This document shows, in pieces, positions 1 through 64,000 of a stretch of DNA of 64,000 nucleotides. Made by a program: the position numbers and the translations under genes. The stretch is taken from positions 310,001-374,000 of the forward strand of contig NZ_LT629793.1 in the NCBI RefSeq assembly GCF_900105735.1. The letters are read 5' to 3'. Source of the DNA: Pseudomonas yamanorum. GTDB taxonomy: Bacteria > Pseudomonadota > Gammaproteobacteria > Pseudomonadales > Pseudomonadaceae. How positions within the stretch are numbered: the first letter of the stretch is position 1; every line of letters starts with the position of its first letter. The notes beneath the pieces were generated by a model, which had not been told where the DNA came from, did no database searches, and saw nothing but the letters and a program-made list of their open reading frames with translations.

Positions 1-392
1 ATCAGCAAATGGCCACCTGGGCGCACACTGCTGGCGGCTTCGCGCAGCAAACCATGGGGCGACAGGCAGAAATCCAGGCCATGCTGCAACACCACCACGT
101 CGGCCGCATGCTCGCTCAACGGCCAGGCCTGTTCCTCGCACACAATCTCGACACCCGGCAACGGCGCGCCCAGGCGCACATTGCGTTGTACCTGGGGCGC
201 CGCCGGCGGGGTTTGTGCCGACGGGCCGTAATGCACCAGGTAGCCACCAAAGAACCGACCCAGCTCGTCTTCGAGCATGCGCCGTTCTTCTTCCAGTAAA
301 AATTGCCCGACAGGCCCGGACAGCCATTCACGGGCGGCACTGATCAGTGCCAGCCACTCGGGATCGGCCTGGGCGAACGCTTTATCAGTCAT
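1..392 (-). CDS. SAM-dependent methyltransferase, N-terminal part (3' end outside window)
   Basis: Reading the minus strand from the ATG at 392 gives an open frame to the window edge, starting [17 protein letters not shown]. The translated part ends in a stretch resembling a class I methyltransferase core: a [11 protein letters not shown] segment (strand 4 region) followed by [16 protein letters not shown], the usual 'after the acidic motif, R-PGG-L' region. A SAM-binding G-x-G motif is not visible in the portion present, so the substrate cannot be guessed. It is transcribed away from gloB with 65 bp between the two starts, an arrangement I recall from other Pseudomonas genomes. An upstream ATG at 397 is followed at once by a stop, which fixes 392 as the start. 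About 130 residues are present; the C-terminus is off the left edge. Confidence 0.75.
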
Positions 393-457
393 TGCATTCT
401 CCAACGCGCCAAGAAGCTCTAAGATGCACCAATGTGTTCAGCTTGGCGAATCAAAGA

Positions 458-1225
458 ATGATACAGATCAGTGCCCTGCCCGCCTTCACCGATAACTACA
501 TCTGGTTGTTACAGGATCAGCCGAACAAGCGCTGCGCGGTGGTCGATCCCGGTGATGCCGCGCCCGTGCTGGCCTGGCTCCAGCAGCATCCGGACTGGAC
601 CCTCAGCGATATCCTGGTGACTCACCATCACCACGATCATGTCGGCGGCGTCGAGCAACTGAAAAGTGTTTCAGGCGCCACGGTCTACGGCCCGGCGAAC
701 GAAAAAATCCCGGCGCGGGACGTCGCACTCCAGGACAACGACCGCATCAACGTGCTGGGCTGGGACTTCGAGGTGTTTGCCGTGCCCGGGCACACCCTCG
801 GCCATATCGCCTTTTATCACGAGGGCGTGCTGTTCTGTGGTGACACCCTCTTCGCCGCCGGTTGTGGCCGGCTGTTCGAAGGCACCCCGCAGCAAATGCA
901 CACCTCCCTGGAACGCCTGGCGGCACTGCCGGCCAACACGCTGGTGTACTGCACCCATGAATACACACAAAGTAACCTGAAGTTCGCCCAGGCCGTGGAA
1001 CCGCAAAACGCGGATATCGCCGAACGGGTGGAGAACGTGCGGCAACTGCGGGCGAACGGCGAAATCACATTGCCTTCAACCCTGGCCCTGGAAAAACTCA
1101 CTAACCCCTTTCTGCGGACCTCTGAAACATCCGTTAAAGAAAAAGCGGACGAACGGAATGGCCGGGATAACCAGGCCGGGAGTGAGGTATTTGCTAGCTT
1201 GAGGTCGTGGAAAGATACGTTCTAA
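458..1225 (+). CDS. gloB: Hydroxyacylglutathione hydrolase (glyoxalase II)
   Basis: This 255-residue enzyme hydrolyses S-D-lactoylglutathione to D-lactate and glutathione, the second step of methylglyoxal detoxification in the cytoplasm. The metallo-beta-lactamase metal motif [10 protein letters not shown] lies at residues 55-64. The other ligands are visible as GHTLGH (about 111-116), FCGDTLF with Asp129, and CTHEYT with His167. The C-terminal HAGH domain carries NPFLR and ends in SLRSWKDTF. Length is normal for the family. The frame stays open upstream to a GTG at 347, but that would run into the divergent methyltransferase; the ATG at 458 starts with the usual [14 protein letters not shown]. 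It heads the gloB - mltD - peptide importer order known from P. aeruginosa. Confidence 0.95.
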
Positions 1226-1323
1226 GTGGAAGGATTCTGATACGTAATTTCTGAATGGTTGACCGGAACCAAAGCGCTTTCTAGAATCGCCCGACATTTT
1301 TGCCCGGAACTTACTTCCAGCCA

Positions 1324-2736
1324 ATGTCGTCATCTATTCGTAAAACCAACCATTCAGACGCATTGACCCGCCTGGCTCAAGCCGTGGCGGTGGCTGTGTC
1401 CGCTACTCTGGCGGGCTGCCAATCGACCAATTTTGCCGCACAATCCACCGTGCAACCCAAGCCAAACCTTACCGCCAAGATCAAGCAAAAACCCATTTGG
1501 CTATCAGAGAAGCCAAGCCCGGAAGTGCCCCAGGATGTCTGGGAACGCATGCGCCGGGGCTTTCAATTGCAGGACGGGTTAGGCGTCAACCCGCGCATTG
1601 AACAGCAACGATTGTGGTTTGCCAGCAACCCATCCTTCCTTGAGAACGCCGGCGAACGCGGCAGCCTCTACATTCATTACATCGTCGAACGCCTTGAAGA
1701 GCGCAACATGCCCCTGGAGCTGGCGCTGCTGCCAGTGATTGAAAGTGCCTACAACCCAATGGCCTATTCCCGCAGCGATGCGGTGGGCCTGTGGCAGTTC
1801 GTTCCCGCCACCGGGCGCTACTTCAACCTGCGCCAGACCCGCGCCTACGACGGCCGCCGCGACATCACCGCCTCCACCACCGCCGCCCTGGACTACCTGA
1901 CACGTCTGCATGACATGTTCAACGGTGACTGGCTGCTGGCGCTTGCGGCCTATAATGCGGGCGAAGGCACGGTCAGCCGAGCCATCGAGCGTAACGAGAA
2001 GCTCGGCTTGCCGACGGACTACTGGAACCTGCCACTGCCCCAGGAAACCAAGGACTACGTGCCCAAGTTCCTGGCGCTGTCCCAGGTGGTGCTGGCCCCC
2101 GAGGCGTACGGTGTCAACCTGAACCCGATTGCCAACACGCCCTACTTTGAAGTGGTAGAAATCAAAACCAGCATGGACCTGTCACGGGTCGCCGCGCTGG
2201 CCGAGATCGACGAAGACGAACTGTTCCAGCTCAACCCGGCCTTGAAGCAGCGCACCACCCTGGACGGCCCGCAGCATTTGCTGGTGCCGACTTCCAAGGC
2301 GCAGTTGCTGGCCAGCAGCCTTTCGGCGATGAAGCCCGAAGAATTGCTGAGCATGCGTCCGAAAAAGCCGGTGTTCGACGACGTTGAGCACAAGGCCATT
2401 GCCGGTCGCACCCGCAACTACAAGGTGCGCAGTGGCGACAACCTGACGTTGATTGCCAAGGCCAACAAAGTCGATGTGCATGACCTGCAGCGCTGGAACA
2501 AGCTCAATGGCCAGGCGCTCAAGGTTGGCCAGACCCTGGTGATGCAGGACACCCGCAAGCTGGTGGCCAAGGCAGACAGCAAGAAGCCGGTGCAATACAA
2601 GGTCAAGAAAGGCGACTCGCTGTACATCGTTGCAAAGCGCTTCAACGTCGAGATGCAACATCTCAAGCGCTGGAACCCGCGCACTGGCCAGGCGTTGAAG
2701 CCGGGCCAGATGTTGGTGGTTTCCGGACCGAGGTAA
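1324..2736 (+). CDS. mltD: Membrane-bound lytic murein transglycosylase D
   Basis: A 470-residue lipoprotein that cleaves the MurNAc-GlcNAc bond of peptidoglycan in the periplasm. The N-terminal signal ends in a lipobox (TLAGC, Cys at about 32). The SLT domain follows at about 125-235 with the catalytic glutamate in PVIESAYNP (Glu140), then GLWQFVPATGRYF and AAYNAGEGTV. Two LysM peptidoglycan-binding repeats occupy about 364-410 and 423-468, each with the pattern Y-K-V-x-x-G-D-x-L near its start. A TTG at 1300 is in frame, but the ATG at 1324 places the signal peptide correctly. A strong hairpin terminator follows at 2748-2775, separating it from the peptide transporter. Confidence 0.95.
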   Translation: MSSSIRKTNHSDALTRLAQAVAVAVSATLAGCQSTNFAAQSTVQPKPNLTAKIKQKPIWLSEKPSPEVPQDVWERMRRGFQLQDGLGVNPRIEQQRLWFASNPSFLENAGERGSLYIHYIVERLEERNMPLELALLPVIESAYNPMAYSRSDAVGLWQFVPATGRYFNLRQTRAYDGRRDITASTTAALDYLTRLHDMFNGDWLLALAAYNAGEGTVSRAIERNEKLGLPTDYWNLPLPQETKDYVPKFLALSQVVLAPEAYGVNLNPIANTPYFEVVEIKTSMDLSRVAALAEIDEDELFQLNPALKQRTTLDGPQHLLVPTSKAQLLASSLSAMKPEELLSMRPKKPVFDDVEHKAIAGRTRNYKVRSGDNLTLIAKANKVDVHDLQRWNKLNGQALKVGQTLVMQDTRKLVAKADSKKPVQYKVKKGDSLYIVAKRFNVEMQHLKRWNPRTGQALKPGQMLVVSGPR

Positions 2737-2747
2737 GCAGCAAACAC

Positions 2748-2782
2748 AAGGGGGAACTGGCAACAGTTCCCCCTTTGTTCTT
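2748..2782 (+). terminator. Intrinsic terminator after mltD
   Basis: A perfect 12-bp stem (2748-2759 pairing with 2764-2775) around a 4-base loop is followed by a short T-rich run. It lies directly after the mltD stop codon. Confidence 0.85.
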
Positions 2783-2904
2783 CACCCCGCCAACCCACAC
2801 CCAAGCCTGTAGTCTCCCTCCTGCGGCGCCAGCCTTTTTCCAATCGGAACAAGCTGTTACTGTACGGCTCATAAAGCCCAAGCCGCCTGGATCGGATCTC
2901 TGAC

Positions 2905-4734
2905 TTGAAGCGTCCCCTCCTTCTACTAATAAGTCTGGCCTTGAGCTTTTCCGCGAACGCGACCATCACCGAGAGCCACGGTTATGCGCAGTTCGGCACG
3001 CTCAAGTACCCGGCCAAATTCACCCACTTCGACTGGGTAAACCCCGCAGCGCCCAAGGGCGGCACTTTGCGGGTCATGGCCTTTGGCACGTTCGACACCC
3101 TCAACCCTTACACCCTCAAGGGTTCCAGCCCGGTCTCTACCGCCAACTTCCTGCAATACGGGGTCAACGAGCTGAATGAGCCGTTGATGGTCGGTACGGG
3201 CCAGTACGCCCCTTCCGGCGATGAACCGACTTCCAGCTACGGCCTGATTGCCCAATCGGTGGAGTACAGCGAGGACCGCAGCTGGGTGGTGTTCAACCTG
3301 CGCCCCGAAGCGCGCTTCCACGATGGCAAGCCGATCACGGCCTACGACGTGGCGTTTTCCTATCGCACGCTGCTGACCGAAGGCCACCCGCAATACCGCA
3401 CCAACCTGCAGGAAGTGGCCCGGGTCGACATTCTTAACCGGCACCGCATTCGCTTCGTGTTCAAGCGCGCCGGCAACCCGTTACTGATCCTGCGTCTGGG
3501 CGAGCTGCCAGTATTGCCCCAGCACTACTGGAAAAACCGTGACTTCAAGGCCACCACCTTCGAGCCCCCACTGGGCAGCGGACCTTACCGCATCACAAAG
3601 GTCTCGCCGGGACGGCAACTGGTGTTCGAACGGGTCAAGGATTACTGGGGCAAGGACCTGCCGGTCAACCGTGGTTTCTATAACTACGACAAGGTCGAGG
3701 TGGAGTTCTACCGCGACAGCGACGTGGCCTTCGAAGCCTTCAAGGCCGGCGAGTTCGATATCTATATCGAGCACCAGGCGAAGAACTGGGCCAACGGCTA
3801 CAACTTCCCGGCGGTCAACCGGGGTGATGTGATCAAGGCGCAGATCGCCCACCAGATCCCGACCCAGAGCCAGGGCCTGTTCATGAACAGCCGGCGCCCG
3901 GCCTTCAGCCAGGCCAAGGTGCGTGAAGCCCTGGGCTTGATGTTCGATTTCGAGTGGACCAACCGCACCCTGTTCAGCGGCGCCTATAAACGCACCCTCA
4001 GCTATTACCCCAACAGCGAATTCTCTGCCACCGGCGTGCCCACCGGCCATGAGTGGCTGATGCTCTCACCCTATCGCGACCAACTGCCCGCCAACCTGTT
4101 TACCCAGGCCTTCAGCCTGCCCCAGACCGACGGGCGCGGCATCCCCCGAGACACCATGCGCCGCGCCCTCGCCTTGCTTGCCGAAGCGGGCTGGAAGCTG
4201 TCAGGGCAACGGTTGCTTAACAGTGACGGGCAGCCCCTGCGCCTGGAAATCCTGCTGGTGAATCCGAACCTGGAGCGCATCCTGCAACCCTATGTCGAAA
4301 ACCTGACAAGCATCGGCGTCGATGCCCGCTTGCGCACGGTAGACCGCGCACAGTACAAACAACGCCTCGATCAGTTCGACTTCGACATGATTCTGATGAC
4401 CCTCAACCAGACCCTCAGCCCCGGCCTTGAGCAGTGGCAGTACTTCCACTCCAGCCAGGTGGGGATCAAGGGCAGCAAGAATTACGCAGGCATCGCCAAC
4501 CCAGTGGTCGACCATCTGCTGGAACAACTGCTGGCGGCGCAAACCCGCGAAGAACAATTGGCAGCCGGGCGAGCGCTCGACCGCGTCCTGCTGTGGCAGC
4601 ACTACAGTATTCCCAACTGGTACCTCAACTATCATCGCCTGGCGTACCGCAACCGGTTCGCCTTCGTCACCACGCCGCCCTACAGCCTGGGCCTGAGCGC
4701 ATGGTGGCTGAAAGCTTCGGAGAAAGCCCAATGA
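2905..4734 (+). CDS. nppA1: Peptide ABC transporter, substrate-binding protein 1 (NppA1/YejA type)
   Basis: A 609-residue periplasmic binding protein of the SBP_bac_5 family (DppA/OppA/YejA). The N-terminal signal MKRPLLLLISLALSFSANA needs the TTG start at 2905, because no in-frame ATG lies early enough; the Shine-Dalgarno is weak. The family hallmark AAPKGGTLRV follows the mature N-terminus, then [17 protein letters not shown] and DYWGKDLPVNRG. The next gene is a second binding protein of the same family, overlapping by ATGA. The order gloB-mltD-SBP-SBP-permease-permease-ATPase matches P. aeruginosa NppA1A2BCD, reported to import peptidyl nucleoside antibiotics, and the E. coli Yej microcin C importer. 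The natural substrate in this organism is not evident. Confidence 0.88.
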   Translation: MKRPLLLLISLALSFSANATITESHGYAQFGTLKYPAKFTHFDWVNPAAPKGGTLRVMAFGTFDTLNPYTLKGSSPVSTANFLQYGVNELNEPLMVGTGQYAPSGDEPTSSYGLIAQSVEYSEDRSWVVFNLRPEARFHDGKPITAYDVAFSYRTLLTEGHPQYRTNLQEVARVDILNRHRIRFVFKRAGNPLLILRLGELPVLPQHYWKNRDFKATTFEPPLGSGPYRITKVSPGRQLVFERVKDYWGKDLPVNRGFYNYDKVEVEFYRDSDVAFEAFKAGEFDIYIEHQAKNWANGYNFPAVNRGDVIKAQIAHQIPTQSQGLFMNSRRPAFSQAKVREALGLMFDFEWTNRTLFSGAYKRTLSYYPNSEFSATGVPTGHEWLMLSPYRDQLPANLFTQAFSLPQTDGRGIPRDTMRRALALLAEAGWKLSGQRLLNSDGQPLRLEILLVNPNLERILQPYVENLTSIGVDARLRTVDRAQYKQRLDQFDFDMILMTLNQTLSPGLEQWQYFHSSQVGIKGSKNYAGIANPVVDHLLEQLLAAQTREEQLAAGRALDRVLLWQHYSIPNWYLNYHRLAYRNRFAFVTTPPYSLGLSAWWLKASEKAQ

Positions 4735-6569
4735 TGCCTTTGCGTACTGCGATCCTTGGCAGCCTGTTGTTGTGCGGCGCGGCCAATGCGGCCCCACAAC
4801 ATGCCCTGACCCTCTATAACGAACCACCCAAGTACCCCGCCGACTTCAAGCATGTCGACTATGTAAATCCCGACGCACCCAAGGGCGGTACCTTTCGCGA
4901 ATCCAGCATGGGCGGCTTCGACAGCCTCAACCCGTTCATCAGCAAGGGCGTGCCGGCAGACAATATCGGGCTGATCTACGACACCCTTGCCCAGCAAAGC
5001 CTGGACGAACCCATCACCGAATACGGCCTGGTGGCCGGCAAGATCGAAAAGGCCCCGGACAACAGCTGGGTACGCTTCTACATTCGCCCCGAAGCGCGCT
5101 TTCACGACGGCCACCCGATCCGTGCCGAAGACGTGGTGTTCAGCTTCCAGACGCTGATGAAGGACGGCTCGCCGATCTACAAGACCTACTACGCCGACGT
5201 CGACGAAGTGGTCGCCGAGGACCCGCTGCGGGTGCTGTTCAAGTTCAAGCGCACCAACAACCGCGAACTGCCGCTGATCCTTGGGCAACTGACCGTGTTG
5301 CCCAAGCATTACTGGGAGGGCCGCGACTTCTCCAAGGGCAACCTGGAGATTCCGTTGGGCAGCGGCCCGTATAAGGTGGCGGAGGTCAAGGCCGGGCGTT
5401 CGGTCCGCTACGAGCGGGTCAAGGACTACTGGGCCAAAGACCTGCCGATCAACAAGGGCTTCTACAACTTCGATTACCGCGTCACCGACTACTACCGCGA
5501 CAACACCGTGGCCCTCGAAGCCCTCAAGGCAGGGCAATTCGATTACTGGCTGGAAATCAGTGCGAAAAACTGGGCCAACGCCTACAACACCCCCGCCGTT
5601 GCCCAGGGCCGCCTGATCAAGGAAGAAATTCCCAACGGCAACCCTACCGGGATGCAGGGCTTCGTGTTCAACACCCGCAAGCCGATGTTCCAGGACGTGC
5701 GGGTGCGCAAGGCCATCAGCCTGTTGCTGGACTTTGAATGGAGCAACAAACAGCTGTTCAATGGCGCCTACACCCGTAGCCGCAGCTATTTCGAAAACTC
5801 CGAGATGGCCGCCACCGGCCTGCCCGGCCCGGATGAACTGGCGATTCTTGAACCGCTGCGGGACAAGATCCCGCCCCAGGTATTCACCGAAGCCTTCGAG
5901 CCGTCGAAGACCGACGCCAGCGGTATGATCCGCACCCAGCAGCGCGAGGCCTATCAGTTGCTGCAAGAGGCCGGTTGGAAGATCGTCGACGACAAGATGG
6001 TCGACAGCACCGGCAAACCGGTGACCATCGAGTTCCTGCTGGCCCAGACCGAGTTCGAACGCATCCTGTTGCCGTTCAAGCGCAACCTGGCAGACCTGGG
6101 GATCGACCTGGTGATCCGCCGGGTCGACATCTCGCAGTACATCAACCGCATCCGCTCCCGGGATTTCGACATGGTGGTGGGCAGTTTCCCGCAGTCCTCT
6201 TCGCCAGGTAACGAGCAGCGTGAGTACTGGAAGTCATCCAGCGCCGACAAGCCCGGCAGCCGCAACTACATCGGCCTGAAAGACCCGGCCATCGACCAAC
6301 TGGTGGAAGAACTCATCGACTCCGACTCGCGCAAGAGCCTGGTGGCCCACGCCAAGGCACTCGACCGCGTGCTGCAGTTCGGCTACTACGTGATCCCCAA
6401 CTGGCACATCAAGACCTTCCGCGTGGCGTATTGGGACCACCTCGGCCATCCGAAGGTCTCACCACGGTATGACGTCGGCACCGCCACCTGGTGGAGCAAA
6501 CCCGACGCGAAACCTGCGATAACCGTGGACACCAACCAGAGCGCCGATCCGGCGAGCGGGGGCGACTGA
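4731..6569 (+). CDS. nppA2: Peptide ABC transporter, substrate-binding protein 2 (NppA2/YejA type)
   Basis: A 612-residue paralogue of the preceding gene, with signal peptide [20 protein letters not shown] and the same landmarks: [27 protein letters not shown] and [14 protein letters not shown]. The ATG at 4731 overlaps the stop of nppA1 (ATGA), implying translational coupling; a second ATG at 4734 is also possible. Two tandem binding proteins feeding one membrane complex suggest two ligand ranges. The stop is followed one base later by the permease start. Confidence 0.9.
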
Positions 6570-6570
6570 G

Positions 6571-7644
6571 ATGCTGGCCTATATTGTTCGTCGACTGCTG
6601 CTGATCATCCCGACGCTGTTCGGCATTTTGCTGATCAACTTTGTGATCATCCAGGCTGCGCCCGGTGGCCCGGTGGAGCAGATGATCGCCAAGCTCGAAG
6701 GCTTTGAAGGCGCCACCAGCCGGATTGCCGGTGGCGGTGCCGAAGTCTCGGTGGCCGGCTCCAGCTATCGCGGCGCCCAGGGCCTGGACCCGGCGCTGGT
6801 GAAGGAAATCGAGAAGATGTACGGCTTCGACAAGTCGGCGCCGGAACGCTTGTGGATCATGGTCAAGAACTACGCCCGGCTGGATTTTGGCGACAGCTTC
6901 TTCCGCGACGCCAAGGTCATCGACCTGATCAAGGAAAAGATGCCGGTGTCCATCTCACTCGGGTTGTGGAGCACCCTGATCATGTACCTGGTGTCGATAC
7001 CCCTGGGGATCGCCAAGGCTACGCGGCACGGCAGCCACTTTGACGTGTGGACCAGCTCGGCGATCATCGTCGGCTATGCGATCCCGGCGTTCCTGTTTGC
7101 GATCCTGCTGATCGTGGTGTTCGCCGGCGGCAGTTACTTCGACTGGTTTCCGTTACGCGGGCTCACGTCCAACAACTTTGATGAATTGAGCTGGGGCGGC
7201 AAGATCCTCGATTACTTCTGGCACCTCGCCCTGCCCGTGACGGCTTTGGTGATCGGCAACTTCGCGACCATGACCCTGCTCACCAAAAACAGCTTTCTGG
7301 ACGAGATCAACAAACAGTACGTGGTCACCGCCAAGGCCAAGGGCCTGACCAATCACCGCGTGCTCTACGGCCACGTGTTTCGCAACGCGATGCTGCTGGT
7401 GATCGCTGGCTTCCCGTCGGCCTTTATCGGCATCTTCTTTACCGGCTCGTTGCTGGTGGAGGTGATCTTCTCCCTCGACGGCCTGGGCCTGATGAGCTTT
7501 GAGGCAGCGATCAACCGCGACTATCCGGTGGTGTTTGGCACGCTGTTTATCTTCACCCTGCTGGGGCTGGTGGTGAAACTGATCGGTGACCTCACCTACA
7601 CCCTGGTCGATCCGCGTATCGACTTCGCCAGCCGGGAGCATTGA
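6571..7644 (+). CDS. nppB: Peptide ABC transporter permease (NppB/YejB type)
   Basis: A 357-residue inner-membrane permease of the DppB/OppB family. The N-terminus [20 protein letters not shown] is the typical first helix, followed by a periplasmic segment carrying a YejB-like insertion rich in Gly/Ala (about 45-75). The EAA cytoplasmic loop that docks the ATPase is visible as [20 protein letters not shown]. The C-terminus reads [17 protein letters not shown], where DPRI is a family signature. The gene starts one base after nppA2 and stops one base before nppC, so all are in one operon. Confidence 0.93.
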
Positions 7645-7645
7645 G

Positions 7646-8665
7646 ATGAATCTATCCCCCCTCAATCTTCGTCGGTTCGAGCGTTTCAAGGCCAACAAGC
7701 GTGGCTGGTGGTCGCTATGGCTGTTCCTGATCCTGTTCGGCCTGAGCCTGGGTGCCGAGCTGATCGCCAACGACAAGCCGCTGGCGGTGCATTACGACGG
7801 CGACTGGTATTTCCCGGCGCTCAAGCGCTATCCCGAGACCACCTTCGGCGGCGAATTCCCGCTGGAAGCCAACTACAAGAGCCCGTATATCCAGGAGCTG
7901 CTCAAAGCCAAGGATGCCTGGACGTTGTGGGCGCCGATCCCGTTCAGCTACCAGAGCATCAACTACGACCTGAAAGTCCCGGCGCCCGCGCCGCCGTCAC
8001 GGGACAACCTGCTGGGCACCGATGACCAGGGCCGCGATGTACTGGCACGGGTGATCTACGGGTTCAGGATTTCCGTGCTGTTTGCCCTGACGTTGACCGT
8101 ACTCAGTTCGATCATCGGCGTGATCGCCGGGGCCTTGCAGGGTTTCTACGGTGGCTGGGTCGACCTGGCCGGGCAGCGCTTCCTGGAGATCTGGTCGGGC
8201 TTGCCGGTGCTGTATTTGCTGATCATCCTCGCCAGTTTCGTGCAGCCCAATTTCTGGTGGCTGCTGGGGATCATGCTGCTGTTTTCCTGGATGAGCCTGG
8301 TGGACGTGGTGCGCGCCGAATTCCTGCGCGGGCGTAATCTGGAATACGTGCGGGCGGCGCGGGCGCTGGGGATGCAGAACGGCGCGATCATGTTCCGCCA
8401 TATCCTGCCCAACGCCATGGTCTCCACCATGACCTTCATGCCGTTCATCCTGACCGGCGCCATCGGCACCCTCACCGCCCTGGACTTCCTGGGCTTTGGC
8501 CTGCCGGCCGGCTCGCCGTCCCTGGGTGAGCTGGTGGCCCAGGGCAAATCCAACCTGCAGGCGCCGTGGCTGGGCATGAGTGCGTTTGCCGTGCTGGCGA
8601 TCATGTTGAGTTTGCTGGTGTTTATCGGCGAGTCCGCTCGCGATGCCTTCGACCCGAGGAAATGA
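7646..8665 (+). CDS. nppC: Peptide ABC transporter permease (NppC/YejE type)
   Basis: A 339-residue second permease of the DppC/OppC family. Visible landmarks are the first helix (WSLWLFLILFGLSLGAELIA), the LLGTDDQGRDVLARVIYGFR motif shared by this family, and the EAA loop YVRAARALGMQNGAIMFRHI. The C-terminus ends in GESARDAFDPRK, the usual DAFDPR tail. The ATG at 7646 lies one base past the nppB stop; the frame extends further upstream inside nppB, but the later ATG gives the expected cytoplasmic N-terminus. Confidence 0.93.
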   Translation: MNLSPLNLRRFERFKANKRGWWSLWLFLILFGLSLGAELIANDKPLAVHYDGDWYFPALKRYPETTFGGEFPLEANYKSPYIQELLKAKDAWTLWAPIPFSYQSINYDLKVPAPAPPSRDNLLGTDDQGRDVLARVIYGFRISVLFALTLTVLSSIIGVIAGALQGFYGGWVDLAGQRFLEIWSGLPVLYLLIILASFVQPNFWWLLGIMLLFSWMSLVDVVRAEFLRGRNLEYVRAARALGMQNGAIMFRHILPNAMVSTMTFMPFILTGAIGTLTALDFLGFGLPAGSPSLGELVAQGKSNLQAPWLGMSAFAVLAIMLSLLVFIGESARDAFDPRK

Positions 8666-8666
8666 G

Positions 8667-10271
8667 ATGAATCAGGACAATCTGATCGAAGTCCGCGACC
8701 TCTCCGTCGAGTTCGTCGTAGGCAACACCCACCAGCGTGTGGTGAACAACGTCAGCTTCGATATCAAGCGCGGCGAAACCCTGGCGCTGGTGGGCGAAAG
8801 CGGCTCGGGCAAGTCGGTCACGGCGCACTCGATCCTGCGCCTGCTGCCCTACCCGCTGGCACGACACCCGTCGGGGACGATCCAGTACGCCAACCACGAT
8901 TTGCTGACCCTGAAAGAAAAGACCATCCGGCATATCCGCGGCAACCGGATTGCGATGATCTTCCAGGAGCCGATGACCTCGCTGAACCCGCTGCACTCCA
9001 TCGAGAAGCAGATCAACGAAGTGCTCGGCCTGCATAAGGGCTTGACCGGCAAGGTCGCCACCAAACGCACCCTGGAGCTGCTGGAACTCGTAGGCATCCC
9101 CGAGCCCCACAAGCGTCTCAAGGCCCTGCCCCACGAGCTGTCCGGCGGCCAGCGCCAGCGGGTGATGATCGCCATGGCCCTGGCCAATGAGCCGGAGCTG
9201 CTGATTGCCGACGAACCGACCACGGCGCTCGACGTCACCGTACAGTTGAAGATCCTGGAGCTGCTCAAAGAGTTGCAGGCGCGCCTGGGCATGGCCTTGC
9301 TGTTGATCAGTCATGACCTGAACCTGGTCAGGCGCATTGCCCACCGGGTATGTGTGATGCAAAAAGGCTGCATCGTCGAACAGGCCGAATGCGAAACCCT
9401 GTTCCAGTCGCCGCAGCATCCGTACACCCAGGAGCTGCTGGCAGCCGAGCCCAGCGGCGGCCCTGCCACCAATGAAATTGGCCCTCCGCTGCTCGAAGTC
9501 GACGACCTGAAGGTCTGGTTCCCGATCAAAAAAGGCTTCCTGCGCAATACCGTCGATTACGTCAAGGCAGTGGACGGCATCAACTTCAGCCTGCCCCAGG
9601 GCCAGACCCTTGGCATCGTCGGTGAAAGTGGTTCGGGCAAGTCCACTTTAGGCCTGGCGATTTTGCGGCTGATTGCGAGCAAGGGTGGCATTCGCTTCGA
9701 AGGTCATCAGATGGACAAACTCAGCCAGCAGCAGGTGCGCCCGCTGCGCCGGGAAATGCAGGTGGTGTTCCAGGACCCGTTTGGCAGCCTGAGCCCGCGC
9801 ATGTGCGTGAGCGAAATCGTCGGCGAAGGCCTGCGCATCCACAAGATGGGGACTGCCGCCGAGCAGGAAGCGGCGATTATCGCCGCGCTCAAGGAAGTAG
9901 GCCTGGACCCGGAAACCCGCAATCGCTACCCCCACGAGTTTTCCGGCGGCCAACGCCAGCGCATCGCTATTGCCCGCGCGTTGGTGCTCAAGCCACGTCT
10001 GATTTTGCTGGATGAACCGACCTCGGCCCTCGACCGGACCGTGCAACGCCAGGTGGTGGAACTGCTGCGCAACCTGCAGGCCAAGTACAACCTGACCTAC
10101 CTGTTCATCAGCCACGACCTCGCCGTGGTCAAGGCCTTGAGTCACCAGTTGATGGTGGTCAAGCACGGGCAGGCGGTGGAGCAAGGGGATGCACCTGCGA
10201 TCTTCGCCAACCCCCAGCATGCCTACACCCGGCAACTGCTCGAGGCAGCGTTCCTGGTGCCCGGCCCCTAG
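8667..10271 (+). CDS. nppD: Peptide ABC transporter, fused double ATPase (NppD/YejF type)
   Basis: A 534-residue protein with two ABC domains in one chain, equivalent to a DppD-DppF fusion. Domain 1 (about 1-265) has Walker A GESGSGKS at 43-50, signature LSGGQRQRV and Walker B LLIADEPTT. Domain 2 (about 275-530) has a second GESGSGKST, signature FSGGQRQRI and LILLDEPTS. The dipeptide/oligopeptide family tail is visible as HPYTQELLAAEPSG and HAYTRQLLEAAF. It hydrolyses ATP to drive uptake through NppBC. The start ATG at 8667 follows the nppC stop by one base. It is the last gene of the operon, and a large palindrome follows. Confidence 0.93.
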   Translation: MNQDNLIEVRDLSVEFVVGNTHQRVVNNVSFDIKRGETLALVGESGSGKSVTAHSILRLLPYPLARHPSGTIQYANHDLLTLKEKTIRHIRGNRIAMIFQEPMTSLNPLHSIEKQINEVLGLHKGLTGKVATKRTLELLELVGIPEPHKRLKALPHELSGGQRQRVMIAMALANEPELLIADEPTTALDVTVQLKILELLKELQARLGMALLLISHDLNLVRRIAHRVCVMQKGCIVEQAECETLFQSPQHPYTQELLAAEPSGGPATNEIGPPLLEVDDLKVWFPIKKGFLRNTVDYVKAVDGINFSLPQGQTLGIVGESGSGKSTLGLAILRLIASKGGIRFEGHQMDKLSQQQVRPLRREMQVVFQDPFGSLSPRMCVSEIVGEGLRIHKMGTAAEQEAAIIAALKEVGLDPETRNRYPHEFSGGQRQRIAIARALVLKPRLILLDEPTSALDRTVQRQVVELLRNLQAKYNLTYLFISHDLAVVKALSHQLMVVKHGQAVEQGDAPAIFANPQHAYTRQLLEAAFLVPGP

Positions 10272-10284
10272 CAGTAGAACCACC

Positions 10285-10396
10285 GTAGCAGCTGTCGAGC
10301 CCCAGCGAGGCTGCGTCAGGCGCGCCTCGGTGCAATGCCAGGCTCGATAACAGCGGTGCGACTAACGCAGCCTCGCTGGGGCTCGACAGCTGCTAC
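10285..10396. repeat. REP-type palindrome, perfect 31-bp inverted repeat
   Basis: The arms 10285-10315 and 10366-10396 are perfect reverse complements (31 of 31), separated by 50 bp. The arm begins gtagcagctgtcgagcccca. A related but diverged copy, with aggagctgtcgagc and gcgaggctgcg in common, lies at 51880-51986, so this is a dispersed family. It sits between the ends of the convergent nppD and SDR genes, where it could also act as a bidirectional transcription end. Confidence 0.85.
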
Positions 10397-10407
10397 GCCA
10401 TTGGGTG

Positions 10408-11253
10408 TCAGAAATCGGTAGAGGCCGACAACTCACGCCAGGCGGCGGTCTCTTCCTTGACGTAGGCCAGCTTGGCCTCGATCGCCTGCAACGTGTCGGT
10501 GCCCAAGGCCAGGCGCATCGGTGGATGCGGCGCTTCCACCAATTTGATCATGGCCACAGCCAGCAGCTCCGGATTACCCGGTTGCTGCTGGTTGTAGACC
10601 TTGGCCAGCTTGCGCACCTCGCCGGAGGTGGCGGCATAATCGTCGATGATCAAGGGCGACTCCACCAGGGAGTTGCCGTCCAGGAAATCGGTACGGAAAT
10701 AACCCGGCTCCACCACCGTCACCTTGACGCCCAAGGAGGCGAGTTCTGCGTGCAGCGCCTCGCTCAAACCTTCAACGGCAAACTTGGTCGAGCAATACGT
10801 GCCGAATCCCGCCCCCGAACGGAAGCCGCCTACCGACGAAATATTGATCACATGCCCACTGCGCGCCTGGCGCATGAACGGCAATACACCCCGTGTGACA
10901 TTGAGCAGGCCGAAGACATTGGTTTCGTACAAGCGGCGAACCTCATCGGCAGACGCCTCCTCCACCGCACCCAGTAAGCCAAAACCGGCATTGTTGACCA
11001 ACACATCGATGCGCCCGAAGTGCTCGACGGCGGCGCGGGCAACGTCGGCTGCCTGGGTTTCGTCGGTCACATCCAACTGCACGGCCAGCAGGCCAGGTTG
11101 GGCGCCGAAACGCTCGATGACTGTCTGGGCATTACGGGCCGTTGCCACCACTGCATCGCCGTGGGCCAGTGCCGCTGCGACGATTTTCGCGCCGATGCCT
11201 CGGGAAGCCCCGGTTACCAACCAAACACGCTTGAAGGAATGTGCCGTTGTCAT
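10408..11253 (-). CDS. Short-chain dehydrogenase/reductase
   Basis: A 281-residue classical SDR. The cofactor motif TGASRGIG is at about 14-21, NNAGFG follows, and the catalytic Tyr-x3-Lys is YCSTK. The segment after it (PGYFRTDF) fits the substrate loop. The Arg in TGASRG suggests NADP(H). The substrate is unknown. The ATG at 11253 is preferred over the upstream GTG/ATG candidates because the Rossmann strand begins about 10 residues later. It is divergent from a LysR regulator starting at 11364, which probably controls it. Confidence 0.9.
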   Translation of the reverse strand: MTTAHSFKRVWLVTGASRGIGAKIVAAALAHGDAVVATARNAQTVIERFGAQPGLLAVQLDVTDETQAADVARAAVEHFGRIDVLVNNAGFGLLGAVEEASADEVRRLYETNVFGLLNVTRGVLPFMRQARSGHVINISSVGGFRSGAGFGTYCSTKFAVEGLSEALHAELASLGVKVTVVEPGYFRTDFLDGNSLVESPLIIDDYAATSGEVRKLAKVYNQQQPGNPELLAVAMIKLVEAPHPPMRLALGTDTLQAIEAKLAYVKEETAAWRELSASTDF

Positions 11254-11363
11254 GATCCGTACCTGATGGAGTGAAAGTGAAGTAAAGGTACGCCGTGGCA
11301 TTAGCCGGAAAAATCGTCTCGTGCTACAAGCACTATGAAACTCTCTTTCATAATGGTCCGTGA

Positions 11364-12275
11364 ATGAACCTTGATCCCTTCAATGGCTTGACCGAGTTCC
11401 TCGCAGTGGCTGAGCTTAAAAACTTCACTCAAGCCGCCGCGCGCCTGGGGGTTACGCCGACGGCGGTCAGCCATGCGGTAAAAACTCTGGAGAAGCGCAC
11501 GGGTGTAGTGCTGTTCCAACGCACCACGCGCCGGGTGGCGCTGACTGAGGCTGGAATGACGCTTTACAGCCGCCTGCGCCCCGCCGCCGGAGAAATCGAC
11601 GACGCGCTGGCGGCCCTCAGTGGCTACCGCGACCGCCCCATGGGCACCTTGCGCCTGACGGTGCCGAGGTTGTCGGGCAAGCTGCTGATCGAGCCGTTGA
11701 TTCCACGCTTTCGTGAGGCGTTTCCGGATGTGGTACTCGATATTTCCCTGGACGATGCCGCCGTGGATCTGGTAACTCAGGGCTTCGACGCCGGTATTCG
11801 CCTGGGGGAATCCATCGACAAGGATATGGTCGCCGTACGCTTGACACCGGACTTGAAGTGGTCAGTGGTGGGCTCTCCCGACTACTTCGCCAAGGCCGGC
11901 AAGCCGACAACGCCGGAAGAGCTCACCGCCCATGAAACTATCGGCTATCGCTTCCTGACGTCGGGCATGGCCCACCGCTGGGAATTCGAGCGGGCGGGCC
12001 GGGAATTCACGGTCGGCGTTCAAGGCGGGCTGATCGTCAATGACCGCAACCTGATGATCGCCGCCGCGCGCGCCGGCCAGGGCCTGGCGTACGTGAGTGA
12101 TTTCGAGGTCATGGAGGACCTGGCTTCAGGCGCACTGGAACCCGTGCTGCAATCTTTCGTACCGCCAAGCAGCGGGCTGTACCTGTATTTCCCCGCCCGA
12201 ACCCAGAGCCAACCGAAACTGCGGGCCTTTATCGACCTGGCCACCGCGTGGATTGCCGAGAAGCGTGGGCTCTGA
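11364..12275 (+). CDS. LysR-family transcriptional regulator
   Basis: A 303-residue LTTR with the N-terminal winged helix (FTQAAARLGVTPTAVSHAVK, about 20-39) and the usual 'LEKRTGVVLFQRTTRRVALTEAG' continuation, shown here only in short: LFQRTTR. The effector domain includes GTLRLTVPRL and the FDAGIRLGESIDKDMVAVRL stretch typical of the DsdC/CrgA-like subgroup that controls neighbouring oxidoreductases. The gene is divergent from the SDR at 10408-11253 with 110 bp between, the normal LTTR-target layout. The inducer is unknown. Confidence 0.92.
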   Translation: MNLDPFNGLTEFLAVAELKNFTQAAARLGVTPTAVSHAVKTLEKRTGVVLFQRTTRRVALTEAGMTLYSRLRPAAGEIDDALAALSGYRDRPMGTLRLTVPRLSGKLLIEPLIPRFREAFPDVVLDISLDDAAVDLVTQGFDAGIRLGESIDKDMVAVRLTPDLKWSVVGSPDYFAKAGKPTTPEELTAHETIGYRFLTSGMAHRWEFERAGREFTVGVQGGLIVNDRNLMIAAARAGQGLAYVSDFEVMEDLASGALEPVLQSFVPPSSGLYLYFPARTQSQPKLRAFIDLATAWIAEKRGL

Positions 12276-12371
12276 CAGCGCCGCAAAAGCAAACCAATAT
12301 CATTTGCGCAGCGCCCGGCCCTTTGGTTTAATCGCGACCAATTCTTATTTACGCCAAGGCTTCTACGCCAC

Positions 12372-12902
12372 ATGGATACTGTGTCGACCTCGCCCACCTC
12401 ATTCAGCGACCTCTACGGCAATCACCATTCCTGGCTGCTGGGGCTGCTGCGCAGGCGCCTGAGCAATCGCTGGGATGCGGCGGACCTGGCCCACGACACG
12501 TTTATCCGGGTGCTCAAGCGTCCGCCTGCCGACACCGATGAGACGCGGGAGCGCTCCTACTTGGCCACCATCGCCCGGGGGCTGTGCATCGATCACTGGC
12601 GCCGGCGCCAACTGGAACAGGCGTGGCTGCAAAGCCTCGCGGATCGGCCGCAAGCCCTGCAACCTTCGCCGGAGCAACGGGCGATCATCGTCGAAACCCT
12701 CTACGAAGTGGACGCCATGCTCGCCCGACTGCCCCACAAGGTGCGCGAAGCGTTTTTACTGGCACAGTTGCACGGCATGCCCTACAAGCAGATCGGTGAG
12801 CAACTCGGGGTGGGCGAACGGATGGTGAAAAAATACCTGGCCCAGGCGCTGCTGCATTGCGCGGTGCTCGAAGCGGAACTGGACGGGATGCTCGTGGAGT
12901 GA
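12372..12902 (+). CDS. ECF sigma factor, FecI type
   Basis: A 176-residue extracytoplasmic-function sigma factor. Region 2 is seen as LYGNHHSWLLGLLRRRLSNR and the WDAADLAHDTFIRVL motif; region 4 as LPHKVREAFLLAQLHGMPYK followed by QIGEQLGVGERMVKKYLAQA. These are the hallmarks of the iron-starvation FecI/PvdS-like class. It is followed with a GTGA overlap by an anti-sigma FecR homologue and then by a TonB receptor with an N-terminal signalling domain, so it should direct transcription of that receptor when the cognate ferri-siderophore is bound outside. Two AT-rich stretches upstream (12290-12310, 12338-12352) resemble Fur sites only weakly. Confidence 0.93.
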   Translation: MDTVSTSPTSFSDLYGNHHSWLLGLLRRRLSNRWDAADLAHDTFIRVLKRPPADTDETRERSYLATIARGLCIDHWRRRQLEQAWLQSLADRPQALQPSPEQRAIIVETLYEVDAMLARLPHKVREAFLLAQLHGMPYKQIGEQLGVGERMVKKYLAQALLHCAVLEAELDGMLVE

Positions 12903-13858
12903 CCAGCCCCGGAAAACTCAGCCATGTCAGCCTGGAACAGGCGGCCCAGTGGTATGTACGCCTGCAGGATCAGCCCGAGGCTGCCCAGCACTGGCAGGCA
13001 TGGCTGCGACAAAGTCCGGAACACCAGGCCGCCTGGGGTTATGTAGAGCGGGTCAGCCAACGCTTTGCCCCGTTGGCCGAGCAATCCCACAGCGCCAGCC
13101 GTGCGTTGCGCAGCTCTCGGCGCCAGACGCTCAAGACCCTGCTGGTGTTGTGTGCCGGCTCAACGCTGGCCTGGGGCACCTGGCGCAACACCGCCCTGCC
13201 CCGGCTGGTGGGCGGCTGGAATGCCGACTACGCCACCGCTGGAGGTGAAACCCGCGAAGCGCTGCTGGACGATGGCAGTCGCCTGTGGCTGAACGCGTTG
13301 AGCGCCCTGGATGTACGTTTTGACCGGGTCCAGCGCTTGCTGCACCTGCGTTTCGGCGAAGTGCTGATTGAGACCGCCAAGGACCCGACCCGCCCGTTCC
13401 TGGTGGAGACTCAACAGGGTCGCCTGCGGGCACTCGGCACCCGCTTCAGCGTGGTGCAGGACGGCGATAGCACCTTGCTCAATGTGTTTGAAGGCCGGGT
13501 TGAAGTGCGCACTGCCGCGAGCCATCAGGTACAGATCATCGAGGCCGGGAAACAAGTGGCCTTCACCCGCGACGGGCTCAACCTTAATTCACCCGCATCC
13601 GCCACCCGTGAGGCCTGGAGCCGTGGCGTGTTGCTGGCCGACAACCTGCCGCTTGGCGAACTGATCGCCGAACTCAACCGTTTTCGCTCCGGCCACCTGG
13701 GTTGTGATCCAGCCGTGGCGCAACTGCCGGTGATGGGCTCGTTCCCCCTCAAAGACAGCGACCACGCACTGCGCCTGCTACAGGCCGCGCTGCCGATTCA
13801 GGTCGACACACTCATGCCGTGGTGGGTCACGGTCAGGCCCAAACACCCAAGCGCATAA
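12899..13858 (+). CDS. FecR-family anti-sigma/sigma regulator
   Basis: A 319-residue inner-membrane signal transducer. The cytoplasmic DUF4880 region (about 9-60) contains QAAQWYVRLQDQPEAAQHWQ; a single transmembrane segment follows (LKTLLVLCAGSTLAWGTW, about 80-97); then the periplasmic FecR domain with ATAGGETREALLDDGSRLWL. The C-terminal part (LGELIAELNRFRSGHLGCD) matches the region that contacts the receptor signalling domain. The GTG at 12899 overlaps the sigma-factor stop (GTGA); the frame is open further upstream, but this start gives the normal length. Confidence 0.92.
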   Translation: MTSPGKLSHVSLEQAAQWYVRLQDQPEAAQHWQAWLRQSPEHQAAWGYVERVSQRFAPLAEQSHSASRALRSSRRQTLKTLLVLCAGSTLAWGTWRNTALPRLVGGWNADYATAGGETREALLDDGSRLWLNALSALDVRFDRVQRLLHLRFGEVLIETAKDPTRPFLVETQQGRLRALGTRFSVVQDGDSTLLNVFEGRVEVRTAASHQVQIIEAGKQVAFTRDGLNLNSPASATREAWSRGVLLADNLPLGELIAELNRFRSGHLGCDPAVAQLPVMGSFPLKDSDHALRLLQAALPIQVDTLMPWWVTVRPKHPSA

Positions 13859-13954
13859 AAACTTTCAGCCGTCAGTTCCCTTTTCCAAAACTCGTTCGGT
13901 TAACCCAGCAGATGCTTTCAATTCGCCGATCGATTTGATCCAAAGGGAATGTTC

Positions 13955-16423
13955 ATGTCGCAACCCGCTCGCTTCACTTTGCGCCCGCTGGCGCTGGCCG
14001 TTACTGCTACCTTGTTGTGCCTGGGCGCGCTCGACGCGCAAGCCGCCGAGTCGCCGTCGACTCAGGAAACCGCCCGCCACTACACCATCGCCGCGGGTTC
14101 TCTGGTCAACGTGCTGAACAGCTTCGCCGAGCAATCAGGGATCTTTTTCGCCGGCCACAACAGCCTGGCCAGCGGCAAAACCAGCCCGGGCCTCAACGGC
14201 AGCTACACCCCGGCCAGCGGTTTGCAACGGCTGTTGCAAGGCAGCGGCCTGCAGGCCGTGCCCCAGGGCAACAACGGCTACGTGCTGGAGTTGATTCCAG
14301 CCAACACCGGCGCCCTGGAGCTGGGCGCCACCACCATCTCCGGCGAAGGCCTGGGCGCCACTACCGAAGACACTCACTCCTACACCACCGGCGCCATGGC
14401 CTCGGCCACCGGCCTGGCGCTGTCGATGCGTGAGACACCGCAATCGGTGACGGTCATCACCCGCCAGCAAATGGATGACCAGGGTTCCACCAGCATCGCC
14501 GACACCCTGCGTCGTGCGCCCGGCGTGAGCGTGCAGAACTACGACAGCGAGCGCTGGGAGTTTTCCAGCCGCGGCCTGCCGATCACCAACTTCCAGTACG
14601 ACGGGGTCAACTCCACCTACGACGGCGTGTATGACTACGGCACCACCAGCACCGACATGGCAGTGTATGACCGCCTGGAAATCATCAAGGGTTCGGCGGG
14701 CCTGATGTCCGGATCCGGCGATCCCTCGGCCACGGTCAACCTGATTCGCAAAAAGCCCACCCGGGATTTCAAGGCCTCGGTCACCCAGACGTTCGGCTCG
14801 TGGGACAACTACCGCACCGAAGGCGATATTTCCGGGCCACTGACCGACTCCGGCAATGTGCGCGGGCGTTTTGTCGGTGTGTATCAGGACCGCCAGTCGT
14901 ACCTGGACCACTACCAAAACACCAAGGACATCGCCTACGGCATTCTCGAGGCCGACTTGACGCCCAACACCCTGCTGACCTTCGGCATCGACCAGCAGGA
15001 CACCCGTTCCCGCGGCGCCAGCTGGACCGGTTTCCCGATGTACTTCAGCAACGGTTCGCGCACCGATTTCTCGCGCTCGTTTAACCCGGCTGCCGACTGG
15101 AGCCGCCGCGACTTCCAGAACCAGACCCTGTTTGCCTCGGTGGAACAAAAGCTGGCGAACGACTGGTCGCTGAAAGTCAGCCTCGACCGCAAGCGCAGCC
15201 AGCACGACACCCTGCTCGCCTCCGCCAGCGGCGGCAACCCGGACCCGGTCACGGGCGACGGGATGTACATGTTCATGGGCAAGTACAAGGGTGACCAGGT
15301 GCAAAACACCCTGGACATCAACCTCAATGGCCCCTTCAGCCTGTTCGGGCGCGAGCATGAATTGATCATGGGCTTCATGGCCACCCGCTCCAAACAGGAC
15401 GTGCCGGTGTACGGCTCGATCTACCCACCCGTGGGTGGCAGCATTTACGACTGGCGCGGCGAATACCCGAAGCCTGACATTCCCCGCAGCGGCCAGAACG
15501 ACATCGTGCAACGCCAGACCGGCGCGTACCTGGCCACGCGCTTGAAACCCACCGATGACTTGTCGGTGATCCTGGGTACCCGCGTCAGCAACTTCAGCGG
15601 CACCGACAACACCGACTTCTACGACCCGACCAAGGCCGACAACCGTCTCACCTACCGCCAGACGGGCGTCGTCACGCCCTATGCCGGCATCGTCTACGAC
15701 CTGAATGACATCTGGTCGGTGTACACCAGCTACACCAAGATCTACAAGCCGCAGAACAGCAAGGACGCCGACCGCAAGTTGCTCGATCCGATTGAAGGTG
15801 ACACCTACGAAGCCGGGCTCAAGGCAGCGTTTTTCGACGGCCGCCTGAACGCCAGTTTTGCCGCATTCCGCATCGAACAGGACAACGTCGCACAGTACGT
15901 TTCCGGGTTTGAGACCGACTCGGTGTATCGCCCGATTGCCGGCGCCACCACCAAGGGCTTTGAAGTCGAACTGGCCGGTGAAGTGCTGGACGGCTGGAAC
16001 GTCTCGGCGGGCTACACCTACCAGCACAGCCGTGACGCCAACGGCGATTACGTCTATGGCTCCGTGCTGCAAACCACCACGCCGCAGCAAGTGGTGCGGC
16101 TGTTCAACACCTATCGGCTGCCCGGCGCTCTGGAAAACCTGACCGTGGGTGGCGGCGTGAATTGGCAGAGCGAGTTCTTCGGCAATGTGTTCCAGCCCGA
16201 TCCCAATGACTCGGTGAATTTCGGCCACAACTCACGCATCACTCAGGACAGCTACTTCCTGGTGGACGTGATGGCGCGCTACCGCTTCAACGAGCACCTG
16301 AGCACCACGTTGAACGTGAAGAACCTGTTCGACAAAAAGTACTACACCGGCCTGGGCAACTTCGGCACCGGTTTCTACGGCGAGCCGCGCAGCCTGCAAT
16401 TGGCGACCCGCTGGGATTTTTGA
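13955..16423 (+). CDS. TonB-dependent siderophore receptor with signalling (STN) domain
   Basis: An outer-membrane receptor of 822 residues. After a signal peptide ending DAQA|A come the secretin/TonB N-terminal signalling domain (about 40-115, YTIAAGSLVNVLNSFAEQSG), a plug (about 140-270, with RETPQSVTVITRQQMDDQ and RAPGVSVQNYDSERWEFSSR) and a 22-strand-type barrel ending in the aromatic terminus RWDF. The profile is FpvA/FoxA/FiuA-like: uptake of a ferric siderophore plus signalling through the upstream FecR and FecI. Two ATGs are possible (13949, 13955); the AAGGGA box fits 13955. Which siderophore it recognises cannot be read from the sequence. Confidence 0.93.
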   Translation: MSQPARFTLRPLALAVTATLLCLGALDAQAAESPSTQETARHYTIAAGSLVNVLNSFAEQSGIFFAGHNSLASGKTSPGLNGSYTPASGLQRLLQGSGLQAVPQGNNGYVLELIPANTGALELGATTISGEGLGATTEDTHSYTTGAMASATGLALSMRETPQSVTVITRQQMDDQGSTSIADTLRRAPGVSVQNYDSERWEFSSRGLPITNFQYDGVNSTYDGVYDYGTTSTDMAVYDRLEIIKGSAGLMSGSGDPSATVNLIRKKPTRDFKASVTQTFGSWDNYRTEGDISGPLTDSGNVRGRFVGVYQDRQSYLDHYQNTKDIAYGILEADLTPNTLLTFGIDQQDTRSRGASWTGFPMYFSNGSRTDFSRSFNPAADWSRRDFQNQTLFASVEQKLANDWSLKVSLDRKRSQHDTLLASASGGNPDPVTGDGMYMFMGKYKGDQVQNTLDINLNGPFSLFGREHELIMGFMATRSKQDVPVYGSIYPPVGGSIYDWRGEYPKPDIPRSGQNDIVQRQTGAYLATRLKPTDDLSVILGTRVSNFSGTDNTDFYDPTKADNRLTYRQTGVVTPYAGIVYDLNDIWSVYTSYTKIYKPQNSKDADRKLLDPIEGDTYEAGLKAAFFDGRLNASFAAFRIEQDNVAQYVSGFETDSVYRPIAGATTKGFEVELAGEVLDGWNVSAGYTYQHSRDANGDYVYGSVLQTTTPQQVVRLFNTYRLPGALENLTVGGGVNWQSEFFGNVFQPDPNDSVNFGHNSRITQDSYFLVDVMARYRFNEHLSTTLNVKNLFDKKYYTGLGNFGTGFYGEPRSLQLATRWDF

Positions 16424-16435
16424 GCCCAAACGCCA

Positions 16436-16463
16436 GACTGCCGTAGCGCCTGCACCGGCAGTC
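16436..16463 (+). terminator. Possible terminator hairpin after the TonB receptor
   Basis: An 8-bp stem (16436-16443 with 16456-16463) with a 12-base loop lies 13 bp after the receptor stop. There is no T-run directly after it, so the call is weak. Confidence 0.35.
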
Positions 16464-16549
16464 GACTCGGGCTACACCCCATCAGGAAGGTACGTCTTTT
16501 GTTCTTGCCCGGCCCATCCGACGATGCAGGCTCCGGTCGCCCATAGCAC

Positions 16550-19500
16550 ATGGGCGACCTTGCACAGAGCCTGAACGCCATGGATGATTTACCCTTTCTG
16601 TCCCACCTGTTGAAGAACATCTCGCCCTCCGCCCTGGAACTGATCAAGCGCCAGGCATTGCGCCTCAAGGATGACCAAGCGTTGATCGCCGAGCTGATCG
16701 CCGGGTTGATCAGCCTGGTTGCCCAGGGCACCGCACCGGCCACCGAACCCATTCTGGTCAGCGTGCCCGAACACACCATGCTCGGTCAGTGGGCGCGTCT
16801 CTTCTGCGATGCCATCGGCCGCCCAGCCTTTCGTGAGTGGGCCTCACGCCATGACCTGGAACTGGCAAGCCTGGTGTTTCGGGGCGGCGATTTGCAGGCC
16901 AATATCCTGGAAGGCACGGTCAAAACACCGTACACCTTCACCCTGAACAAAGACTCGGACTGGTGGCGTGTCGCGAATCCGATCCTGGAGGTGGTGCAGA
17001 TTATCGACACGGTCAACGCCGGCTTGCCGTTCATGGACAACCCCGTCGAGCCTCATTCGCGAAAATTGCCGCTGAACCTGGTATTGCCGTTCTACGGCTA
17101 CCCGGTACCGACCAATCATTTGCAGGCCCAGGTGATTCTCGAAGAGATCCACACCCTTGACACGCTGCCCGGTGTCGATGAAAGCGGGCGCCTCAAATCA
17201 ACCCTGCGCAAGCGCCTGACCGAGGAGCAGCGGGATTACCAGCAACTGGCCGACGCGCTGCAGACGCTCCTGGGGCAAAGCACAAACGGCAGCCCGCCTT
17301 TCGATTGGCTCCAGCTCTACCTGCAACGATGCAGCCTGGACTCGGACTCGATGCTGTCGAGCACGTTAAAATACGCGGCACAGCTGCTTGACGCCGTGAC
17401 GCAAGGGGAAGAATTCGCGAGCCTCAACCTGTCGAGTGAAGGCGCAGTAACCACCTACCGCTACTCCGTCGACCAAAAAGCAGTGATTGCCGTGATCGAC
17501 GACCGAGAGGTGAACAGCTCGCCCCTGGATCGCTCCAATAACTCGCCGCTGAACCAGCAATGGGACGAACTCGAGCGCCTGGCCAATCTCGCCCATACCG
17601 ACGTATTGCCGGACGCCAGCCTCACCCTGGCCGCGCTGATGACGGTATATCGGCTGCCCCGGCCCGCCAGCGCAGAGGAAGCCCTGGCTCTGATCGAACA
17701 GCTACGCGCCACCACGGCTGCCACGTTTCCCTACGTCAGCTCGGCGGCGCACTCATTGATGGCCGTCAGCAAACACACGCGGCATATCGCGGTGCTCAAC
17801 GACCGCTACACCATGCGGGCAGCACTCAAGTCGATCACCCTCGATACACAGCTCAACAGCACCCTGGACATGACCTTCAACCTGGCCCTGGGCTCACCCT
17901 TTTTCGGGTTGATCGACAAAGGCGCGCAATTGCTCGCCGGCCTGCGCCAGGAAGCGGCCTTTCAACGCGTGAGCGCCAGCCGCCAGTTCGACCTTGCCCG
18001 GGTATACGTACTGAACGCGGACGGCGACCTCAGTGGCTACGCGCTGGACGATACCCCCAAGGTACTCACCCGTACCGACACGCCGCTCTCAAGCCTGACC
18101 TCGATGGCCGAGCCCTTACTGGAGCTGGCCCGCCAATCCGGCGGGCGCATCAGCAGCGATGGCCAGGTCAGCTTGCGACAGTTACTTAACCTGTACCAGA
18201 TGGCGCTCCCCACCACCCGTGAAGAGGCGCACATCACCGCACGCCTGCTGGGCATCGCGATACTCAAGCCGCCCCGTCACGGCAACTACTGGCGGGCGTT
18301 GCAGGTGATGCCACTGCTGGCAGCGCAACGCAAACAGGTGCTGCAGACCGTCGCCGCCTTCCTGCCCAACCCGGACGTAAAACTGTTCGACTACCTGAGC
18401 GAAGTGGTCGTAGGCGAAAAAAACCGCGACCAAGTGCGCGCCGAGGCTGATCTGCTGCTGCACCAACTATTGGCGTCGCCCCGGGCCCAGGCACTGGCCG
18501 CGCGGCTGTCCGAAACCGTGGGCTGGTACGGAGAACATGCCAGCGCTGCGAACACCCGTGCCAGCCGCAACGCACTGTTGTTTGCCGCACTGATTCTCAG
18601 CCTGGACGCGAACGCCGGTACGCGGCGGGCCACTGTCGCTGGTTACGACCTGACTGATTCCCACAACTGGGGCCTGACCTTCGATGAAGTACTTGGCGTC
18701 GTAGAAGCCATGGTCCAGTTCAAGGTCTTGCGCACCAACGCCGTGCCCATGGCCACGCACCTGCTGCTGGCGGGCACCGCTCCGGAATTCCTGGTACGGG
18801 ACATTCCTGATGAGGTGTCGTACATGAGTTCCCATACCTGGGTGCATTTCAAGCAATACGTAGACCTGATCGAAGCTGAAACACCAGGCGCGTCAAGGGC
18901 CATGCGCTTCACTGACTTCATGGCGATGATCTACTTCATCATTCCTTCCCGCAGGGTCCGCCGGGGCAGCCTGCCGATTACCGATTGGGCCGTGGCCAAC
19001 GGGGTGCTGGTCAAAAGCATCGAGCCGCGCGATACCGCCGAAAAGAATCGCGCCATTGCCGCGTTGAACGAGCAGATCACCCTGCTGCAGGTCAGTTCCG
19101 AGTTGCTGAAGAACGGGCATATCAGCCTGTATGAGATGGCCTTGCAGGATCTTCAGCGGGTGTTTGCCGGCAACCCCTACCTGGAGCGATGGGTCATACA
19201 ATGGCAGGCCAGGCCAGGTACGCACCCGCCGCCGGGCATCGCCGCCAACACCGCCGTTTCGCTGGTTCAGTTGCACATGGCAGGCCAGCTGACCAAGGGC
19301 ACTACGCAATGGCGCTCGACCGTCAAGGACGTGGATTTCGCCAGCATGGCGCCACGGTTCGATGAGTTGGGGTCGATCCATTCCGCCTTTGCCACCGAGT
19401 TCGAGAAACGCTACACGGCGGTGCGCGCAGCGCTGATACAGTCGATCATGTATTGGATGTCACAACTGACCCTGCTGAGTCGTGAAGCTATGGAGTATGG

Positions 19501-20023
19501 CAAGCTGGAATTCCATCGCCTGCAAACCCCGCGCACCAGCGCGGGCGGGCAACCACCGGGCATCGGGCGATTCGGGGTGCTGGTGCTGTGTCAGTACGCC
19601 CGCGACAAACGCTTCTACGAGTTTTTCCCAAAGCAACTGAAGGTTGCCCCACTACCGGACCTGACCCTGCAAACGTTCGAGCAGGCCCTGCGCACCGGCA
19701 ATACCCAAGGCAGCCCGCTGCCGATCGATTGGTCAGCGTACGCGCGCGGCACCCTTCCCAACGGGCAGCAACAAGCGACGGTCATCGCCCAACGTTTTGC
19801 CGAGCTGCCTGCCGTCTATGGGCCGGGCCCTGCGGTGCCCAACACCTTCACCTCGCCACGCAGCCTGGCCATTGCCACTATCGTGATTGACCAACATTTG
19901 CTGGCAGGCGCCGATGAGGCGCGAGCGGCGGCGAGGCAACCCCTTTCCCTGGCAGACGCCATCAACGGCGTAGATCCGCGGGTCGGTTTCCTGCGCAGAA
20001 TGGAACCCGAAACCATGAAATGA
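16550..20023 (+). CDS. Very large protein of unknown function (1157 aa), possibly toxin-like
   Basis: I do not recognise this protein with certainty. It is 1157 residues, has no signal peptide or clear transmembrane helix, and is mostly predicted helical with Leu/Ala/Gln-rich stretches. Hydrophobic patches occur near RNALLFAALILSLDANAG and FTDFMAMIYFIIPSRR. The last 200 residues contain GIGRFGVLVLCQYARDKRFY followed by EFFPKQL; a similar 'GRFGV...YE-FP' segment is, as I remember it, common in very large orphan toxin-like proteins of fluorescens-group Pseudomonas, but that is a recollection and not a search. It stands alone: no chaperone, immunity gene or secretion marker is adjacent. Starts at 16550 and 16580 are both possible; neither has a strong ribosome site, and a stop codon lies just upstream of 16550. 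Base use is like the neighbours. Confidence 0.7.
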   Translation: MGDLAQSLNAMDDLPFLSHLLKNISPSALELIKRQALRLKDDQALIAELIAGLISLVAQGTAPATEPILVSVPEHTMLGQWARLFCDAIGRPAFREWASRHDLELASLVFRGGDLQANILEGTVKTPYTFTLNKDSDWWRVANPILEVVQIIDTVNAGLPFMDNPVEPHSRKLPLNLVLPFYGYPVPTNHLQAQVILEEIHTLDTLPGVDESGRLKSTLRKRLTEEQRDYQQLADALQTLLGQSTNGSPPFDWLQLYLQRCSLDSDSMLSSTLKYAAQLLDAVTQGEEFASLNLSSEGAVTTYRYSVDQKAVIAVIDDREVNSSPLDRSNNSPLNQQWDELERLANLAHTDVLPDASLTLAALMTVYRLPRPASAEEALALIEQLRATTAATFPYVSSAAHSLMAVSKHTRHIAVLNDRYTMRAALKSITLDTQLNSTLDMTFNLALGSPFFGLIDKGAQLLAGLRQEAAFQRVSASRQFDLARVYVLNADGDLSGYALDDTPKVLTRTDTPLSSLTSMAEPLLELARQSGGRISSDGQVSLRQLLNLYQMALPTTREEAHITARLLGIAILKPPRHGNYWRALQVMPLLAAQRKQVLQTVAAFLPNPDVKLFDYLSEVVVGEKNRDQVRAEADLLLHQLLASPRAQALAARLSETVGWYGEHASAANTRASRNALLFAALILSLDANAGTRRATVAGYDLTDSHNWGLTFDEVLGVVEAMVQFKVLRTNAVPMATHLLLAGTAPEFLVRDIPDEVSYMSSHTWVHFKQYVDLIEAETPGASRAMRFTDFMAMIYFIIPSRRVRRGSLPITDWAVANGVLVKSIEPRDTAEKNRAIAALNEQITLLQVSSELLKNGHISLYEMALQDLQRVFAGNPYLERWVIQWQARPGTHPPPGIAANTAVSLVQLHMAGQLTKGTTQWRSTVKDVDFASMAPRFDELGSIHSAFATEFEKRYTAVRAALIQSIMYWMSQLTLLSREAMEYGKLEFHRLQTPRTSAGGQPPGIGRFGVLVLCQYARDKRFYEFFPKQLKVAPLPDLTLQTFEQALRTGNTQGSPLPIDWSAYARGTLPNGQQQATVIAQRFAELPAVYGPGPAVPNTFTSPRSLAIATIVIDQHLLAGADEARAAARQPLSLADAINGVDPRVGFLRRMEPETMK

Positions 20024-20086
20024 AACGTTGCAGGCCGGTTTCTGTGTAATTATTCACTGCATTGTTTCCCGGTGAGACTTGTAGTG

Positions 20087-20911
20087 ATGCGATCGCCCCT
20101 CGAACCGACTGCCCCTTCCTTCTGGCGCGACGAACGCCTGCCGTTCATTGAGGCGCGGACCATCGCCGACGGGCGAAAGGTCTGCTACACCCGCCACGCC
20201 CACGAGCACTTTTCCATCGGTGCGATCACGTCCGGGCAGAGCCTGTACATCCATGGGGCATCGACCCTCAAGATCAGCACCGGCACCGTGGTCTTGATGA
20301 ACCCCGGGGATGTCCACGCCTGCAACCCCATTGATGATCTGCCCTGGTCCTATCACATGCTGTATATCGATACGGCCTGGCTGACCGACCTGCAGCACCA
20401 GCTGGGTTTCAGCAAGGACCAGGACTTTCGACCGTTCTCCGCCACGCACACCACGGATATCGCGTTGTACATCGGGCTGAACGAGCTGTATGAGGTGCTG
20501 GTGGACAACCACGCCGAACACCTGCACAAGCAGAGTGCGGTGGTGAGTTTTTTCACCGACGTGCAGCAGCGTCTCAATCCTTCGACAACCCCGGTGCGTG
20601 AGGTCAATCACAAACTGGAGCGCGCCGCCGACTATATTCGCGAGCATTGCACCGAGGCCCTGAAGCTCGAAGACATTTGCCAGGCGGCCGAGCTGTCGCC
20701 GTCCTACCTGATCCGTGCGTTCAAACAGTATTACGGCATGACGCCCCATGCATTCCTGGTCAACCGGCGCATCCAGTTTGCCCGCACCCAGTTACGCAGC
20801 GGCCAGTTGATCGCCGACGTCGCACTGGCAGCCGGCTTTTCTGACCAGGCGCATTTCCAGCGCACGTTCAAACAGCACCTGGCGGCGACGCCCGGGCAAT
20901 ATCGCGGCTGA
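20087..20911 (+). CDS. AraC-family transcriptional regulator
   Basis: A 274-residue regulator with an N-terminal cupin-like arabinose-binding domain (HAHEHFSIGAITSGQSLYIH, then GTVVLMNPGDVHACNPID) and a C-terminal double helix-turn-helix. The latter shows LKLEDICQAAELSPSYLIRA and the second helix pair IADVALAAGFSDQAHFQRTF, ending ATPGQYRG. It is convergent with, and ends 2 bp from, a LysE-type exporter. Cupin AraC proteins beside LysE genes usually control the exporter in response to an amino acid or similar solute. A GTG at 20072 is the alternative start, but GGTGAG upstream better fits the ATG at 20087. Confidence 0.92.
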   Translation: MRSPLEPTAPSFWRDERLPFIEARTIADGRKVCYTRHAHEHFSIGAITSGQSLYIHGASTLKISTGTVVLMNPGDVHACNPIDDLPWSYHMLYIDTAWLTDLQHQLGFSKDQDFRPFSATHTTDIALYIGLNELYEVLVDNHAEHLHKQSAVVSFFTDVQQRLNPSTTPVREVNHKLERAADYIREHCTEALKLEDICQAAELSPSYLIRAFKQYYGMTPHAFLVNRRIQFARTQLRSGQLIADVALAAGFSDQAHFQRTFKQHLAATPGQYRG

Positions 20912-20912
20912 C

Positions 20913-21500
20913 TCAGGCCAGCAGCAGATACCCCACGCTGGCCACCAGCAACGCGGCCATGGAGCGATTGAACAGGCGCATGCCCTGGCGGTTGCTCAGG
21001 TAACGGCGCAGGAACGTCCCGGCGTACGCCCAGCACGCCACCGACAGGTAGCAAATCACCAGGTAGATCGCCGCAAACAGCCAGACTTGCCGGGCATCAC
21101 CATCGGCGACAAACAGCCCCATGCCTGCCACACACGCCAGCCAGGCCTTGGGGTTGAGCCACTGCATGATCGCGCCGTAGAGCATCGAGGGCGCCGTGGC
21201 CGTGCCTTCAGCGTCCAGTCGCCCATCGTCCACCGCCAGCTTCCAGGCCATGTACAACAGGAACGCCACCCCGCCCCATTGAATCAGTTGGGTCAGCAGC
21301 GGCCAGCGCACCAATACTTCATGCAGCCCCAGGCCAATCAGCACCAGCAGCAAGGTGAACCCCAGCGCGGCCCCGGCCACGTGCTTCTGGCTGGCGGCAA
21401 ACCCAAAGCGCGCCCCTGAACTGATGGCCACGACATTCACCGGTCCCGGCGTGATGGAGGTGGCCAGGGCGAAGGCGGCCATGGAAATGATCAAGCTCAT
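20913..21500 (-). CDS. LysE-family amino-acid/solute exporter
   Basis: A 195-residue inner-membrane protein with about six hydrophobic segments. The N-terminus MSLIISMAAFALATSITPGP carries the family's conserved TPGP in helix 1; NPKAWLACVAG in the middle is the second hallmark of the LysE/RhtB group. It likely exports an amino acid or related metabolite; the substrate is unknown. It is convergent with the AraC regulator just downstream. Confidence 0.92.
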   Translation of the reverse strand: MSLIISMAAFALATSITPGPVNVVAISSGARFGFAASQKHVAGAALGFTLLLVLIGLGLHEVLVRWPLLTQLIQWGGVAFLLYMAWKLAVDDGRLDAEGTATAPSMLYGAIMQWLNPKAWLACVAGMGLFVADGDARQVWLFAAIYLVICYLSVACWAYAGTFLRRYLSNRQGMRLFNRSMAALLVASVGYLLLA

Positions 21501-21585
21501 TGCAGTTCCTTGTTGTTGTGCAGGTATGAGCTGAACCTTAAGGGGAAGACGGATCGCGGTATTGAAAAAAATGACCCTGGCGAGA

Positions 21586-22296
21586 CTACTCCCCCGTCAT
21601 CCGCTCCAGGCTGTTGCTCAAGTGCAACAGCATGGCGGCTCTGGCCGCGTCCGGGTCCTGCCGGCGAATGGCTTTCAGGATCGCCTCGTGCTCAAGGTTC
21701 GCCAGCCGACCCAGTTCCATCAGATCCGCGTCACCGCGCTCTTCGGCGTTGATTCGGGTGCGCGGGATTACCGAATTGCCCAGGTGATAAATCACGTCGG
21801 TGAAATAGGTATTGCCGGTGGCCTGGGCGATCAAGCGATGGAAGCGCACATCGGGTTCAACGGCGCTGTCGTTGTTGGCCAGTGAGTCCTGGTAGTCATC
21901 CAGCGCCTGGCGCATCTGCTGCAATTGTTCGTCGGTGCGGCGCAGGGCCGCCAGTGCGGCCGCTTGGGTCTCCAGGCCCATGCGCAGCTCAAGAATGCCG
22001 CGCACGCTGGCAGCGGTGTCATGGGTCAGGTGCAGGCCCTGACGTTCGTCGCGCGCCAGCACAAAGGTGCCGACACCGTGGCGGGTTTCTACAAGCCCTG
22101 CGGCCTGCAATTTGGAGAGCGCTTCGCGCACCACCGTGCGACTGACGCCGTACTCACCCACGATGGCCGATTCGGACGGCAATTTTTCACCCGGCGCCAT
22201 TTGCCCCAGGAGAATCTGCTGGGTCAACGCGGTGACGATGTCGTGGGCAAGTCCCGGGGAGCGCTTGCGATGAGGTGCCGAGCTGGGGTTTTGCAT
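21586..22296 (-). CDS. GntR-family (FadR subfamily) regulator, probably of glucarate use
   Basis: A 236-residue regulator. The winged helix holds LPSESAIVGEYGVSRTVVRE (about 40-59) and LQAAGLVETRHGVGTFV; the C-terminal FCD ligand domain spans about 95-230 with the metal-binding pattern seen around DVRFHRLIAQATGN and LEHEAILKAI. It is divergent from a glucarate-type MFS transporter and glucarate dehydratase. Three TTGT-N3-ACA-like sites lie between them (22351-22361, 22500-22510, 22519-22529), suggesting it represses the operon and perhaps itself. It is probably a sugar-acid responsive repressor; the ligand is inferred from context only. Confidence 0.9.
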   Translation of the reverse strand: MQNPSSAPHRKRSPGLAHDIVTALTQQILLGQMAPGEKLPSESAIVGEYGVSRTVVREALSKLQAAGLVETRHGVGTFVLARDERQGLHLTHDTAASVRGILELRMGLETQAAALAALRRTDEQLQQMRQALDDYQDSLANNDSAVEPDVRFHRLIAQATGNTYFTDVIYHLGNSVIPRTRINAEERGDADLMELGRLANLEHEAILKAIRRQDPDAARAAMLLHLSNSLERMTGE

Positions 22297-22350
22297 CAGG
22301 AATTCCGTTCAGGGGCGCCTGGCAATACTAGCATTCTTAGATGAGCCAAC

Positions 22351-22361
22351 TTGTATGACAA
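22351..22361. promoter_or_regulatory. Putative FadR/GntR operator
   Basis: TTGTATGACAA matches the TTGT-N3-ACAA palindrome typical of FadR-subfamily operators. It lies 55 bp upstream of the regulator start at 22296. Related sites TTGTATGATGT (22500-22510) and TTGTCAGACAT (22519-22529) lie before the transporter gene. Confidence 0.5.
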
Positions 22362-22373
22362 CAAACAAATACC

Positions 22374-22473
22374 TGTAGGAGCGAGGTTGCTCGCGAAAAA
22401 GCCCGCCACACCGCAAAAAATCAATATTACCGCGTAATCATTGAGGCTTCTCGCGGGCAAACTCGCTCCTACA
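22374..22473. repeat. REP-type palindrome (REPIN-like)
   Basis: The arms 22374-22396 (tgtaggagcgaggttgctcg...) and 22451-22473 are reverse complements with two mismatches in 23, separated by 54 bp. It belongs to the same general family as the copies at 28369, 53218 and 56397, and sits between the FadR-type regulator and the transporter. Confidence 0.8.
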
Positions 22474-22499
22474 AAGGGTTGCCATCTCTGAAATCGCAG

Positions 22500-22529
22500 T
22501 TGTATGATGTCTATCAAGTTGTCAGACAT
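22500..22529. promoter_or_regulatory. Two putative FadR/GntR operator sites before the glucarate transporter
   Basis: TTGTATGATGT (22500-22510) and TTGTCAGACAT (22519-22529) both fit TTGT-N3-A(C/T)-A/G-T. Their starts are 19 bp apart, close to two helical turns, and lie 56-85 bp before the preferred GTG start at 22585. Confidence 0.45.
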
Positions 22530-22584
22530 CTCTGGTAACCCAAGCACTTCCCCGCACAACAATAATCAGTGGGAGTTTGACCTC

Positions 22585-23934
22585 GTGACCCCTTCCAGCC
22601 CTGCGACAGCTGCGCCTGCCACCGACCCGGTCCTGGCCCGCGCGATCAAGAAAGTGAAGAGCCACGTGCTCCCGCTCTTCGTGATCATGTTCATCGTCAA
22701 CTACATCGACCGCGTCAACATCGGCTTTGTGCGTACCCATATGGAGCACGACCTGGGCATTGGTGCGGCCGCCTACGGCTTCGGCGCCGGGTTGTTTTTC
22801 ATCGGCTACGCGCTGTTCGAAGTGCCGTCCAATATGCTTCTGCAAAAAGTCGGCGCGCGCATCTGGCTGACCCGCATCATGTTCACCTGGGGCATCACCG
22901 CTACGTTGATGGCCTTCATCCAGAACGAAACCCACTTCTACATCCTGCGCTTCCTGCTGGGCGTGGCCGAAGCCGGCTTCTTCCCTGGGGTGATTTACTA
23001 TTTCACCCGCTGGTTGCCCGGTGTCGAACGCGGCAAGGCGATTGCGATTTTCCTCAGCGGCTCGGCCCTCGCCTCGCTGATCTCCGGCCCCTTGTCCGGC
23101 GTGCTGTTGCAAATCACCGGCCTTGGCCTGCACGGCTGGCAGTGGATGTACATCATCGAAGGCATGGCCTCGGTGCTGCTGTGCTTTTTCGTGTGGTTCT
23201 GGCTGGACTCCAAGCCCCACGACGCCAAGTGGCTCAGCCTTGAAGAAAAGGATGCGCTGGTGGGCGAGATCGACCGCGAGCAACGTGAGCGTGATGCCGC
23301 CACCACGGTCAAGCCGACCTTGGGCAAGCTGCTCAAGGACCGCCAGATCATGCTGTTCTGCGCCTTGTACTTCTGCATCCAGCTCACCATCTACGCCGCC
23401 ACTTTCTGGCTGCCGAGCATCATCAAAAAGATGGGCGACCTCAGCGACATTCAGGTGGGGTTCTACAACTCGATCCCGTGGTTGATTTCCATCATCGCGA
23501 TGTACGCCTTCGCTGCCTTGGCGGGCAAGTTCAAGTTCCAGCAAGCCTGGGTCGCGGCGGCACTGCTGATCGCTGCCGTCGGGATGTTCCTGTCCACCAC
23601 CGGCGGGCCGATCTTTGCCTTTATCGCGATCTGCTTTGCGGCGATCGGCTTCAAGTCTGCGTCCTCGCTGTTCTGGCCGATTCCCCAGGGTTACCTGGAT
23701 GCGCGGATCGCGGCGGCAGTGATTGCACTGATCAACTCCATCGGCAACCTCGGCGGGTTTGTCGCACCCACCACCTTTGGATTTCTGGAGCAGACCACCG
23801 GCTCGATCCAGGGCGGCTTGTATGGCCTGGCGGGCACTTCGATCCTTGCGGCGATCCTGGTGTTTTTCGCCAGGACACTGCCCGGTCCGACCACCCGCAG
23901 CGTGCTGCAACCCGCCCCCGTCTTGAGCAAATAA
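22585..23934 (+). CDS. gudP: MFS transporter, anion:cation symporter family, glucarate/galactarate type
   Basis: A 449-residue, 12-helix inner-membrane importer. Family marks are [20 protein letters not shown] in the first helices, [20 protein letters not shown] (the ACS-family R-G-E-A-G-FFPG motif), and the central charged loop before [12 protein letters not shown]. Direct linkage to glucarate dehydratase 10 bp downstream, and a divergent FadR regulator, point to glucarate or galactarate as substrate, though ACS transporters for tartrate or other acids look similar. The frame is open to an ATG at 22504, but that segment overlaps the predicted operators; GGGAG before the GTG at 22585 supports the shorter form. 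Confidence 0.85.
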
Positions 23935-23944
23935 GGACTCCACG

Positions 23945-25294
23945 ATGAACACAGAACATCAGCACCACGCCAACGGCGCCCCCGTCGTTACCGGACTGCA
24001 AGTCATCCCGGTGGCCGGCCACGACAGCATGCTGCTCAACCTCAGCGGCGCCCACGGGCCGTTTTTCACGCGCAATATCGTGATCCTTACCGACAGCGCC
24101 GGTCGTACCGGTGTGGGTGAAGTACCGGGTGGCGAACGCATTCGCGAAACCCTGGAAGACGCCCGCAGCCTGGTGATCGGCAAGCCCATCGGCCAGTACC
24201 AGAGCATCCTCAATGCCATGCGCCAGACCTTCACCGCGCGGGATTCGGCGGGCCGGGGTTTGCAGACGTTCGACCTGCGCGTCACCATCCATGCCGTCAC
24301 GGCGATGGAAGCCGCGCTCCTGGATTTGCTCGGCCAATTCCTTGAAGTCCCGGTGGCGGCCCTTCTCGGAGAAGGCCAGCAACGTGACGCGGTGAAGATG
24401 CTCGGCTACCTGTTCTACATCGGTGATCGCCAGCAAACCGACCTGGCCTATCGCAGTGAAGACCATGCCGAAGACTGGTTCCGCCTGCGTCACGAACAAG
24501 CCATGACCCCCGAAGCCATCGTGCGTCTGGCAGAGGCGGCCAAGGCGCAATACGGTTTCAATGACTTCAAACTCAAGGGCGGCGTACTGCGCGGCACCGA
24601 AGAAATCGAAGCGGTCACGGCGCTGGCCGAACGCTTCCCCGATGCGCGCATCACCCTGGACCCCAACGGCGCCTGGTCGCTCAAAGAAGCCATCGCCCTG
24701 TGCCGCGACCAGCATCACGTACTCGCCTACGCCGAAGACCCTTGCGGTGCGGAAAACGGTTACTCCGGGCGTGAAGTCATGGCCGAATTCCGCCGTGCCA
24801 CCGGGCTGCCGACCGCCACCAATATGATCGCCACCGACTGGCGGGAAATGGGTCACGCGATCCAGTTGCAGTCCGTGGACATCCCACTGGCCGATCCACA
24901 CTTCTGGACCATGCAAGGCTCGGTGCGCGTGGCGCAGATGTGCCACGAGTGGGGCCTGACCTGGGGCTCGCATTCCAACAATCACTTCGATATTTCCCTG
25001 GCGATGTTCACCCAGGTGGCTGCCGCGGCACCGGGGGAAATCACCGCCATCGACACGCACTGGATCTGGCAGGACGGCCAGCGGTTGACCAAGGCTCCAT
25101 TGAAGATCGTCGACGGGCATATCAAGGTGCCGGCCAAACCGGGCCTGGGCGTGGACATCGACATGGACGCCGTGGCCCACGCCCACGAACTGTACAAAGG
25201 CATGGGCCTGGGGGCACGTAATGACAGCGTGGCGATGCAGTTCATGATTCCGGGCTGGACGTTCGATAACAAGCGGCCGTGCCTGGTGCGCTGA
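23945..25294 (+). CDS. gudD: Glucarate dehydratase
   Basis: A 449-residue enolase-superfamily enzyme that dehydrates D-glucarate to 5-keto-4-deoxyglucarate. The KxK base motif is in FKLKGG; metal ligands are visible in ITLDPNGAW and AYAEDPCG and after [10 protein letters not shown]; the second base His lies in [15 protein letters not shown]. The N-terminal cap includes [17 protein letters not shown]. Length is normal for GudD (about 450). The start has an AAGGA ribosome site and follows the transporter by 10 bp, so the two form one operon. Confidence 0.95.
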
Positions 25295-25296
25295 CC

Positions 25297-26184
25297 TCAG
25301 CTGAAGATCATCGAAAAGTGCGCGCCCACCCCGGCGCGCACGCCCTCACCTACTGCCAGCGCTACCGAGCCGCCGGCCAGGTTGGCATCACCACAGGCAA
25401 ACACGCCGGGCACCGTGGTCTGGCGCGTTTCGTTGGTCAGTAGATAAGGTCCGGTCGGCCCTTCGACAAACTCACACCCCAACTGCTCGGCCAACGGGCT
25501 GGCCATACGCGTACGGGACAGGGTGAAGATACCGTCCAGGGCGATCACTCGACCGTCTGCCAATTCCATATCCGCCCGCTCACCGATAATCCGCCGCACC
25601 GTCTGACTTTCGACGCTGACCCCGCGCCGATCCAGTTGCGCCTGCTGTTCGGCATCCGGCACAAATACGCCGTTGGTAAACAGCGTGGTAGTGCCCCAAT
25701 CCGGCAGCAGCATGGCGTGATGCATCGCCAGCGGCGAAGTCGCCAGCACGCCGATGCGGCCTTGATCCAACTCGTAGCCGTGGCAATACGGGCAATGGAA
25801 CACATGCTTGCCCCAACGCTCCTTCAGCCCTTCCACCTCGGGCAACTCATCCACCACGCCGGTGGCGAGGATCAGGCGCTTAGCGTTGAACCCACCGCTG
25901 CAGCGGGTTTGCACCACGAAACCGTCCTGGCGTTGGGTAGCGTCAACGGCGGTGTCCTGCACCCAGGTCACCGTCGGATACTCCATCAACTGCCCTCGCC
26001 CTTCGGCGGCGATCAGCTCCGGCGGCTGGCCATCCTGGCTGAGGAAACCATGGGAGGTGGCCGCAAACCGATTGCGCCGCTGCCCGGCATCAATCACCAG
26101 CACCTTGCGCCGGGCCCGCGCCAATTGCAGGCCGGCGGACATTCCGGCGTAGCTGCCGCCCACGATAATCACGTCGTAAACCAT
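25297..26184 (-). CDS. Thioredoxin-reductase-like FAD/NAD(P) oxidoreductase
   Basis: A 295-residue flavoprotein with the FAD motif VGGSYAGMSAGLQLARARRK near the N-terminus, a redox-active CPYC in HCPYCHGYE (about 130), and the second FAD motif GVFACGDANLAGGSVALAVG near the end. It is shorter than TrxB, and the NADPH motif is degenerate (GRIGVLATSPLAMHHA), so it may be a specialised reductase rather than the main thioredoxin reductase. It is divergent from an Rrf2 regulator 144 bp away and convergent with gudD (2 bp). The upstream GTG extension to 26241 looks unlikely; ATG at 26184 starts MVYDVIIVGG. Confidence 0.88.
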   Translation of the reverse strand: MVYDVIIVGGSYAGMSAGLQLARARRKVLVIDAGQRRNRFAATSHGFLSQDGQPPELIAAEGRGQLMEYPTVTWVQDTAVDATQRQDGFVVQTRCSGGFNAKRLILATGVVDELPEVEGLKERWGKHVFHCPYCHGYELDQGRIGVLATSPLAMHHAMLLPDWGTTTLFTNGVFVPDAEQQAQLDRRGVSVESQTVRRIIGERADMELADGRVIALDGIFTLSRTRMASPLAEQLGCEFVEGPTGPYLLTNETRQTTVPGVFACGDANLAGGSVALAVGEGVRAGVGAHFSMIFS

Positions 26185-26328
26185 GAAGATGACCTCTCTG
26201 GTGGCCCTTGCATCGGTTGCCGGGCATTCACGACACACCATAAGTTACGTAAAAATACCTCGTCAAGCATCTCGCAACTCTAATCGTTACGAACGATACT
26301 TTCGGGCAGGAAATCCAGAGGCTTGCAG

Positions 26329-26778
26329 ATGAGAAACGACACCCGGCTTTCGCGCATGCTCCATGTGCTGATCCACATGGGCCGCCACGAGGAACGCGCC
26401 ACCTCGGAGACCATCGCGCAGATGCTTGGTACCAACGCGGTGGTGGTACGCCGCACCCTGGGCCTGCTCAAGGAGAAAGGTTATGTGCGTTCGGAAAAAG
26501 GCCATCAAGGCGGCTGGAGCCTGGGCAAACCCTTGAGTGAAATCACGTTGCTGGACATCCACAACGCCCTCGGCACGTCGTCGATCTTTGCCGTCGGCTT
26601 GTCCACTGATCATCCGCAATGCCTGGTGGAACAGGCCGTCAATGCGGCGCTGAACCAGGCCTTTGATGACGCCCAGGCTTTGCTCCTGCAGCGTTTGGGC
26701 GAGGTGACGCTGGCCCAGTTGGCGGATGATTTTGATGAGCGCTACCAGGTCGCGATGACGCCGGTGCCGTGCGCGTGA
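26329..26778 (+). CDS. Rrf2-family transcriptional regulator
   Basis: A 149-residue regulator with the winged helix at the N-terminus (RLSRMLHVLIHMGRHEERAT, then SETIAQMLGTNAVVVRRTLG and KGHQGGWSLGKPLSEITLLD). The single Cys in HPQCLVEQ is not the three-Cys iron-sulphur cluster of IscR, so this is the cluster-less NsrR/YwnA-like kind. It is divergent from the thioredoxin-reductase-like gene and probably controls it in response to redox or electrophile stress. AGAGG seven bases before the ATG sets the start. Confidence 0.88.
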   Translation: MRNDTRLSRMLHVLIHMGRHEERATSETIAQMLGTNAVVVRRTLGLLKEKGYVRSEKGHQGGWSLGKPLSEITLLDIHNALGTSSIFAVGLSTDHPQCLVEQAVNAALNQAFDDAQALLLQRLGEVTLAQLADDFDERYQVAMTPVPCA

Positions 26779-26784
26779 TGCCTT

Positions 26785-26801
26785 CGGCGCCCTAGGCGCC
26801 G
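26785..26801. terminator. Hairpin between convergent Rrf2 and TetR genes
   Basis: A 7-bp GC-rich stem (26785-26791 with 26795-26801) has the TetR stop codon in its loop. No T-run is present, so it is only a possible bidirectional terminator. Confidence 0.35.
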
Positions 26802-27409
26802 CCCACCGAACGCCACGCGGCCTCGGCCAGGGTCTCGCGATAGAGTCGCGGGCTGCTGGTCGCCCGCCCGGCCAGCCAGGCGCGGCAGTAGGTATCGGCC
26901 TGGCCGATGATCAGTGCCGGCAGCAGTTCGGCCGGTACCTGATTAAGCTGATCAGCACGCCCAGGTAGCCCCATCCAATCCTTCAGCACTGCATTGCGCG
27001 CCTGGTTGCGGCTTTCCAGCTCGGCGGCGAATGGCCCCTTGGTCACGGCGAAATGCGCGTGGTACTGAAAACGCGCCCATTGCGGTTCGCTGTCGACCCA
27101 ATCGACATAGCTGTGAACCAGCGCGTACACACCCTCCTTCGCCGTTTCGGCCGATTCAAGATAACGCCCACGCAATTCGGCTTGGTCTTCCAGCGCGGTA
27201 AAAAACAGCGCGGCGACCAGGCCTTCCTTGTTGCTGAAGTGGTGATAGATCGCGCCGACGCTGGTGTCGCAACGTGCGCGGATCATCTCGATGGTGGTGG
27301 CTTCAAGGCCCTGCTCGTTGAACAGGTCGAGGGCGGCCTTGAAGATGTCGCGCTTCAATTCGGCCCTTCGGCCAGGGAAGCAACGCTGGAGCAGATCCGG
27401 GGTTTGCAT
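26792..27409 (-). CDS. TetR-family transcriptional regulator
   Basis: A repressor of about 205 residues. The DNA-binding domain shows AELKRDIFKAALDLFNEQGL, ATTIEMIRARCDTSVGAIYH and HFSNKEGLVAALF, which is the canonical TetR helix set. The C-terminal ligand domain (SYVDWVDSEPQWARFQYHAH) is of the TetR_C group often linked to fatty-acyl metabolism. It is divergent from a hotdog thioesterase-like gene, with a well-formed inverted repeat between. Start sites at 27472, 27418 and 27409 are all possible; none has a good ribosome site, so the N-terminus is uncertain. Confidence 0.88.
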   Translation of the reverse strand: MQTPDLLQRCFPGRRAELKRDIFKAALDLFNEQGLEATTIEMIRARCDTSVGAIYHHFSNKEGLVAALFFTALEDQAELRGRYLESAETAKEGVYALVHSYVDWVDSEPQWARFQYHAHFAVTKGPFAAELESRNQARNAVLKDWMGLPGRADQLNQVPAELLPALIIGQADTYCRAWLAGRATSSPRLYRETLAEAAWRSVGGA

Positions 27410-27485
27410 GCTGAACATGAGCTCAATCGTTTGAAGAAAGGATAAGCCCGGGCAGCTTGACAGATTTCCCATGGGCAGAATACTG

Positions 27486-27516
27486 TTCCGTTACAGAACA
27501 TAATTCTGTATCGGAA
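27486..27516. promoter_or_regulatory. Probable TetR operator
   Basis: TTCCGTTACAGAA (27486-27498) and TTCTGTATCGGAA (27504-27516) are inverted copies with one mismatch in 13, five bases apart, in an otherwise AT-rich stretch. A further half-site ATTCCGTAAAT follows at 27521. Position between the divergent TetR and hotdog genes fits an autoregulated operator. Confidence 0.7.
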
Positions 27517-27555
27517 TAATATTCCGTAAATCTCACACCTCAGCGAGGCAGCACC

Positions 27556-27996
27556 ATGAGTCAGGCTTTGAGCATGTTCAACAGTGTCGGTCCCGAAGCG
27601 TTCAGCAAACTGGCGTGCCAGATGGCGCCCTACTTCAGCACGATCAATCCGTTGATGACCCAGTTGCGGCCGGGGTTTGCCTCGGTGGAAGTGCCGTTCA
27701 GCAAGGCTATTACCAACCACCTGGGCACGGTGCACGCCATTGCCATGTGCAACGCTGCGGAGTTGGCGGCGGGCACCATGACGGACGTTTCTGTGCCGGC
27801 GGGTGCGCGGTGGATTCCCAAGGGGATGACGGTGGAGTATCTGGCCAAGGCCAAGAGCAGCGTGACGGCGACGGCCAATGGTGAGGGGATTGATTGGCAA
27901 ACGGCGGGTGACAAGGTGGTGCCGGTGGAGATGCTGGATGCGGAGGGGAAATTGGTGTTTACCGCGCGGATTACCATGAATGTGAAATTGGGGTGA
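27556..27996 (+). CDS. Hotdog-fold thioesterase-like protein (DUF4442)
   Basis: A 146-residue protein with hotdog-fold features: RPGFASVEVPFSKAITNHLG (strand plus the Asn-His-Leu-Gly helix start), then HAIAMCNAAELAAGTM and VEYLAKAKSSVTATANGE. Families of this type are acyl-CoA thioesterases or related YiiD/DUF4442 proteins; the substrate is unknown. GAGG sits seven bases before the ATG. It is divergent from the TetR gene and almost certainly its target. Confidence 0.82.
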   Translation: MSQALSMFNSVGPEAFSKLACQMAPYFSTINPLMTQLRPGFASVEVPFSKAITNHLGTVHAIAMCNAAELAAGTMTDVSVPAGARWIPKGMTVEYLAKAKSSVTATANGEGIDWQTAGDKVVPVEMLDAEGKLVFTARITMNVKLG

Positions 27997-28015
27997 GTGT
28001 GTTGGGGATTGGGGG

Positions 28016-28827
28016 TATATCCGTTATTTAGGTAACGGCCGCCTATGGTTCCGCTCTTACAGCGGCTCACTTTTGAAGAGCGCAAAAGTAAGCAAAACGC
28101 TCTTGCCCCACCACTCGGCACCTCGCCTAGGCTCGGTGTGCCCTCACTCCGGCTTTGGACCGTGGGCCGCCGTCATGGGCCATCCTTGGCCCAGGACGGC
28201 TAACCCGGCGTCCTGCCGGGTTACCCACGCTCCAAAGCCTGCGTTCGGCCAGCGTGGTTTAATGGGGCGCCTAAGATCAAGATCAAAAGCAGAGCACAGC
28301 GGCCTACCGGCCGGCTTGAGTGTAGTGAAGCAAAGGCACAAGCCAAATCAAAAGCGGGCACAGTCAAATGTGGGAGCTGGCTTGCCTGCGATTGGATCGC
28401 CTCGGTGCATCTGGAAGACCGAGGTGTCTGCCTCGCAGGCAAGCCAGCTCCCACAGAAAAGCAGAGCTGCATCAGCTTCAGATTTGGCTTTCGCTCTGGT
28501 CTTTGCCTTTGCTTTTAACACTCAAGCCGGCCGGTAGGCCGCTGTGCTCTTGATCTGCTTTTGATTTTGATCTGACTGCCCCAATAAGCCCGAGGCCGAA
28601 CGCAGGTATTGCGGAGCGGGTAAACCGGCAGGACGCCGGTTTAGCCGCGCCGGGCCATGGATGGCCCGTCGCGGCGGCCCGCGGAGCAATGCCGGAGTGA
28701 GGGAACACCGAGCCTAGGCGAGGTGCCGACAGGCGGGGCAGAGCCCTTTGCTTACTTTGGGGCTTTTCCAAAGTGAGCCGCTGTAAGAGCGGAACCATAA
28801 GCGGCCGTTACCTAAATAACGGATATA
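28016..28827. repeat. Large near-palindromic repeat element with a nested REP palindrome
   Basis: This 844-bp gap between genes holds an 812-bp inverted structure. The outer 27 bp at each end (28016-28042 and 28801-28827) are perfect reverse complements, and the match continues inward through many segments: tggttccgctcttacagcgg, cacctcgcctaggctcggtg, agcacagcggcctaccggcc and others, with small insertions. At the centre lies a perfect 23-bp palindrome (28369-28391 with 28433-28455) of the REP type. Small open frames inside are low-complexity and differ between arms, so I call no gene. The type looks like a dispersed fluorescens-group intergenic repeat. Confidence 0.85.
28369..28455. repeat. 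REP-type palindrome inside the large element
   Basis: Perfect 23-bp arms beginning tgtgggagctggcttgcctg at 28369 and ending at 28455 on the other side, with a 41-bp spacer that itself contains an imperfect repeat (cctcggtgc / gaccgaggtg). It marks the centre of the 812-bp structure. Confidence 0.85.
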
Positions 28828-28839
28828 CACCCAAAAAAA

Positions 28840-30042
28840 CTACCCCCCACAATTCCCACCAATCACCTCCCCCGCAAACGCCCTACGCACAAACGGCGTC
28901 GAGTCCACGAGCGAACCATTGACCGTCGCAGAATGATCAAGCTCAGGATAAAAATGCCATTCGATCCGATCCCCCGCCTTGCACGCACCCCTGACAAGCG
29001 CCTTTTGCCCCGGCACAAACACATCCCGATCCTGCCCCCCCGTACCGATGAACACCGGAATATCCGTCTTCAACGTCGGATACGCCGACTCACGATAAAC
29101 CCTGTCGAGTGCCGCTTTCGGCGAACGCTTGAAGCTGTCATTGAAGCTGAGCCCATCAGCCATTACCCGCTGCTCTATGACATGCAAGCAATCACGCTGA
29201 CTGATCTCAAACGCCGGCATCCCACGCTCGCTCAAGTAGTCGGCAGCCACGAACGAAGGATCAAACAAAGTGGCTGTACTCAGCCGCAGCAGGTTGTAGG
29301 CAAAGGTCGGCACCACCGAACTGCGTGCCTTTTCCACCTCGGCACTGTCACCCGTTTTATGGGCAGCCGCGTAAGGTGTACCGGTCGCCACCACCCCCAC
29401 AATATCCAACTCGGGCGCATAGTCTTTCGCATAGACCGCCGTGGCAAACGCAGCACGGCCGCCCTGAGACTGCCCGAACACCACCACCCGCTTGGAGAGT
29501 TCGAAATCACCCGCCATCACCGCACGAATGCTGTCGAGCACACCATAAGCGAGCGGACTGGTCAGCCCATACGGATGCAGGCCAGGTGTCCCAAGCCCTT
29601 GGTAATCAGTGGCGACGATGGCGTAGCCCTGGGCCAGCCAATAATTGAGATACCGCGTATCTCGCGGGCTGCGCCCGGCGAACGATGGCGCGCAGATATC
29701 GGCGCTGCCCACCGTGCCGTGGGCCCACGCCATCAACGGCCAACCACCCACCGGCGGTGTGCCCTTGGGCAGGAACAGCGCACCGGAAACGACAATCCGC
29801 TTGCGGGCATCGAGACCGTCGGTGGAGGTGTACAAAATACGGATGTTCTGCCCTGCATCGGCCAGGCTTTGCTGGCCGGTCAACGGCTCGCTGCGCAGCA
29901 TCTGCCCGGGTGAGGCAGGCAGCTTGTCGGTCCAGGTATAAAACGCGGGAACAGCACCATCACCGACAAACGTTTGCTCAGCACTCACACCACTGCATCC
30001 GGCAAGCAACATCGCCAGCGCAAGCGATAACCGTCGCGACAT
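28840..30042 (-). CDS. Secretory-lipase-like alpha/beta hydrolase lipoprotein
   Basis: A 400-residue exported hydrolase. The signal [18 protein letters not shown] carries a lipobox (LLAGC), predicting a lipid-anchored periplasmic or outer-membrane protein. The nucleophile elbow is GQSQGGRAAFA; the oxyanion region is MAWAHGTVG; a C-terminal PELDHSATV gives the likely His. This matches the secretory lipase (LIP) family known from fungi and actinobacteria. The start overlaps the stop of nudK (TGATG), so the two are cotranscribed and coupled. The substrate, probably an ester or lipid, is unknown. Confidence 0.85.
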   Translation of the reverse strand: MSRRLSLALAMLLAGCSGVSAEQTFVGDGAVPAFYTWTDKLPASPGQMLRSEPLTGQQSLADAGQNIRILYTSTDGLDARKRIVVSGALFLPKGTPPVGGWPLMAWAHGTVGSADICAPSFAGRSPRDTRYLNYWLAQGYAIVATDYQGLGTPGLHPYGLTSPLAYGVLDSIRAVMAGDFELSKRVVVFGQSQGGRAAFATAVYAKDYAPELDIVGVVATGTPYAAAHKTGDSAEVEKARSSVVPTFAYNLLRLSTATLFDPSFVAADYLSERGMPAFEISQRDCLHVIEQRVMADGLSFNDSFKRSPKAALDRVYRESAYPTLKTDIPVFIGTGGQDRDVFVPGQKALVRGACKAGDRIEWHFYPELDHSATVNGSLVDSTPFVRRAFAGEVIGGNCGG

Positions 30043-30629
30043 CACCAGCCCTCTTTCAACATCCGCAATTCCAGGTACTGCAACAGCATGATGGTCTTGC
30101 CATCGACGATCTCGGCACTTTCTACCATGGCCAGAGCCGCCTCAAATCCCAACTCCAGCACTTCGATATCCTCGCCCTCATCTTCCAGCCCGCCGCCATC
30201 ACTGACCCGATCACCGGGCTGATATTCGCCGATGAAAAAGTGAATGCGCTCGGTCACCGAACCCGGGCTCATGAAGGCCGAATAGATCTTTTCTACATGC
30301 CCCACACGGTAGCCCGTCTCTTCTTCCGCTTCCAGGCGAATACGTTCCTCGGGGCTGGCGTTGTCGAGCAGGCCAGCGGCGGATTCGATAAGGTAGCCGT
30401 GGTAGCCATTAACGAAGGTCGGCATGCGGAACTGGCGAATCAGCAACACCGTGCGCCGTTCGCGGTTGTACAGCAGGATGGTCGCGCCATTGCCCCTGTC
30501 ATAGATTTCGCGGGTCTGGGACTGCCAGCTGCCATCGCGGCGGCGCAGGTCGAAGGTGTATTTTTTCAGCACATACCAGTTATCCGAGAGCAACTCTTCG
30601 GCGTGGATACGAACGGGGCTGTTTTCCAT
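30042..30629 (-). CDS. nudK: GDP-mannose pyrophosphatase (Nudix hydrolase)
   Basis: A 195-residue Nudix enzyme. The Nudix box [20 protein letters not shown] followed by TGYRVG closely follows E. coli NudK, and [16 protein letters not shown] is also typical. NudK hydrolyses GDP-mannose and other nucleotide sugars. The frame is open to 30671, but the ATG at 30629 gives the normal length. It is divergent from a DeoR-type regulator, with repeated CGTGCA motifs between the genes, and is coupled to the lipase-like gene downstream. Confidence 0.9.
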
Positions 30630-30664
30630 GGCGGGGCCTTTTTGTCTTGTGTTATTCAGCATGT

Positions 30665-30700
30665 CGTGCAAAATCGTGCACAGTCAAGAAAAAACGTGCA
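30665..30700. promoter_or_regulatory. Phased CGTGCA direct repeats, probable DeoR operator
   Basis: CGTGCA occurs at 30665-30670, 30675-30680 and 30695-30700, spaced 10 and 20 bp, so all three face the same side of the helix. They lie between the divergent nudK and DeoR-type starts. Confidence 0.6.
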
Positions 30701-30711
30701 GGAAGCTACTG

Positions 30712-31467
30712 ATGCTGACCCAACAACGCAAACAACACCTGCTGGACACGCTGCACCGCGATGGCCGGCTGATTGCCAAGGAGTTGAGCCAGGCATTGGA
30801 GGTGTCCGAAGACACGATTCGCCGCGACCTGCGGGAAATGGCCAAGGAAGGTTTGCTGCTGCGGGTGCATGGCGGCGCCTTGCCGGCTTCGCCCGCGATG
30901 GCGGATTTTTCGGTACGGGAACACCTGGTGCCCGAGGAAAAAATCGCCATTGGCCGCGCGGCAGCACAACTTGTGCAGCCCGGCCAGGTGGTGTTTATCG
31001 ATGGCGGTACCACGTGCCTGCAACTGGTCCATCACTTGCCGGCGGACCTCAGCGCCACCGTGGTCACCCACAGCCCGTCGATTGCCATGGCCTTGGTGGA
31101 TCATCCGCAGATTGAAGTGATCATGCTCGGCGGCCGGCTGTTTCGCCATTCACTGGTGGGGGTTGGCGCGGCCACGCTGGAGGCCATCGGCCGAGTAAAC
31201 GCCGACCTGTATTTCATGGGGGTGTGCAGTGTGCACCCGAGTGCCGGCCTGTCTACCGGCGATTATGAAGAGGCGGTGGTGAAGCGCGCGCTGTGCCACG
31301 CCGCAGCTGAAACCATCGTGCTGGCCACCTCGGAAAAGCTCAACACCGCATCGCCCTACCAAGTGGTGGAGCTGGCCCATGCCAGCGCGATCGTCGCATT
31401 GGCCAGTACGCCGCAGGCACTGCTGCAACCCTATGAGGCCCAAGGGCTGACGCTTTATCTTGCGTGA
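30712..31467 (+). CDS. DeoR-family transcriptional regulator
   Basis: A 251-residue regulator. The N-terminal HTH is visible as LDTLHRDGRLIAKELSQALE and VSEDTIRRDLREMAKEGLLL, followed by the family mark RVHGGALP. The C-terminal DeoRC sensor domain has FIDGGTTCLQLVHHLP and the phosphosugar-binding type patterns GGRLF and YFMGVCSVHPSAGLSTGDYE. The ATG at 30712 has AGGAAG upstream; the longer open frame begins inside nudK. The ligand is unknown, but context (nudK) would allow a sugar phosphate. Confidence 0.92.
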   Translation: MLTQQRKQHLLDTLHRDGRLIAKELSQALEVSEDTIRRDLREMAKEGLLLRVHGGALPASPAMADFSVREHLVPEEKIAIGRAAAQLVQPGQVVFIDGGTTCLQLVHHLPADLSATVVTHSPSIAMALVDHPQIEVIMLGGRLFRHSLVGVGAATLEAIGRVNADLYFMGVCSVHPSAGLSTGDYEEAVVKRALCHAAAETIVLATSEKLNTASPYQVVELAHASAIVALASTPQALLQPYEAQGLTLYLA

Positions 31468-31470
31468 CCT

Positions 31471-32316
31471 TCAACTCTCCTTGATGGCCTCCCATGATGC
31501 GGCGACTTGCGTAGCGTCCGAGGCTTGGACCCGCGCCAGGTCAACCGGATACTCGACATGCGGATTCTCAGCGAAACGCGTGGCGGTGAACTGGCCGTTA
31601 CTGGCCCGCAGGATATAACCGCTGTCCAGGCACAACGCAGAAGCCAGGAAGATCACCCCGGGGGTTACCCACTCCGGCTTGAGGTTGTGCGGCTCGCCGC
31701 TCACGCCCCACATGCGGGTCTTGGCTACCGGCGAGATGGCATTGACCAGGATTCCATCCTCGGCCCCTTCCCCACTCAATGCATTCATGATCCCCAATTG
31801 CGCCATCTTGCCGGCGCTGTAGGCCACGAGTCCCGGCTGGGCATAGTGTGTGTACATCGCACGGTCAGAGGTGGTCAGCACGATGCGCGGTGCGATGGAT
31901 TGCTGGAGATGCCGCCAGGCGTGTTTGCACAGCCAGATCGGTGCGTAGACATTGATGTCCATTGCCCGTCGGATAAACGCCGCGTCGGCGGCCTCGATCG
32001 GTTGATAGCCGACCCAGCCGGCATTGTGGATCAGGATATCGAGCTGCCCGAAATGGGTGATGGCGCACTCGATCAGGTCTTGGCAGCCAGCTTCACCGGA
32101 CAGGTCACCCACGTGACTAACCACCTGCAGACCTTCACGTTGAAGCGCCAGCGCAGCCGCCTGGACCACCTGTGGGTCCACACCATCACCGAGGGTGTCC
32201 GCGCCGATATCACTGATCACCACCTGCGCGCCGAGGCGCGCCAACTCACGCGCATAGCTGAAGCCCAAGCCTCGGGCGGCACCGGTCACGATTGCGGTTT
32301 TACCTGTAAAGTCCAT
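31471..32316 (-). CDS. Short-chain dehydrogenase/reductase
   Basis: A 281-residue SDR. TGAARGLGFS near the N-terminus binds the nucleotide, and the following Asp in VVISDIGAD suggests NAD(H). IHNAGWVG and the catalytic YSAGK are present. It belongs near the 'FabG-like, hydroxysteroid/peroxisomal' type SDRs that carry a VTPGVIFLASALCLDSGYIL tail. It is divergent from a LysR regulator 132 bp away, the likely controller. The ATG at 32316 is the standard start; the upstream extension is intergenic. Confidence 0.9.
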   Translation of the reverse strand: MDFTGKTAIVTGAARGLGFSYARELARLGAQVVISDIGADTLGDGVDPQVVQAAALALQREGLQVVSHVGDLSGEAGCQDLIECAITHFGQLDILIHNAGWVGYQPIEAADAAFIRRAMDINVYAPIWLCKHAWRHLQQSIAPRIVLTTSDRAMYTHYAQPGLVAYSAGKMAQLGIMNALSGEGAEDGILVNAISPVAKTRMWGVSGEPHNLKPEWVTPGVIFLASALCLDSGYILRASNGQFTATRFAENPHVEYPVDLARVQASDATQVAASWEAIKES

Positions 32317-32448
32317 CGTTGCGTTCTCCTGATAGGCACTCCACCCTAACAACCCGAGGCCACCCTGTTTAATACTGAAAAACAGCGATGTTGATACCCC
32401 GGACGTATCAAGCCCCACAGGCTCCATCTACCTGAAGGATCAGCCCTG

Positions 32449-33336
32449 ATGATCGAAACCCGCCTGCTGCGCCAGTTCGTTGCCGTTGCCGAGGAGCTGC
32501 ACTTTCACAAGGCTGCGCTGCGCCTGCATATGGCGCAGCCCGCGTTGAGCCAGGCGATCAATCGCCTGGAACAGAAGTTGGGGTTTGCACTGCTGGAGCG
32601 TGACCGACGCGGTGTGCGGCGGCTGCCGGCCGGGGCAGCGTTTCTTCAGACGGCCTACACCGTCCTCGGGCAATTGCAGCAAGGCGTCGAACACGCCCGG
32701 CAGGTGTCTCAGGGAGTCGCCGGCACCCTCACCATCACCTCGGTGTCGATTGCCGGTTATCCCTGGCTGCTGGATGCCCTCAAGCAGTTTCGCCAGGCGT
32801 TTCCCAAGGTGCAGCTGGTGATCAAGGAAATGCCCTCCGCCAGCCAGGCGAAAGCTCTGATAACGGGTGAGGCCGATATCGCCTTTTTGCGCCGTCTGCC
32901 GGGTCTGGCGGATCACATCGAGTCCCGGCTATTACTGGATGAACCGATTCTGATGGCGCTGCCCGTGGACCATCCCGATGCCGGCAACGCCGCTATCGAG
33001 CTGAAGGATTTCGCCGATGCCGACTTTGTGTTCACCCCACAGGTATTGGGCAGCGGCTATCACCACCAGTTGATCGTCTTGTGCGAGGCCGCAGGCTTCT
33101 ATCCGCGCGTGGTCCAGGAAGCCGATCAATTGCACACCCTGATTGGCCTGGTGGCGTGCGGGTTTGGGGTGGCACTGGTACCAGAGTCGATTGCCCGTTC
33201 GATCACCGGTGACAAAGTTGTGTTTGTTCCCCTCTCCGTGTCGCCTTCCACCATCGGGCTCTACCTCAATTGGAGCACCGACAATCCCTCGCCATTACCC
33301 GGACACTTCTTCTCGGTACTGGAAGCAACCCTGTAA
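32449..33336 (+). CDS. LysR-family transcriptional regulator
   Basis: A 295-residue LTTR beginning MIETRLLRQFVAVAEELHFH with the HTH AALRLHMAQPALSQAINRLE. The effector domain carries GTLTITSVSIAGYPWLLDAL and GFGVALVPESIARSI. The CatR/BenM-like 'HFHKAALRLHMAQPALSQ' pattern places it with regulators of aromatic or small-acid catabolism. It is divergent from the SDR at 31471-32316. Confidence 0.92.
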   Translation: MIETRLLRQFVAVAEELHFHKAALRLHMAQPALSQAINRLEQKLGFALLERDRRGVRRLPAGAAFLQTAYTVLGQLQQGVEHARQVSQGVAGTLTITSVSIAGYPWLLDALKQFRQAFPKVQLVIKEMPSASQAKALITGEADIAFLRRLPGLADHIESRLLLDEPILMALPVDHPDAGNAAIELKDFADADFVFTPQVLGSGYHHQLIVLCEAAGFYPRVVQEADQLHTLIGLVACGFGVALVPESIARSITGDKVVFVPLSVSPSTIGLYLNWSTDNPSPLPGHFFSVLEATL

Positions 33337-33434
33337 TACTTTGCAAGCAATGCCCGATGACGGCTGTCTAAATATTTCCTGCACAGCCAAGGCATCTGTT
33401 AAAACCCGTGCTTTGCCTCTGTCCTGGAACCTTC

Positions 33435-34376
33435 ATGTCTTCACGTTTCCTGTCCCGCCTCGGCTTGCGCTGGTTTCCCCTGCTGTGCATGGCGGCCTTG
33501 ATCATCGGCCTGCCCGTGGGGTGCGCGGTGCTGCAACACAAGGAGCGCGAACTGCTGTTTCGCGTCGAGCCGGGCACAGCCAGTTGGTACAGCGGGTTGC
33601 CGCGTGATGTGCAGGAGTTCGACCTGAAACCCGCAAGTTTCAAGTCCGGGCAAAATATTCACGGCTGGTGGTGGCCGGCGGCGCAGAAGGACGCCCCGGC
33701 GATTCTCTATTTGCACGGCGTACGCTGGAACCTCACCGGCCAGCTGTTTCGCATCGAACAACTGCGGGCCCTGGGCTTCTCGGTACTGGCCATCGACTAT
33801 CGCGGCTTCGGCCAGAGCCGGGGTGACCTGCCTTCGGAAACCAGCGTGTACGAAGACGCGCGCATTGCCTGGGAACGCTTCCAGGTGCTGCAACCCGACC
33901 CCGCCAAACGCCTCATATACGGGCACTCCCTGGGTGGCGCTGTGGCCATCGACCTGGCGGCAGAGCTGGGCAAGCAGGCCGCGGATAACCATGTGCCGCC
34001 CCCGGTGCGCGGGCTGGTAATCGAATCCACCTTCACCTCCCTGGCAGATGTAGCCACGGCGGTGGCCAATACTTCATTGCCGGTGCGCTGGCTGCTGTCA
34101 CAGAAGTTCGATTCCATCGACAAGATCGCCGATATCCACATGCCGCTGCTGGTGGTCCACGGACTCGCCGATGCCTTTGTGCCACCGCGCTTCAGTCAGC
34201 AATTGTTTGATGCCGCGCAAGAGCCCAAGCACCTGTTGCTGGTGCCCGGCGCTACTCATAACGACAGCATGCGGCTGGCTGGGCGCAACTATCGCCAGGC
34301 CCTGGATAGCCTGATGCAATCGAAGCGCCCAACCCAAGTGGCCGGTCCCTCTACCGGGCGCCCGAACGACTCTTAA
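33435..34376 (+). CDS. Membrane-anchored alpha/beta hydrolase
   Basis: A 313-residue hydrolase of the YfhR/serine aminopeptidase type. One N-terminal hydrophobic segment (WFPLLCMAALIIGLPVGCAV, about 13-32) anchors or exports it; the LPVGC is only a poor lipobox. The fold shows AILYLHGVRWNL (oxyanion), IDYRGFGQSRGDLPSE, the nucleophile elbow YGHSLGGAVA, VVHGLADAFVP (acid) and GATHNDS (His). The substrate is unknown. A GGCACCGG...CCGGTGCC hairpin follows. Confidence 0.87.
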   Translation: MSSRFLSRLGLRWFPLLCMAALIIGLPVGCAVLQHKERELLFRVEPGTASWYSGLPRDVQEFDLKPASFKSGQNIHGWWWPAAQKDAPAILYLHGVRWNLTGQLFRIEQLRALGFSVLAIDYRGFGQSRGDLPSETSVYEDARIAWERFQVLQPDPAKRLIYGHSLGGAVAIDLAAELGKQAADNHVPPPVRGLVIESTFTSLADVATAVANTSLPVRWLLSQKFDSIDKIADIHMPLLVVHGLADAFVPPRFSQQLFDAAQEPKHLLLVPGATHNDSMRLAGRNYRQALDSLMQSKRPTQVAGPSTGRPNDS

Positions 34377-34387
34377 ATCTGCATTTC

Positions 34388-34408
34388 GGCACCGGTTTCG
34401 CCGGTGCC
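34388..34408 (+). terminator. Hairpin after the alpha/beta hydrolase
   Basis: An 8-bp perfect stem (34388-34395 with 34401-34408) with a 5-base loop lies 11 bp past the stop codon. No T-run follows, so strength is uncertain. Confidence 0.5.
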
Positions 34409-34787
34409 TGTCAAGGCGCAAAGCCTGCCCATACTGGCCACAAACAGCGACTGATCAAATATTAACCGCCGGTTAAATCGCCATACCCGCCGGGCTCAAG
34501 GGAAGTTATCCACAGAGATACCCACGGTTTTCGTGGACAACTCTTTTTACTTTTTTACGATTTTTTTGCTCAGTGATGCCCTGCTGGAAAGCTTCACGGC
34601 AGCTAAAACTCCTGCATCAGCCCGCTGACCGAAACACGGCACTGGGTACCGAGCACGTTCATGATCCTGTGTGGTTTGGTCATGATTTTCAGCACATTCG
34701 ACAGGGCGTCGGAGGGACACAGCCACCCATTGCGTTTCCGCCGAATGCTGATTAATCTCGCACAAACACGCATTAACGAGCACAAAC
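34409..34787. other. AT-rich leader without a gene
   Basis: No credible open frame is seen on either strand. It contains a TTATCCACAG stretch near 34506, several T-runs (34543-34569) and operator-like repeats close to the next gene (separate entry). The length suggests a complex promoter or a remnant region; I see no RNA gene. Confidence 0.4.
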
Positions 34788-34797
34788 ATGCATAACA
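34757..34797. promoter_or_regulatory. 20-bp direct repeat overlapping a DeoR start, probable autoregulatory operator
   Basis: GCACAAACACGCATTAAC (34760-34777) is repeated 20 bp later as GCACAAACATGCATAAC (34780-34796). The second copy covers the ATG at 34788. A related CGAGCACGTTCATG lies at 34650-34663. The 20-bp period recalls the other DeoR gene at 30712. Confidence 0.5.
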
Positions 34798-35576
34798 CCC
34801 ATGCCGCCGTCGACCTGCCCTCCCTGCGCAAACAAAAAATCCTGTTGCTGCTGGAGCGCGACGGCAAGGTCACCGCCTCGGAACTGGTGGAACATTTCGC
34901 TGTTTCCCAGGACACCATTCGCCGCGACCTCGGCGAACTTGCCTCCGCAGGTTTACTGCAACGCGTGCATGGCGGCGCCCTGCCGCGACCGAAGGACACC
35001 GGCAAGGACTTCTTCACCCGGTTCGGCGAAACCACCGCGACCAAACGCCACCTGGCGCAACTCGCCGCTGATCGCGTGGAAGACGGCCAAATCGTGCTGT
35101 TCGACTCCGGTACCACCACCCTGCAAATCGCCCAGTCCTTGCCGCACTCCATCAAGCTGACCGCCGTCACCCACTCACCGATGATTGCTATCGCGTTGTC
35201 CGAGCACCCCAATGTGACGGTGATCCTCGCTGGAGGCCAACTCAACCCGGTGACCATGGCGGCCAGCGGACACGAGGCGTTGCGGCTGATCCAGGGCATC
35301 AAGGCCGACCTGTTGTTCACGGGTGTATGCGCCCTGCATCCACAGGTCGGCATCAGCTCGCTGCACTTTGAGGAGGTGGCGGTAAAACAAGCTATGCTCG
35401 ACAGCGCCTCCCACGTGGTGGCCGTCACCCTGGCCGACAAACTGGGCGCCGTGGAGCCATTTGTGGTGGCACCGTGCAGTCGCATCCATACCCTGATTAC
35501 CGAGTGGCATGTGCCGCCGGGCAGCGTCGAGGCTTATGAATGCCTGGGGCTGGAGGTGATGCAAGTGGATGCCTGA
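34788..35576 (+). CDS. DeoR-family transcriptional regulator
   Basis: A 262-residue DeoR protein. HTH: LRKQKILLLLERDGKVTASE, LVEHFAVSQDTIRRDLGELA, then LLQRVHGGALPRP. The DeoRC domain carries LFDSGTTTLQIAQSLP and DLLFTGVCALHPQVGISSLH. It is a paralogue of the regulator at 30712. The gene 46 bp downstream encodes a D-2-hydroxyacid dehydrogenase on the same strand, a possible target or partner. The start codon lies in a repeated sequence likely to be its own operator; no good ribosome site is seen. Confidence 0.9.
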   Translation: MHNTHAAVDLPSLRKQKILLLLERDGKVTASELVEHFAVSQDTIRRDLGELASAGLLQRVHGGALPRPKDTGKDFFTRFGETTATKRHLAQLAADRVEDGQIVLFDSGTTTLQIAQSLPHSIKLTAVTHSPMIAIALSEHPNVTVILAGGQLNPVTMAASGHEALRLIQGIKADLLFTGVCALHPQVGISSLHFEEVAVKQAMLDSASHVVAVTLADKLGAVEPFVVAPCSRIHTLITEWHVPPGSVEAYECLGLEVMQVDA

Positions 35577-35622
35577 CATGCCCCCCATAACAGCCCGATA
35601 GCCTTTGCAGAGGAGTATTCCG

Positions 35623-36678
35623 ATGGCGTTTCCCGTCCTGATCCTGGATGCCCCCAACCCTCCCCTGCTCCATGATGAGATCGAACGGTGCCTGGCATAC
35701 GGCCTGGAAATCACCCTCAACCTGCACTACTTCACCGATCAGGACAGCATCAAAACCCATTACGACGGGCGCATTCAGTTCGTGGATATCAACTGCCACG
35801 ACACACCTTCACTGATCAGCGCGGTGGTAAAAGCCGGTGGCTACAGCGTACTCAAGACCCGCTTGAACATTCCCCTGGGCGCTGCACTGATCAACGCCGT
35901 GGCCTCGCCGGATCTAAGCAGCCCGTTGCAGGCGATCGCCCAGGCCGGCGTCGGGCTTAACCATATCGACTTGCAGGCCGCCGCCGAGCATGGCGTGGCC
36001 GTGCTCAATACCCCGGGCTCCAACGCAACGGCCGTGGCGGAATATGTGCTGGCGCAAACCCTGTTCCTGTCTCGGGACCTTAACCTCTACAACACCCAAA
36101 CCCATCAAGGCCAGTGGTCGAAAGGCCTGCTCGCGCCCGCGTTGCAAATCGCCGAGTTGACGCTGGGGCTGGTAGGCACCGGCAGGATCGCCCAGGTGCT
36201 CGCCCATAAGGCCCGGGCCCTGGGCATGCAAGTGATCGCCACCGGCTCGGAGCGATTCACCCGGCAGGCCGCCGCGAACCTGGGCCTGCAATGGCGCGCC
36301 ACACTCGGCGAATTGCTGGATGAGGCCGATGTCGTGTCCATCCATACCCCACTCACCCCGCAGACCAGGGGCTTGTTCGACAGCACTGCATTCACTCGGA
36401 TGAAGCCGGGGTCGATCCTGATCAATACAGCCCGTGGCGGCATTGTCGACGAGGGCCAGTTGGCGACGTTCATGACGCGCGTTCCCGGCCATATCAAGGG
36501 GGTCGCCATCGATACCTTTGCCAGGGAAAAACATCAGTTCGAATCGCCTTTGACGGGTATTGCCAACGCGATACTGACGCCACACATCGCGGGCAACACC
36601 CGTACCGCAATCACCGAGGCGTCAGCGCAAATCATTGACCACATTCATGCCTTCCACCAAGCAAGGCTTGAAGGCTGA
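35623..36678 (+). CDS. D-isomer-specific 2-hydroxyacid dehydrogenase
   Basis: A 351-residue dehydrogenase. The N-terminal part contains GVGLNHIDLQAAAEHGVAVL and NTPGSNATAVAEYVL; the NAD motif is GLVGTGRIAQVLAHKARALG (Thr where GLGRIG is usual). Catalytic residues fall in INTARGGIVDE (Arg), DTFAREK (Glu) and LTPHIAGNT (His). The first 75 residues do not resemble the usual family N-terminus strongly. An AGGAG box fixes the ATG at 35623. The 3' end overlaps the convergent DUF72 gene by 47 bp. Confidence 0.9.
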   Translation: MAFPVLILDAPNPPLLHDEIERCLAYGLEITLNLHYFTDQDSIKTHYDGRIQFVDINCHDTPSLISAVVKAGGYSVLKTRLNIPLGAALINAVASPDLSSPLQAIAQAGVGLNHIDLQAAAEHGVAVLNTPGSNATAVAEYVLAQTLFLSRDLNLYNTQTHQGQWSKGLLAPALQIAELTLGLVGTGRIAQVLAHKARALGMQVIATGSERFTRQAAANLGLQWRATLGELLDEADVVSIHTPLTPQTRGLFDSTAFTRMKPGSILINTARGGIVDEGQLATFMTRVPGHIKGVAIDTFAREKHQFESPLTGIANAILTPHIAGNTRTAITEASAQIIDHIHAFHQARLEG

Positions 36679-37369
36679 GGGCATCCGCAACCGCATGGCC
36701 ACTGGCGGTGTTGTCAAAAATGCACCAGGTGGGAACGCCCTCGGTTGACGATCTTTGCATCGCCTCGCACAGGGCGTGTAATCGATCCATTTCGTAAGCG
36801 CTGTGATAGATACGCGGCGAACCGTGCAGGCGCCAATAACGCACGCCTTGCCAGCCTCTCGGTACGTCACCTTCAGCGATCACCGGAGGGTCGGCGGCCA
36901 CCCGGCCTATTTGATACTCCTGCAATATGCCTTCGGCCCGCACCCAACTGGCATGCCGGGGCTCCAGCACCACATTACCGGCGAAGCGTTGGCGCAAGGC
37001 CGTGAAGAAACCGGCAGCGATGGCTGCCTCATAGTTCAATGAAGGCGGTAATTGCACCAGCAGGCAGCCCAGGCGATCACCCAACTGCAGGCACTGTGAG
37101 AGGAATTCATCCAGCGCCTTATCGCAGTCATGCAGACGCAACTCATGGGTTATCAGCCGAGGCACCTTGACCGAAAAACCAAAGCCCGGCGGCACCGATT
37201 GCGCCCATCGCTCATAGGTTTGCGGACGATGGGGACGATAAAAGGAGCTGTTGATTTCAACCGCATTCAAGCATGCGGCATAACGTTGCAGATGGGTGCC
37301 CTGGCGGGGAAAGCGAGGCCATTGCTCACGAGGCAGGCTCCAACCGGCACACCCCAGAAAAATCGGCAT
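36632..37369 (-). CDS. DUF72 family protein
   Basis: A 245-residue TIM-barrel-like protein of the YecE/DUF72 family. Typical marks: MPIFLGCAGWSLPREQWPRF, LNAVEINSSFYRPHRPQTYE, FSVKVPRLITHE, LGCLLVQLPPSL, VLEPRHASW and YWRLHGSPRIY. No enzymatic role has been established that I know of. It overlaps the start of the HhH gene upstream by one base and the D-2-hydroxyacid dehydrogenase by 47 bp at its 3' end. Confidence 0.92.
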   Translation of the reverse strand: MPIFLGCAGWSLPREQWPRFPRQGTHLQRYAACLNAVEINSSFYRPHRPQTYERWAQSVPPGFGFSVKVPRLITHELRLHDCDKALDEFLSQCLQLGDRLGCLLVQLPPSLNYEAAIAAGFFTALRQRFAGNVVLEPRHASWVRAEGILQEYQIGRVAADPPVIAEGDVPRGWQGVRYWRLHGSPRIYHSAYEMDRLHALCEAMQRSSTEGVPTWCIFDNTASGHAVADALSLQALLGGRHECGQ

Positions 37370-37800
37370 CAGAACAGCACCGACGCTGCATCCCTCATGA
37401 AGATCTCCACCGTCTTCGGCCCGACGCCTTCGAACGCGTTCAAGCGTTTTTCAAACTCCGCGCGGTCGGCACTGGCATCGTGTATCTGGCTGATCTTGCC
37501 CGCGTACTCCGCGTTCAACTTGCTACTGAGGTCCAGCAGGCGTTGCGCGGTGCTTTCGTCGTAACGCACGTAATGCGCCTCGCCGAGCATGGCCACCAAC
37601 TCACGGGAGGTGCAGTGTTGCAGTTTGCGCGGCGTGTCCCGGCCATGCTTCACCACAATCACCTGATAGGCCTGCGCCGCGATCTGCGCCTGAATGCGCT
37701 TGCCCATCAAGAAGCTGGCGATAAACCACTTGAACAGTGCGGTGTCATCACCGGCTTTGAGCTCGATACCCAGCTCACCGGCACTGATGGATCGCCCCAT
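37369..37800 (-). CDS. Short helix-hairpin-helix protein, endonuclease III-like
   Basis: A 143-residue protein. The region FEGVGPKTVEIFMRDAA (about 121-137) is a helix-hairpin-helix of the base-excision glycosylase type, and FKWFIASFLMGKRIQAQIAA near the N-terminus matches the first helices of that fold. The protein ends right after the HhH, so the catalytic Asp and the iron-sulphur loop of endonuclease III are absent. It may bind DNA without glycosylase activity. It is coupled to the DUF72 gene (one-base overlap). Confidence 0.78.
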   Translation of the reverse strand: MGRSISAGELGIELKAGDDTALFKWFIASFLMGKRIQAQIAAQAYQVIVVKHGRDTPRKLQHCTSRELVAMLGEAHYVRYDESTAQRLLDLSSKLNAEYAGKISQIHDASADRAEFEKRLNAFEGVGPKTVEIFMRDAASVLF

Positions 37801-37815
37801 GACGACCTCCGTTCT

Positions 37816-38040
37816 TCACTGGCCCAGCTTGCGCTCGGCCTTGGCCGCCTGTTCATTGATCAAGTCGGTTTGCCGCTGTGTGTCCTTGATAGACGTCGGC
37901 GTAATCACCTTATCAACGGTTTCAGTCTTGGGGTTGGGGCGCTGCAAGGAACTGTCCTTCTCGTCAAGCTGGCGACCTTTCTGCGCCTGTTCGGAGCTGA
38001 TTGCATCGGGGGTTTTGTCGGCGGTTTTTTCAGTGCCCAT
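37816..38040 (-). CDS. Small hydrophilic protein of unknown function
   Basis: A 74-residue, highly charged protein (many Lys, Glu, Asp, Gln, Thr; no Cys, no hydrophobic segment), probably disordered. It lies 15 bp upstream of the HhH gene on the same strand, so they likely share a transcript. A ribosome site AGGAG precedes the ATG. The function is unknown; composition resembles small stress-induced proteins. Confidence 0.7.
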   Translation of the reverse strand: MGTEKTADKTPDAISSEQAQKGRQLDEKDSSLQRPNPKTETVDKVITPTSIKDTQRQTDLINEQAAKAERKLGQ

Positions 38041-38237
38041 GGTGATTCTCCTGCTGTTAAATGATCAGGCTCCAGCGCGGAGCCGTTATGCAGCAGAGCC
38101 CATGGTTTTTTGATAGTTCAAGGAAATTGCGTGGGCTGCGGCCCGGAGAAATAAGCGCAAATTAATTTAAACCTTTTGCTCAGGCACCCGCTCAACAGTC
38201 AGGTAACGGCATCGCGCCACTCTTCAGGAGAAGCATC

Positions 38238-38741
38238 ATGAAGCACTTGCTGATGAAACAAATGGGACTGACCTTCGCACTGGCCGCGGGCTCGATTGGC
38301 ATGGCCATGGCGGCCACCTCCAATGACTTCGTCGACGCCGCCGCGCAAGGCGGAATTACCGAAGTCGAGGCCGGAAAACTGGCGTTGGAAAAAAGCGGTG
38401 CCGCCGATATCAAGGCGTTTGCCCAGCACATGATCACCGACCATACCAAGGCCAACCAGGAGCTGACTGCCCTGGCGACCAAGCTTGATATCAAGGTACC
38501 GGATGATGCCAGCCTGACCGACAAGGCAAAAAAAATGATCCTGGAGATTCGTGAAGAATCTTTCGACAAGGCTTACGCCGACAACCAGGTGAAGGCCCAT
38601 GAAGACACCGTGGCGCTGTTCAAAAAAGAAGCCGCTTCTTCGGACAACGCCGAACTGAAGGCGTTTGCCGAGAAGACGCTGCCGACGCTCGAAACCCACT
38701 TGAAGATGGCCAAGGAGCTGCAATCCCAGCACGCCAATTAA
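38238..38741 (+). CDS. Exported DUF4142 protein
   Basis: A 167-residue protein with a signal peptide (MGLTFALAAGSIGMAMA|A) and a ferritin-like four-helix DUF4142 domain: NDFVDAAAQGGITEVEAGKL, DIKAFAQHMITDHTKANQEL and HEDTVALFKKEAASS. It is periplasmic, with no established catalytic role. It is likely cotranscribed with the PfpI gene 29 bp downstream and is typically stress-induced. AGGAG lies before the ATG. Confidence 0.9.
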   Translation: MKHLLMKQMGLTFALAAGSIGMAMAATSNDFVDAAAQGGITEVEAGKLALEKSGAADIKAFAQHMITDHTKANQELTALATKLDIKVPDDASLTDKAKKMILEIREESFDKAYADNQVKAHEDTVALFKKEAASSDNAELKAFAEKTLPTLETHLKMAKELQSQHAN

Positions 38742-38770
38742 TTATCTACCCACTCAGGAGACACTCGACC

Positions 38771-39331
38771 ATGAGTTCGCAACTGCACGGCAAGAAGATT
38801 CTGATCATCACCTCCAACACTGGCATCGAGCGCGACGAATTGCTCAAGCCGCTGGAAGCCCTGCGTGGTTTTGGCGCCACGGTAACCCACGGCTCGAGCA
38901 AAGGTGGCAGCACCCAGACCTTTCTCCAGGACACCGAGAAAGACAGGACAGTGGAGTCCGATGCCAAGCTTTCGGATCTGCACGGCAGTGATTTTGATGC
39001 ACTGGTCATCCCCGGCGGCACCGTCAACGCTGACACCCTGCGTCAGGATGCCGATGCCTTGCGGCTGATCAATGATTTCGTCAAGGCAGGTAAAATCGTA
39101 GCCGCCATCTGCCACGGCCCTTGGGCCCTGATCGATGCCGGCGTGATCGAAGGCAAGACCCTCACCTCCTACAAAAGCGTGCGTACCGACCTGGTCAATG
39201 CCGGCGCAGCCAACTGGGTGGATGCGCAGGTGAAAGAATGCCCGGCCAATGGCTGGACGTTGATCACCTCGCGCACGCCTGATGATTTGCCTGCGTTCAA
39301 CGAGGCGATTGCCAAAACCCTGGCGGCTTGA
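38771..39331 (+). CDS. DJ-1/PfpI family protein (class I glutamine amidotransferase-like)
   Basis: A 186-residue protein of the PfpI/DJ-1 superfamily. The nucleophile Cys is in AAICHGPWALIDAG, preceded by LVIPGGTVNADTLRQDADAL; the N-terminus is KILIITSNTGIERDELLKPL. Members act as stress-induced chaperone, deglycase or protease-like proteins. It has a strong terminator directly downstream. Confidence 0.92.
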   Translation: MSSQLHGKKILIITSNTGIERDELLKPLEALRGFGATVTHGSSKGGSTQTFLQDTEKDRTVESDAKLSDLHGSDFDALVIPGGTVNADTLRQDADALRLINDFVKAGKIVAAICHGPWALIDAGVIEGKTLTSYKSVRTDLVNAGAANWVDAQVKECPANGWTLITSRTPDDLPAFNEAIAKTLAA

Positions 39332-39345
39332 CGCCACCCAACGCA

Positions 39346-39375
39346 AACAGGCGCCCTTGGGCGCCTGTTCTTTTT
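39346..39375 (+). terminator. Intrinsic terminator after the PfpI gene
   Basis: A 10-bp perfect stem (39346-39355 with 39360-39369) with a 4-base loop is followed by CTTTTT. It may serve the convergent PLDc_N gene too. Confidence 0.88.
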
Positions 39376-39385
39376 CGATTCTGTC

Positions 39386-39607
39386 TTAGCTTTTGCCGTG
39401 CTCAGCGGCGTGTGTCGCGCGGTTCACACCCTTTGGCCCAAACAGCGCCCAGAGAATCAGCCCCAACAGCGGCATGAAGATCAGTACCACCAACCATAAA
39501 CCCTTGGTTTCCCAGCCACTGCCACTGCGCAGCACGCTGTTGATCGCCCACAGTTCCAGCAGCACCAGAATCACCGCCAAGCCAATCCAGACATATTCGA
39601 TTTGCAT
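39386..39607 (-). CDS. Small membrane protein, PLDc_N (cardiolipin synthase N-terminal-like)
   Basis: A 73-residue protein with two membrane segments (YVWIGLAVILVLLELWAINS and LWLVVLIFMPLLGLILWALF) followed by GPKG. This is the PLDc_N domain that precedes catalytic domains in cardiolipin synthases, here standing alone without a phospholipase domain. Its function on its own is unknown. It is convergent with the PfpI gene. Confidence 0.85.
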   Translation of the reverse strand: MQIEYVWIGLAVILVLLELWAINSVLRSGSGWETKGLWLVVLIFMPLLGLILWALFGPKGVNRATHAAEHGKS

Positions 39608-39763
39608 GATTCATCCTCCTGAGGTCGTATGCGTTAGGTCAAGCAACACACCCGAGGGTTCATTAAAATTGCAGCTGATGGCTCTCGCCCAACGGTTGCG
39701 GCACATGCGCCGCAACCTTCTAGACTCAACTGTACGTCACCTCTTACCCTACGGAGGCCCAGG

Positions 39764-40321
39764 ATGACCGAGCACATCATCCACTTTCACTGCCAGATCG
39801 ATCAGGGCACTACCGAGCGCTTTCGGGATTGCTGCCTGGACGCGATCGAGCAAGGCGCCAGCTCGTTGTTGTTGAACCTGTCGACCACCGGTGGCAGCAC
39901 CAATTTCGGCTTTACCCTCTACACCTTCCTCAAGTCCCTACCGGTGCCGCTGTGTGCGATTAATGCAGGCAACATCGAATCCATGGGCATCATCATGTTC
40001 CTGGCGGCCGGTCGCCGGATCACCACGCCCCACTCACGCTTTTTGATCCACCCGATGAACTGGTACTTCAACCAGAGCTCCGTCGATCATCAGCGTCTGC
40101 GGGAATACCTTTCAAGCCTGGACAACGACCTGGCGCGCTACGTGAAAATCTACGAACTGGAAACCGCCAACGCCGACACGCACCTGGATATTTTCAAGTG
40201 CCTGTCGGCCGAGGAAAAAGTCATCGCCGCCCACGAGTCACTGGCCTACGGGATTGCCCATAAGGTGGAACAGATCGTGTTTGCCGACGATATCAAGCAC
40301 TGGAAAGTCAGCGGCGGCTAG
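39764..40321 (+). CDS. Stand-alone ClpP-like serine protease/peptidase
   Basis: A 185-residue protein of the ClpP/crotonase fold. LLLNLSTTGGSTNFGFTLYT corresponds to the ClpP nucleotide-independent oxyanion strand region, GNIESMGIIMFLAAG has the nucleophile Ser in the S-M-G context, and SRFLIHPMNWYF contains the His of the triad. A suitable Asp lies in the last third. It is not beside clpX or clpA and is not the housekeeping ClpP. It sits among stress-type genes; its substrate is unknown. Confidence 0.85.
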   Translation: MTEHIIHFHCQIDQGTTERFRDCCLDAIEQGASSLLLNLSTTGGSTNFGFTLYTFLKSLPVPLCAINAGNIESMGIIMFLAAGRRITTPHSRFLIHPMNWYFNQSSVDHQRLREYLSSLDNDLARYVKIYELETANADTHLDIFKCLSAEEKVIAAHESLAYGIAHKVEQIVFADDIKHWKVSGG

Positions 40322-40511
40322 GCATGGTTTAATGCATGCCAGCCGCCACTGGACCGTGCAACCTGCACGACCAGCGCCGATATTTATTCGATATAAATTA
40401 TTGATTTATAAGCTAATAAATATTCCGCTCAACTTGGTACAACTCATGCTGTAGAGGTCTGGACAGGCGGGCAATTCGACCTGCCCTTTCGCTACCCGTG
40501 AGGTGTCACCC

Positions 40512-40988
40512 ATGAATGCCATTGATCTTCTCAAGGCCGACCACGAACGCGTCAAAGCCATCCTGAACCAGCTGAGTGAGTCTACTGAACGCGGCGTCAA
40601 AAAGCGCACCGAGCTACTGGCGAAACTGGAAATGGAAATCAGCCTGCACACCCGCCTTGAGGAGGAAATTCTCTATCCGGCTTTTCGCAAGGCCGGGGGC
40701 AAGGATCAGGAAATCATGTACCACGAGGCCAAGGAAGAACATCGCACCGTCGACTCCCTCGTCCTGCCAGACCTGAAGCAGACTTCGCCCTCCACCACCG
40801 AGTTTTCCGGCCGGGTGAAAGTCGTCAAGGAACTGTTGGAGCACCATATCGAGGAAGAGGAAAGCGAGATGTTCCCACAGGCCAGGAAGCTGTTGGGCAA
40901 GGCCTTGCTGGAAGAGCTGGGCGCGGAGATGGAAGCGATGAAAGCCGCGCACAAGAAAGCACCCGGCGCGAAACCAATGGCCGCTTGA
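40512..40988 (+). CDS. Hemerythrin HHE-domain protein
   Basis: A 158-residue four-helix bundle protein with His/Glu pairs typical of the hemerythrin family: LLKADHERVK, SLHTRLEEEILYPAF, MYHEAKEEHRTVDS and LLEHHIEEEESEMFPQ. These give a likely non-haem di-iron site used in oxygen, NO or peroxide handling. A GTG at 40503 is possible but the ATG at 40512 starts MNAIDLLKADHERV, the standard N-terminus. It is monocistronic; the KGG protein follows. Confidence 0.92.
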   Translation: MNAIDLLKADHERVKAILNQLSESTERGVKKRTELLAKLEMEISLHTRLEEEILYPAFRKAGGKDQEIMYHEAKEEHRTVDSLVLPDLKQTSPSTTEFSGRVKVVKELLEHHIEEEESEMFPQARKLLGKALLEELGAEMEAMKAAHKKAPGAKPMAA

Positions 40989-41092
40989 TGTCCATTCGTC
41001 GCATGCCTGGAAACTATTTCAAACTTTGATTTGGCTGGAGGATTCCCAATTAGGCAACACCATTGATTCGCTCATCATTGAGGGTTTTCAAA

Positions 41093-41269
41093 ATGGCTAA
41101 TAGTGGAAAAACCACCCCAGGTGCTGGTCACAAAGACCAGAAAGACACAAACCGTAAAAGCGGCGGCCAGGGTTCAGGCGGCAATTTCGCCAATGACCGC
41201 GAGAAGGCTTCTGAAGCGGGCAAAAAAGGCGGGGCTCACAGCCACGCGCCAGGCTCCAAGAAGTCTTGA
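41093..41269 (+). CDS. KGG-repeat stress protein
   Basis: A 58-residue, very hydrophilic protein with the conserved GNFANDREKASEAGKKGG motif of the general stress (GsiB/YciG-like) KGG family, and a Gly/Lys/Ser-rich remainder. It is likely intrinsically disordered and induced in stationary phase or osmotic stress. The GAGGG box fits the ATG at 41093 rather than the open frame start at 41063. The hairpin CCGAAGCC...GGCTTCGG (41281-41309) follows and may terminate it. Confidence 0.9.
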   Translation: MANSGKTTPGAGHKDQKDTNRKSGGQGSGGNFANDREKASEAGKKGGAHSHAPGSKKS

Positions 41270-41280
41270 TTGAGGCGTCG

Positions 41281-41309
41281 CCGAAGCCTGGATGTATTCC
41301 GGGCTTCGG
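41281..41309 (+). terminator. Possible terminator after the KGG gene
   Basis: An 8-bp stem (41281-41288 with 41302-41309) with a 13-base spacer lies 12 bp past the stop. No T-run follows. Confidence 0.4.
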
Positions 41310-41335
41310 TCCCCATCGCCAAGAGGGATTGAGTC

Positions 41336-41656
41336 ATGAAGACCAGCATTTCCCAAAGGATCGTACTCGCCGCCAGCTTGACGCTCGTACTGTATGCCCC
41401 CGTCTACGCAGCCTTCGGCGACAACACCGCACCCGAGACGCCTGCCTTGAGCGGCAACAGCGTGCCAGGCTCGGCACTGCCGCCAGGCACCTATCCCAGC
41501 AGCCCATCCGGGGCCGACAGCAGTGGCAGCAAGGACACTGAGACCAATGCGCCCGCGCCGTCAAAAAGCGTGAAGAGCACGCGCCACAAAGGCTTCTCGA
41601 CCCAGCCCCCGTCCAGCAAGAGCGACAAGAAACCCGCGCCTGCATCGGGAAGTTGA
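41336..41656 (+). CDS. Small exported Pro/Ser-rich protein of unknown function
   Basis: A 106-residue protein with an N-terminal signal (MKTSISQRIVLAASLTLVLY, cleavage near VYAA) and a low-complexity tail rich in Pro, Ser, Gly and Lys (about 40-106). No domain is recognised; the periplasm or surface is likely. It is convergent with the LprI-like gene (4 bp apart). Confidence 0.7.
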   Translation: MKTSISQRIVLAASLTLVLYAPVYAAFGDNTAPETPALSGNSVPGSALPPGTYPSSPSGADSSGSKDTETNAPAPSKSVKSTRHKGFSTQPPSSKSDKKPAPASGS

Positions 41657-41660
41657 GAAA

Positions 41661-42860
41661 CTAGAGCTCGCTTGGGCCACCGATAAAGTCCAGGCGCAAG
41701 TTCAACCACTGCCGAACGATTTCCCGGGATGCTTGCCGGGCATCAACAGCAGAGAAGCCCCGCTCGCGCTGCAACCATTCGCTCGTGACTTGGCGCGCCG
41801 GTTCAATGGCCGCCAGCGCCTGCTGGCGTTGCTTGGCGGGCCAGTGTTTATCAGTGCCCCAGTTGCGCAGCGTTAATTCAGGATCCTGGGTCTTGCCTGC
41901 GGCGCCTGGCTGGAGAAACAGCCGAGGCGACGCAGTGGCCTTGAGGGAAAGAGTGTTCCAGTCGGCATAGCTGGCAAAGCGGATCGTGCCCTCGTTTTGC
42001 GAGGCCGTGGACAAAGGCTCGGTCAAACTGTCGTCCAACCGCTTCCACGCCGGCTGTGCAAACAGATCACCTTGGGGGGCACAGATCGGCGCAAAACTGT
42101 CGCGGGTGGAGCCGTACAACGATCCGAACGACTCATACGCGACCTCGCCCTGCCGGCTGAAGACAAAGCAGTGCACATACGGGCGTTGGTCGGCGTACAT
42201 CTCATACTGTTGGCGCTCAATCATCATGCGCAGCAAGGTCAACGTCACCCGGTCACGGCTGACGACGGGATCGTTTTGCAGGTCCTGCCAGATCGACCAG
42301 GGAAAACTGTCTTCCTTGAGTGCTACGAGAACCTGCTTGCGATTCTCCTCGGCCTCATTCTCCGTCACGCCACTGTCGGGTTCAAAACGCTGCAGGTAAA
42401 CCAGCCAGGCGGCTGCCAGATCGTTCATCGGGTAGCGCCGGAGCCCTTCTGCTGCCTGGGCCGGATGGTACGGGATACTGGCAATGATTGCGTCAAGGGC
42501 TGCGGTGTCTTTGTGGGTGATGGTTCCCACCTCGACCACTCGCTGACTCAGTTGGGATTGCAGGCAGCCGGGCAGTTGTTCCGGGGCACCGGCACACGCG
42601 TTGCGAGCCTGCAGCCAGATGCGCTGGCCACGGCGCAATTCGTCGCGCTGGTCGGGTGCCAGTTTGGCCATCGCCTGGCGGTAGTACACGCCCAGCGTAG
42701 TGTCGAGTTCGCTTAATTCAGGGCTGGCGCAAATAGCCTTTTCCACCGTGGTGGAGGCCTTTTTACAATCGAAGGACGCGCCACTGGCAGGCATCCCCGC
42801 GCCCATCAGCACGCCAGTGAGCAACAACATTGGATAGGCAGAATGAATACGGCGGGCCAT
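41661..42860 (-). CDS. Exported LprI-like (DUF1311) protein
   Basis: A 399-residue protein. After a signal peptide (YPMLLLTGVLMGAGMPASGA) comes the DUF1311/LprI lysozyme-inhibitor-like domain (about 28-110) with FDCKKASTTVEKAICASPEL, LDTTLGVYYRQAMAKLAPD, WLQARNACAG and LPGCLQSQLSQRV. The Cys pattern matches the family and would form disulphides. The remaining 290 residues have no domain I recognise. AGGAAAGCC precedes the ATG at 42860. Confidence 0.87.
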   Translation of the reverse strand: MARRIHSAYPMLLLTGVLMGAGMPASGASFDCKKASTTVEKAICASPELSELDTTLGVYYRQAMAKLAPDQRDELRRGQRIWLQARNACAGAPEQLPGCLQSQLSQRVVEVGTITHKDTAALDAIIASIPYHPAQAAEGLRRYPMNDLAAAWLVYLQRFEPDSGVTENEAEENRKQVLVALKEDSFPWSIWQDLQNDPVVSRDRVTLTLLRMMIERQQYEMYADQRPYVHCFVFSRQGEVAYESFGSLYGSTRDSFAPICAPQGDLFAQPAWKRLDDSLTEPLSTASQNEGTIRFASYADWNTLSLKATASPRLFLQPGAAGKTQDPELTLRNWGTDKHWPAKQRQQALAAIEPARQVTSEWLQRERGFSAVDARQASREIVRQWLNLRLDFIGGPSEL

Positions 42861-42938
42861 GGCTTTCCTAGGGTGAGTTCCTTTCAAGGCGCTTATTGTG
42901 CCGACGCGATTGCCAATGTCCAGTCTGTCGGCACTGTC

Positions 42939-43997
42939 CTACGAAGCACTTGCCATGGAAGGGCGATCAGTTGCCAGCTCTCGCTCAATCTGTTCGATGC
43001 TCGGCAAGCTGGTTTGCAGCTCTGCAGGCAGGGATTCCACCAGTTGATACTCGGCAACACCAATGGGGCGCGAGGTGTCACGCAGGGCGTATTCGGCCAC
43101 TACTTCGTTCTTGCTCTTGCACAGCAGCAAGCCGATGGTGAGGCTGTCCTGCGGGTGCTTGAGCTGGGCGTCTACCGCCGCGAGGTAAAAGCCCAACTGC
43201 CCCAGATGGTCGGGTTTGAATTTACCGGCCTTGAGTTCGATCACCACGTAGCACCTCAGCTTGAGGTGATAAAACAGCAGGTCGACGAAAAACTCCTCGT
43301 CCCCTACGTCCAGCAATACTTGCCGTCCCACGAAGGCAAAACCGGCGCCAAGCTCCAGCAAAAAATCGGTGACATGTTTGACCAAGGCGTTTTCGATTTC
43401 ACGTTCCTGCGCGTCAAGGGACAGGCCGAGGAAGTCGAAACGGTAAGGATCTTTAAGTGATTCGCGAGCCAGGTCGGATTGGGCTTTGGGCAGCAGTCCC
43501 TCGAAGTTGCTGACCGCATTGCCGCTGCGTTCCAGCAGGCGACCTTCGATTTGCATCACCAGGACGTTGCGCGACCAATTGTGTTCGATGGCCTGTGCAA
43601 TGTACCAGCGACGGGTTTCGGGGCCGGGCAGCCTGTCCAGCAACACTAGGTTATGGCCCCAAGGCAATTGTGCAGCAGCCTGTTGCACAAATTCGGAATC
43701 CGGCCACGCCTCGGCAAATGCACGCATGTACTTCAGGTTGCGCGGCGAAAAACCCTTCATCTCCGGAAACGCTGAACGCAAATCCTGCGCCAGCCGCTCA
43801 ATCACCTTGGCCCCCCAGCCCTGCCGTGCCTGCCGGGTCAAAATATCCTGGCCGATTTGCCAATACAGCAACACCAGCTCGCGGTTTACCGCCAGGGTGG
43901 CGCGCTGCTGGGCGGAGTGGATTCGACTCTTGAGATCGGACAGCCAATCGCTGTATCCCTCGGGTGGTGTGATCAGGCTATCGGGGGTCTCACTCAT
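42939..43997 (-). CDS. DUF1016 (YhcG-type) PD-(D/E)XK nuclease
   Basis: A 352-residue protein of the YhcG/DUF1016 family. N-terminal DUF1016_N (about 10-150) carries NRELVLLYWQIGQDI, GWGAKVIERLAQDLRSAFPE, FSPRNLKYMRAFAEAW and LPWGHNLVLLDRL. The C-terminal nuclease domain has VGDEEFFVDLLFYHLKLRCY followed by VVIELKAGKF, giving the D...E-x-K core. The family is thought to take part in restriction or recombination and is often associated with mobile or defence loci. Here it is alone: no methylase or restriction gene is adjacent. The ATG at 43997 begins MSETPDSL. Confidence 0.9.
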   Translation of the reverse strand: MSETPDSLITPPEGYSDWLSDLKSRIHSAQQRATLAVNRELVLLYWQIGQDILTRQARQGWGAKVIERLAQDLRSAFPEMKGFSPRNLKYMRAFAEAWPDSEFVQQAAAQLPWGHNLVLLDRLPGPETRRWYIAQAIEHNWSRNVLVMQIEGRLLERSGNAVSNFEGLLPKAQSDLARESLKDPYRFDFLGLSLDAQEREIENALVKHVTDFLLELGAGFAFVGRQVLLDVGDEEFFVDLLFYHLKLRCYVVIELKAGKFKPDHLGQLGFYLAAVDAQLKHPQDSLTIGLLLCKSKNEVVAEYALRDTSRPIGVAEYQLVESLPAELQTSLPSIEQIERELATDRPSMASAS

Positions 43998-44177
43998 TCC
44001 TTTTCCCTCGTGGGTTGGGCAGGCGGCCGATAGTAGCGAGGGAAAAATGCGTGATGGGCCAGCAGAATGCTTTCGATACAAATCAACTGGAACCGTACCT
44101 TCAGGCGCATCAAGGGGTGCCTCAACATGCGTGCTGTGGTCAAATGAGCCGGTCACTTCCATGGTTATTCCCGATCT

Positions 44178-44834
44178 ATGAACGCCACACCCACCGACGA
44201 CAGCCAGGCATCCACCGGGGACCGCATCCTGTTCCTGCTCAAGACCCGTGGCCCACTGAAAACCACGGACCTGGCTGCGCTGCTGGACATCACCTCCGAA
44301 GCCGCCCGCCAGCAAATCCAGAAGTTGCAGGTCGCGGAGTTGATCGTCGGCGTATCAGCCCCCATCTCGGGTGCCGGCCGGCCATCGTTGAAGTGGACCC
44401 TGACCGAAACCGCCCAAAGCAAATTCCCCGATTCCCACAGCGTGCTGACGTTGCACCTGATCGAGTCCATCGAAGGGATTTTTGGCAGCGAAGGCGTGGA
44501 AAAAGTCATCGCCAGCATGGAGGCGACCGCCAAGCATGAATACATCCAGGCTTGCTCCGTCGCACCCAGCTTGCGGGAGAAAGTCGAGATCCTGGTGCAG
44601 ATTCGCGAGCGCGCCGGGTACATGGCGCAGATGGAGCCGCTGAACGATGGCTGGCTACTGGTGGAAAACCACTGCCCGATCTGCGTGGCCGCCCGCAAAT
44701 GCCAGGGGTTCTGCCGTTCGGAACTGCAGATCTTCCAGGCAGCCCTGGGCGATGAGAATGTGGTGGAGCGGCGCGAGCATTTGATTTCCGGGGACCGGCG
44801 CTGCGCCTACAGTATCCAGCCCCGCCGCCTGTAA
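44178..44834 (+). CDS. SufR-like winged-helix regulator with a cysteine-rich C-terminal site
   Basis: A 218-residue regulator of COG2345 type. The N-terminal winged helix shows LKTRGPLKTTDLAALLDITS and EAARQQIQKLQVAELIVGVS. The C-terminal cysteines are Cys166, Cys169, Cys175 and Cys179 in NHCPICVAARKCQGFC, with Cys209 in GDRRCAYSI, suitable for an iron-sulphur or other metal site. This matches the SufR/Fe-S cluster regulators rather than a simple DeoR protein. It is divergent from the DUF1016 gene (181 bp apart). The target genes are unknown. Confidence 0.85.
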   Translation: MNATPTDDSQASTGDRILFLLKTRGPLKTTDLAALLDITSEAARQQIQKLQVAELIVGVSAPISGAGRPSLKWTLTETAQSKFPDSHSVLTLHLIESIEGIFGSEGVEKVIASMEATAKHEYIQACSVAPSLREKVEILVQIRERAGYMAQMEPLNDGWLLVENHCPICVAARKCQGFCRSELQIFQAALGDENVVERREHLISGDRRCAYSIQPRRL

Positions 44835-44838
44835 GAAA

Positions 44839-44941
44839 GAGGCTGTGATGGGCTGCGCAACCATCGCAAGCCCTTACCGCAGTGTCCCGGATACACCAGC
44901 GCTTCAGGATTCACGACCGCTGCGCAGTCCATCGCAGCCTC
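44839..44941. repeat. Imperfect palindrome (REP-like)
   Basis: The arms 44839-44857 (gaggctgtgatgggctgcg) and 44923-44941 match as reverse complements at 17 of 19. It lies just after the SufR-like gene in a 312-bp gap that otherwise holds no recognisable gene; the rest (44942-45146) is AT-rich toward 45060-45135. Confidence 0.55.
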
Positions 44942-45146
44942 TGCCTCACGCCGTACTCAAGCCCATTGCAGGTTGAACGAAGCAGTCGCGGGAACGCACG
45001 GCATGCTTCAACAAAGGCGTGTCGATGGACAGATTCTGGTGCAGTGGCGCAATGCCCATCAACCATATAACCAAGTAAGATCTTGGATAATACGTTGAGC
45101 GCTTTGAATTACACAAGCCATTACTTTTTACGGTGCCGTAAACAGC

Positions 45147-46163
45147 CTAAACCCTGACCCCCAGCATGCCGCTGGTAATGATGATCGTGACTATGGCGCC
45201 CATGCCAATCACCAGCCAGGTCAACAGCGAACTGCGTGACTCGCTGACATTGTGATTACGCAATACACCTCGCAAACCACAACCCAGATGCCCAATCAAC
45301 AGGAACACCGCCAGCGAGTAATGCGGCAGCAGCCGAATGCTCCATGGATCCGCTAATAACCCTACGGGCTCGGCCACGGCCCAGGCGTAATCGGTGTCGG
45401 TGCCGAAGTAACGCGCCAGGGTAAATACCGAGTTGATATGGGACGCGATAAACAGCGAGAGATAGGCGCCGGAGGCGGTCTGTAACGCGTCCAGCAGGTC
45501 GGCACGCGTGACGGTCTTCGGGCGAATCAACACCAGCCCGCTGAGAATCTGGAAGAAAAACGTGACAATGATCACCGGCTCCAGCCAGCCATTGCGATAC
45601 ACCCGTCGCAGCACGTCCATCACCGACTTATGCACATCGGTACCCAGTACACCCAGCAGATGGTTGAACAGGTGCGGCGCGAGAAACACCAACAGGATCG
45701 CCACCGAGGCGATGCCGTGGGCGACACGCAGCTTGATATAGGTCTTGTCCGAGGTCACCAGGCTGATGCTCGGCCCCGTTGAAGAGACCATGGCAAAAAA
45801 GCCCGCCAGCGCCAGCCACAGCCCGCTCCATACCGCGATGTCGTGGCCCTCGATTTTCATCAGGTACAGCAAGACGCCCATCAGCGTGTACGCAGGAGGC
45901 GCAGCCACCGCCAGGCACGACAAGCGGCGCGCGAGGACCAGGCGTGCGCTCATGACCGGTTGAACACCGGTGACATACACACAGGCAAACGCCAACAGCG
46001 GCACGGCATAGGCACTCAGGATCAGCGCCAGGGCGACCGGGGTGCCGGCGCCTGCCACATGCGCCTGGTTACTCCACGCCAGCGCCCACGGATAGTACAG
46101 CGCCGCGGCGAACGGCAGCAGCCACAGCCATTCCAGCCAGGTTTTGATAGCTTTGCTTAACAT
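45147..46163 (-). CDS. Multi-pass membrane protein, possibly cytochrome-b-like
   Basis: A 338-residue integral membrane protein with about eight hydrophobic segments. Several His residues lie at membrane edges: RVAHGIASVAILLVFLAPHL and HYSLAVFLLIGHLGCGLRG. The second of these resembles the haem-ligand region of succinate-dehydrogenase/fumarate-reductase cytochrome b (H-x3-G-x-R-H), so a b-type haem is possible, but I cannot assign a family. The ATG at 46163 begins MLSKAIKTWLEWLW; the upstream extension is unlikely. It lies 93 bp downstream of the LysR gene 46257-47162 on the same strand. Confidence 0.65.
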   Translation of the reverse strand: MLSKAIKTWLEWLWLLPFAAALYYPWALAWSNQAHVAGAGTPVALALILSAYAVPLLAFACVYVTGVQPVMSARLVLARRLSCLAVAAPPAYTLMGVLLYLMKIEGHDIAVWSGLWLALAGFFAMVSSTGPSISLVTSDKTYIKLRVAHGIASVAILLVFLAPHLFNHLLGVLGTDVHKSVMDVLRRVYRNGWLEPVIIVTFFFQILSGLVLIRPKTVTRADLLDALQTASGAYLSLFIASHINSVFTLARYFGTDTDYAWAVAEPVGLLADPWSIRLLPHYSLAVFLLIGHLGCGLRGVLRNHNVSESRSSLLTWLVIGMGAIVTIIITSGMLGVRV

Positions 46164-46256
46164 ATTGATTTTCCGGTGATAAATATCACCCGGATAGTGC
46201 CCAGCCGTCGCCACCCGCGACAATTAGGCACCCTGGCAAAAGCCTTTACCCAATGG

Positions 46257-47162
46257 TCATGCCTTAAAGGCCTGCACCATGTAGTTCACAAACAATTTCA
46301 CCCTCAGCGGCGTTTTGTCTCGCTGGCGATAACAGATGTAATGCCCCCTGCCCCGCGCCTGCGCCATATAGCCTGGTAGCAAGACAACCAGGCGCTGTTG
46401 TGCGATCCAGTGCTGCGCCTGATAACCGGCGAGCTGCGCCACCCCACCACCGGCCACAGCCGCCAGCGCCACCAGTTCAGGGTCATTGAACAACTGGCTG
46501 TATGGCAATGGCAGCCGCACGAACTGCCCGTCGACTTCAAACTCCCACACATGCGGCTTGCCCGACTGCGCCAGGCGAAAGGCGATAGTCTTGTGCGCCG
46601 CCAGGTCTTCCAGGGTCTGCGGGTAGCCGGCTACGTGCAGGTACTCAGGCGCGGCGCAGGTGACAAAACTCATCGGCGCCAGTTGCCTGGCAATCACATC
46701 GGCGTCCTCCAGCCGCCCGTTGCGAATCGCGACATCCACGCGACCTTCGGCGAAATCCACATGGCGATCATTCAGATCAAATTCGAGGGTGATGTCCGGG
46801 TGAGCCTTACAGAACCCAGGCAACAGCGGCGCAATGCACTTGCGCCCAAAGCCCACCGTGGAACTCACACGAACCACACCAGAAGGCGACTGGGTGGATT
46901 GCTTGAGTGCCTCGGTAGCGCGCAACAGATGCTCGACACTGGGCAGGCACTCTTGAAAAAACCGTCGCCCTTCCTGCGTGACCGCCACGCTGTGGGTCGT
47001 GCGCTCCAGCAGCTTGATCGCCAGTTGGGTTTCCAGGCGGGTAATGCTGCGACTCACCGAAGGCACTGAAATGCCCAGATCGCGGGCCGCCTCGCTGAAG
47101 CTTTCGCTGGCCGCGACTTTCATGAAGGCGATGACGCCGGCGAAGTTTTTTCCGATGGACAT
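46257..47162 (-). CDS. LysR-family transcriptional regulator
   Basis: A 301-residue LTTR. HTH: FMKVAASESFSEAARDLGIS and VPSVSRSITRLETQLAIKLL, followed by ERTTHSVAVTQEGR. The effector domain has GVVRVSSTVGFGRKCIAPLL and RVDVAIRNGRLEDADVIARQ. AAGGAA precedes the ATG at 47162. It is adjacent on the same strand to the alcohol dehydrogenase-like gene upstream in the window order (47358-48380), so the target is not obvious. Confidence 0.92.
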   Translation of the reverse strand: MSIGKNFAGVIAFMKVAASESFSEAARDLGISVPSVSRSITRLETQLAIKLLERTTHSVAVTQEGRRFFQECLPSVEHLLRATEALKQSTQSPSGVVRVSSTVGFGRKCIAPLLPGFCKAHPDITLEFDLNDRHVDFAEGRVDVAIRNGRLEDADVIARQLAPMSFVTCAAPEYLHVAGYPQTLEDLAAHKTIAFRLAQSGKPHVWEFEVDGQFVRLPLPYSQLFNDPELVALAAVAGGGVAQLAGYQAQHWIAQQRLVVLLPGYMAQARGRGHYICYRQRDKTPLRVKLFVNYMVQAFKA

Positions 47163-47277
47163 CGGTGGGTTCCTTAACGAAGACATGCACTTCAAAAGCC
47201 TCGACAGTACCCAATCGGAAAGCTAAATGCCGTAGCCAATCAAGCGGTTTACCACTAGTCCACGCCCGCAGACCCGA

Positions 47278-47361
47278 TTAATGCGCAGAGCAGAGATCTG
47301 CAGGCAATACCTGGGCGCCCCCGAACGCCAGGGTGCACAGACCAAGAATGATGTAGATCAC
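47278..47361 (-). pseudogene. Possible 27-codon gene remnant coupled to the dehydrogenase
   Basis: A GTG at 47361 overlaps the stop of the dehydrogenase (GTGA) and opens a 27-codon frame translating to a hydrophobic helix (VIYIILGLCTLAFGGAQVL) then a short tail. It reads like the first or last helix of a membrane protein such as a transporter, cut short. It could be a remnant or an accidental frame; nothing else in the gap (47162-47358) looks coding. Confidence 0.25.
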
Positions 47362-48380
47362 CGCGCGACCTCGATCACGATCTTGCCGAAGGCACCGCGC
47401 CGAAGATGAGCAAAGGCTTCGGGGACTTGCTCAAAGCCGTAGGTGTGATCAATCATCGGCTCGATGCCATGGCGGTCGATCATCGCAATCAGGTCTTCCA
47501 GGGCCCGGCGCGGCCCGACTGCGACGCCGGTGATGGACGCCCGCTTGGCGAGCAGCGCCATGACCGTCGCGCTCAGTTGATCACTCTCCAGCAAGCCGAT
47601 CACCGAGATACGCCCGCCATTGGCCACCGCTTGCAGGGACCGCGTGAGGTTGTCTCCACCGGCCATTTCAAGGATATGTTCGGCGCCTCGCCCACCCGTC
47701 AGTTCTTGCACTGCGGTGTGCCACTCCGGCACCCGGCTGCGGTTGATGCCATGGGTGGCACCCAGCTCGATGGCGCGCGCGATCTTTTCATCGCTGATGC
47801 TGGTGATGATCACGTGGGCGCCATTGGCCGCCGCCAATTGCACGGCAAACAACGAGACGCCCCCGGTGCCCTGCACCACCACAGTGTGGCCGGCGTGCAG
47901 GTGGCCCAGTTCGAACAGTGCCATCCAGGCGGTCAGGGCGGCCACCGGCAAGGTGCTGGCCTGCCCCGCCGTAAGGCTGAGCGGCGCCTGCACACACCAT
48001 TCGGCAGGCGTTGCCACGTACTCGGCGAGCATCCCGGGGATGGGGCCACCCTGAGACGGTGCCTGGCTCCAGGAGAAAGGGGCACCGTCGATCCAGCCAG
48101 CAAAAAACGCCGACAGCACCTTGTCGCCAACCTTGAAGCGCGTGACGCCCTCGCCCACCGCGACCACCGTGCCCGCCATGTCGGAGGCCGGCGTGAATGG
48201 GAATGTGAGGTCGGCGCCCATGCCGTTGTCGACCACTTCGCCGTCGCGGTAATTGAGCGAGACGGCCTCGACGCGCACCAGTACCTCCACCGCCTTCGCG
48301 GTGGGGCGCGGCACGTCGGCAAGGCGCAGTGTGTGCAGTCCCAGTGCGGGTATTTCCCAGCGCTTCATGGTGTCGGTCAT
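47358..48380 (-). CDS. Zinc-less quinone/alcohol dehydrogenase-like oxidoreductase (MDR)
   Basis: A 340-residue medium-chain dehydrogenase. The GroES-like N-terminus contains LVRVEAVSLNYRDGEVVDNG and PASDMAGTVVAVGEGVTRFK; the nucleotide motif is VVVQGTGGVSLFAVQLAAAN. The structural-zinc Cys cluster is absent, placing it in the quinone-reductase/MDR group rather than classical ADH. GAGG precedes the ATG at 48380. It is divergent from a LysR regulator (48530), the usual layout for such genes. The substrate is unknown. Confidence 0.9.
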   Translation of the reverse strand: MTDTMKRWEIPALGLHTLRLADVPRPTAKAVEVLVRVEAVSLNYRDGEVVDNGMGADLTFPFTPASDMAGTVVAVGEGVTRFKVGDKVLSAFFAGWIDGAPFSWSQAPSQGGPIPGMLAEYVATPAEWCVQAPLSLTAGQASTLPVAALTAWMALFELGHLHAGHTVVVQGTGGVSLFAVQLAAANGAHVIITSISDEKIARAIELGATHGINRSRVPEWHTAVQELTGGRGAEHILEMAGGDNLTRSLQAVANGGRISVIGLLESDQLSATVMALLAKRASITGVAVGPRRALEDLIAMIDRHGIEPMIDHTYGFEQVPEAFAHLRRGAFGKIVIEVAR

Positions 48381-48529
48381 CGTGGTATTCCTCGTGAATG
48401 GGCTATGCCACAAGGATATGAGCCTTGCTTAACGGGATTAAGGGGGCGCCACCTCCATTGTCTGCGGAGCTTTTGTTCCGTAATCCGGATAAGGTGTCCA
48501 GGCGCCCCTTCAGCCAAACCGGAGCCTCG

Positions 48530-49456
48530 ATGGACAGCCTCAACACCCTGAATGTTTTTGTGCAGGTCGCCGAAACCCGCAGTTTTGTCGCCGCCGGGCG
48601 CGTGCTGGGCGTAACGGCCTCGGCGGTCGGCAAGAGCGTGGTGCGCCTGGAGGAGCGCCTGGGTGTGCGCCTGTTTAACCGCAGCACCCGCAGCGTCACG
48701 CTGACTGCCGAGGGCGAGCTGTTCCTGGAGCGCAGCCGGCGCATCCTGATGGAGATCGACGAGGCCGAAGCCGAGCTTTCGCAAACCGTGTCGGCGCCTC
48801 GTGGCCGGCTCAAGGTCAGCCTTCCGCTGGTGGGCCATCCGTTCTTGCAGGTGCTCGCGCAATTCAAGAAAGCCTACCCCGAGGTGGAACTGGACCTGAG
48901 CTTTACCGACCGCCGCGTGGACGTGGTGGAAGAAGGTTACGACGCCGTGCTGCGCAGCGGTGAAGCGCCCGACTCGCGCCTCACATCGCGCCTGATCGGC
49001 GGCTATCGGATGCTGCTGGTGGCGTCACCGGCTTACCTCGCCGAGCGCGGCACGCCGCAACGGCCGGAAGACCTGGCCCAGCATGCATGCATCAAGTTCC
49101 GCTACCCCAACACAGGCAAAATGCAGCGCTGGCCCCTGCGCCAGGACGGAGTGGAAGCTGATTTCCCACTGCCGGCCGCGATGGTCTGCAACAACCTGGA
49201 AGCGCGCATCTGCTTTGCCGTGCAAGGTATCGGCATCGCCTACCTGGCGGATTTCGCCATTCGTGAATGGCTCGACAGCGGACAATTGGTGCCGGTGCTG
49301 GAGGCGTGTTCGGAAGCAGAGAACTTCCGGATCATGTGGCCTTCGGGCCGGCATCCAACACCCAAGCTGCGGGTGTTTATCGACTACCTGCATGCGCACT
49401 TGTTTCCCGAGAATGGGCCTGCGAGCAAACGTGCAGACTGCCGGCCCACGTCTTGA
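48530..49456 (+). CDS. LysR-family transcriptional regulator
   Basis: A 308-residue LTTR beginning MDSLNTLNVFVQVAETRSFV with HTH AAGRVLGVTASAVGKSVVRL and LFNRSTRSVTLTAEGE. The effector part carries GRLKVSLPLVGHPFLQVLAQ and EGYDAVLRSGEAPDSRLTSR. GGAG sits just upstream of the ATG at 48530; the longer frame from 48425 would overlap the promoter region. It is divergent from the oxidoreductase at 47358-48380 (149 bp) and probably controls it. Confidence 0.92.
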   Translation: MDSLNTLNVFVQVAETRSFVAAGRVLGVTASAVGKSVVRLEERLGVRLFNRSTRSVTLTAEGELFLERSRRILMEIDEAEAELSQTVSAPRGRLKVSLPLVGHPFLQVLAQFKKAYPEVELDLSFTDRRVDVVEEGYDAVLRSGEAPDSRLTSRLIGGYRMLLVASPAYLAERGTPQRPEDLAQHACIKFRYPNTGKMQRWPLRQDGVEADFPLPAAMVCNNLEARICFAVQGIGIAYLADFAIREWLDSGQLVPVLEACSEAENFRIMWPSGRHPTPKLRVFIDYLHAHLFPENGPASKRADCRPTS

Positions 49457-49861
49457 TCACAGCGCCTGATCAGCATCGAACTGCTCCCGGGCACGCCTGA
49501 ATCCGTCGGCGTTTTCCACCACCCACGTCCACAACGGAATCATGTGCACCAGCAGCTGTTTGCCCAGCTCCGACAGCTGGTATTCGACCTTGGGCGGCAC
49601 CTCCTGAAAGTCGTGGCGCAACACCAGGCCATCGCGCTCCAGCTGGCGCAAGGTCCGCGTGAGCATGCGCTGGGTGACGCCCTCCATGCGCCGGCCGATC
49701 TCGGCATGGCGCAGTCGCCCGTTAACGCCCAACAGGTGCACGATGCCCAACGACCAGCGGTTACCCGCATGGGTCAGCACCTGGCGCTTGAGCCCGTCTT
49801 CATCGGCGCTAAGGGCTTCGCAGGCGGCTTGTGAGCGCCTGATGATCTCGTCGTTGTCCAC
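49457..49861 (-). CDS. HxlR-family transcriptional regulator
   Basis: A 134-residue winged-helix regulator: NRWSLGIVHLLGVNGRLRHA, EIGRRMEGVTQRMLTRTLRQ and LERDGLVLRHDFQEVPPKVE, which is the HxlR pattern of strand-turn-strand before the wing. It responds to redox or quinone signals in characterised members. It is divergent from the NmrA-like gene (90 bp), its probable target, and convergent with the LysR gene (stop codons abut). Confidence 0.92.
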   Translation of the reverse strand: MDNDEIIRRSQAACEALSADEDGLKRQVLTHAGNRWSLGIVHLLGVNGRLRHAEIGRRMEGVTQRMLTRTLRQLERDGLVLRHDFQEVPPKVEYQLSELGKQLLVHMIPLWTWVVENADGFRRAREQFDADQAL

Positions 49862-49951
49862 CTTCTACTCCCGGTATCACTGGTGTGCCTTCTTATGCCC
49901 CGTCGGCAATTCTGCAAGCATGGCATGACTTTCAATCGAACCGAGAACCCT

Positions 49952-50881
49952 ATGACTGCTTCGATCCTTGTACTGGGCGCCGGCGAACTGGGCCTGGCGG
50001 TACTGCGCCAACTGGCACGCCTGGCTGCACCGCAAAATGTGCCTGTGACGGTGTTGCTGCGCCCCGCCACACTGAACTCCCTCGACCCCGCCAAACAGCA
50101 GGAAATCACCGAACTGCGCGCCCTGGGCATTGAGCTGCTGGCCGGTGACCTGGCCAACGGCTCCGAGGCCGAACTGGCAACGGTGTTCGCCAACTATCAC
50201 ACCGTGATCAGTTGCATCGGCTTTGCCGCAGGCCCGGGCACCCAGCGCAAGCTGACCCACGCGGTCATCGCAGGTGGCGTGAAGCGTTATGTACCGTGGC
50301 AGTTCGGTGTGGATTACGACGTGATCGGCCGTGGCTCGGCCCAGGACCTGTGGGACGAACAGCTTGATGTGCGCGACTTGCTGCGTGACCAACAGGGCAC
50401 GCAATGGGTGATCGTCTCCACCGGGATGTTCACCAGTTTTCTGTTCGAGCCGTCCTTCGGCGTTGTCGACCTGGCACAAAACACCGTGCGCGCACTGGGG
50501 GATTGGGACACTGCCGTCACCGTCACCACGCCTGAGGACATCGGCCTGCTGACGGCGCGCATCCTGTTCAGCGAACCGCCGATCGTCAACCGAGTGGTGT
50601 ACACCGCAGGCGACACCCTGACCTACGGCGAGCTGGCAGAGACCGTGGATGCGCAACTGGGGCTCACCCTCAAACGCGAACGCTGGTCGGTGACGTACCT
50701 GGAAGCGGAACTGGCCGCTGCACCCGAGGACAATCTGCTGAAATACCGGGTGGCCTTCGCCCAAGGCCACGGCGTGGCCTGGGACCCCGCCGTCACCTTC
50801 AATGCCCAACAGCAGATCGCCGTCACCAGCGTTGCCCAATGGATCGAGCAGAACCTCAAGGCACCGGCAACCACCCGCTGA
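49952..50881 (+). CDS. NmrA-like NAD(P)-binding protein
   Basis: A 309-residue Rossmann protein of the NmrA/isoflavone-reductase family. ILVLGAGELGLAVLRQLARL is the nucleotide-binding start; GVKRYVPWQFGVDYDVIGRG and TPEDIGLLTARILF are typical of this group, which lacks the SDR catalytic tetrad. It may act as a redox sensor or reductase. The open frame reaches 49883, but GAG before the ATG at 49952 and the motif position set the start. Its 3' end overlaps the convergent gene by 26 bp. Confidence 0.88.
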   Translation: MTASILVLGAGELGLAVLRQLARLAAPQNVPVTVLLRPATLNSLDPAKQQEITELRALGIELLAGDLANGSEAELATVFANYHTVISCIGFAAGPGTQRKLTHAVIAGGVKRYVPWQFGVDYDVIGRGSAQDLWDEQLDVRDLLRDQQGTQWVIVSTGMFTSFLFEPSFGVVDLAQNTVRALGDWDTAVTVTTPEDIGLLTARILFSEPPIVNRVVYTAGDTLTYGELAETVDAQLGLTLKRERWSVTYLEAELAAAPEDNLLKYRVAFAQGHGVAWDPAVTFNAQQQIAVTSVAQWIEQNLKAPATTR

Positions 50882-51410
50882 ACCGTCCCTGGCTATCCAG
50901 CGCGCACCAGGCGAAATCCCCGGGCAGCGGCGGCAGTTTCTGCAGCGGTACGCCGCTGCCCTGCTTCCAATCCACCACTTGCAGGGGTGAACCTTGCCAG
51001 GCCAGGACCAAGCCCCGGGCCTGGCTGGTGTCATCGCTGACCCAACGGGCTGCCGCCGCTGTCATGAACGCTTCGATGGGTTCTTCATCGATCTGCGTGC
51101 GATACACCGAACCGAGCAACCAACGACACACACTCACGTGGTAGGTCCAGTTCAGGGAGGGACGGTTGCGGTAGGCCCAGGTCATGAAACTGCGAAACAG
51201 GTTCAAACCCTCCGGCGGGTCGAGCTTGAGCAAACCGGGGCAGATGTCGAACAAGGTGTGCCAATACGGCAGCAACCGTGCATCCAGGTGGACGAAACAG
51301 CGGGCGTTACTCGGGTATTCGACAGACGGCAACAACACGTCGCCGCGGGACGGACGGCGCGACGCCTTGCTGACCAGGCGGGCAGCGCCGGAAGGCAGGA
51401 TAGAGCTCAT
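50856..51410 (-). CDS. Conserved-looking protein of unknown function
   Basis: A 184-residue protein I do not recognise. It has no signal peptide, no membrane segment and no catalytic motif I can name; noticeable stretches are FVHLDARLLPYWHTLFDICP and NLFRSFMTWAYRNRPSLNWT, with many aromatics. The frame is open to 51419, with ATGs at 51410 and 51419. It overlaps the NmrA gene end by 26 bp. Confidence 0.65.
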   Translation of the reverse strand: MSSILPSGAARLVSKASRRPSRGDVLLPSVEYPSNARCFVHLDARLLPYWHTLFDICPGLLKLDPPEGLNLFRSFMTWAYRNRPSLNWTYHVSVCRWLLGSVYRTQIDEEPIEAFMTAAAARWVSDDTSQARGLVLAWQGSPLQVVDWKQGSGVPLQKLPPLPGDFAWCALDSQGRFSGWLPVP

Positions 51411-51472
51411 GGAACGCACTCACACTCGTGACGATAGAACGCCTCCTGGTAACAGGAAGCCCAAGGCACACG

Positions 51473-51856
51473 TCAGAATGCAGGGGAAGCGCGAGGGTTG
51501 GCCGAGGGCCAGGAATACCGCGGAGGCGCCTTGTTACGCTGCTCATGGGCCGGGCGCGGCTTTTGCCCCAGGCCCAACAACCAGGCCAGGCAAAACAGGA
51601 AGACGATGCCCAGGGTCACGGCGGAGCACACCGGGCAGGCGAAGAAATTCGACCAGCTGCTGGCCGTCGGACTGCCCAGGCCGGCATCCGAGGACGGGGC
51701 CTTGGTGCCCAGGCTTGAACAGAACTGCCCGCCCAGGCCATTGAGCTCCAGGCCCATCATCTGACCATGGCCCAAACCGCAGACGAACACATTGAACAGG
51801 ACGCAAAAATACAGGGTCCAGGCAATGAGTGAACGGTCCGGGCGGGAGAGTTTCAT
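51473..51856 (-). CDS. DUF2946 protein (copper-associated)
   Basis: A 127-residue protein with an N-terminal hydrophobic segment (IAWTLYFCVLFNVFVCGLGH) followed by the CxxGH-type motif and a second membrane segment (FFACPVCSAVTLGIVFLFCL). This is the DUF2946 pattern usually found beside PCuAC chaperones and copper receptors. The likely role is copper or haem-related periplasmic metal handling. SCO1 and PCuAC genes follow on the other strand. The ATG at 51856 is preferred over the long upstream frame. Confidence 0.85.
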   Translation of the reverse strand: MKLSRPDRSLIAWTLYFCVLFNVFVCGLGHGQMMGLELNGLGGQFCSSLGTKAPSSDAGLGSPTASSWSNFFACPVCSAVTLGIVFLFCLAWLLGLGQKPRPAHEQRNKAPPRYSWPSANPRASPAF

Positions 51857-51879
51857 GGCGGCGACTTTACCATTCCCCC

Positions 51880-51986
51880 TGTAGGAGCTGTCGAGCTTTA
51901 GCGAGGCTGCGAATGGATCGCCTCGGTGCCCCTGCAAGACCGTGGCGCCTGCATCGCAGCCTCGCTCAAGCTCGACAGCTCCCACA
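51880..51986. repeat. REP-type palindrome
   Basis: Arms 51880-51912 (tgtaggagctgtcgagcttt...) and 51954-51986 are near-perfect reverse complements, with a 41-bp spacer. It is the diverged relative of the perfect palindrome at 10285-10396 and lies between the DUF2946 and SCO1 genes. Confidence 0.8.
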
Positions 51987-52121
51987 TCTGGTCTTGCGCG
52001 GCAGGGCCTGTGACAGAACGTCGCAGATTACGCCCAGAGGCCCAGGTTGTTAGAATGCCACGCTCTCCTCGCCTGATTTAACGCTTCGTGGTACCCAGGC
52101 GCTTCACAGGATGCACAGTTG

Positions 52122-52727
52122 ATGAGTACGTTATTCACCCGCCGCAAAGTCCTCTCCGGCATGGGATTGCTGGGCCTGGGCCTGCTGGCCGGCTGTGACA
52201 ACAGCCCGAAACTGAACTTCAAGTACGGCAAGGATCTGAGCGACAAGATCATGGGCCGTACCTTCAAGCTCAAGAACACAGATGGCGAAACCGTCACCTT
52301 GAGTTCCTTCCGCGGCTTGATGCCGGTGGTGTTCTTCGGCTTCACCCAGTGCCCCGCCGTATGCCCGACCACCCTGGCGCGCATGGCCCAGGCGAAAAAA
52401 CTGATGGGCCGCGACGGCAAGATCATGCAGGTGGTATTTATCACCCTCGATCCCGAACGCGACACGCCCAAGATACTCGACGCCTACGTCAAGGCCTTCG
52501 ACCCGAGTTTTGAAGCGCTGTACGGCACCCCGGAAGAAATCGCCGTGGCCGCCAAGGAATTCGGGATCTTTTATGAAAAGATCCCCGCCGGCGACAGCTA
52601 CACCCTCTCCCACACCGCCACCAGCTTTGTGTTCGACACCCGAGGCACCTTGCGCCTGGGCCTGTCTGCCTCGCTTAACGCCAAAGAGTGCGCAGAAGAC
52701 CTGCTCACCGTCATGGAGGTCTGCTAA
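52122..52727 (+). CDS. SCO1/SenC-family copper protein
   Basis: A 201-residue thioredoxin-fold lipoprotein. The signal carries GLLAGCDNS (lipobox LLAGC). The copper site is FTQCPAVCPTT (CxxxC), with the His in TLSHTATSF. SCO proteins deliver copper to the Cu-A site of cytochrome oxidase or act as periplasmic thiol reductases. The ATG at 52122 follows a TTG at 52119. Its stop overlaps the next start (TAATG), so it is coupled to PCuAC. Confidence 0.92.
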   Translation: MSTLFTRRKVLSGMGLLGLGLLAGCDNSPKLNFKYGKDLSDKIMGRTFKLKNTDGETVTLSSFRGLMPVVFFGFTQCPAVCPTTLARMAQAKKLMGRDGKIMQVVFITLDPERDTPKILDAYVKAFDPSFEALYGTPEEIAVAAKEFGIFYEKIPAGDSYTLSHTATSFVFDTRGTLRLGLSASLNAKECAEDLLTVMEVC

Positions 52728-53203
52728 TGACTGCCGTTCAACACCTCAAACGCTTCGCCCTCGGTCTTTCCCTGCTGGGCCTCGCCGCACACGCCAGTGC
52801 ACAGGCGGTGGTCAGCGACGCCTGGGTACGCGCCTCGGTACCGGGCCAGCCGTCCAGCGGTGCGTTCATGACCGTCACCGCCGACAGCGACAGCAAACTG
52901 CTCAGCGTGGCGTCGCCGGTCGCCAAAACCGTGCAGATCCATGAGATGACCATGAAGGACGACGTGATGCGCATGGGCCCGGTGGACTCGGTGCCGTTGC
53001 CTGCCGGCAAGGCCGTCAAGCTCGACCCGGATGGCTATCACGTGATGCTGATCGACCTCACCGCCCAGATCAAGGAAGGCGACCAGGTGCCGCTGACCGT
53101 CACCGTGGAAAATGCCAAGGGCGAAAAGCAGTCGATCGAAGTGAAGGCTGAGGCCCGCGCGTTGAATGCAACGGAAACCATGGACCACAGCAAGATGCAC
53201 TAA
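52727..53203 (+). CDS. Periplasmic copper chaperone, PCuAC family
   Basis: A 158-residue exported chaperone. After the signal (LGLSLLGLAAHASAQ|A) comes AWVRASVPGQPSSGAFMTV and the copper motif HEMTMKDDVMRMGPVD...GYHVMLIDL, the H-x-M / M-x21-H-x-M set of the family. It passes Cu(I) for oxidase assembly together with SCO1. The C-terminus ETMDHSKMH may bind another metal. The start is within TAATG. Confidence 0.92.
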   Translation: MTAVQHLKRFALGLSLLGLAAHASAQAVVSDAWVRASVPGQPSSGAFMTVTADSDSKLLSVASPVAKTVQIHEMTMKDDVMRMGPVDSVPLPAGKAVKLDPDGYHVMLIDLTAQIKEGDQVPLTVTVENAKGEKQSIEVKAEARALNATETMDHSKMH

Positions 53204-53217
53204 AGCGCAGATCAAAA

Positions 53218-53323
53218 TGTGGGAGCGGGCTTGTGTGGGAGCGGGCTTGCTCGCGAATGCGGTGTGACAGTCACCGGATGTATTGACTGATCCACCGCTT
53301 TCGCGAGCAAGCCCGCTCCCACA
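53218..53323. repeat. REP-type palindrome with a duplicated left arm
   Basis: The left arm tgtgggagcgggcttgctcg... (53234-53256) pairs with 53301-53323 over 23 bp. Just before it, tgtgggagcgggcttg (53218-53233) repeats the first 16 bp in tandem. It lies between the PCuAC and porin genes; the remaining gap to 53505 is AT-rich and probably the porin promoter. Confidence 0.85.
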
Positions 53324-53504
53324 TTGGCCCTTCAGTGTCTGAAAAATCGGGCGTCCGCTTCATACTTTTTTCGTCTCGTCTCAACACTTTCTATATATTT
53401 TCAATCTGCAAAACAACTCGTTAGCCTGCGCAAGCCGGACGCGTCTCCCTGTCGCCGTCCGGCCAGATAATTCTAAAAATAAGCAGCAGACAACGGGAAT
53501 AACA

Positions 53505-54752
53505 ATGAAAAAATCCCCTATTACCCTGGGTTTGACTTCGGCCACCCTCGGTTTGACCCTCGCCTTCCCAACCTTTGCCGAAGCTGACTTTTTTGAAGAC
53601 AGCAAGGCCGACCTCGAATTTCGCAACTTCTACTTCAACAGCGATTACCGCCAGCCCAACGCGAGCCAGTCCAAACGCGATGAGTGGGCCCAAGGGCTGA
53701 TCCTCAATTACCAGTCGGGCTATACCGAAGGTTTGGTGGGATTCGGGATCGATGCCATCGGCTTGCAAGGCCTGAAACTCGACTCAAGCCCAGACCGCCA
53801 AAACACCGGCCTGCTTCCCGTCGGCGAGGATGGGGCTCCGGACAGCTACAGCCGAATGGGCGCCACCGCCAAGGCACGCATCTCCAAAAGCGTACTTAAA
53901 TTCGGCACGCTGATCCCCAAGCTGCCCACCGTACTACCCAACGACGGTCGGCTGCTGCCCCAGACCTTTCGCGGCACCCAACTGACCAGCCAGGACATCG
54001 CCGGCCTGACCTTCGACGCCGGGCGCCTGACCAGCAACACCCTGCGTAACGACAGCGGCCATGCAGACATTGAAGTCGATGGCAAAGGCATCAAGGGCGC
54101 CGTGCCCAGCGATAAATTCGACTTCGCCAGTGCCAGCTACAGCTGGACCAAAACCCTCGTCACCGGCTACCACTACGCCAACCTCGAGAACAACTACAAG
54201 CAACACATCTTCAACCTGGTCCACACCCTGCCATTGGGTGACGCCCAGTCGTTCAAGACCGACCTGCGTTACGCCGACTCCAGCAAGGAAGGCAACAGCA
54301 ACATCGACAACCAGGCCTTCGGCGCCAAGTTCACCTATAGCATCCAGGGCCACTCGTTCGGCGCCGCCTACCAGCGCATGAAAGGCACCACCGGCTTCCC
54401 CCACCTGGACGGTACCGACTCCTACCTCGTCAACTACGTGATGATCTCGCCGGACTTCGCCAACCCCGAGGAAAAGTCCTGGCAGGCCCGCTACGACTAT
54501 GACTTCGCCGCCCTCGGCATCCCCGGCCTGACCTTCATGACCCGCTACCTCAAGGGTGACAACTTCGTGCGTACCCGAACCCTGGAAGGTACCGAGTGGG
54601 AGCGCAACACCGATATCGGCTACGTGTTTCAGAGCGGCGCCCTGAAGAACCTTGAAGTGAAATGGCGCAATGGCACGTATCGCAGCAATGGCAGCGGCAG
54701 CGATATCGACCAGAACCGCTTTATCGTCAGCTACACCCTGCCCTTGCTGTGA
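53505..54752 (+). CDS. OprD-family outer-membrane porin
   Basis: A 415-residue porin. Signal peptide MKKSPITLGLTSATLGLTLA, mature start ADFFEDSKADLEFRNFYFNS, which is the OprD-family N-terminal pattern, and a barrel of alternating strands ending QNRFIVSYTLPLL. Members admit specific small molecules such as amino acids or carboxylates. It is followed by 20 bp and then by the exported lyase on the same strand, so the two are probably cotranscribed and the porin may admit the lyase's substrate. Confidence 0.92.
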   Translation: MKKSPITLGLTSATLGLTLAFPTFAEADFFEDSKADLEFRNFYFNSDYRQPNASQSKRDEWAQGLILNYQSGYTEGLVGFGIDAIGLQGLKLDSSPDRQNTGLLPVGEDGAPDSYSRMGATAKARISKSVLKFGTLIPKLPTVLPNDGRLLPQTFRGTQLTSQDIAGLTFDAGRLTSNTLRNDSGHADIEVDGKGIKGAVPSDKFDFASASYSWTKTLVTGYHYANLENNYKQHIFNLVHTLPLGDAQSFKTDLRYADSSKEGNSNIDNQAFGAKFTYSIQGHSFGAAYQRMKGTTGFPHLDGTDSYLVNYVMISPDFANPEEKSWQARYDYDFAALGIPGLTFMTRYLKGDNFVRTRTLEGTEWERNTDIGYVFQSGALKNLEVKWRNGTYRSNGSGSDIDQNRFIVSYTLPLL

Positions 54753-54772
54753 TTTTTCCCGGAGCGTTGCAC

Positions 54773-56383
54773 ATGAATAACAAAAAAAGCCTGATCCACC
54801 TGGCCGTCGCCTTTGCCCTGTTGAGCAGTTACGGCGCCTACGCCGCCGACACCGGCGCGTTGCCCTGCAAAACCACCGAAGAATGCGCGGCCCAGGCGGC
54901 CAAAGTCGGGGCCACGCCGGGCTCCTCGCAAAGCGCCCACAAGGCCAAGGGCGACCCGACCCAAACCCAGTTCGCCTGGCTGAACCGCATCAACAAAGCC
55001 TCGATCGTGATGCTCACCGAAGAAGGCATCGTCAAGCCGGACATGGGCCACAAGATCGCCGGCGGCGTGCGCTTTGCCATCGACCAGGCCGACCAGCCCG
55101 ATGGCAAGCGCCCGGAAGACGTGCTGCAACTGGAAAAAATCATGACCGACAAGATCGGTCCGGAAGCCTCCCTGATCCACTCCGGCCGCAGCCGCCAGGA
55201 CATGCTCGCCACCTACCGCCTGGCCAAACTGCGCTCCCAGGTGCTGGCCTACAGCGACGCACTGAACGCCACCCGCCAACGTATCCTGAATATCGCCGAC
55301 AAGAACATCGACACCCTGGTACCCGCCTACACCAACGGCGTGCAGGCCATGCCCATCAGCTATGCGCACTACCTGCTGGCGTTCGAAGCCGCATTTGATC
55401 GCGACGGCCAGCGCATTCGTGAACTCTATACCCGCCTCAACCTGAGCCCGATGGGCACCGCGGTACTGGCGAACTCCGCTTACCCGCTGAACCGCGAACG
55501 CCTGGCCGAGTTGCTGGGGTTCGACGGCGTGCGGGAAAACTCCCTGGATTCGAGCCAGGTGTCGACCTACGACATTCCGATCGAGGCGGCCAACCTGGCG
55601 GCGTCTTCGGCGATCCGTATCGGTGCGATGATTGGCGATATCCATACCCAGTACCATCAGATCCGCCCTTGGCTGCTGCTGGACGAAGAGTCCACCTACA
55701 CCAGCAGCGCGATGCCACAAAAGCGCAACCCGGGGTTGTTGATGCGCACCCGGGAATCGGCCTCGGATGTGGTCGGCCTGGCGCAGACCGTGACGTTGCG
55801 CGCGCACAACGTCACCACCGGCATGACCGACTACAAGTTCGCGTTTGATTCACTGGGGCTGTTCCAGTCCACCGATGACATGTTCAAAAGCATGGATGCC
55901 GTGCTGGATGCGCTGCAGATCAACCCGCAGCGTGCGCTGGATGAGCTGGAGTCGGAGTGGACCACTTCGATGGAGTTGGCCGACACCCTGGAGCGTCAGT
56001 TCAAGGTGCCGTTCCGCATTGGTCACAGCTTCGCGTCGCTGATCGTCACCGAGGCGCGCAGCAACGGCACCACGCCAAAGACCTTCCCGTATGCAGACGC
56101 GCAGAAGCTGTACACCCAGGCGGCGGACAAATACAAATGGACGCCGAACACCTTGCCGCTGGATGAGGCGGGTTTCCGCGCGGCGCTGTCGCCGACGACG
56201 ATGGTCAAGACCCGTAAAGGCACGGGTGGGCCGCAGCCGGAAGAGGTCAAGCGGATGTTGGTAGAAGCGCGGAAGAATCTCGACGCGGACCAGAGTTGGT
56301 TGAAGGAGCGTCGTGAGAAGCTGAAAGGTGCTGAGGGCAATCTGGACAAGGCCTTCGACAAGTTGCTCAACGCCAAGGGCTGA
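54773..56383 (+). CDS. Exported argininosuccinate-lyase-superfamily enzyme
   Basis: A 536-residue member of the fumarase/aspartase superfamily closest to argininosuccinate lyase, but carrying an N-terminal signal peptide (SLIHLAVAFALLSSYGAYA, cleavage near residue 24), so it should be periplasmic. The superfamily signature SSAMPQKRNPG is at 311-321 and SGRSRQD at 137-143. Where argininosuccinate lyase has THLQxAQP, this protein has TNGVQAMP (187-194), replacing the conserved His. Cys32 and Cys38 after the signal could form a disulphide. The reaction is expected to be beta-elimination of a fumarate-containing adduct, but the substrate is unknown. The ATG at 54773 follows GGAG; an in-frame upstream extension lies inside the porin gene. 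Confidence 0.85.
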   Translation: MNNKKSLIHLAVAFALLSSYGAYAADTGALPCKTTEECAAQAAKVGATPGSSQSAHKAKGDPTQTQFAWLNRINKASIVMLTEEGIVKPDMGHKIAGGVRFAIDQADQPDGKRPEDVLQLEKIMTDKIGPEASLIHSGRSRQDMLATYRLAKLRSQVLAYSDALNATRQRILNIADKNIDTLVPAYTNGVQAMPISYAHYLLAFEAAFDRDGQRIRELYTRLNLSPMGTAVLANSAYPLNRERLAELLGFDGVRENSLDSSQVSTYDIPIEAANLAASSAIRIGAMIGDIHTQYHQIRPWLLLDEESTYTSSAMPQKRNPGLLMRTRESASDVVGLAQTVTLRAHNVTTGMTDYKFAFDSLGLFQSTDDMFKSMDAVLDALQINPQRALDELESEWTTSMELADTLERQFKVPFRIGHSFASLIVTEARSNGTTPKTFPYADAQKLYTQAADKYKWTPNTLPLDEAGFRAALSPTTMVKTRKGTGGPQPEEVKRMLVEARKNLDADQSWLKERREKLKGAEGNLDKAFDKLLNAKG

Positions 56384-56396
56384 AATGCAATCTGAA

Positions 56397-56486
56397 TGTG
56401 GGAGCGGGCTTGCTCGCGAAGGCGGTGTATCGGTTAGCAGATTTATTGGCTGACCCACCGCATTCGCGAGCAAGCCCGCTCCCACA
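56397..56486. repeat. REP-type palindrome
   Basis: Perfect 23-bp arms (56397-56419 with 56464-56486, tgtgggagcgggcttgctcg...) separated by 44 bp. It lies between the convergent lyase and symporter genes and may end both transcripts. Confidence 0.88.
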
Positions 56487-56521
56487 TTTGACCGAGTTTT
56501 GGCTTGGAAAGTGTGCTCGGC

Positions 56522-57754
56522 TCAGTGACTCAATTCCCGCTTCAACACCTCGCGATCAATCGACTTCTGCCACCCGCATATCGCCAGGCACGCCACACAA
56601 TTGCCCAACACATTGGTCAACGACCGACACTTCATCAGCCGCTCCACTCCCAACAACAACCCCACCCCTTCCAGCGGCACCAGTTGCAGGATGTTCAAGG
56701 TGGCAATCAGGGTAAACAGCGCCGAGCCCGCCACACTGGTAGACCCCAGCGAAGTGAACAGGCAGATGACCAGCACCGCCAGCAATTCGGGAACGGCAAT
56801 TTCCACCCCGGCCAGATGCGCCAGAAACATGATGGCGGTGGTCAGGTAAATATTGGTGCCGGCCAAGTTGAACGTATAGCCGGTGGTCAGCACCAACCGT
56901 ACTAACTGGCGATCACAGCCCAGCGCTTCAAGTTTGCTGACACAACCGGGAAGTGCTGCCACTGATGAGCCGGTAAACGTCACCAACAACAACTCTTCTT
57001 TTAAATAAATAATTAACCGAGTCAATTTAACGCCGACCAGGCGCGCAATCGTCGCAAACACTAAAATCACGAAAACCGCGCACGCCAGGTAAATCACCAC
57101 AATAAACTTCAACAGCGGTAAAACAGAACTTAAACCGTACTTCCCCACCACAAACGCCATCGCCCCAAAAGCCGCCAGCGGTGCAAATTTCAAGATAAAG
57201 CGCAATAGCAAGAACAGCCCGGCGACTGCTGCTTCCAACCAGCCGAGGCAGCGGTTGCCAACCTTGCCGCCACGCCCCAGCACCAGCCCGCACAGCACCG
57301 CCACCAGCATCACCTGAAGTACCAGACTCTGGGTAAAAACCCTGTAAAGACTGGATGAAATCGACGTCATGGACAGCTCATGCAGGAGCGCCTCCGGCGC
57401 AACAGGCGGCGTCAGGGGGTCAAAATCCAGGTTAGCCACTGCCGTGTGATCCAGGCTGAACAGCCACCCCGTCGACATTCCCAACACCAATGCGGCAAGG
57501 GACATCAGCTGGAAATACACCACGATGCGCCCGACTACATGCCGATGCTGAGGCTCGCGCTTGATACCCGCCACACCCGTTGACACCAACACAAACAACA
57601 GAAACGGCATCAGTAACCCGACCACTTTTATAAAAGCGTCGCTGAGCAGTTTCATTTCAACCGCCACGCCTGGATAAAACAGTCCCAACACCATACCAAG
57701 TGCAATGGCAATCAAAATAGGCAATGTGGCGTTATTGGAAAATCGGGATGACAT
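56522..57754 (-). CDS. Dicarboxylate/amino acid:cation symporter (DAACS, DctA/GltP type)
   Basis: A 410-residue inner-membrane symporter. The substrate-binding hairpin is TGSSVAALPGCV (the S-S-x-x-x-L-P motif of the family), and TGYTFNLAGTNIYLTTAIMF plus GNCVACLAI give the second transport motif. Members carry C4-dicarboxylates, aspartate or glutamate with Na+ or H+. GGAG before the ATG at 57754 sets the start. It is divergent from the LysR regulator at 57873 and convergent with the lyase across the REP palindrome, fitting uptake of a fumarate-like product. Confidence 0.9.
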   Translation of the reverse strand: MSSRFSNNATLPILIAIALGMVLGLFYPGVAVEMKLLSDAFIKVVGLLMPFLLFVLVSTGVAGIKREPQHRHVVGRIVVYFQLMSLAALVLGMSTGWLFSLDHTAVANLDFDPLTPPVAPEALLHELSMTSISSSLYRVFTQSLVLQVMLVAVLCGLVLGRGGKVGNRCLGWLEAAVAGLFLLLRFILKFAPLAAFGAMAFVVGKYGLSSVLPLLKFIVVIYLACAVFVILVFATIARLVGVKLTRLIIYLKEELLLVTFTGSSVAALPGCVSKLEALGCDRQLVRLVLTTGYTFNLAGTNIYLTTAIMFLAHLAGVEIAVPELLAVLVICLFTSLGSTSVAGSALFTLIATLNILQLVPLEGVGLLLGVERLMKCRSLTNVLGNCVACLAICGWQKSIDREVLKRELSH

Positions 57755-57872
57755 CAATGCTCCAGGGTCTTTTTATTTATTGTTATTGTCGGATCAGGCC
57801 ACTTTCGGCATATTGGTCGCCAAGGCGCATTCTGGCCACAAATAATAAAGTCTTGTCACGGGATATACCACC

Positions 57873-58787
57873 ATGGAACTTCGCCATTTACGTTATTTCA
57901 TCATGGTGGCCGAAGAGCGACATTTCACCCGCGCTGCCGCCCGCCTGAACATGCAGCAGCCGCCCCTCAGCCAACAGATTCGTGCCCTCGAACAAGAGCT
58001 GGGATTCGACCTGTTCAAGCGCCACCCCAAGGGCGTCGACCTGACCGCCGGTGGGATGGTGTTTCTCGAAGAGGCTCGGGCCATCCTCGCCCGCGTCGAA
58101 CAAGGCTCCCTCAAGGCCGCCCGCGCCGCTCAAGGCATCGAGGGCACGCTGATCATCGCCTTCACCAGCTCCGCGGCTGCCCATCCGCTGATCCCGCGGA
58201 TCATTCGCGCCTACCGCGAGCACTACCCGGGCGTGGAACTCTCGATCAACGAAGGCAGCGCCCGGGAAGTCACCGAAGACACCATCGAAAAACGCATCGA
58301 CATCGGCATCCTCCGCGCCCCGGTCGGCGACCACCAAAGCCTGACCTTCCACCGCCTGCTCAACGAAGAAATGCTGCTGACCCTGCCCGTTGGCCACCCG
58401 CTGCTCAAGGGCCCCGAGCCAAAAATCACCATGACTGACCTCAAGGACGAACGCTTCATCCTCGTCCGCCGCCCCGGCGCGCCGGGGATGTACGCCAACC
58501 TGATCAAGGCCTGCCAGAACGCCGGCTTCGAGCCGAAGATCGCCTTTGAAGTGGAGCGCATGCTGACCAACGTCAGCCTGGTGGCCGCGGGTGAAGGCAT
58601 CTCCGTGGTGCCCGCATCGATGCGCGATGTGCACCGCGAGAGCGTGGTGTATTGCCGGATCAGCGATGCACGGCCACGATTATTGGCGCCGATCACCTTG
58701 GTGCGGCGCACGTTCAATCCGTCGACGCCGTTGCAGAATTTCATTGGGCTGGCGCGGGAGTTGGCGGGGGTTTATCGCAAGGGTTGA
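57873..58787 (+). CDS. LysR-family transcriptional regulator
   Basis: A 304-residue LTTR beginning MELRHLRYFIMVAEERHFTR, HTH AAARLNMQQPPLSQQIRALE. The effector domain includes TLIIAFTSSAAAHPLIPRII and GPEPKITMTDLKDERFILVR. The strict CbbR/CatR-type N-terminus suggests control of an acid-catabolism gene set. It is divergent from the symporter (119 bp apart) and probably its regulator, perhaps also of the porin/lyase pair. Its 3' end overlaps the next LysR gene by 16 bp. Confidence 0.92.
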   Translation: MELRHLRYFIMVAEERHFTRAAARLNMQQPPLSQQIRALEQELGFDLFKRHPKGVDLTAGGMVFLEEARAILARVEQGSLKAARAAQGIEGTLIIAFTSSAAAHPLIPRIIRAYREHYPGVELSINEGSAREVTEDTIEKRIDIGILRAPVGDHQSLTFHRLLNEEMLLTLPVGHPLLKGPEPKITMTDLKDERFILVRRPGAPGMYANLIKACQNAGFEPKIAFEVERMLTNVSLVAAGEGISVVPASMRDVHRESVVYCRISDARPRLLAPITLVRRTFNPSTPLQNFIGLARELAGVYRKG

Positions 58788-59647
58788 GTCATCGCGTGAA
58801 AACTCTCGGTGAGCAGTTCCACCGCCGCGCGGATGCTGTCGCTTTGCCGTGGAACGGCGTACAGGCCGTAGTTGACACTCAAAATAGGCCCATCGCTTTC
58901 AGCCAAGGAAATGATGCGCATGGTCTCCGGCCGAATGTTCTCCGCCGGCAGCAAGGCCACACCCAGTCCACCCTCCACCGCTGCGGTGATTACGCCAATG
59001 TTCGGGCTGGTCACCGTGACCCGAAAATCCCGCCCGGCGTTCAGCAACGCATCAAACATCAAGCGCCGCCAGGCACAGGGTTCGGCATACACGATGACAT
59101 CCAGCGGCAGCGCCGCATCGATTTCTTCATCAATCGCGCACACCCAGTACAGCTCGACGTTCCAGGCGTGCACAGGGTCGGCGTTGAACGATGAGCTGAC
59201 GCCAATGGCCACATCCAGCTCGCCGTCATTCCAACGTTCGGCGAGCGCGTCGCCGTGGTCAACGACGACCTCCAGGTGCACATGCGGGCAGGCGCGCCGC
59301 AGCCGGCCGAGCGCTGCCGGCAACGCCGATACCGCCACGTCTTCCGAGAGCCCGACGCGCACATTGCCCATCACCGTGCGCTCTTTCAGGCGCGCTGCTA
59401 CCGTCTCGCCCAAGGCCAGAATGCGCGTCGCGTAGGTGAGCAGCAGTTCCCCTTCGGTAGTGGGCACCACGCCCCGACCTGTTCTGCGCAACAGCCGCTG
59501 GCCTAGCAACTCTTCAAGCCGGCGGATTTGTGCGCTGAGGGCCGATTGCGCCCTGCCCGCCTGCAGGGCTGCGCCACTCAGGCTGCCGTGCTGGCATACC
59601 GAGATAAAGGTTCGTAGCAAATAGGGTTCAAACGCGTCGGATATCAT
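58772..59647 (-). CDS. LysR-family transcriptional regulator
   Basis: A 291-residue LTTR with HTH LSGAALQAGRAQSALSAQIR and LEELLGQRLLRRTGRGVVPT. The effector domain shows GNVRVGLSEDVAVSALPAAL and GVITAAVEGGLGVALLPAEN. It is divergent from the oxidoreductase at 59741 (94 bp), its likely target. It overlaps the convergent LysR gene end by 16 bp. Confidence 0.92.
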   Translation of the reverse strand: MISDAFEPYLLRTFISVCQHGSLSGAALQAGRAQSALSAQIRRLEELLGQRLLRRTGRGVVPTTEGELLLTYATRILALGETVAARLKERTVMGNVRVGLSEDVAVSALPAALGRLRRACPHVHLEVVVDHGDALAERWNDGELDVAIGVSSSFNADPVHAWNVELYWVCAIDEEIDAALPLDVIVYAEPCAWRRLMFDALLNAGRDFRVTVTSPNIGVITAAVEGGLGVALLPAENIRPETMRIISLAESDGPILSVNYGLYAVPRQSDSIRAAVELLTESFHAMTQPLR

Positions 59648-59740
59648 GTTTGGATTAACTCTGAATCAACAGCTATCACCCTACCTCGATAGCTGGAGCA
59701 TGACTACTCTGCTGGAACGTTATCAACCAGGAAGAGCCTC

Positions 59741-60766
59741 ATGACCCAACTCCAGAACCAACGCATCGTACTGGCAGCCCGCCCCGACGGGCGCCCGCAA
59801 CCCAGCGATTTTCGCGTGGAGTACAGCGCGATTCCCGTGCCTGCCGAAGGCGAAGTGTTGCTTGAGAACCTCTATCTGTCCCTCGACCCCTACATGCGCT
59901 GGCGCATGAGTGCAGCCAAATCCTATGCCGAGCCAGTGGGCATCGGCGAGGTGATGGTGGGCGGCACGGTCGCGCGGATCAAACACTCACGAAACCCATT
60001 GTGGCAAGAGGGCGACATGGTGCTTGCCTATGCCGGCTGGCAGCGTTTTGCGCTCTCGGACGGTCTCGATCTGCGGCTTCTGGATCCGGGCATGGCCCAC
60101 CCCAGCACAGCGCTGGGAGTTCTTGGAATGCCGGGGTTCACCGCTTACTCGGGGTTGCTCACTATCGGCCAACCCAAGCCCGGTGACACCGTGGTAGTGG
60201 CGGCGGCGAGTGGCGCAGTGGGCTCGGTGGTCGGCCAGATCGCCCGCATCAAGGGCGCACGCGCCGTGGGTATCGCGGGCGGGCCGGAGAAATGCGCGTT
60301 CGTGAAAAATGAACTCGGGTTTGATGCCGTCATCGACCATCGCGCAGCGGATTTTGCCCAGCAGTTGGCCGAAGCCTGCCCCAATGGAATTGACGTTTAC
60401 TTCGAAAATGTCTCGGGGGCGGTTTGGGATGCCGTGAGGCCGCTGCTCAATGACTTTGCGCGGATACCCGTATGTGGGTTGATCGCCCATTACAACGACA
60501 GCTCGGTGCCTGGGCAACAGGTCGACCGACTGCCGGCGACTATGCACGACATCCTCGCCAAGAGCCTCACCGTGCGCGGCTTTATCCAGACCGAGTTCGT
60601 TGACGAGCAGCAGGACGACTTTTTGCAGGAAGCCGCGCAGTGGATTGATCAGGGCAAGCTGAAGTGGCGCGAAGACATTGTCGAGGGCCTTGAGAATGCG
60701 CCTGAGGCGTTTATCGGGCAGCTGGAGGGGCGCAACTTCGGCAAGTTGATTGTGCGACTGGCTTGA
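59741..60766 (+). CDS. NADP-dependent oxidoreductase (CurA/MDR type)
   Basis: A 341-residue medium-chain reductase of the leukotriene B4 12-hydroxydehydrogenase/CurA group. Marks: ENLYLSLDPYMRWRMSAAKS near the N-terminus, VVVAAASGAVGSVVGQIARI (nucleotide loop), KGARAVGIAGGPEKCAFVKN and YFENVSGAVWDAV. These enzymes reduce activated double bonds of enones with NADPH. It is divergent from the LysR at 58772 and convergent with the DHCW cupin (5 bp). Confidence 0.92.
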   Translation: MTQLQNQRIVLAARPDGRPQPSDFRVEYSAIPVPAEGEVLLENLYLSLDPYMRWRMSAAKSYAEPVGIGEVMVGGTVARIKHSRNPLWQEGDMVLAYAGWQRFALSDGLDLRLLDPGMAHPSTALGVLGMPGFTAYSGLLTIGQPKPGDTVVVAAASGAVGSVVGQIARIKGARAVGIAGGPEKCAFVKNELGFDAVIDHRAADFAQQLAEACPNGIDVYFENVSGAVWDAVRPLLNDFARIPVCGLIAHYNDSSVPGQQVDRLPATMHDILAKSLTVRGFIQTEFVDEQQDDFLQEAAQWIDQGKLKWREDIVEGLENAPEAFIGQLEGRNFGKLIVRLA

Positions 60767-60770
60767 CGCC

Positions 60771-61100
60771 TCAATCCACCACGAACAACTTCGCCCCGAC
60801 GGTAGTCGATGACCGATGCCCTTCCATGTCATTGCCCACCTGATAACTCATCCCGGCAGTCAGCGTGAACTGCCGGCCATCCTCCAGTTCGGTGTGCAGC
60901 TCACCTTCCAGGCACAGCAGGACATGCCCGCGCCAACACCAGTGATCGGCCAGGTAACCGGCGCTGTATTCGACCATGCGCACGCGGGTTGAGCCGAACT
61001 GGCAGGTGCGCCAATACGCACTGCCGGTTTCGCCGGGATGCAGCACCGGTTCGAGGGTCGACCAGTCGGTGGTGCCAAAGGGGATTGCGGTCAGGTCCAT
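60771..61100 (-). CDS. DHCW-motif cupin-fold protein
   Basis: A 109-residue small beta-barrel cupin. The motif YLADHWCWRGHVLLCLEGEL contains DHCW-type residues (here D-H-W-C-W) followed by the cupin strand; VEYSAGYLADHW and LTAGMSYQVGNDMEGHRSST complete the pattern. Its role is unknown; such proteins often bind a small ligand or metal. The ATG at 61100 gives the family N-terminus; the long upstream frame is intergenic. Confidence 0.8.
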   Translation of the reverse strand: MDLTAIPFGTTDWSTLEPVLHPGETGSAYWRTCQFGSTRVRMVEYSAGYLADHWCWRGHVLLCLEGELHTELEDGRQFTLTAGMSYQVGNDMEGHRSSTTVGAKLFVVD

Positions 61101-61240
61101 GATTGTCTCGGCGGTGAATGCAGGTGCACAGAACGTACCGAACAGGTGCGCACAGCGATAGAGACAGATCCGCAGCATTTGCGGGATACAGGGCGGTGAC
61201 TCTTGGTATCCTGCCACCCTCCTCCCATGGGCGTATGTCG

Positions 61241-61729
61241 ATGAAGATCGATCCATCCTTTGTTGTGCATGAGACCGAGCATTGGCTGCTCAATCATCAC
61301 CTGTCGTCCGCGCTGCCGGGCTATTTGATGCTAGGTGCCAAGGCGTCTGTCCACTCACTTGCAGACATACCCGATGCAGCGCTCGCGGAGCTGGGCGGAT
61401 TGCTGGCTAAAACCCAGCGGGTCATGGAAGCGCAGTTGAAGCCCAAGTGGCTTTACATCAGCCGGTTCGGGCATATGCCGGGCTTCCCGCTGCACTTTCA
61501 TTTCATACCCGTTTATGGATGGGTTGAGGCGCTGTTCTGGCAGGATGAGCGCTATCGGGTTTTGCAGAATTTCGGGACGCAGCAGAAGGCAACCGACGGT
61601 GCGGAGCTGACGCTTTTTATCTGGCGCGAGTTTGGTGAGAGCCCTACGCCGCCGGCTGTTCAAGGCGCTTCGGTGAGCGAGGTGATCAGGTGTTTGCGTA
61701 CGGAGTTCAATATCCAAGACGACACATGA
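61241..61729 (+). CDS. HIT-domain protein
   Basis: A 162-residue HIT-family protein. The His triad region is PLHFHFIPVYGW (H-x-H-x-x-P), and the N-terminal part (LPGYLMLGAKASVHSLADIP) fits the HIT core start. These act on nucleotide phosphoramidates or dinucleotide polyphosphates. ATGs at 61235 and 61241 are both possible. Confidence 0.87.
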   Translation: MKIDPSFVVHETEHWLLNHHLSSALPGYLMLGAKASVHSLADIPDAALAELGGLLAKTQRVMEAQLKPKWLYISRFGHMPGFPLHFHFIPVYGWVEALFWQDERYRVLQNFGTQQKATDGAELTLFIWREFGESPTPPAVQGASVSEVIRCLRTEFNIQDDT

Positions 61730-61730
61730 C

Positions 61731-61802
61731 CTGTGGCGAGGGAGCTTGCTCCCTCGCCACAGCAAGCTCCCTCACTACAGCAAGCTCTCTCGTCACAGGT
61801 TT
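61731..61802. repeat. Hairpin with degenerate repeats after the HIT gene
   Basis: A 14-bp perfect stem with a 4-base loop (61731-61744 with 61749-61762) starts two bases after the HIT stop and is followed by degenerate copies of the same unit (cagcaagctccctcactaca, cagcaagctctctcgtcaca) ending in TTTTT. It may also terminate transcription. Confidence 0.7.
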
Positions 61803-61811
61803 TTGGGTGGG

Positions 61812-62288
61812 TCAGCGAACATTGTGGAGGTGTTTGCGCATAGGAATACAGGCCAGCCGCAACCCCGACGGCGAGTGGTAGATCGCCTGTTCATCGCCCA
61901 CATACCCACACCGCCGATAAAAATCCGCCGCATTCAACGTCGCGTCCAGGATCACTTCCTTAATCCCCAACTCCCGCGCCAACGCCTCCAGATACACCAG
62001 CACCTGCTTGCCAATCCCACGCCCGGTAAACCCTGGAAGCACAAACAGCGCACCGATTTCGTTGTTCGCCAGATCCAGCATCCCTGTGGCCACAGGTTCA
62101 CCGTTCACGCAGCCCAGGTAAAAAGGCTTGTCCATCAACGCGTCATAGCCGTCTTCGGCGGCGCCCCGGGTCCACACCATCATCTGCTCGGACGTATAGG
62201 CGCCGATGCATTGACTGCGTATGGCCAACCGGCGAATGTCGAAGGCTGTCTGTGCATCTTCCAGCGTGGCGCGTCGTATCTCGAGCAT
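61812..62288 (-). CDS. GNAT-family N-acetyltransferase
   Basis: A 158-residue acetyltransferase. The acetyl-CoA pyrophosphate loop is PGFTGRGIGKQVLVYLEALA (about 88-107), with IGALFVLPG before it and FYRRCGYVGD after, which is the GNAT core. The substrate is unknown. GGAGG upstream supports the ATG at 62288 rather than 62300. A second GNAT gene follows on the same strand 17 bp upstream in genome order (62306). Confidence 0.9.
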   Translation of the reverse strand: MLEIRRATLEDAQTAFDIRRLAIRSQCIGAYTSEQMMVWTRGAAEDGYDALMDKPFYLGCVNGEPVATGMLDLANNEIGALFVLPGFTGRGIGKQVLVYLEALARELGIKEVILDATLNAADFYRRCGYVGDEQAIYHSPSGLRLACIPMRKHLHNVR

Positions 62289-62305
62289 TTGTCCCTCCAT
62301 GGACG

Positions 62306-62740
62306 TCAGGCGTTCTCGTCACCCGGTCGGGTAAACGAATAGCGGTCAATATCGGTCCTCAGCTGCCAGCCCTGGCCCTGCCAATAACGGGCGGCGCTGT
62401 CATTGGTCTTGAACACATCCAGGTGGCATTTGCGGATGCCCAACTGCGCAAGGCTGGTGAGGCAGCGTTCTACCAGCGCGTTCGCAATGCCCTGGCGCCG
62501 ATACTCAGGCAGCACCAGCACATGCTGCAAATAACCGCGCCGGCCATCGTGCCCACACATCACGCATCCACCCAGCACCCCGTCGATCTCGGCCACGAAA
62601 CTCATGCCGGGATTGCGCTCCAGGTAACGCGCGGTGGCCTCGCGGGAGTCGGCGTCGCGCAGGGAGATGCCAGGCGTGTTCTGCATCAGTTCAAGCACGG
62701 CGTCGTAGTCGGCGGCGCTCATTACGCGAAGAGTGACCAT
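62306..62740 (-). CDS. GNAT-family N-acetyltransferase
   Basis: A 144-residue acetyltransferase with QHVLVLPEYRRQGIANALVE (acetyl-CoA loop R-R-Q-G-I-A) and FKTNDSAARYWQGQGW in the C-terminal strand region. It ends 17 bp before the other GNAT gene, so both are probably cotranscribed. The ATG at 62740 begins MVTLRVMSAADYD. Confidence 0.9.
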   Translation of the reverse strand: MVTLRVMSAADYDAVLELMQNTPGISLRDADSREATARYLERNPGMSFVAEIDGVLGGCVMCGHDGRRGYLQHVLVLPEYRRQGIANALVERCLTSLAQLGIRKCHLDVFKTNDSAARYWQGQGWQLRTDIDRYSFTRPGDENA

Positions 62741-62831
62741 GGTATTCAAAACCCTCTGAGTTCGCGCTGAGTTTGCCTGCACTTGTGCCGGTCGCGCACG
62801 CATAAATACACGACCGGGTGACAGCCTTGAG

Positions 62832-64000
62832 TTAACGCAACTGAAACCAGGTGGTTTTCAGCTGCGTGTACTTGTCAAAAGCGTGCAGCGACAGATCACG
62901 CCCGAACCCGGATTGCTTGCCTCCACCGAAAGGCACCGACACATCCAGGGCGTCGATGGTGTTGACCGAAACCGTTCCGGCATTCAGGGCTCGGGCCACA
63001 CGGTGCGCACGGTTGAGGTCATCACTCCATACCGAGGCCGCCAGGCCGTAGACACTGTCATTGGCCTGGTGTATCGCCTGCTCTTCCGTGTCGAAGGCGC
63101 TCACCGCAAGCACCGGGCCGAACACTTCATCACGGGACAGGGCCATGGCTCGGGTCACGCCGGCAAAAATGGTCGGCTGGATAAAGTTGGAGGAGCCATT
63201 GATGCTTAACTGTTTGCCACCACACAACAGCCTGGCGCCCTCCCCTCGGGCCTGGCTGATGGCGTGCATGATGCGTGCGGTTTGCTGACTGTCGACGATG
63301 GCACCGGCTGCACTGCTGGGGTCCAGCGGATCACCCGGCATCCAGGCGCGCGATTTGGCAATCAGGCGCTCGATGAATTCGTCATGGATGGAGCGTTGCA
63401 CGTAGAGACGGGAGTTGGCCGAGCACACTTCGCCCTGGTTGAAAAAGATGCCGAAGGCGGCCTTCTCCGCAGCAAGGTCCAGGTCCTGGCAGTCCTCAAA
63501 CACCAGGTTCGGGCTTTTGCCACCACATTCCAGCCACACCTGCTTAAGGTTGGACTGGGCGGAATACTGCATAAAATACTTGCCGACCTGAGTGGAGCCG
63601 GTGAACACCAGGCAATCCACGTCGGGGTGGAGCCCCAGGGCCTTGCCGGCACTTTCGCCGAGGCCGGGCACCACATTCAACACACCCTCCGGGATACCCG
63701 CTTCCAGGGCAAGCTGGGCCAGGCGCAGGGCAGAGAACGGCGACTGCTCAGCGGGCTTCAAGACCACGCTGTTACCGGCCGCCAATGCCGGTGCGAGTTT
63801 CCAGGCGGCCATATCAAGCGGGAAGTTCCACGGCACTACCGCCGCGATCACCCCCAGTGCTTCACGGGTGATGGTTGCCAACGCGTTGTGAGCAGTGGGC
63901 GCGACTTGATCGTAAAGTTTGTCGAGGGCTTCGCCGTACCAGGCAAACACATTGGCGGCGCCGGGTACGTCAACGTTGTAGGCATCCATTACCGGCTTGC
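62832..64000 (-). CDS. NAD(P)-dependent aldehyde dehydrogenase, C-terminal part (5' end outside window)
   Basis: An aldehyde dehydrogenase cut by the right edge. Visible landmarks: VVPWNFPLDMAAWKLAPALA, LVFTGSTQVGKYFMQYSAQS, the Glu in LECGGKSPNLVFEDC, the nucleophile Cys in FFNQGEVCSANSRLYVQ, and the end FGRDLSLHAFDKYTQLKTTW. The end and DAYNVDVPGAANVFAWYGEA are typical of the PuuC/KauB gamma-glutamyl-aminobutyraldehyde or omega-amino aldehyde group used in polyamine catabolism; the assignment to that subgroup is from memory. About 389 residues are present. Confidence 0.88.
   Translation of the reverse strand, partial: KPVMDAYNVDVPGAANVFAWYGEALDKLYDQVAPTAHNALATITREALGVIAAVVPWNFPLDMAAWKLAPALAAGNSVVLKPAEQSPFSALRLAQLALEAGIPEGVLNVVPGLGESAGKALGLHPDVDCLVFTGSTQVGKYFMQYSAQSNLKQVWLECGGKSPNLVFEDCQDLDLAAEKAAFGIFFNQGEVCSANSRLYVQRSIHDEFIERLIAKSRAWMPGDPLDPSSAAGAIVDSQQTARIMHAISQARGEGARLLCGGKQLSINGSSNFIQPTIFAGVTRAMALSRDEVFGPVLAVSAFDTEEQAIHQANDSVYGLAASVWSDDLNRAHRVARALNAGTVSVNTIDALDVSVPFGGGKQSGFGRDLSLHAFDKYTQLKTTWFQLR

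Follow-up and report, generated by a model that had tools for sequence, protein, structure and literature searches.

Gene organisation of the locus

Can a lyase of the aspartase/fumarase superfamily operate outside the cytoplasm, as part of a pathway with its own porin, carrier and regulator? This question is raised by four adjacent genes in the window (the whole stretch of 64,000 nucleotides analysed), for which an earlier note had described a porin, a lyase, a symporter and a divergent LysR gene, in that order. All four ORFs are present and the gene set is real, with Pfam matches above the curated cut-offs in every case. The first ORF encodes an OprD-family outer-membrane porin of 415 aa (53505..54752, plus strand; Pfam OprD, 501.7 bits against a cut-off of 25), whose best solved relatives are the porin 3t24 and OpdH (2y0l), 4frt also being close. 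It is followed by a 536 aa superfamily lyase that is predicted to be exported (54773..56383, plus strand; Lyase_1, 85.7 bits against a cut-off of 27; ASL_C2, 28.6 bits). The lyase start was taken as 54773; the mechanical ORF list has 54662, within the porin gene. The SDF (DAACS) symporter gene (56522..57757, minus strand; Pfam SDF, 215.6 bits against a cut-off of 27.9) is convergent with the lyase gene and divergent from that of the LysR-family regulator (57873..58787, plus strand; LysR_substrate, 142.6 bits; HTH_1, 82.4 bits), for which the nearest NCBIfam model, AlsR, scored below its cut-off. Inverted repeats that we take to be REP-like palindromes occur upstream of the porin-lyase unit (53216..53330) and in the gap where the lyase and symporter genes converge (56395..56488; 33 nt, 97% complementary).

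Export signal, active site and affiliation of the lyase

The N-terminus of the lyase, MNNKKSLIHLAVAFALLSSYGAYA-ADTG, resembles on inspection a Sec/SPase I type signal, the putative signal peptide spanning about residues 1-24 and thus leaving a predicted mature enzyme of residues 25-536. In an alignment of 121 sequences (the query and its best 120 matches), 112 passed a crude test based on charge, a hydrophobic core (threshold 1.6) and an AxA-like site, and a laxer test was passed by 31 of 31 more distant relatives. ArgH from the same genome and its paralogue reached core scores of 1.37 and 0.95, below the 1.6 asked. A pair of N-terminal cysteines is also kept in the close lyases (C32 in 121/121, C38 in 120/121), as might be expected if a disulfide forms in an oxidising environment. 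Inspection and crude scores agree in predicting Sec-type export, as the earlier note had proposed, and a cytoplasmic lyase, which that note regarded as fatal to its pathway, is contradicted at the level of prediction.

The SSxMPxKxNP loop with its catalytic serine is the motif of the aspartase/fumarase superfamily. Its residues (S311, S312, M314, P315, K317, N319 and P320) are found in all 121 sequences and, together with the Lyase_1 match, place the protein in this superfamily. The loop (SS-MPQK-NP) and the GRSR-D and YTN motifs are invariant in the same alignment and largely retained in two further subfamilies. The loop serine aligns with position 281 of EDDS lyase and is presumably the catalytic base.

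Most named relatives among the matches listed are labelled argininosuccinate lyase. However, the lyase scored 212 bits against the argH equivalog TIGR00838, below the cut-off of 279.5, and carries GRSRQD, YTNGV and QKRNPG where the ArgH sequences have GRSRND, FTHLQ and QKKNPD. Of the proteins with solved structures, chains 6g3d and 6rx8 match best (163 bits), and the PDB labels these argininosuccinate lyase too; 6G3H, which shares its sequence entry with them, is used as EDDS lyase in PMC12363623. Six EDDS-lyase residues are described there as near the substrate: R112, N113, Q159, N288, D290 and Y320. In 121/121 lyases (again the query and its best 120 matches), Q stands in place of N113, N in place of Q159 and G in place of D290, while R112 and N288 are retained and Y320 is variable. 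The pocket of the lyase would lie around Q142, N188, G321, D353, Y354 and K355. In the tree, EDDS lyase sits with ArgH (88/68 support, on a long branch), and a 100/100 branch splits the exported group from both. The exported lyases form a separate clade with an invariant active site, and identification of the enzyme as an argininosuccinate or EDDS lyase was rejected on score, active-site residues and tree. EDDS and argininosuccinate, as versions of the external N-substituted aspartate or chelator that the earlier note had suggested, are unsupported on the same evidence.

Distribution and gene neighbourhood

Across 61 distinct close lyase loci, a LysR gene was found near 54, a symporter gene near 44 and a porin gene near 37. 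In 298 Pseudomonas genomes, the lyase and the symporter clade occur together in 19, the lyase alone in 7 and the symporter clade alone in 3 (p = 2e-21, a statistic that ignores ancestry); most Pseudomonas loci share ancestry, so that the counts overstate independent support. The four-gene linkage is nevertheless beyond chance and the set is conserved, as opposed to the lack of co-occurrence that the earlier note had named as evidence against its proposal. All four genes are also present in Azotobacter vinelandii CA (L045). Within the cassette, the porin and the symporter are optional. The symporter clade is missing from 7 of the 26 genomes with the lyase, loci L011-L013 keep the lyase and LysR without porin and symporter, and G070 has the symporter clade and LysR without the exported lyase.

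Outside Pseudomonadaceae the neighbours vary. The 31 loci at 55-69% identity include no symporter, one LysR and two OprD genes, both of the latter in Pseudomonas; the short locus L074, excluded by the length limit, has a divergent LysR at 51%. In genomes of the P. fulva type, which have no symporter of this clade, the lyase is immediately preceded by a TRAP dctP operon, with dctP, dctQ-like, dctM-like and lyase genes co-directional and dctP the one confirmed by profile. Two further neighbourhood clues were rejected. A copper link was suggested by the neighbouring SCO1 and PCuAC genes; of 80 named loci, 10 have them beside the lyase, and every one of these is a near relative. Bug/TctC receptors lie near the lyase in 16/31 and 11/32 distant loci, a weak clue given the great abundance of such receptors in Burkholderiales.

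Affiliation of the symporter

Against the DctA model NF002461 the symporter scored 335.4 bits, below the cut-off of 513; a cousin, L131, reaches 454.1. The TM8 and HP1 motifs are unlike those of the genome's DctA-type proteins in 52/52 linked symporters, TM8 being shortened and the gate motif altered, and in the tree all 52 fall, with 100/100 support, into a single clade that excludes eight other Pseudomonas SDFs. On these sequence grounds the symporter belongs to a lyase-linked clade beside DctA, and identity with DctA was rejected. Of the DctA-like importer put forward earlier, a dicarboxylate-type carrier adjoining the lyase is supported.

Operator-like element

Alignment of the regions upstream of the porin revealed an operator-like element (53362..53405, plus strand). 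Its first half, ATAC-N7-GTCT (53362-53376), resembles BenM/CatM-type LysR sites; its second half is CTATATATTTTCAAT (53391-53405). The second half recurs, with at most 3 mismatches, in 35/36 loci with OprD and 16/20 without, and the first half, searched by pattern, in 27/36 and 6/20, respectively. The element precedes the porin gene, or the lyase gene where the porin is absent. The second half occurs once in the window, never in 100 shuffles, and once in the whole genome with up to 1 mismatch allowed. No such element was found before the symporter gene in searches of the window and of the whole genome, and this absence counts against the cassette proposed below, which does not account for control of the symporter.

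Published protein data

In Advenella, MIM_c16970, which gene order suggests to be the lyase orthologue, was up 6.4-fold on mercaptosuccinate relative to succinate (PMC5373536, Table 3) and 3.5-fold relative to dithiodipropionate, and a DctP protein rose 8.1-fold on mercaptosuccinate relative to succinate (same table). Chaperone, protease and porin spots were also raised by mercaptosuccinate in that study, making the 6.4-fold rise weak evidence of substrate. An Achromobacter periplasm list includes three proteins named argininosuccinate lyase (PMC11533796), which may be relatives of the exported lyase; accessions A0A0D6FWL1, A0A0D6I447 and A0A0D6IQY6 are the Achromobacter candidates. Among the papers listed in searches of the open literature, none dealt with the exported family as such, and none linked mercaptosuccinate, lyase, sulfide, fumarate and Pseudomonas. 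Of those listed for fumarase superfamily, periplasm and signal peptide, the Achromobacter paper alone contained all three, the mention there being a reference title. The word argininosuccinate is absent from the accessible portion of PMC6370202.

Proposed role and alternatives

The reading that we favour, with a probability of roughly 0.6, is that of a LysR-controlled scavenging cassette in which a 2-substituted succinate is cleaved in the periplasm and the resulting fumarate is imported. An anionic substrate X-CH(COO-)CH2COO-, X being an amine or thiol, would pass the OprD-type porin and meet the lyase in the periplasm. There the enzyme would eliminate X-H by the serine-base chemistry of the superfamily, freeing fumarate, and the dedicated SDF symporter would pump in the C4 acid. 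Elsewhere a TRAP carrier or, we assume, the resident DctA would replace this symporter. LysR may sense the substrate or the C4 product and turn on the porin-lyase promoter. According to the Discussion of PMC9706529, ArgH, PurB and S-(2-succino) lyase have low equilibrium constants. Such eliminations strongly favour the adduct side and so run forward only where fumarate stays low. The periplasm combined with an ion-coupled pump could keep it low, which would provide a thermodynamic rationale for export. This rationale is inferred, as are the product, the direction and the roles of the symporter and LysR; the gene set, the export signal, the catalytic motif, the separate clade, the co-occurrence and the operator-like element come from computation.

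Support for the scavenging cassette comes from the conserved loop, the signal-like N-termini, co-occurrence, the symporter clade, the operator-like element, the P. fulva TRAP operon, the Advenella induction, the Achromobacter list and the low equilibrium constants. Against it stand the optional porin and symporter, G070, the varied distant neighbours and the rarity of the first half of the element (6/20) in loci without OprD. The periplasmic lyase pathway of the earlier note thus survives in its predicted export, co-occurrence and dicarboxylate-type carrier, but not in its proposed substrates.

Competing views on the substrate are versions of this same cassette, among which thio-succinates and N-aryl-aspartates are leads, EDDS and argininosuccinate being unsupported. 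In one view the lyase would desuccinate thiols: mercaptosuccinate would give fumarate plus sulfide, or an S-(2-succino) compound fumarate plus a thiol. The view draws on the Advenella induction, with orthology taken from gene order, and on S-(2-succino) lyase, a lyase class I enzyme proven to act as a C-S lyase (PMC9706529). This view appears quite unlikely, since the Advenella authors credit mercaptosuccinate breakdown to the dioxygenase Msdo, the porins in their table carry tags unlike those of the lyase's neighbours (PMC5373536), and no recurring sulfur genes were noticed by eye among the neighbour genes listed. Splitting of N-aryl-aspartates, e.g. N-(2-carboxyphenyl)aspartate into fumarate and anthranilate, is suggested by one Pseudomonas lineage (L065, L141) in which porin and lyase genes adjoin an AraC-type regulator gene and antABC (AntA, 944.1 bits against a cut-off of 671.9), by two Verticiella loci (L052, L056) in which genes for AndAc/AndAd-like dioxygenases lie close to the lyase gene, and by an arylamine N-acetyltransferase in the Candidimonas/Paralcaligenes type (L064, L069, L071, L188). 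These are, however, three lineages in 128 loci above 7 kb (duplicates included), noticed post hoc; the AndAc-like and AndAd-like proteins fall below their cut-offs (448.8 against 750 and 146.1 against 230 bits), and comparison of the antA and porin promoters yielded no convincing common motif. We know of no natural substrate of this kind and hold the view very doubtful, even though EDDS lyase joins aromatic amines to fumarate (PMC12363623). Entry of EDDS, iminodisuccinate or argininosuccinate by way of the porin, followed by cleavage by a periplasmic EDDS or argininosuccinate lyase, would accord with 6g3d and 6rx8 as closest solved relatives and with the likeness of the porin to carboxylate porins such as OpdH; the replaced residues, the variable Y320, the low argH score, the genome's own ArgH and the joining of EDDS lyase to ArgH in the tree make it highly improbable.

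Two further alternatives were considered. The symporter may import another product or an unrelated acid rather than the lyase's C4 product, only the regulator being common. Its distinctive TM8/HP1 motifs and the occurrence of symporter and LysR without lyase in G070 agree with this, but tight co-occurrence with the lyase, DctA as nearest named subfamily, the score of the cousin L131 and the substitution by a TRAP dctP operon in P. fulva type genomes render it unlikely. Chance neighbours or a dead enzyme, to which the absence of porin and symporter from some loci might point, are scarcely credible and already contradicted by the invariant catalytic loop, the co-occurrence, an element found once in the genome and placed before the unit in most loci, and the induced Advenella protein, if the presumed orthology holds.

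Implications

More tentatively, and somewhat short of even odds, the exported group could be a new family, present in Pseudomonadaceae and Burkholderiales, whose members split fumarate adducts such as succinated thiols or amines outside the cytoplasm. The fumarate-poor periplasm and a newly specialised symporter would together pull the unfavourable elimination forward. As far as we know and the literature searched shows, no other part of the aspartase/fumarase superfamily works outside the cytoplasm, so that this one would be the first, here with its own regulator. The label argininosuccinate lyase in various Pseudomonas and Burkholderiales genomes probably stands for something else, an exported family. 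If the scavenging reading is true, keeping fumarate low offers a simple reason for a periplasmic lyase. The cassette would then also help to show how bacteria feed on succinated compounds, and its enzymes could provide new C-N or C-S lyases for use in synthesis. Because the operator-like element and the symporter are dedicated ones, the substrate question is open to direct testing.

Comparison with known systems

The porin matches the OprD family (OpdH, OpdO and others) over its full length. DctA is the nearest named subfamily of the symporter, which differs in a TM8 one residue shorter and a TG(S/A)-type gate motif in all 52 linked copies. With ArgH the lyase has superfamily and domain order in common, but it lacks GFTHLQ, QKKNPD and YNKDNQEDK and is predicted to be exported, the genome's true ArgH being encoded elsewhere (L002). 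EDDS lyase of Chelativorans sp. BNC1 has the same serine loop; to our knowledge, no signal peptide has been described for it. It forms and cleaves N-substituted aspartates (PMC12363623), and free aminopolycarboxylates enter its organism by an ABC system (PMC7312458). The S-(2-succino) lyase (2SL) known from Dickeya and Enterococcus, compared with the exported lyase by description, likewise belongs to lyase class I and reverses a fumarate adduct for nutrition. In contrast, 2SL is found in yxe loci with genes for ABC import, acetylation and deacetylation, and the words periplasm and signal peptide do not occur in the paper that describes it (PMC9706529).

The gene set and its neighbourhoods

The porin, lyase, symporter and regulator ORFs described in the earlier note are all present in the single-contig, 7.09 Mb host genome, as an OprD-type porin (53505-54752, +), the lyase (54773-56383, +), an SDF-family symporter (56522-57757, -) and a LysR regulator (57873-58787, +), and the 536-residue lyase has an apparent signal peptide, as claimed, and is predicted to be exported. 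Genes for the copper chaperones SCO1/SenC and PCu(A)C (52119-53203) occur directly upstream of the porin; they adjoin the lyase in 10 of the 80 best named loci out of 157. REP-like palindromes flank the porin-lyase unit (53216-53330 and 56395-56488) and may be traces of how it moved, or transcript ends. At 58772-60766, a reductase gene of the NADPH-dependent curcumin/dihydrocurcumin type (545.8 bits; cut-off 440) and a second LysR gene are divergent.

The proposed four-gene architecture extends well beyond one genome, as assessed by named loci, locus counts and a test on 298 genomes. In a tblastn of the window proteins over the best 80 of 157 loci, the set spans Pseudomonas, Stutzerimonas and Azotobacter, the closest named locus being from Pseudomonas yamanorum (L004, 99% lyase identity). 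For distinct lyase loci no shorter than 7.5 kb and partner genes at most 6 kb away, LysR, SDF and OprD genes accompany 54, 44 and 37 of the 61 lyases with at least 69% identity, and 1, 0 and 2 of the 31 lyases with 55-69% identity. Below 55% (31 loci at 42-51% plus L221 at 36%), five LysR and four SDF genes were found, two of the latter (L201 and L202, 36-37% identity) being possibly ordinary DctA. With the symporter clade defined at E <= 1e-90, a threshold set after the gap was visible, 19 of the 298 Pseudomonas genomes carry both lyase and symporter clade, 7 the lyase only, 3 the symporter only and 269 neither (Fisher p = 2e-21, a value too small given shared ancestry).

In two of the symporter-only genomes (G044 and G037) a subfamily-Ib lyase and a LysR gene adjoin the symporter. 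At these loci (L131/L132) the lyase is flanked by an HMW1C-like protein and a large protein with a TPS domain (domains from L131), close to cousins of the symporter and LysR. In the third (G070, locus L133, 7203-18001) the symporter clade and LysR accompany a protein resembling a chemoreceptor (domains 4HB_MCP and HAMP), and no exported lyase was found in that genome; about 6 kb from this group lie antA and the gene of an AndR-like regulator that scores under cut-off.

Further arrangements were also seen, part of the neighbour evidence being the output of a crude ORF picker. Three loci (L011-L013) show lyase and LysR only, and in P. fulva-type genomes (L138) the lyase is preceded, in the same direction, by dctP, identified by profile match, and by genes that resemble dctQ and dctM by eye. 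A protein of about 195 aa that looks secreted follows the lyase in L034 (7657-8244), with similar ORFs in seven loci (e.g. L032, L037); its Pfam scan gave no match. Among the neighbours listed for the subfamily-II lyases of L211, L214 and L220 are, by eye, a GntR-like regulator and a dehydro-deoxyglucarate dehydratase look-alike, a possible sugar-acid context.

A separate branch of predicted exported lyases

The lyase group is a predicted-exported branch that evolved separately within the fumarate-lyase superfamily and has a regulatory element and a symporter clade of its own. The lyase contains Lyase_1 and ASL_C2 domains; its top NCBIfam model is argH, below cut-off (212 against 279.5), and its best solved relative is an EDDS-lyase chain (6g3d, 163 bits). 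Two other ASL-type proteins occur in the genome, ArgH (L002) and a paralogue (L003). The latter, 486 aa long and encoded at 5.11 Mb next to genes resembling an amino-acid ABC permease and LysR (by eye), is possibly another adduct lyase.

The lyase and its best 120 of 3273 matches were aligned with ArgH, the paralogue and the EDDS-lyase core. The SS-MPQK-NP loop, whose second serine we take to be the catalytic base, is conserved in 121/121 sequences, and the ArgH motifs FTHLQ and QKKNPD were not found in these lyases. Substrate-proximal EDDS-lyase residues named in the consulted section of PMC12363623 include R112, N113, Q159, N288, D290 and Y320. Equivalents of R112 and N288 are retained and the Y320 position is variable, while N113, Q159 and D290 are replaced by Q142, N188 and G321 in 121/121 of the same sequences. 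These invariant departures from ArgH and EDDS-lyase residues point to one common activity, which would be neither ArgH's nor EDDS lyase's. Neither this residue pattern nor the sub-threshold argH score supports the substrates named in the earlier note, such as EDDS and argininosuccinate.

Three subfamilies are told apart by signature: I, which includes the lyase under study and has a Cys pair (two Variovorax members have the exceptional KANPG); Ib (GRSRQDI, KRNPY or KRNPS), without the pair; and II (GRSSQDM, NYTNGVA, HNITPGM or a near form), where Ser replaces the R112 equivalent. All 31 subfamily Ib and II rows have a signal-like N-terminus. A tree was built from 50 selected rows, with a long-branch warning from the program. 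In it a 100/100 branch sets ArgH, EDDS lyase, the paralogue and two more cytoplasmic-type lyases apart from 38 predicted exported proteins plus L221, which has a long branch and no evident signal; EDDS lyase pairs with ArgH at only 88/68 under the same warning. Distribution is patchy across Pseudomonas (26/298 genomes at E <= 1e-150). At E <= 1e-40 the lyase was found in its own genome only among 369 genomes of the class, four further matches being ArgH-like by motif, and at E <= 1e-60 a match occurs in 62/200 genomes from the family to which G667, the Candidimonas genome carrying L071, belongs.

Symporter clade and operator-like element

The symporter matches SDF and falls short of the DctA model (335.4; cut-off 513). 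Excluding a fragmentary copy (L050), the 52 distinct lyase-linked symporters form one clade (100/100) separate from eight other Pseudomonas-genome SDFs, the nearest cousins being L131/L132, then L133 (long-branch warning for L133 and the eight SDFs). All 52 carry GVER-(L/M)-(L/M)-K-C-R, one residue less than the genome's DctA-type TM8 motif and a shortened form common to the L131, L132 and L133 symporters; in all 52 the gate motif is of the TG(S/A) type instead of T(S/A)SS. The clade looks like a DctA-group offshoot with changed specificity.

Alignment of the sequence upstream of OprD for 20 loci and the window revealed a common element. Its first half, about ATAY-N7-RT(A/C)T, resembles BenM/CatM sites, and its second half is CTATATATTTTTAAT. 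Counts were compared with 200 letter shuffles per locus. The second half, CTATATATTTTTAAT, occurs at up to 3 mismatches upstream of OprD in 35/36 loci (15/16 for those outside the discovery alignment) and upstream of the lyase in 16/20 loci without OprD; L027 and L028 have it at 4 mismatches. The first half, by our own pattern, occurs in 27/36 and 6/20 loci, respectively. The element is unmatched in L065, L046 and L059, in all three of which LysR was likewise not seen; no LysR was seen in L032, yet the element matches with 3 mismatches. The window holds one copy of the second half (53391-53405; 0 in 100 shuffles), the only one in the whole genome at up to 1 mismatch. These patterns argue well, if indirectly, for a regulator that serves the porin-lyase unit specifically.

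Substrate leads and mechanism

In the Advenella data excerpted from PMC5373536, MIM_c16970, a 'putative argininosuccinate lyase', is at 6.4-fold on mercaptosuccinate versus succinate and 3.5-fold versus dithiodipropionate, alongside DctP at 8.1-fold. In genome G816, adk at 1,807,034 (tag 15800) and fah at 1,910,020 (tag 16690) give 1157 bases per tag, placing tag 16970 near 1,942,400. A predicted exported lyase sits at 1,942,948-1,944,486, the other two superfamily genes found being at 2.44 and 3.47 Mb; by this agreement in position, MIM_c16970 is probably the exported lyase. Thio-succinates are therefore a substrate lead. Aryl-aspartates are a lead only, from neighbour genes noticed post hoc among 128 loci longer than 7 kb, duplicates counted: one lineage (L065, L141) has antABC and an AraC-type regulator adjoining its porin and lyase, L052 and L056 carry AndAc/AndAd-like genes (below cut-off in L052, the sole one of the pair scanned), and arylamine N-acetyltransferase occurs in L064, L069, L071 and L188.

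Three proteins named argininosuccinate lyase are listed as expressed in the Achromobacter xylosoxidans periplasm and are also predicted Tat substrates, according to an excerpt of PMC11533796. Cleavage by ArgH, PurB and S-(2-succino) lyase has very low equilibrium constants, so that breakdown requires low fumarate, as stated in part of PMC9706529; export of the lyase combined with active uptake would solve this unfavourable-equilibrium problem. Such periplasmic cleavage would be unlike the route in Chelativorans, where, in the portion of PMC7312458 consulted, free aminopolycarboxylates are imported by an ABC system.
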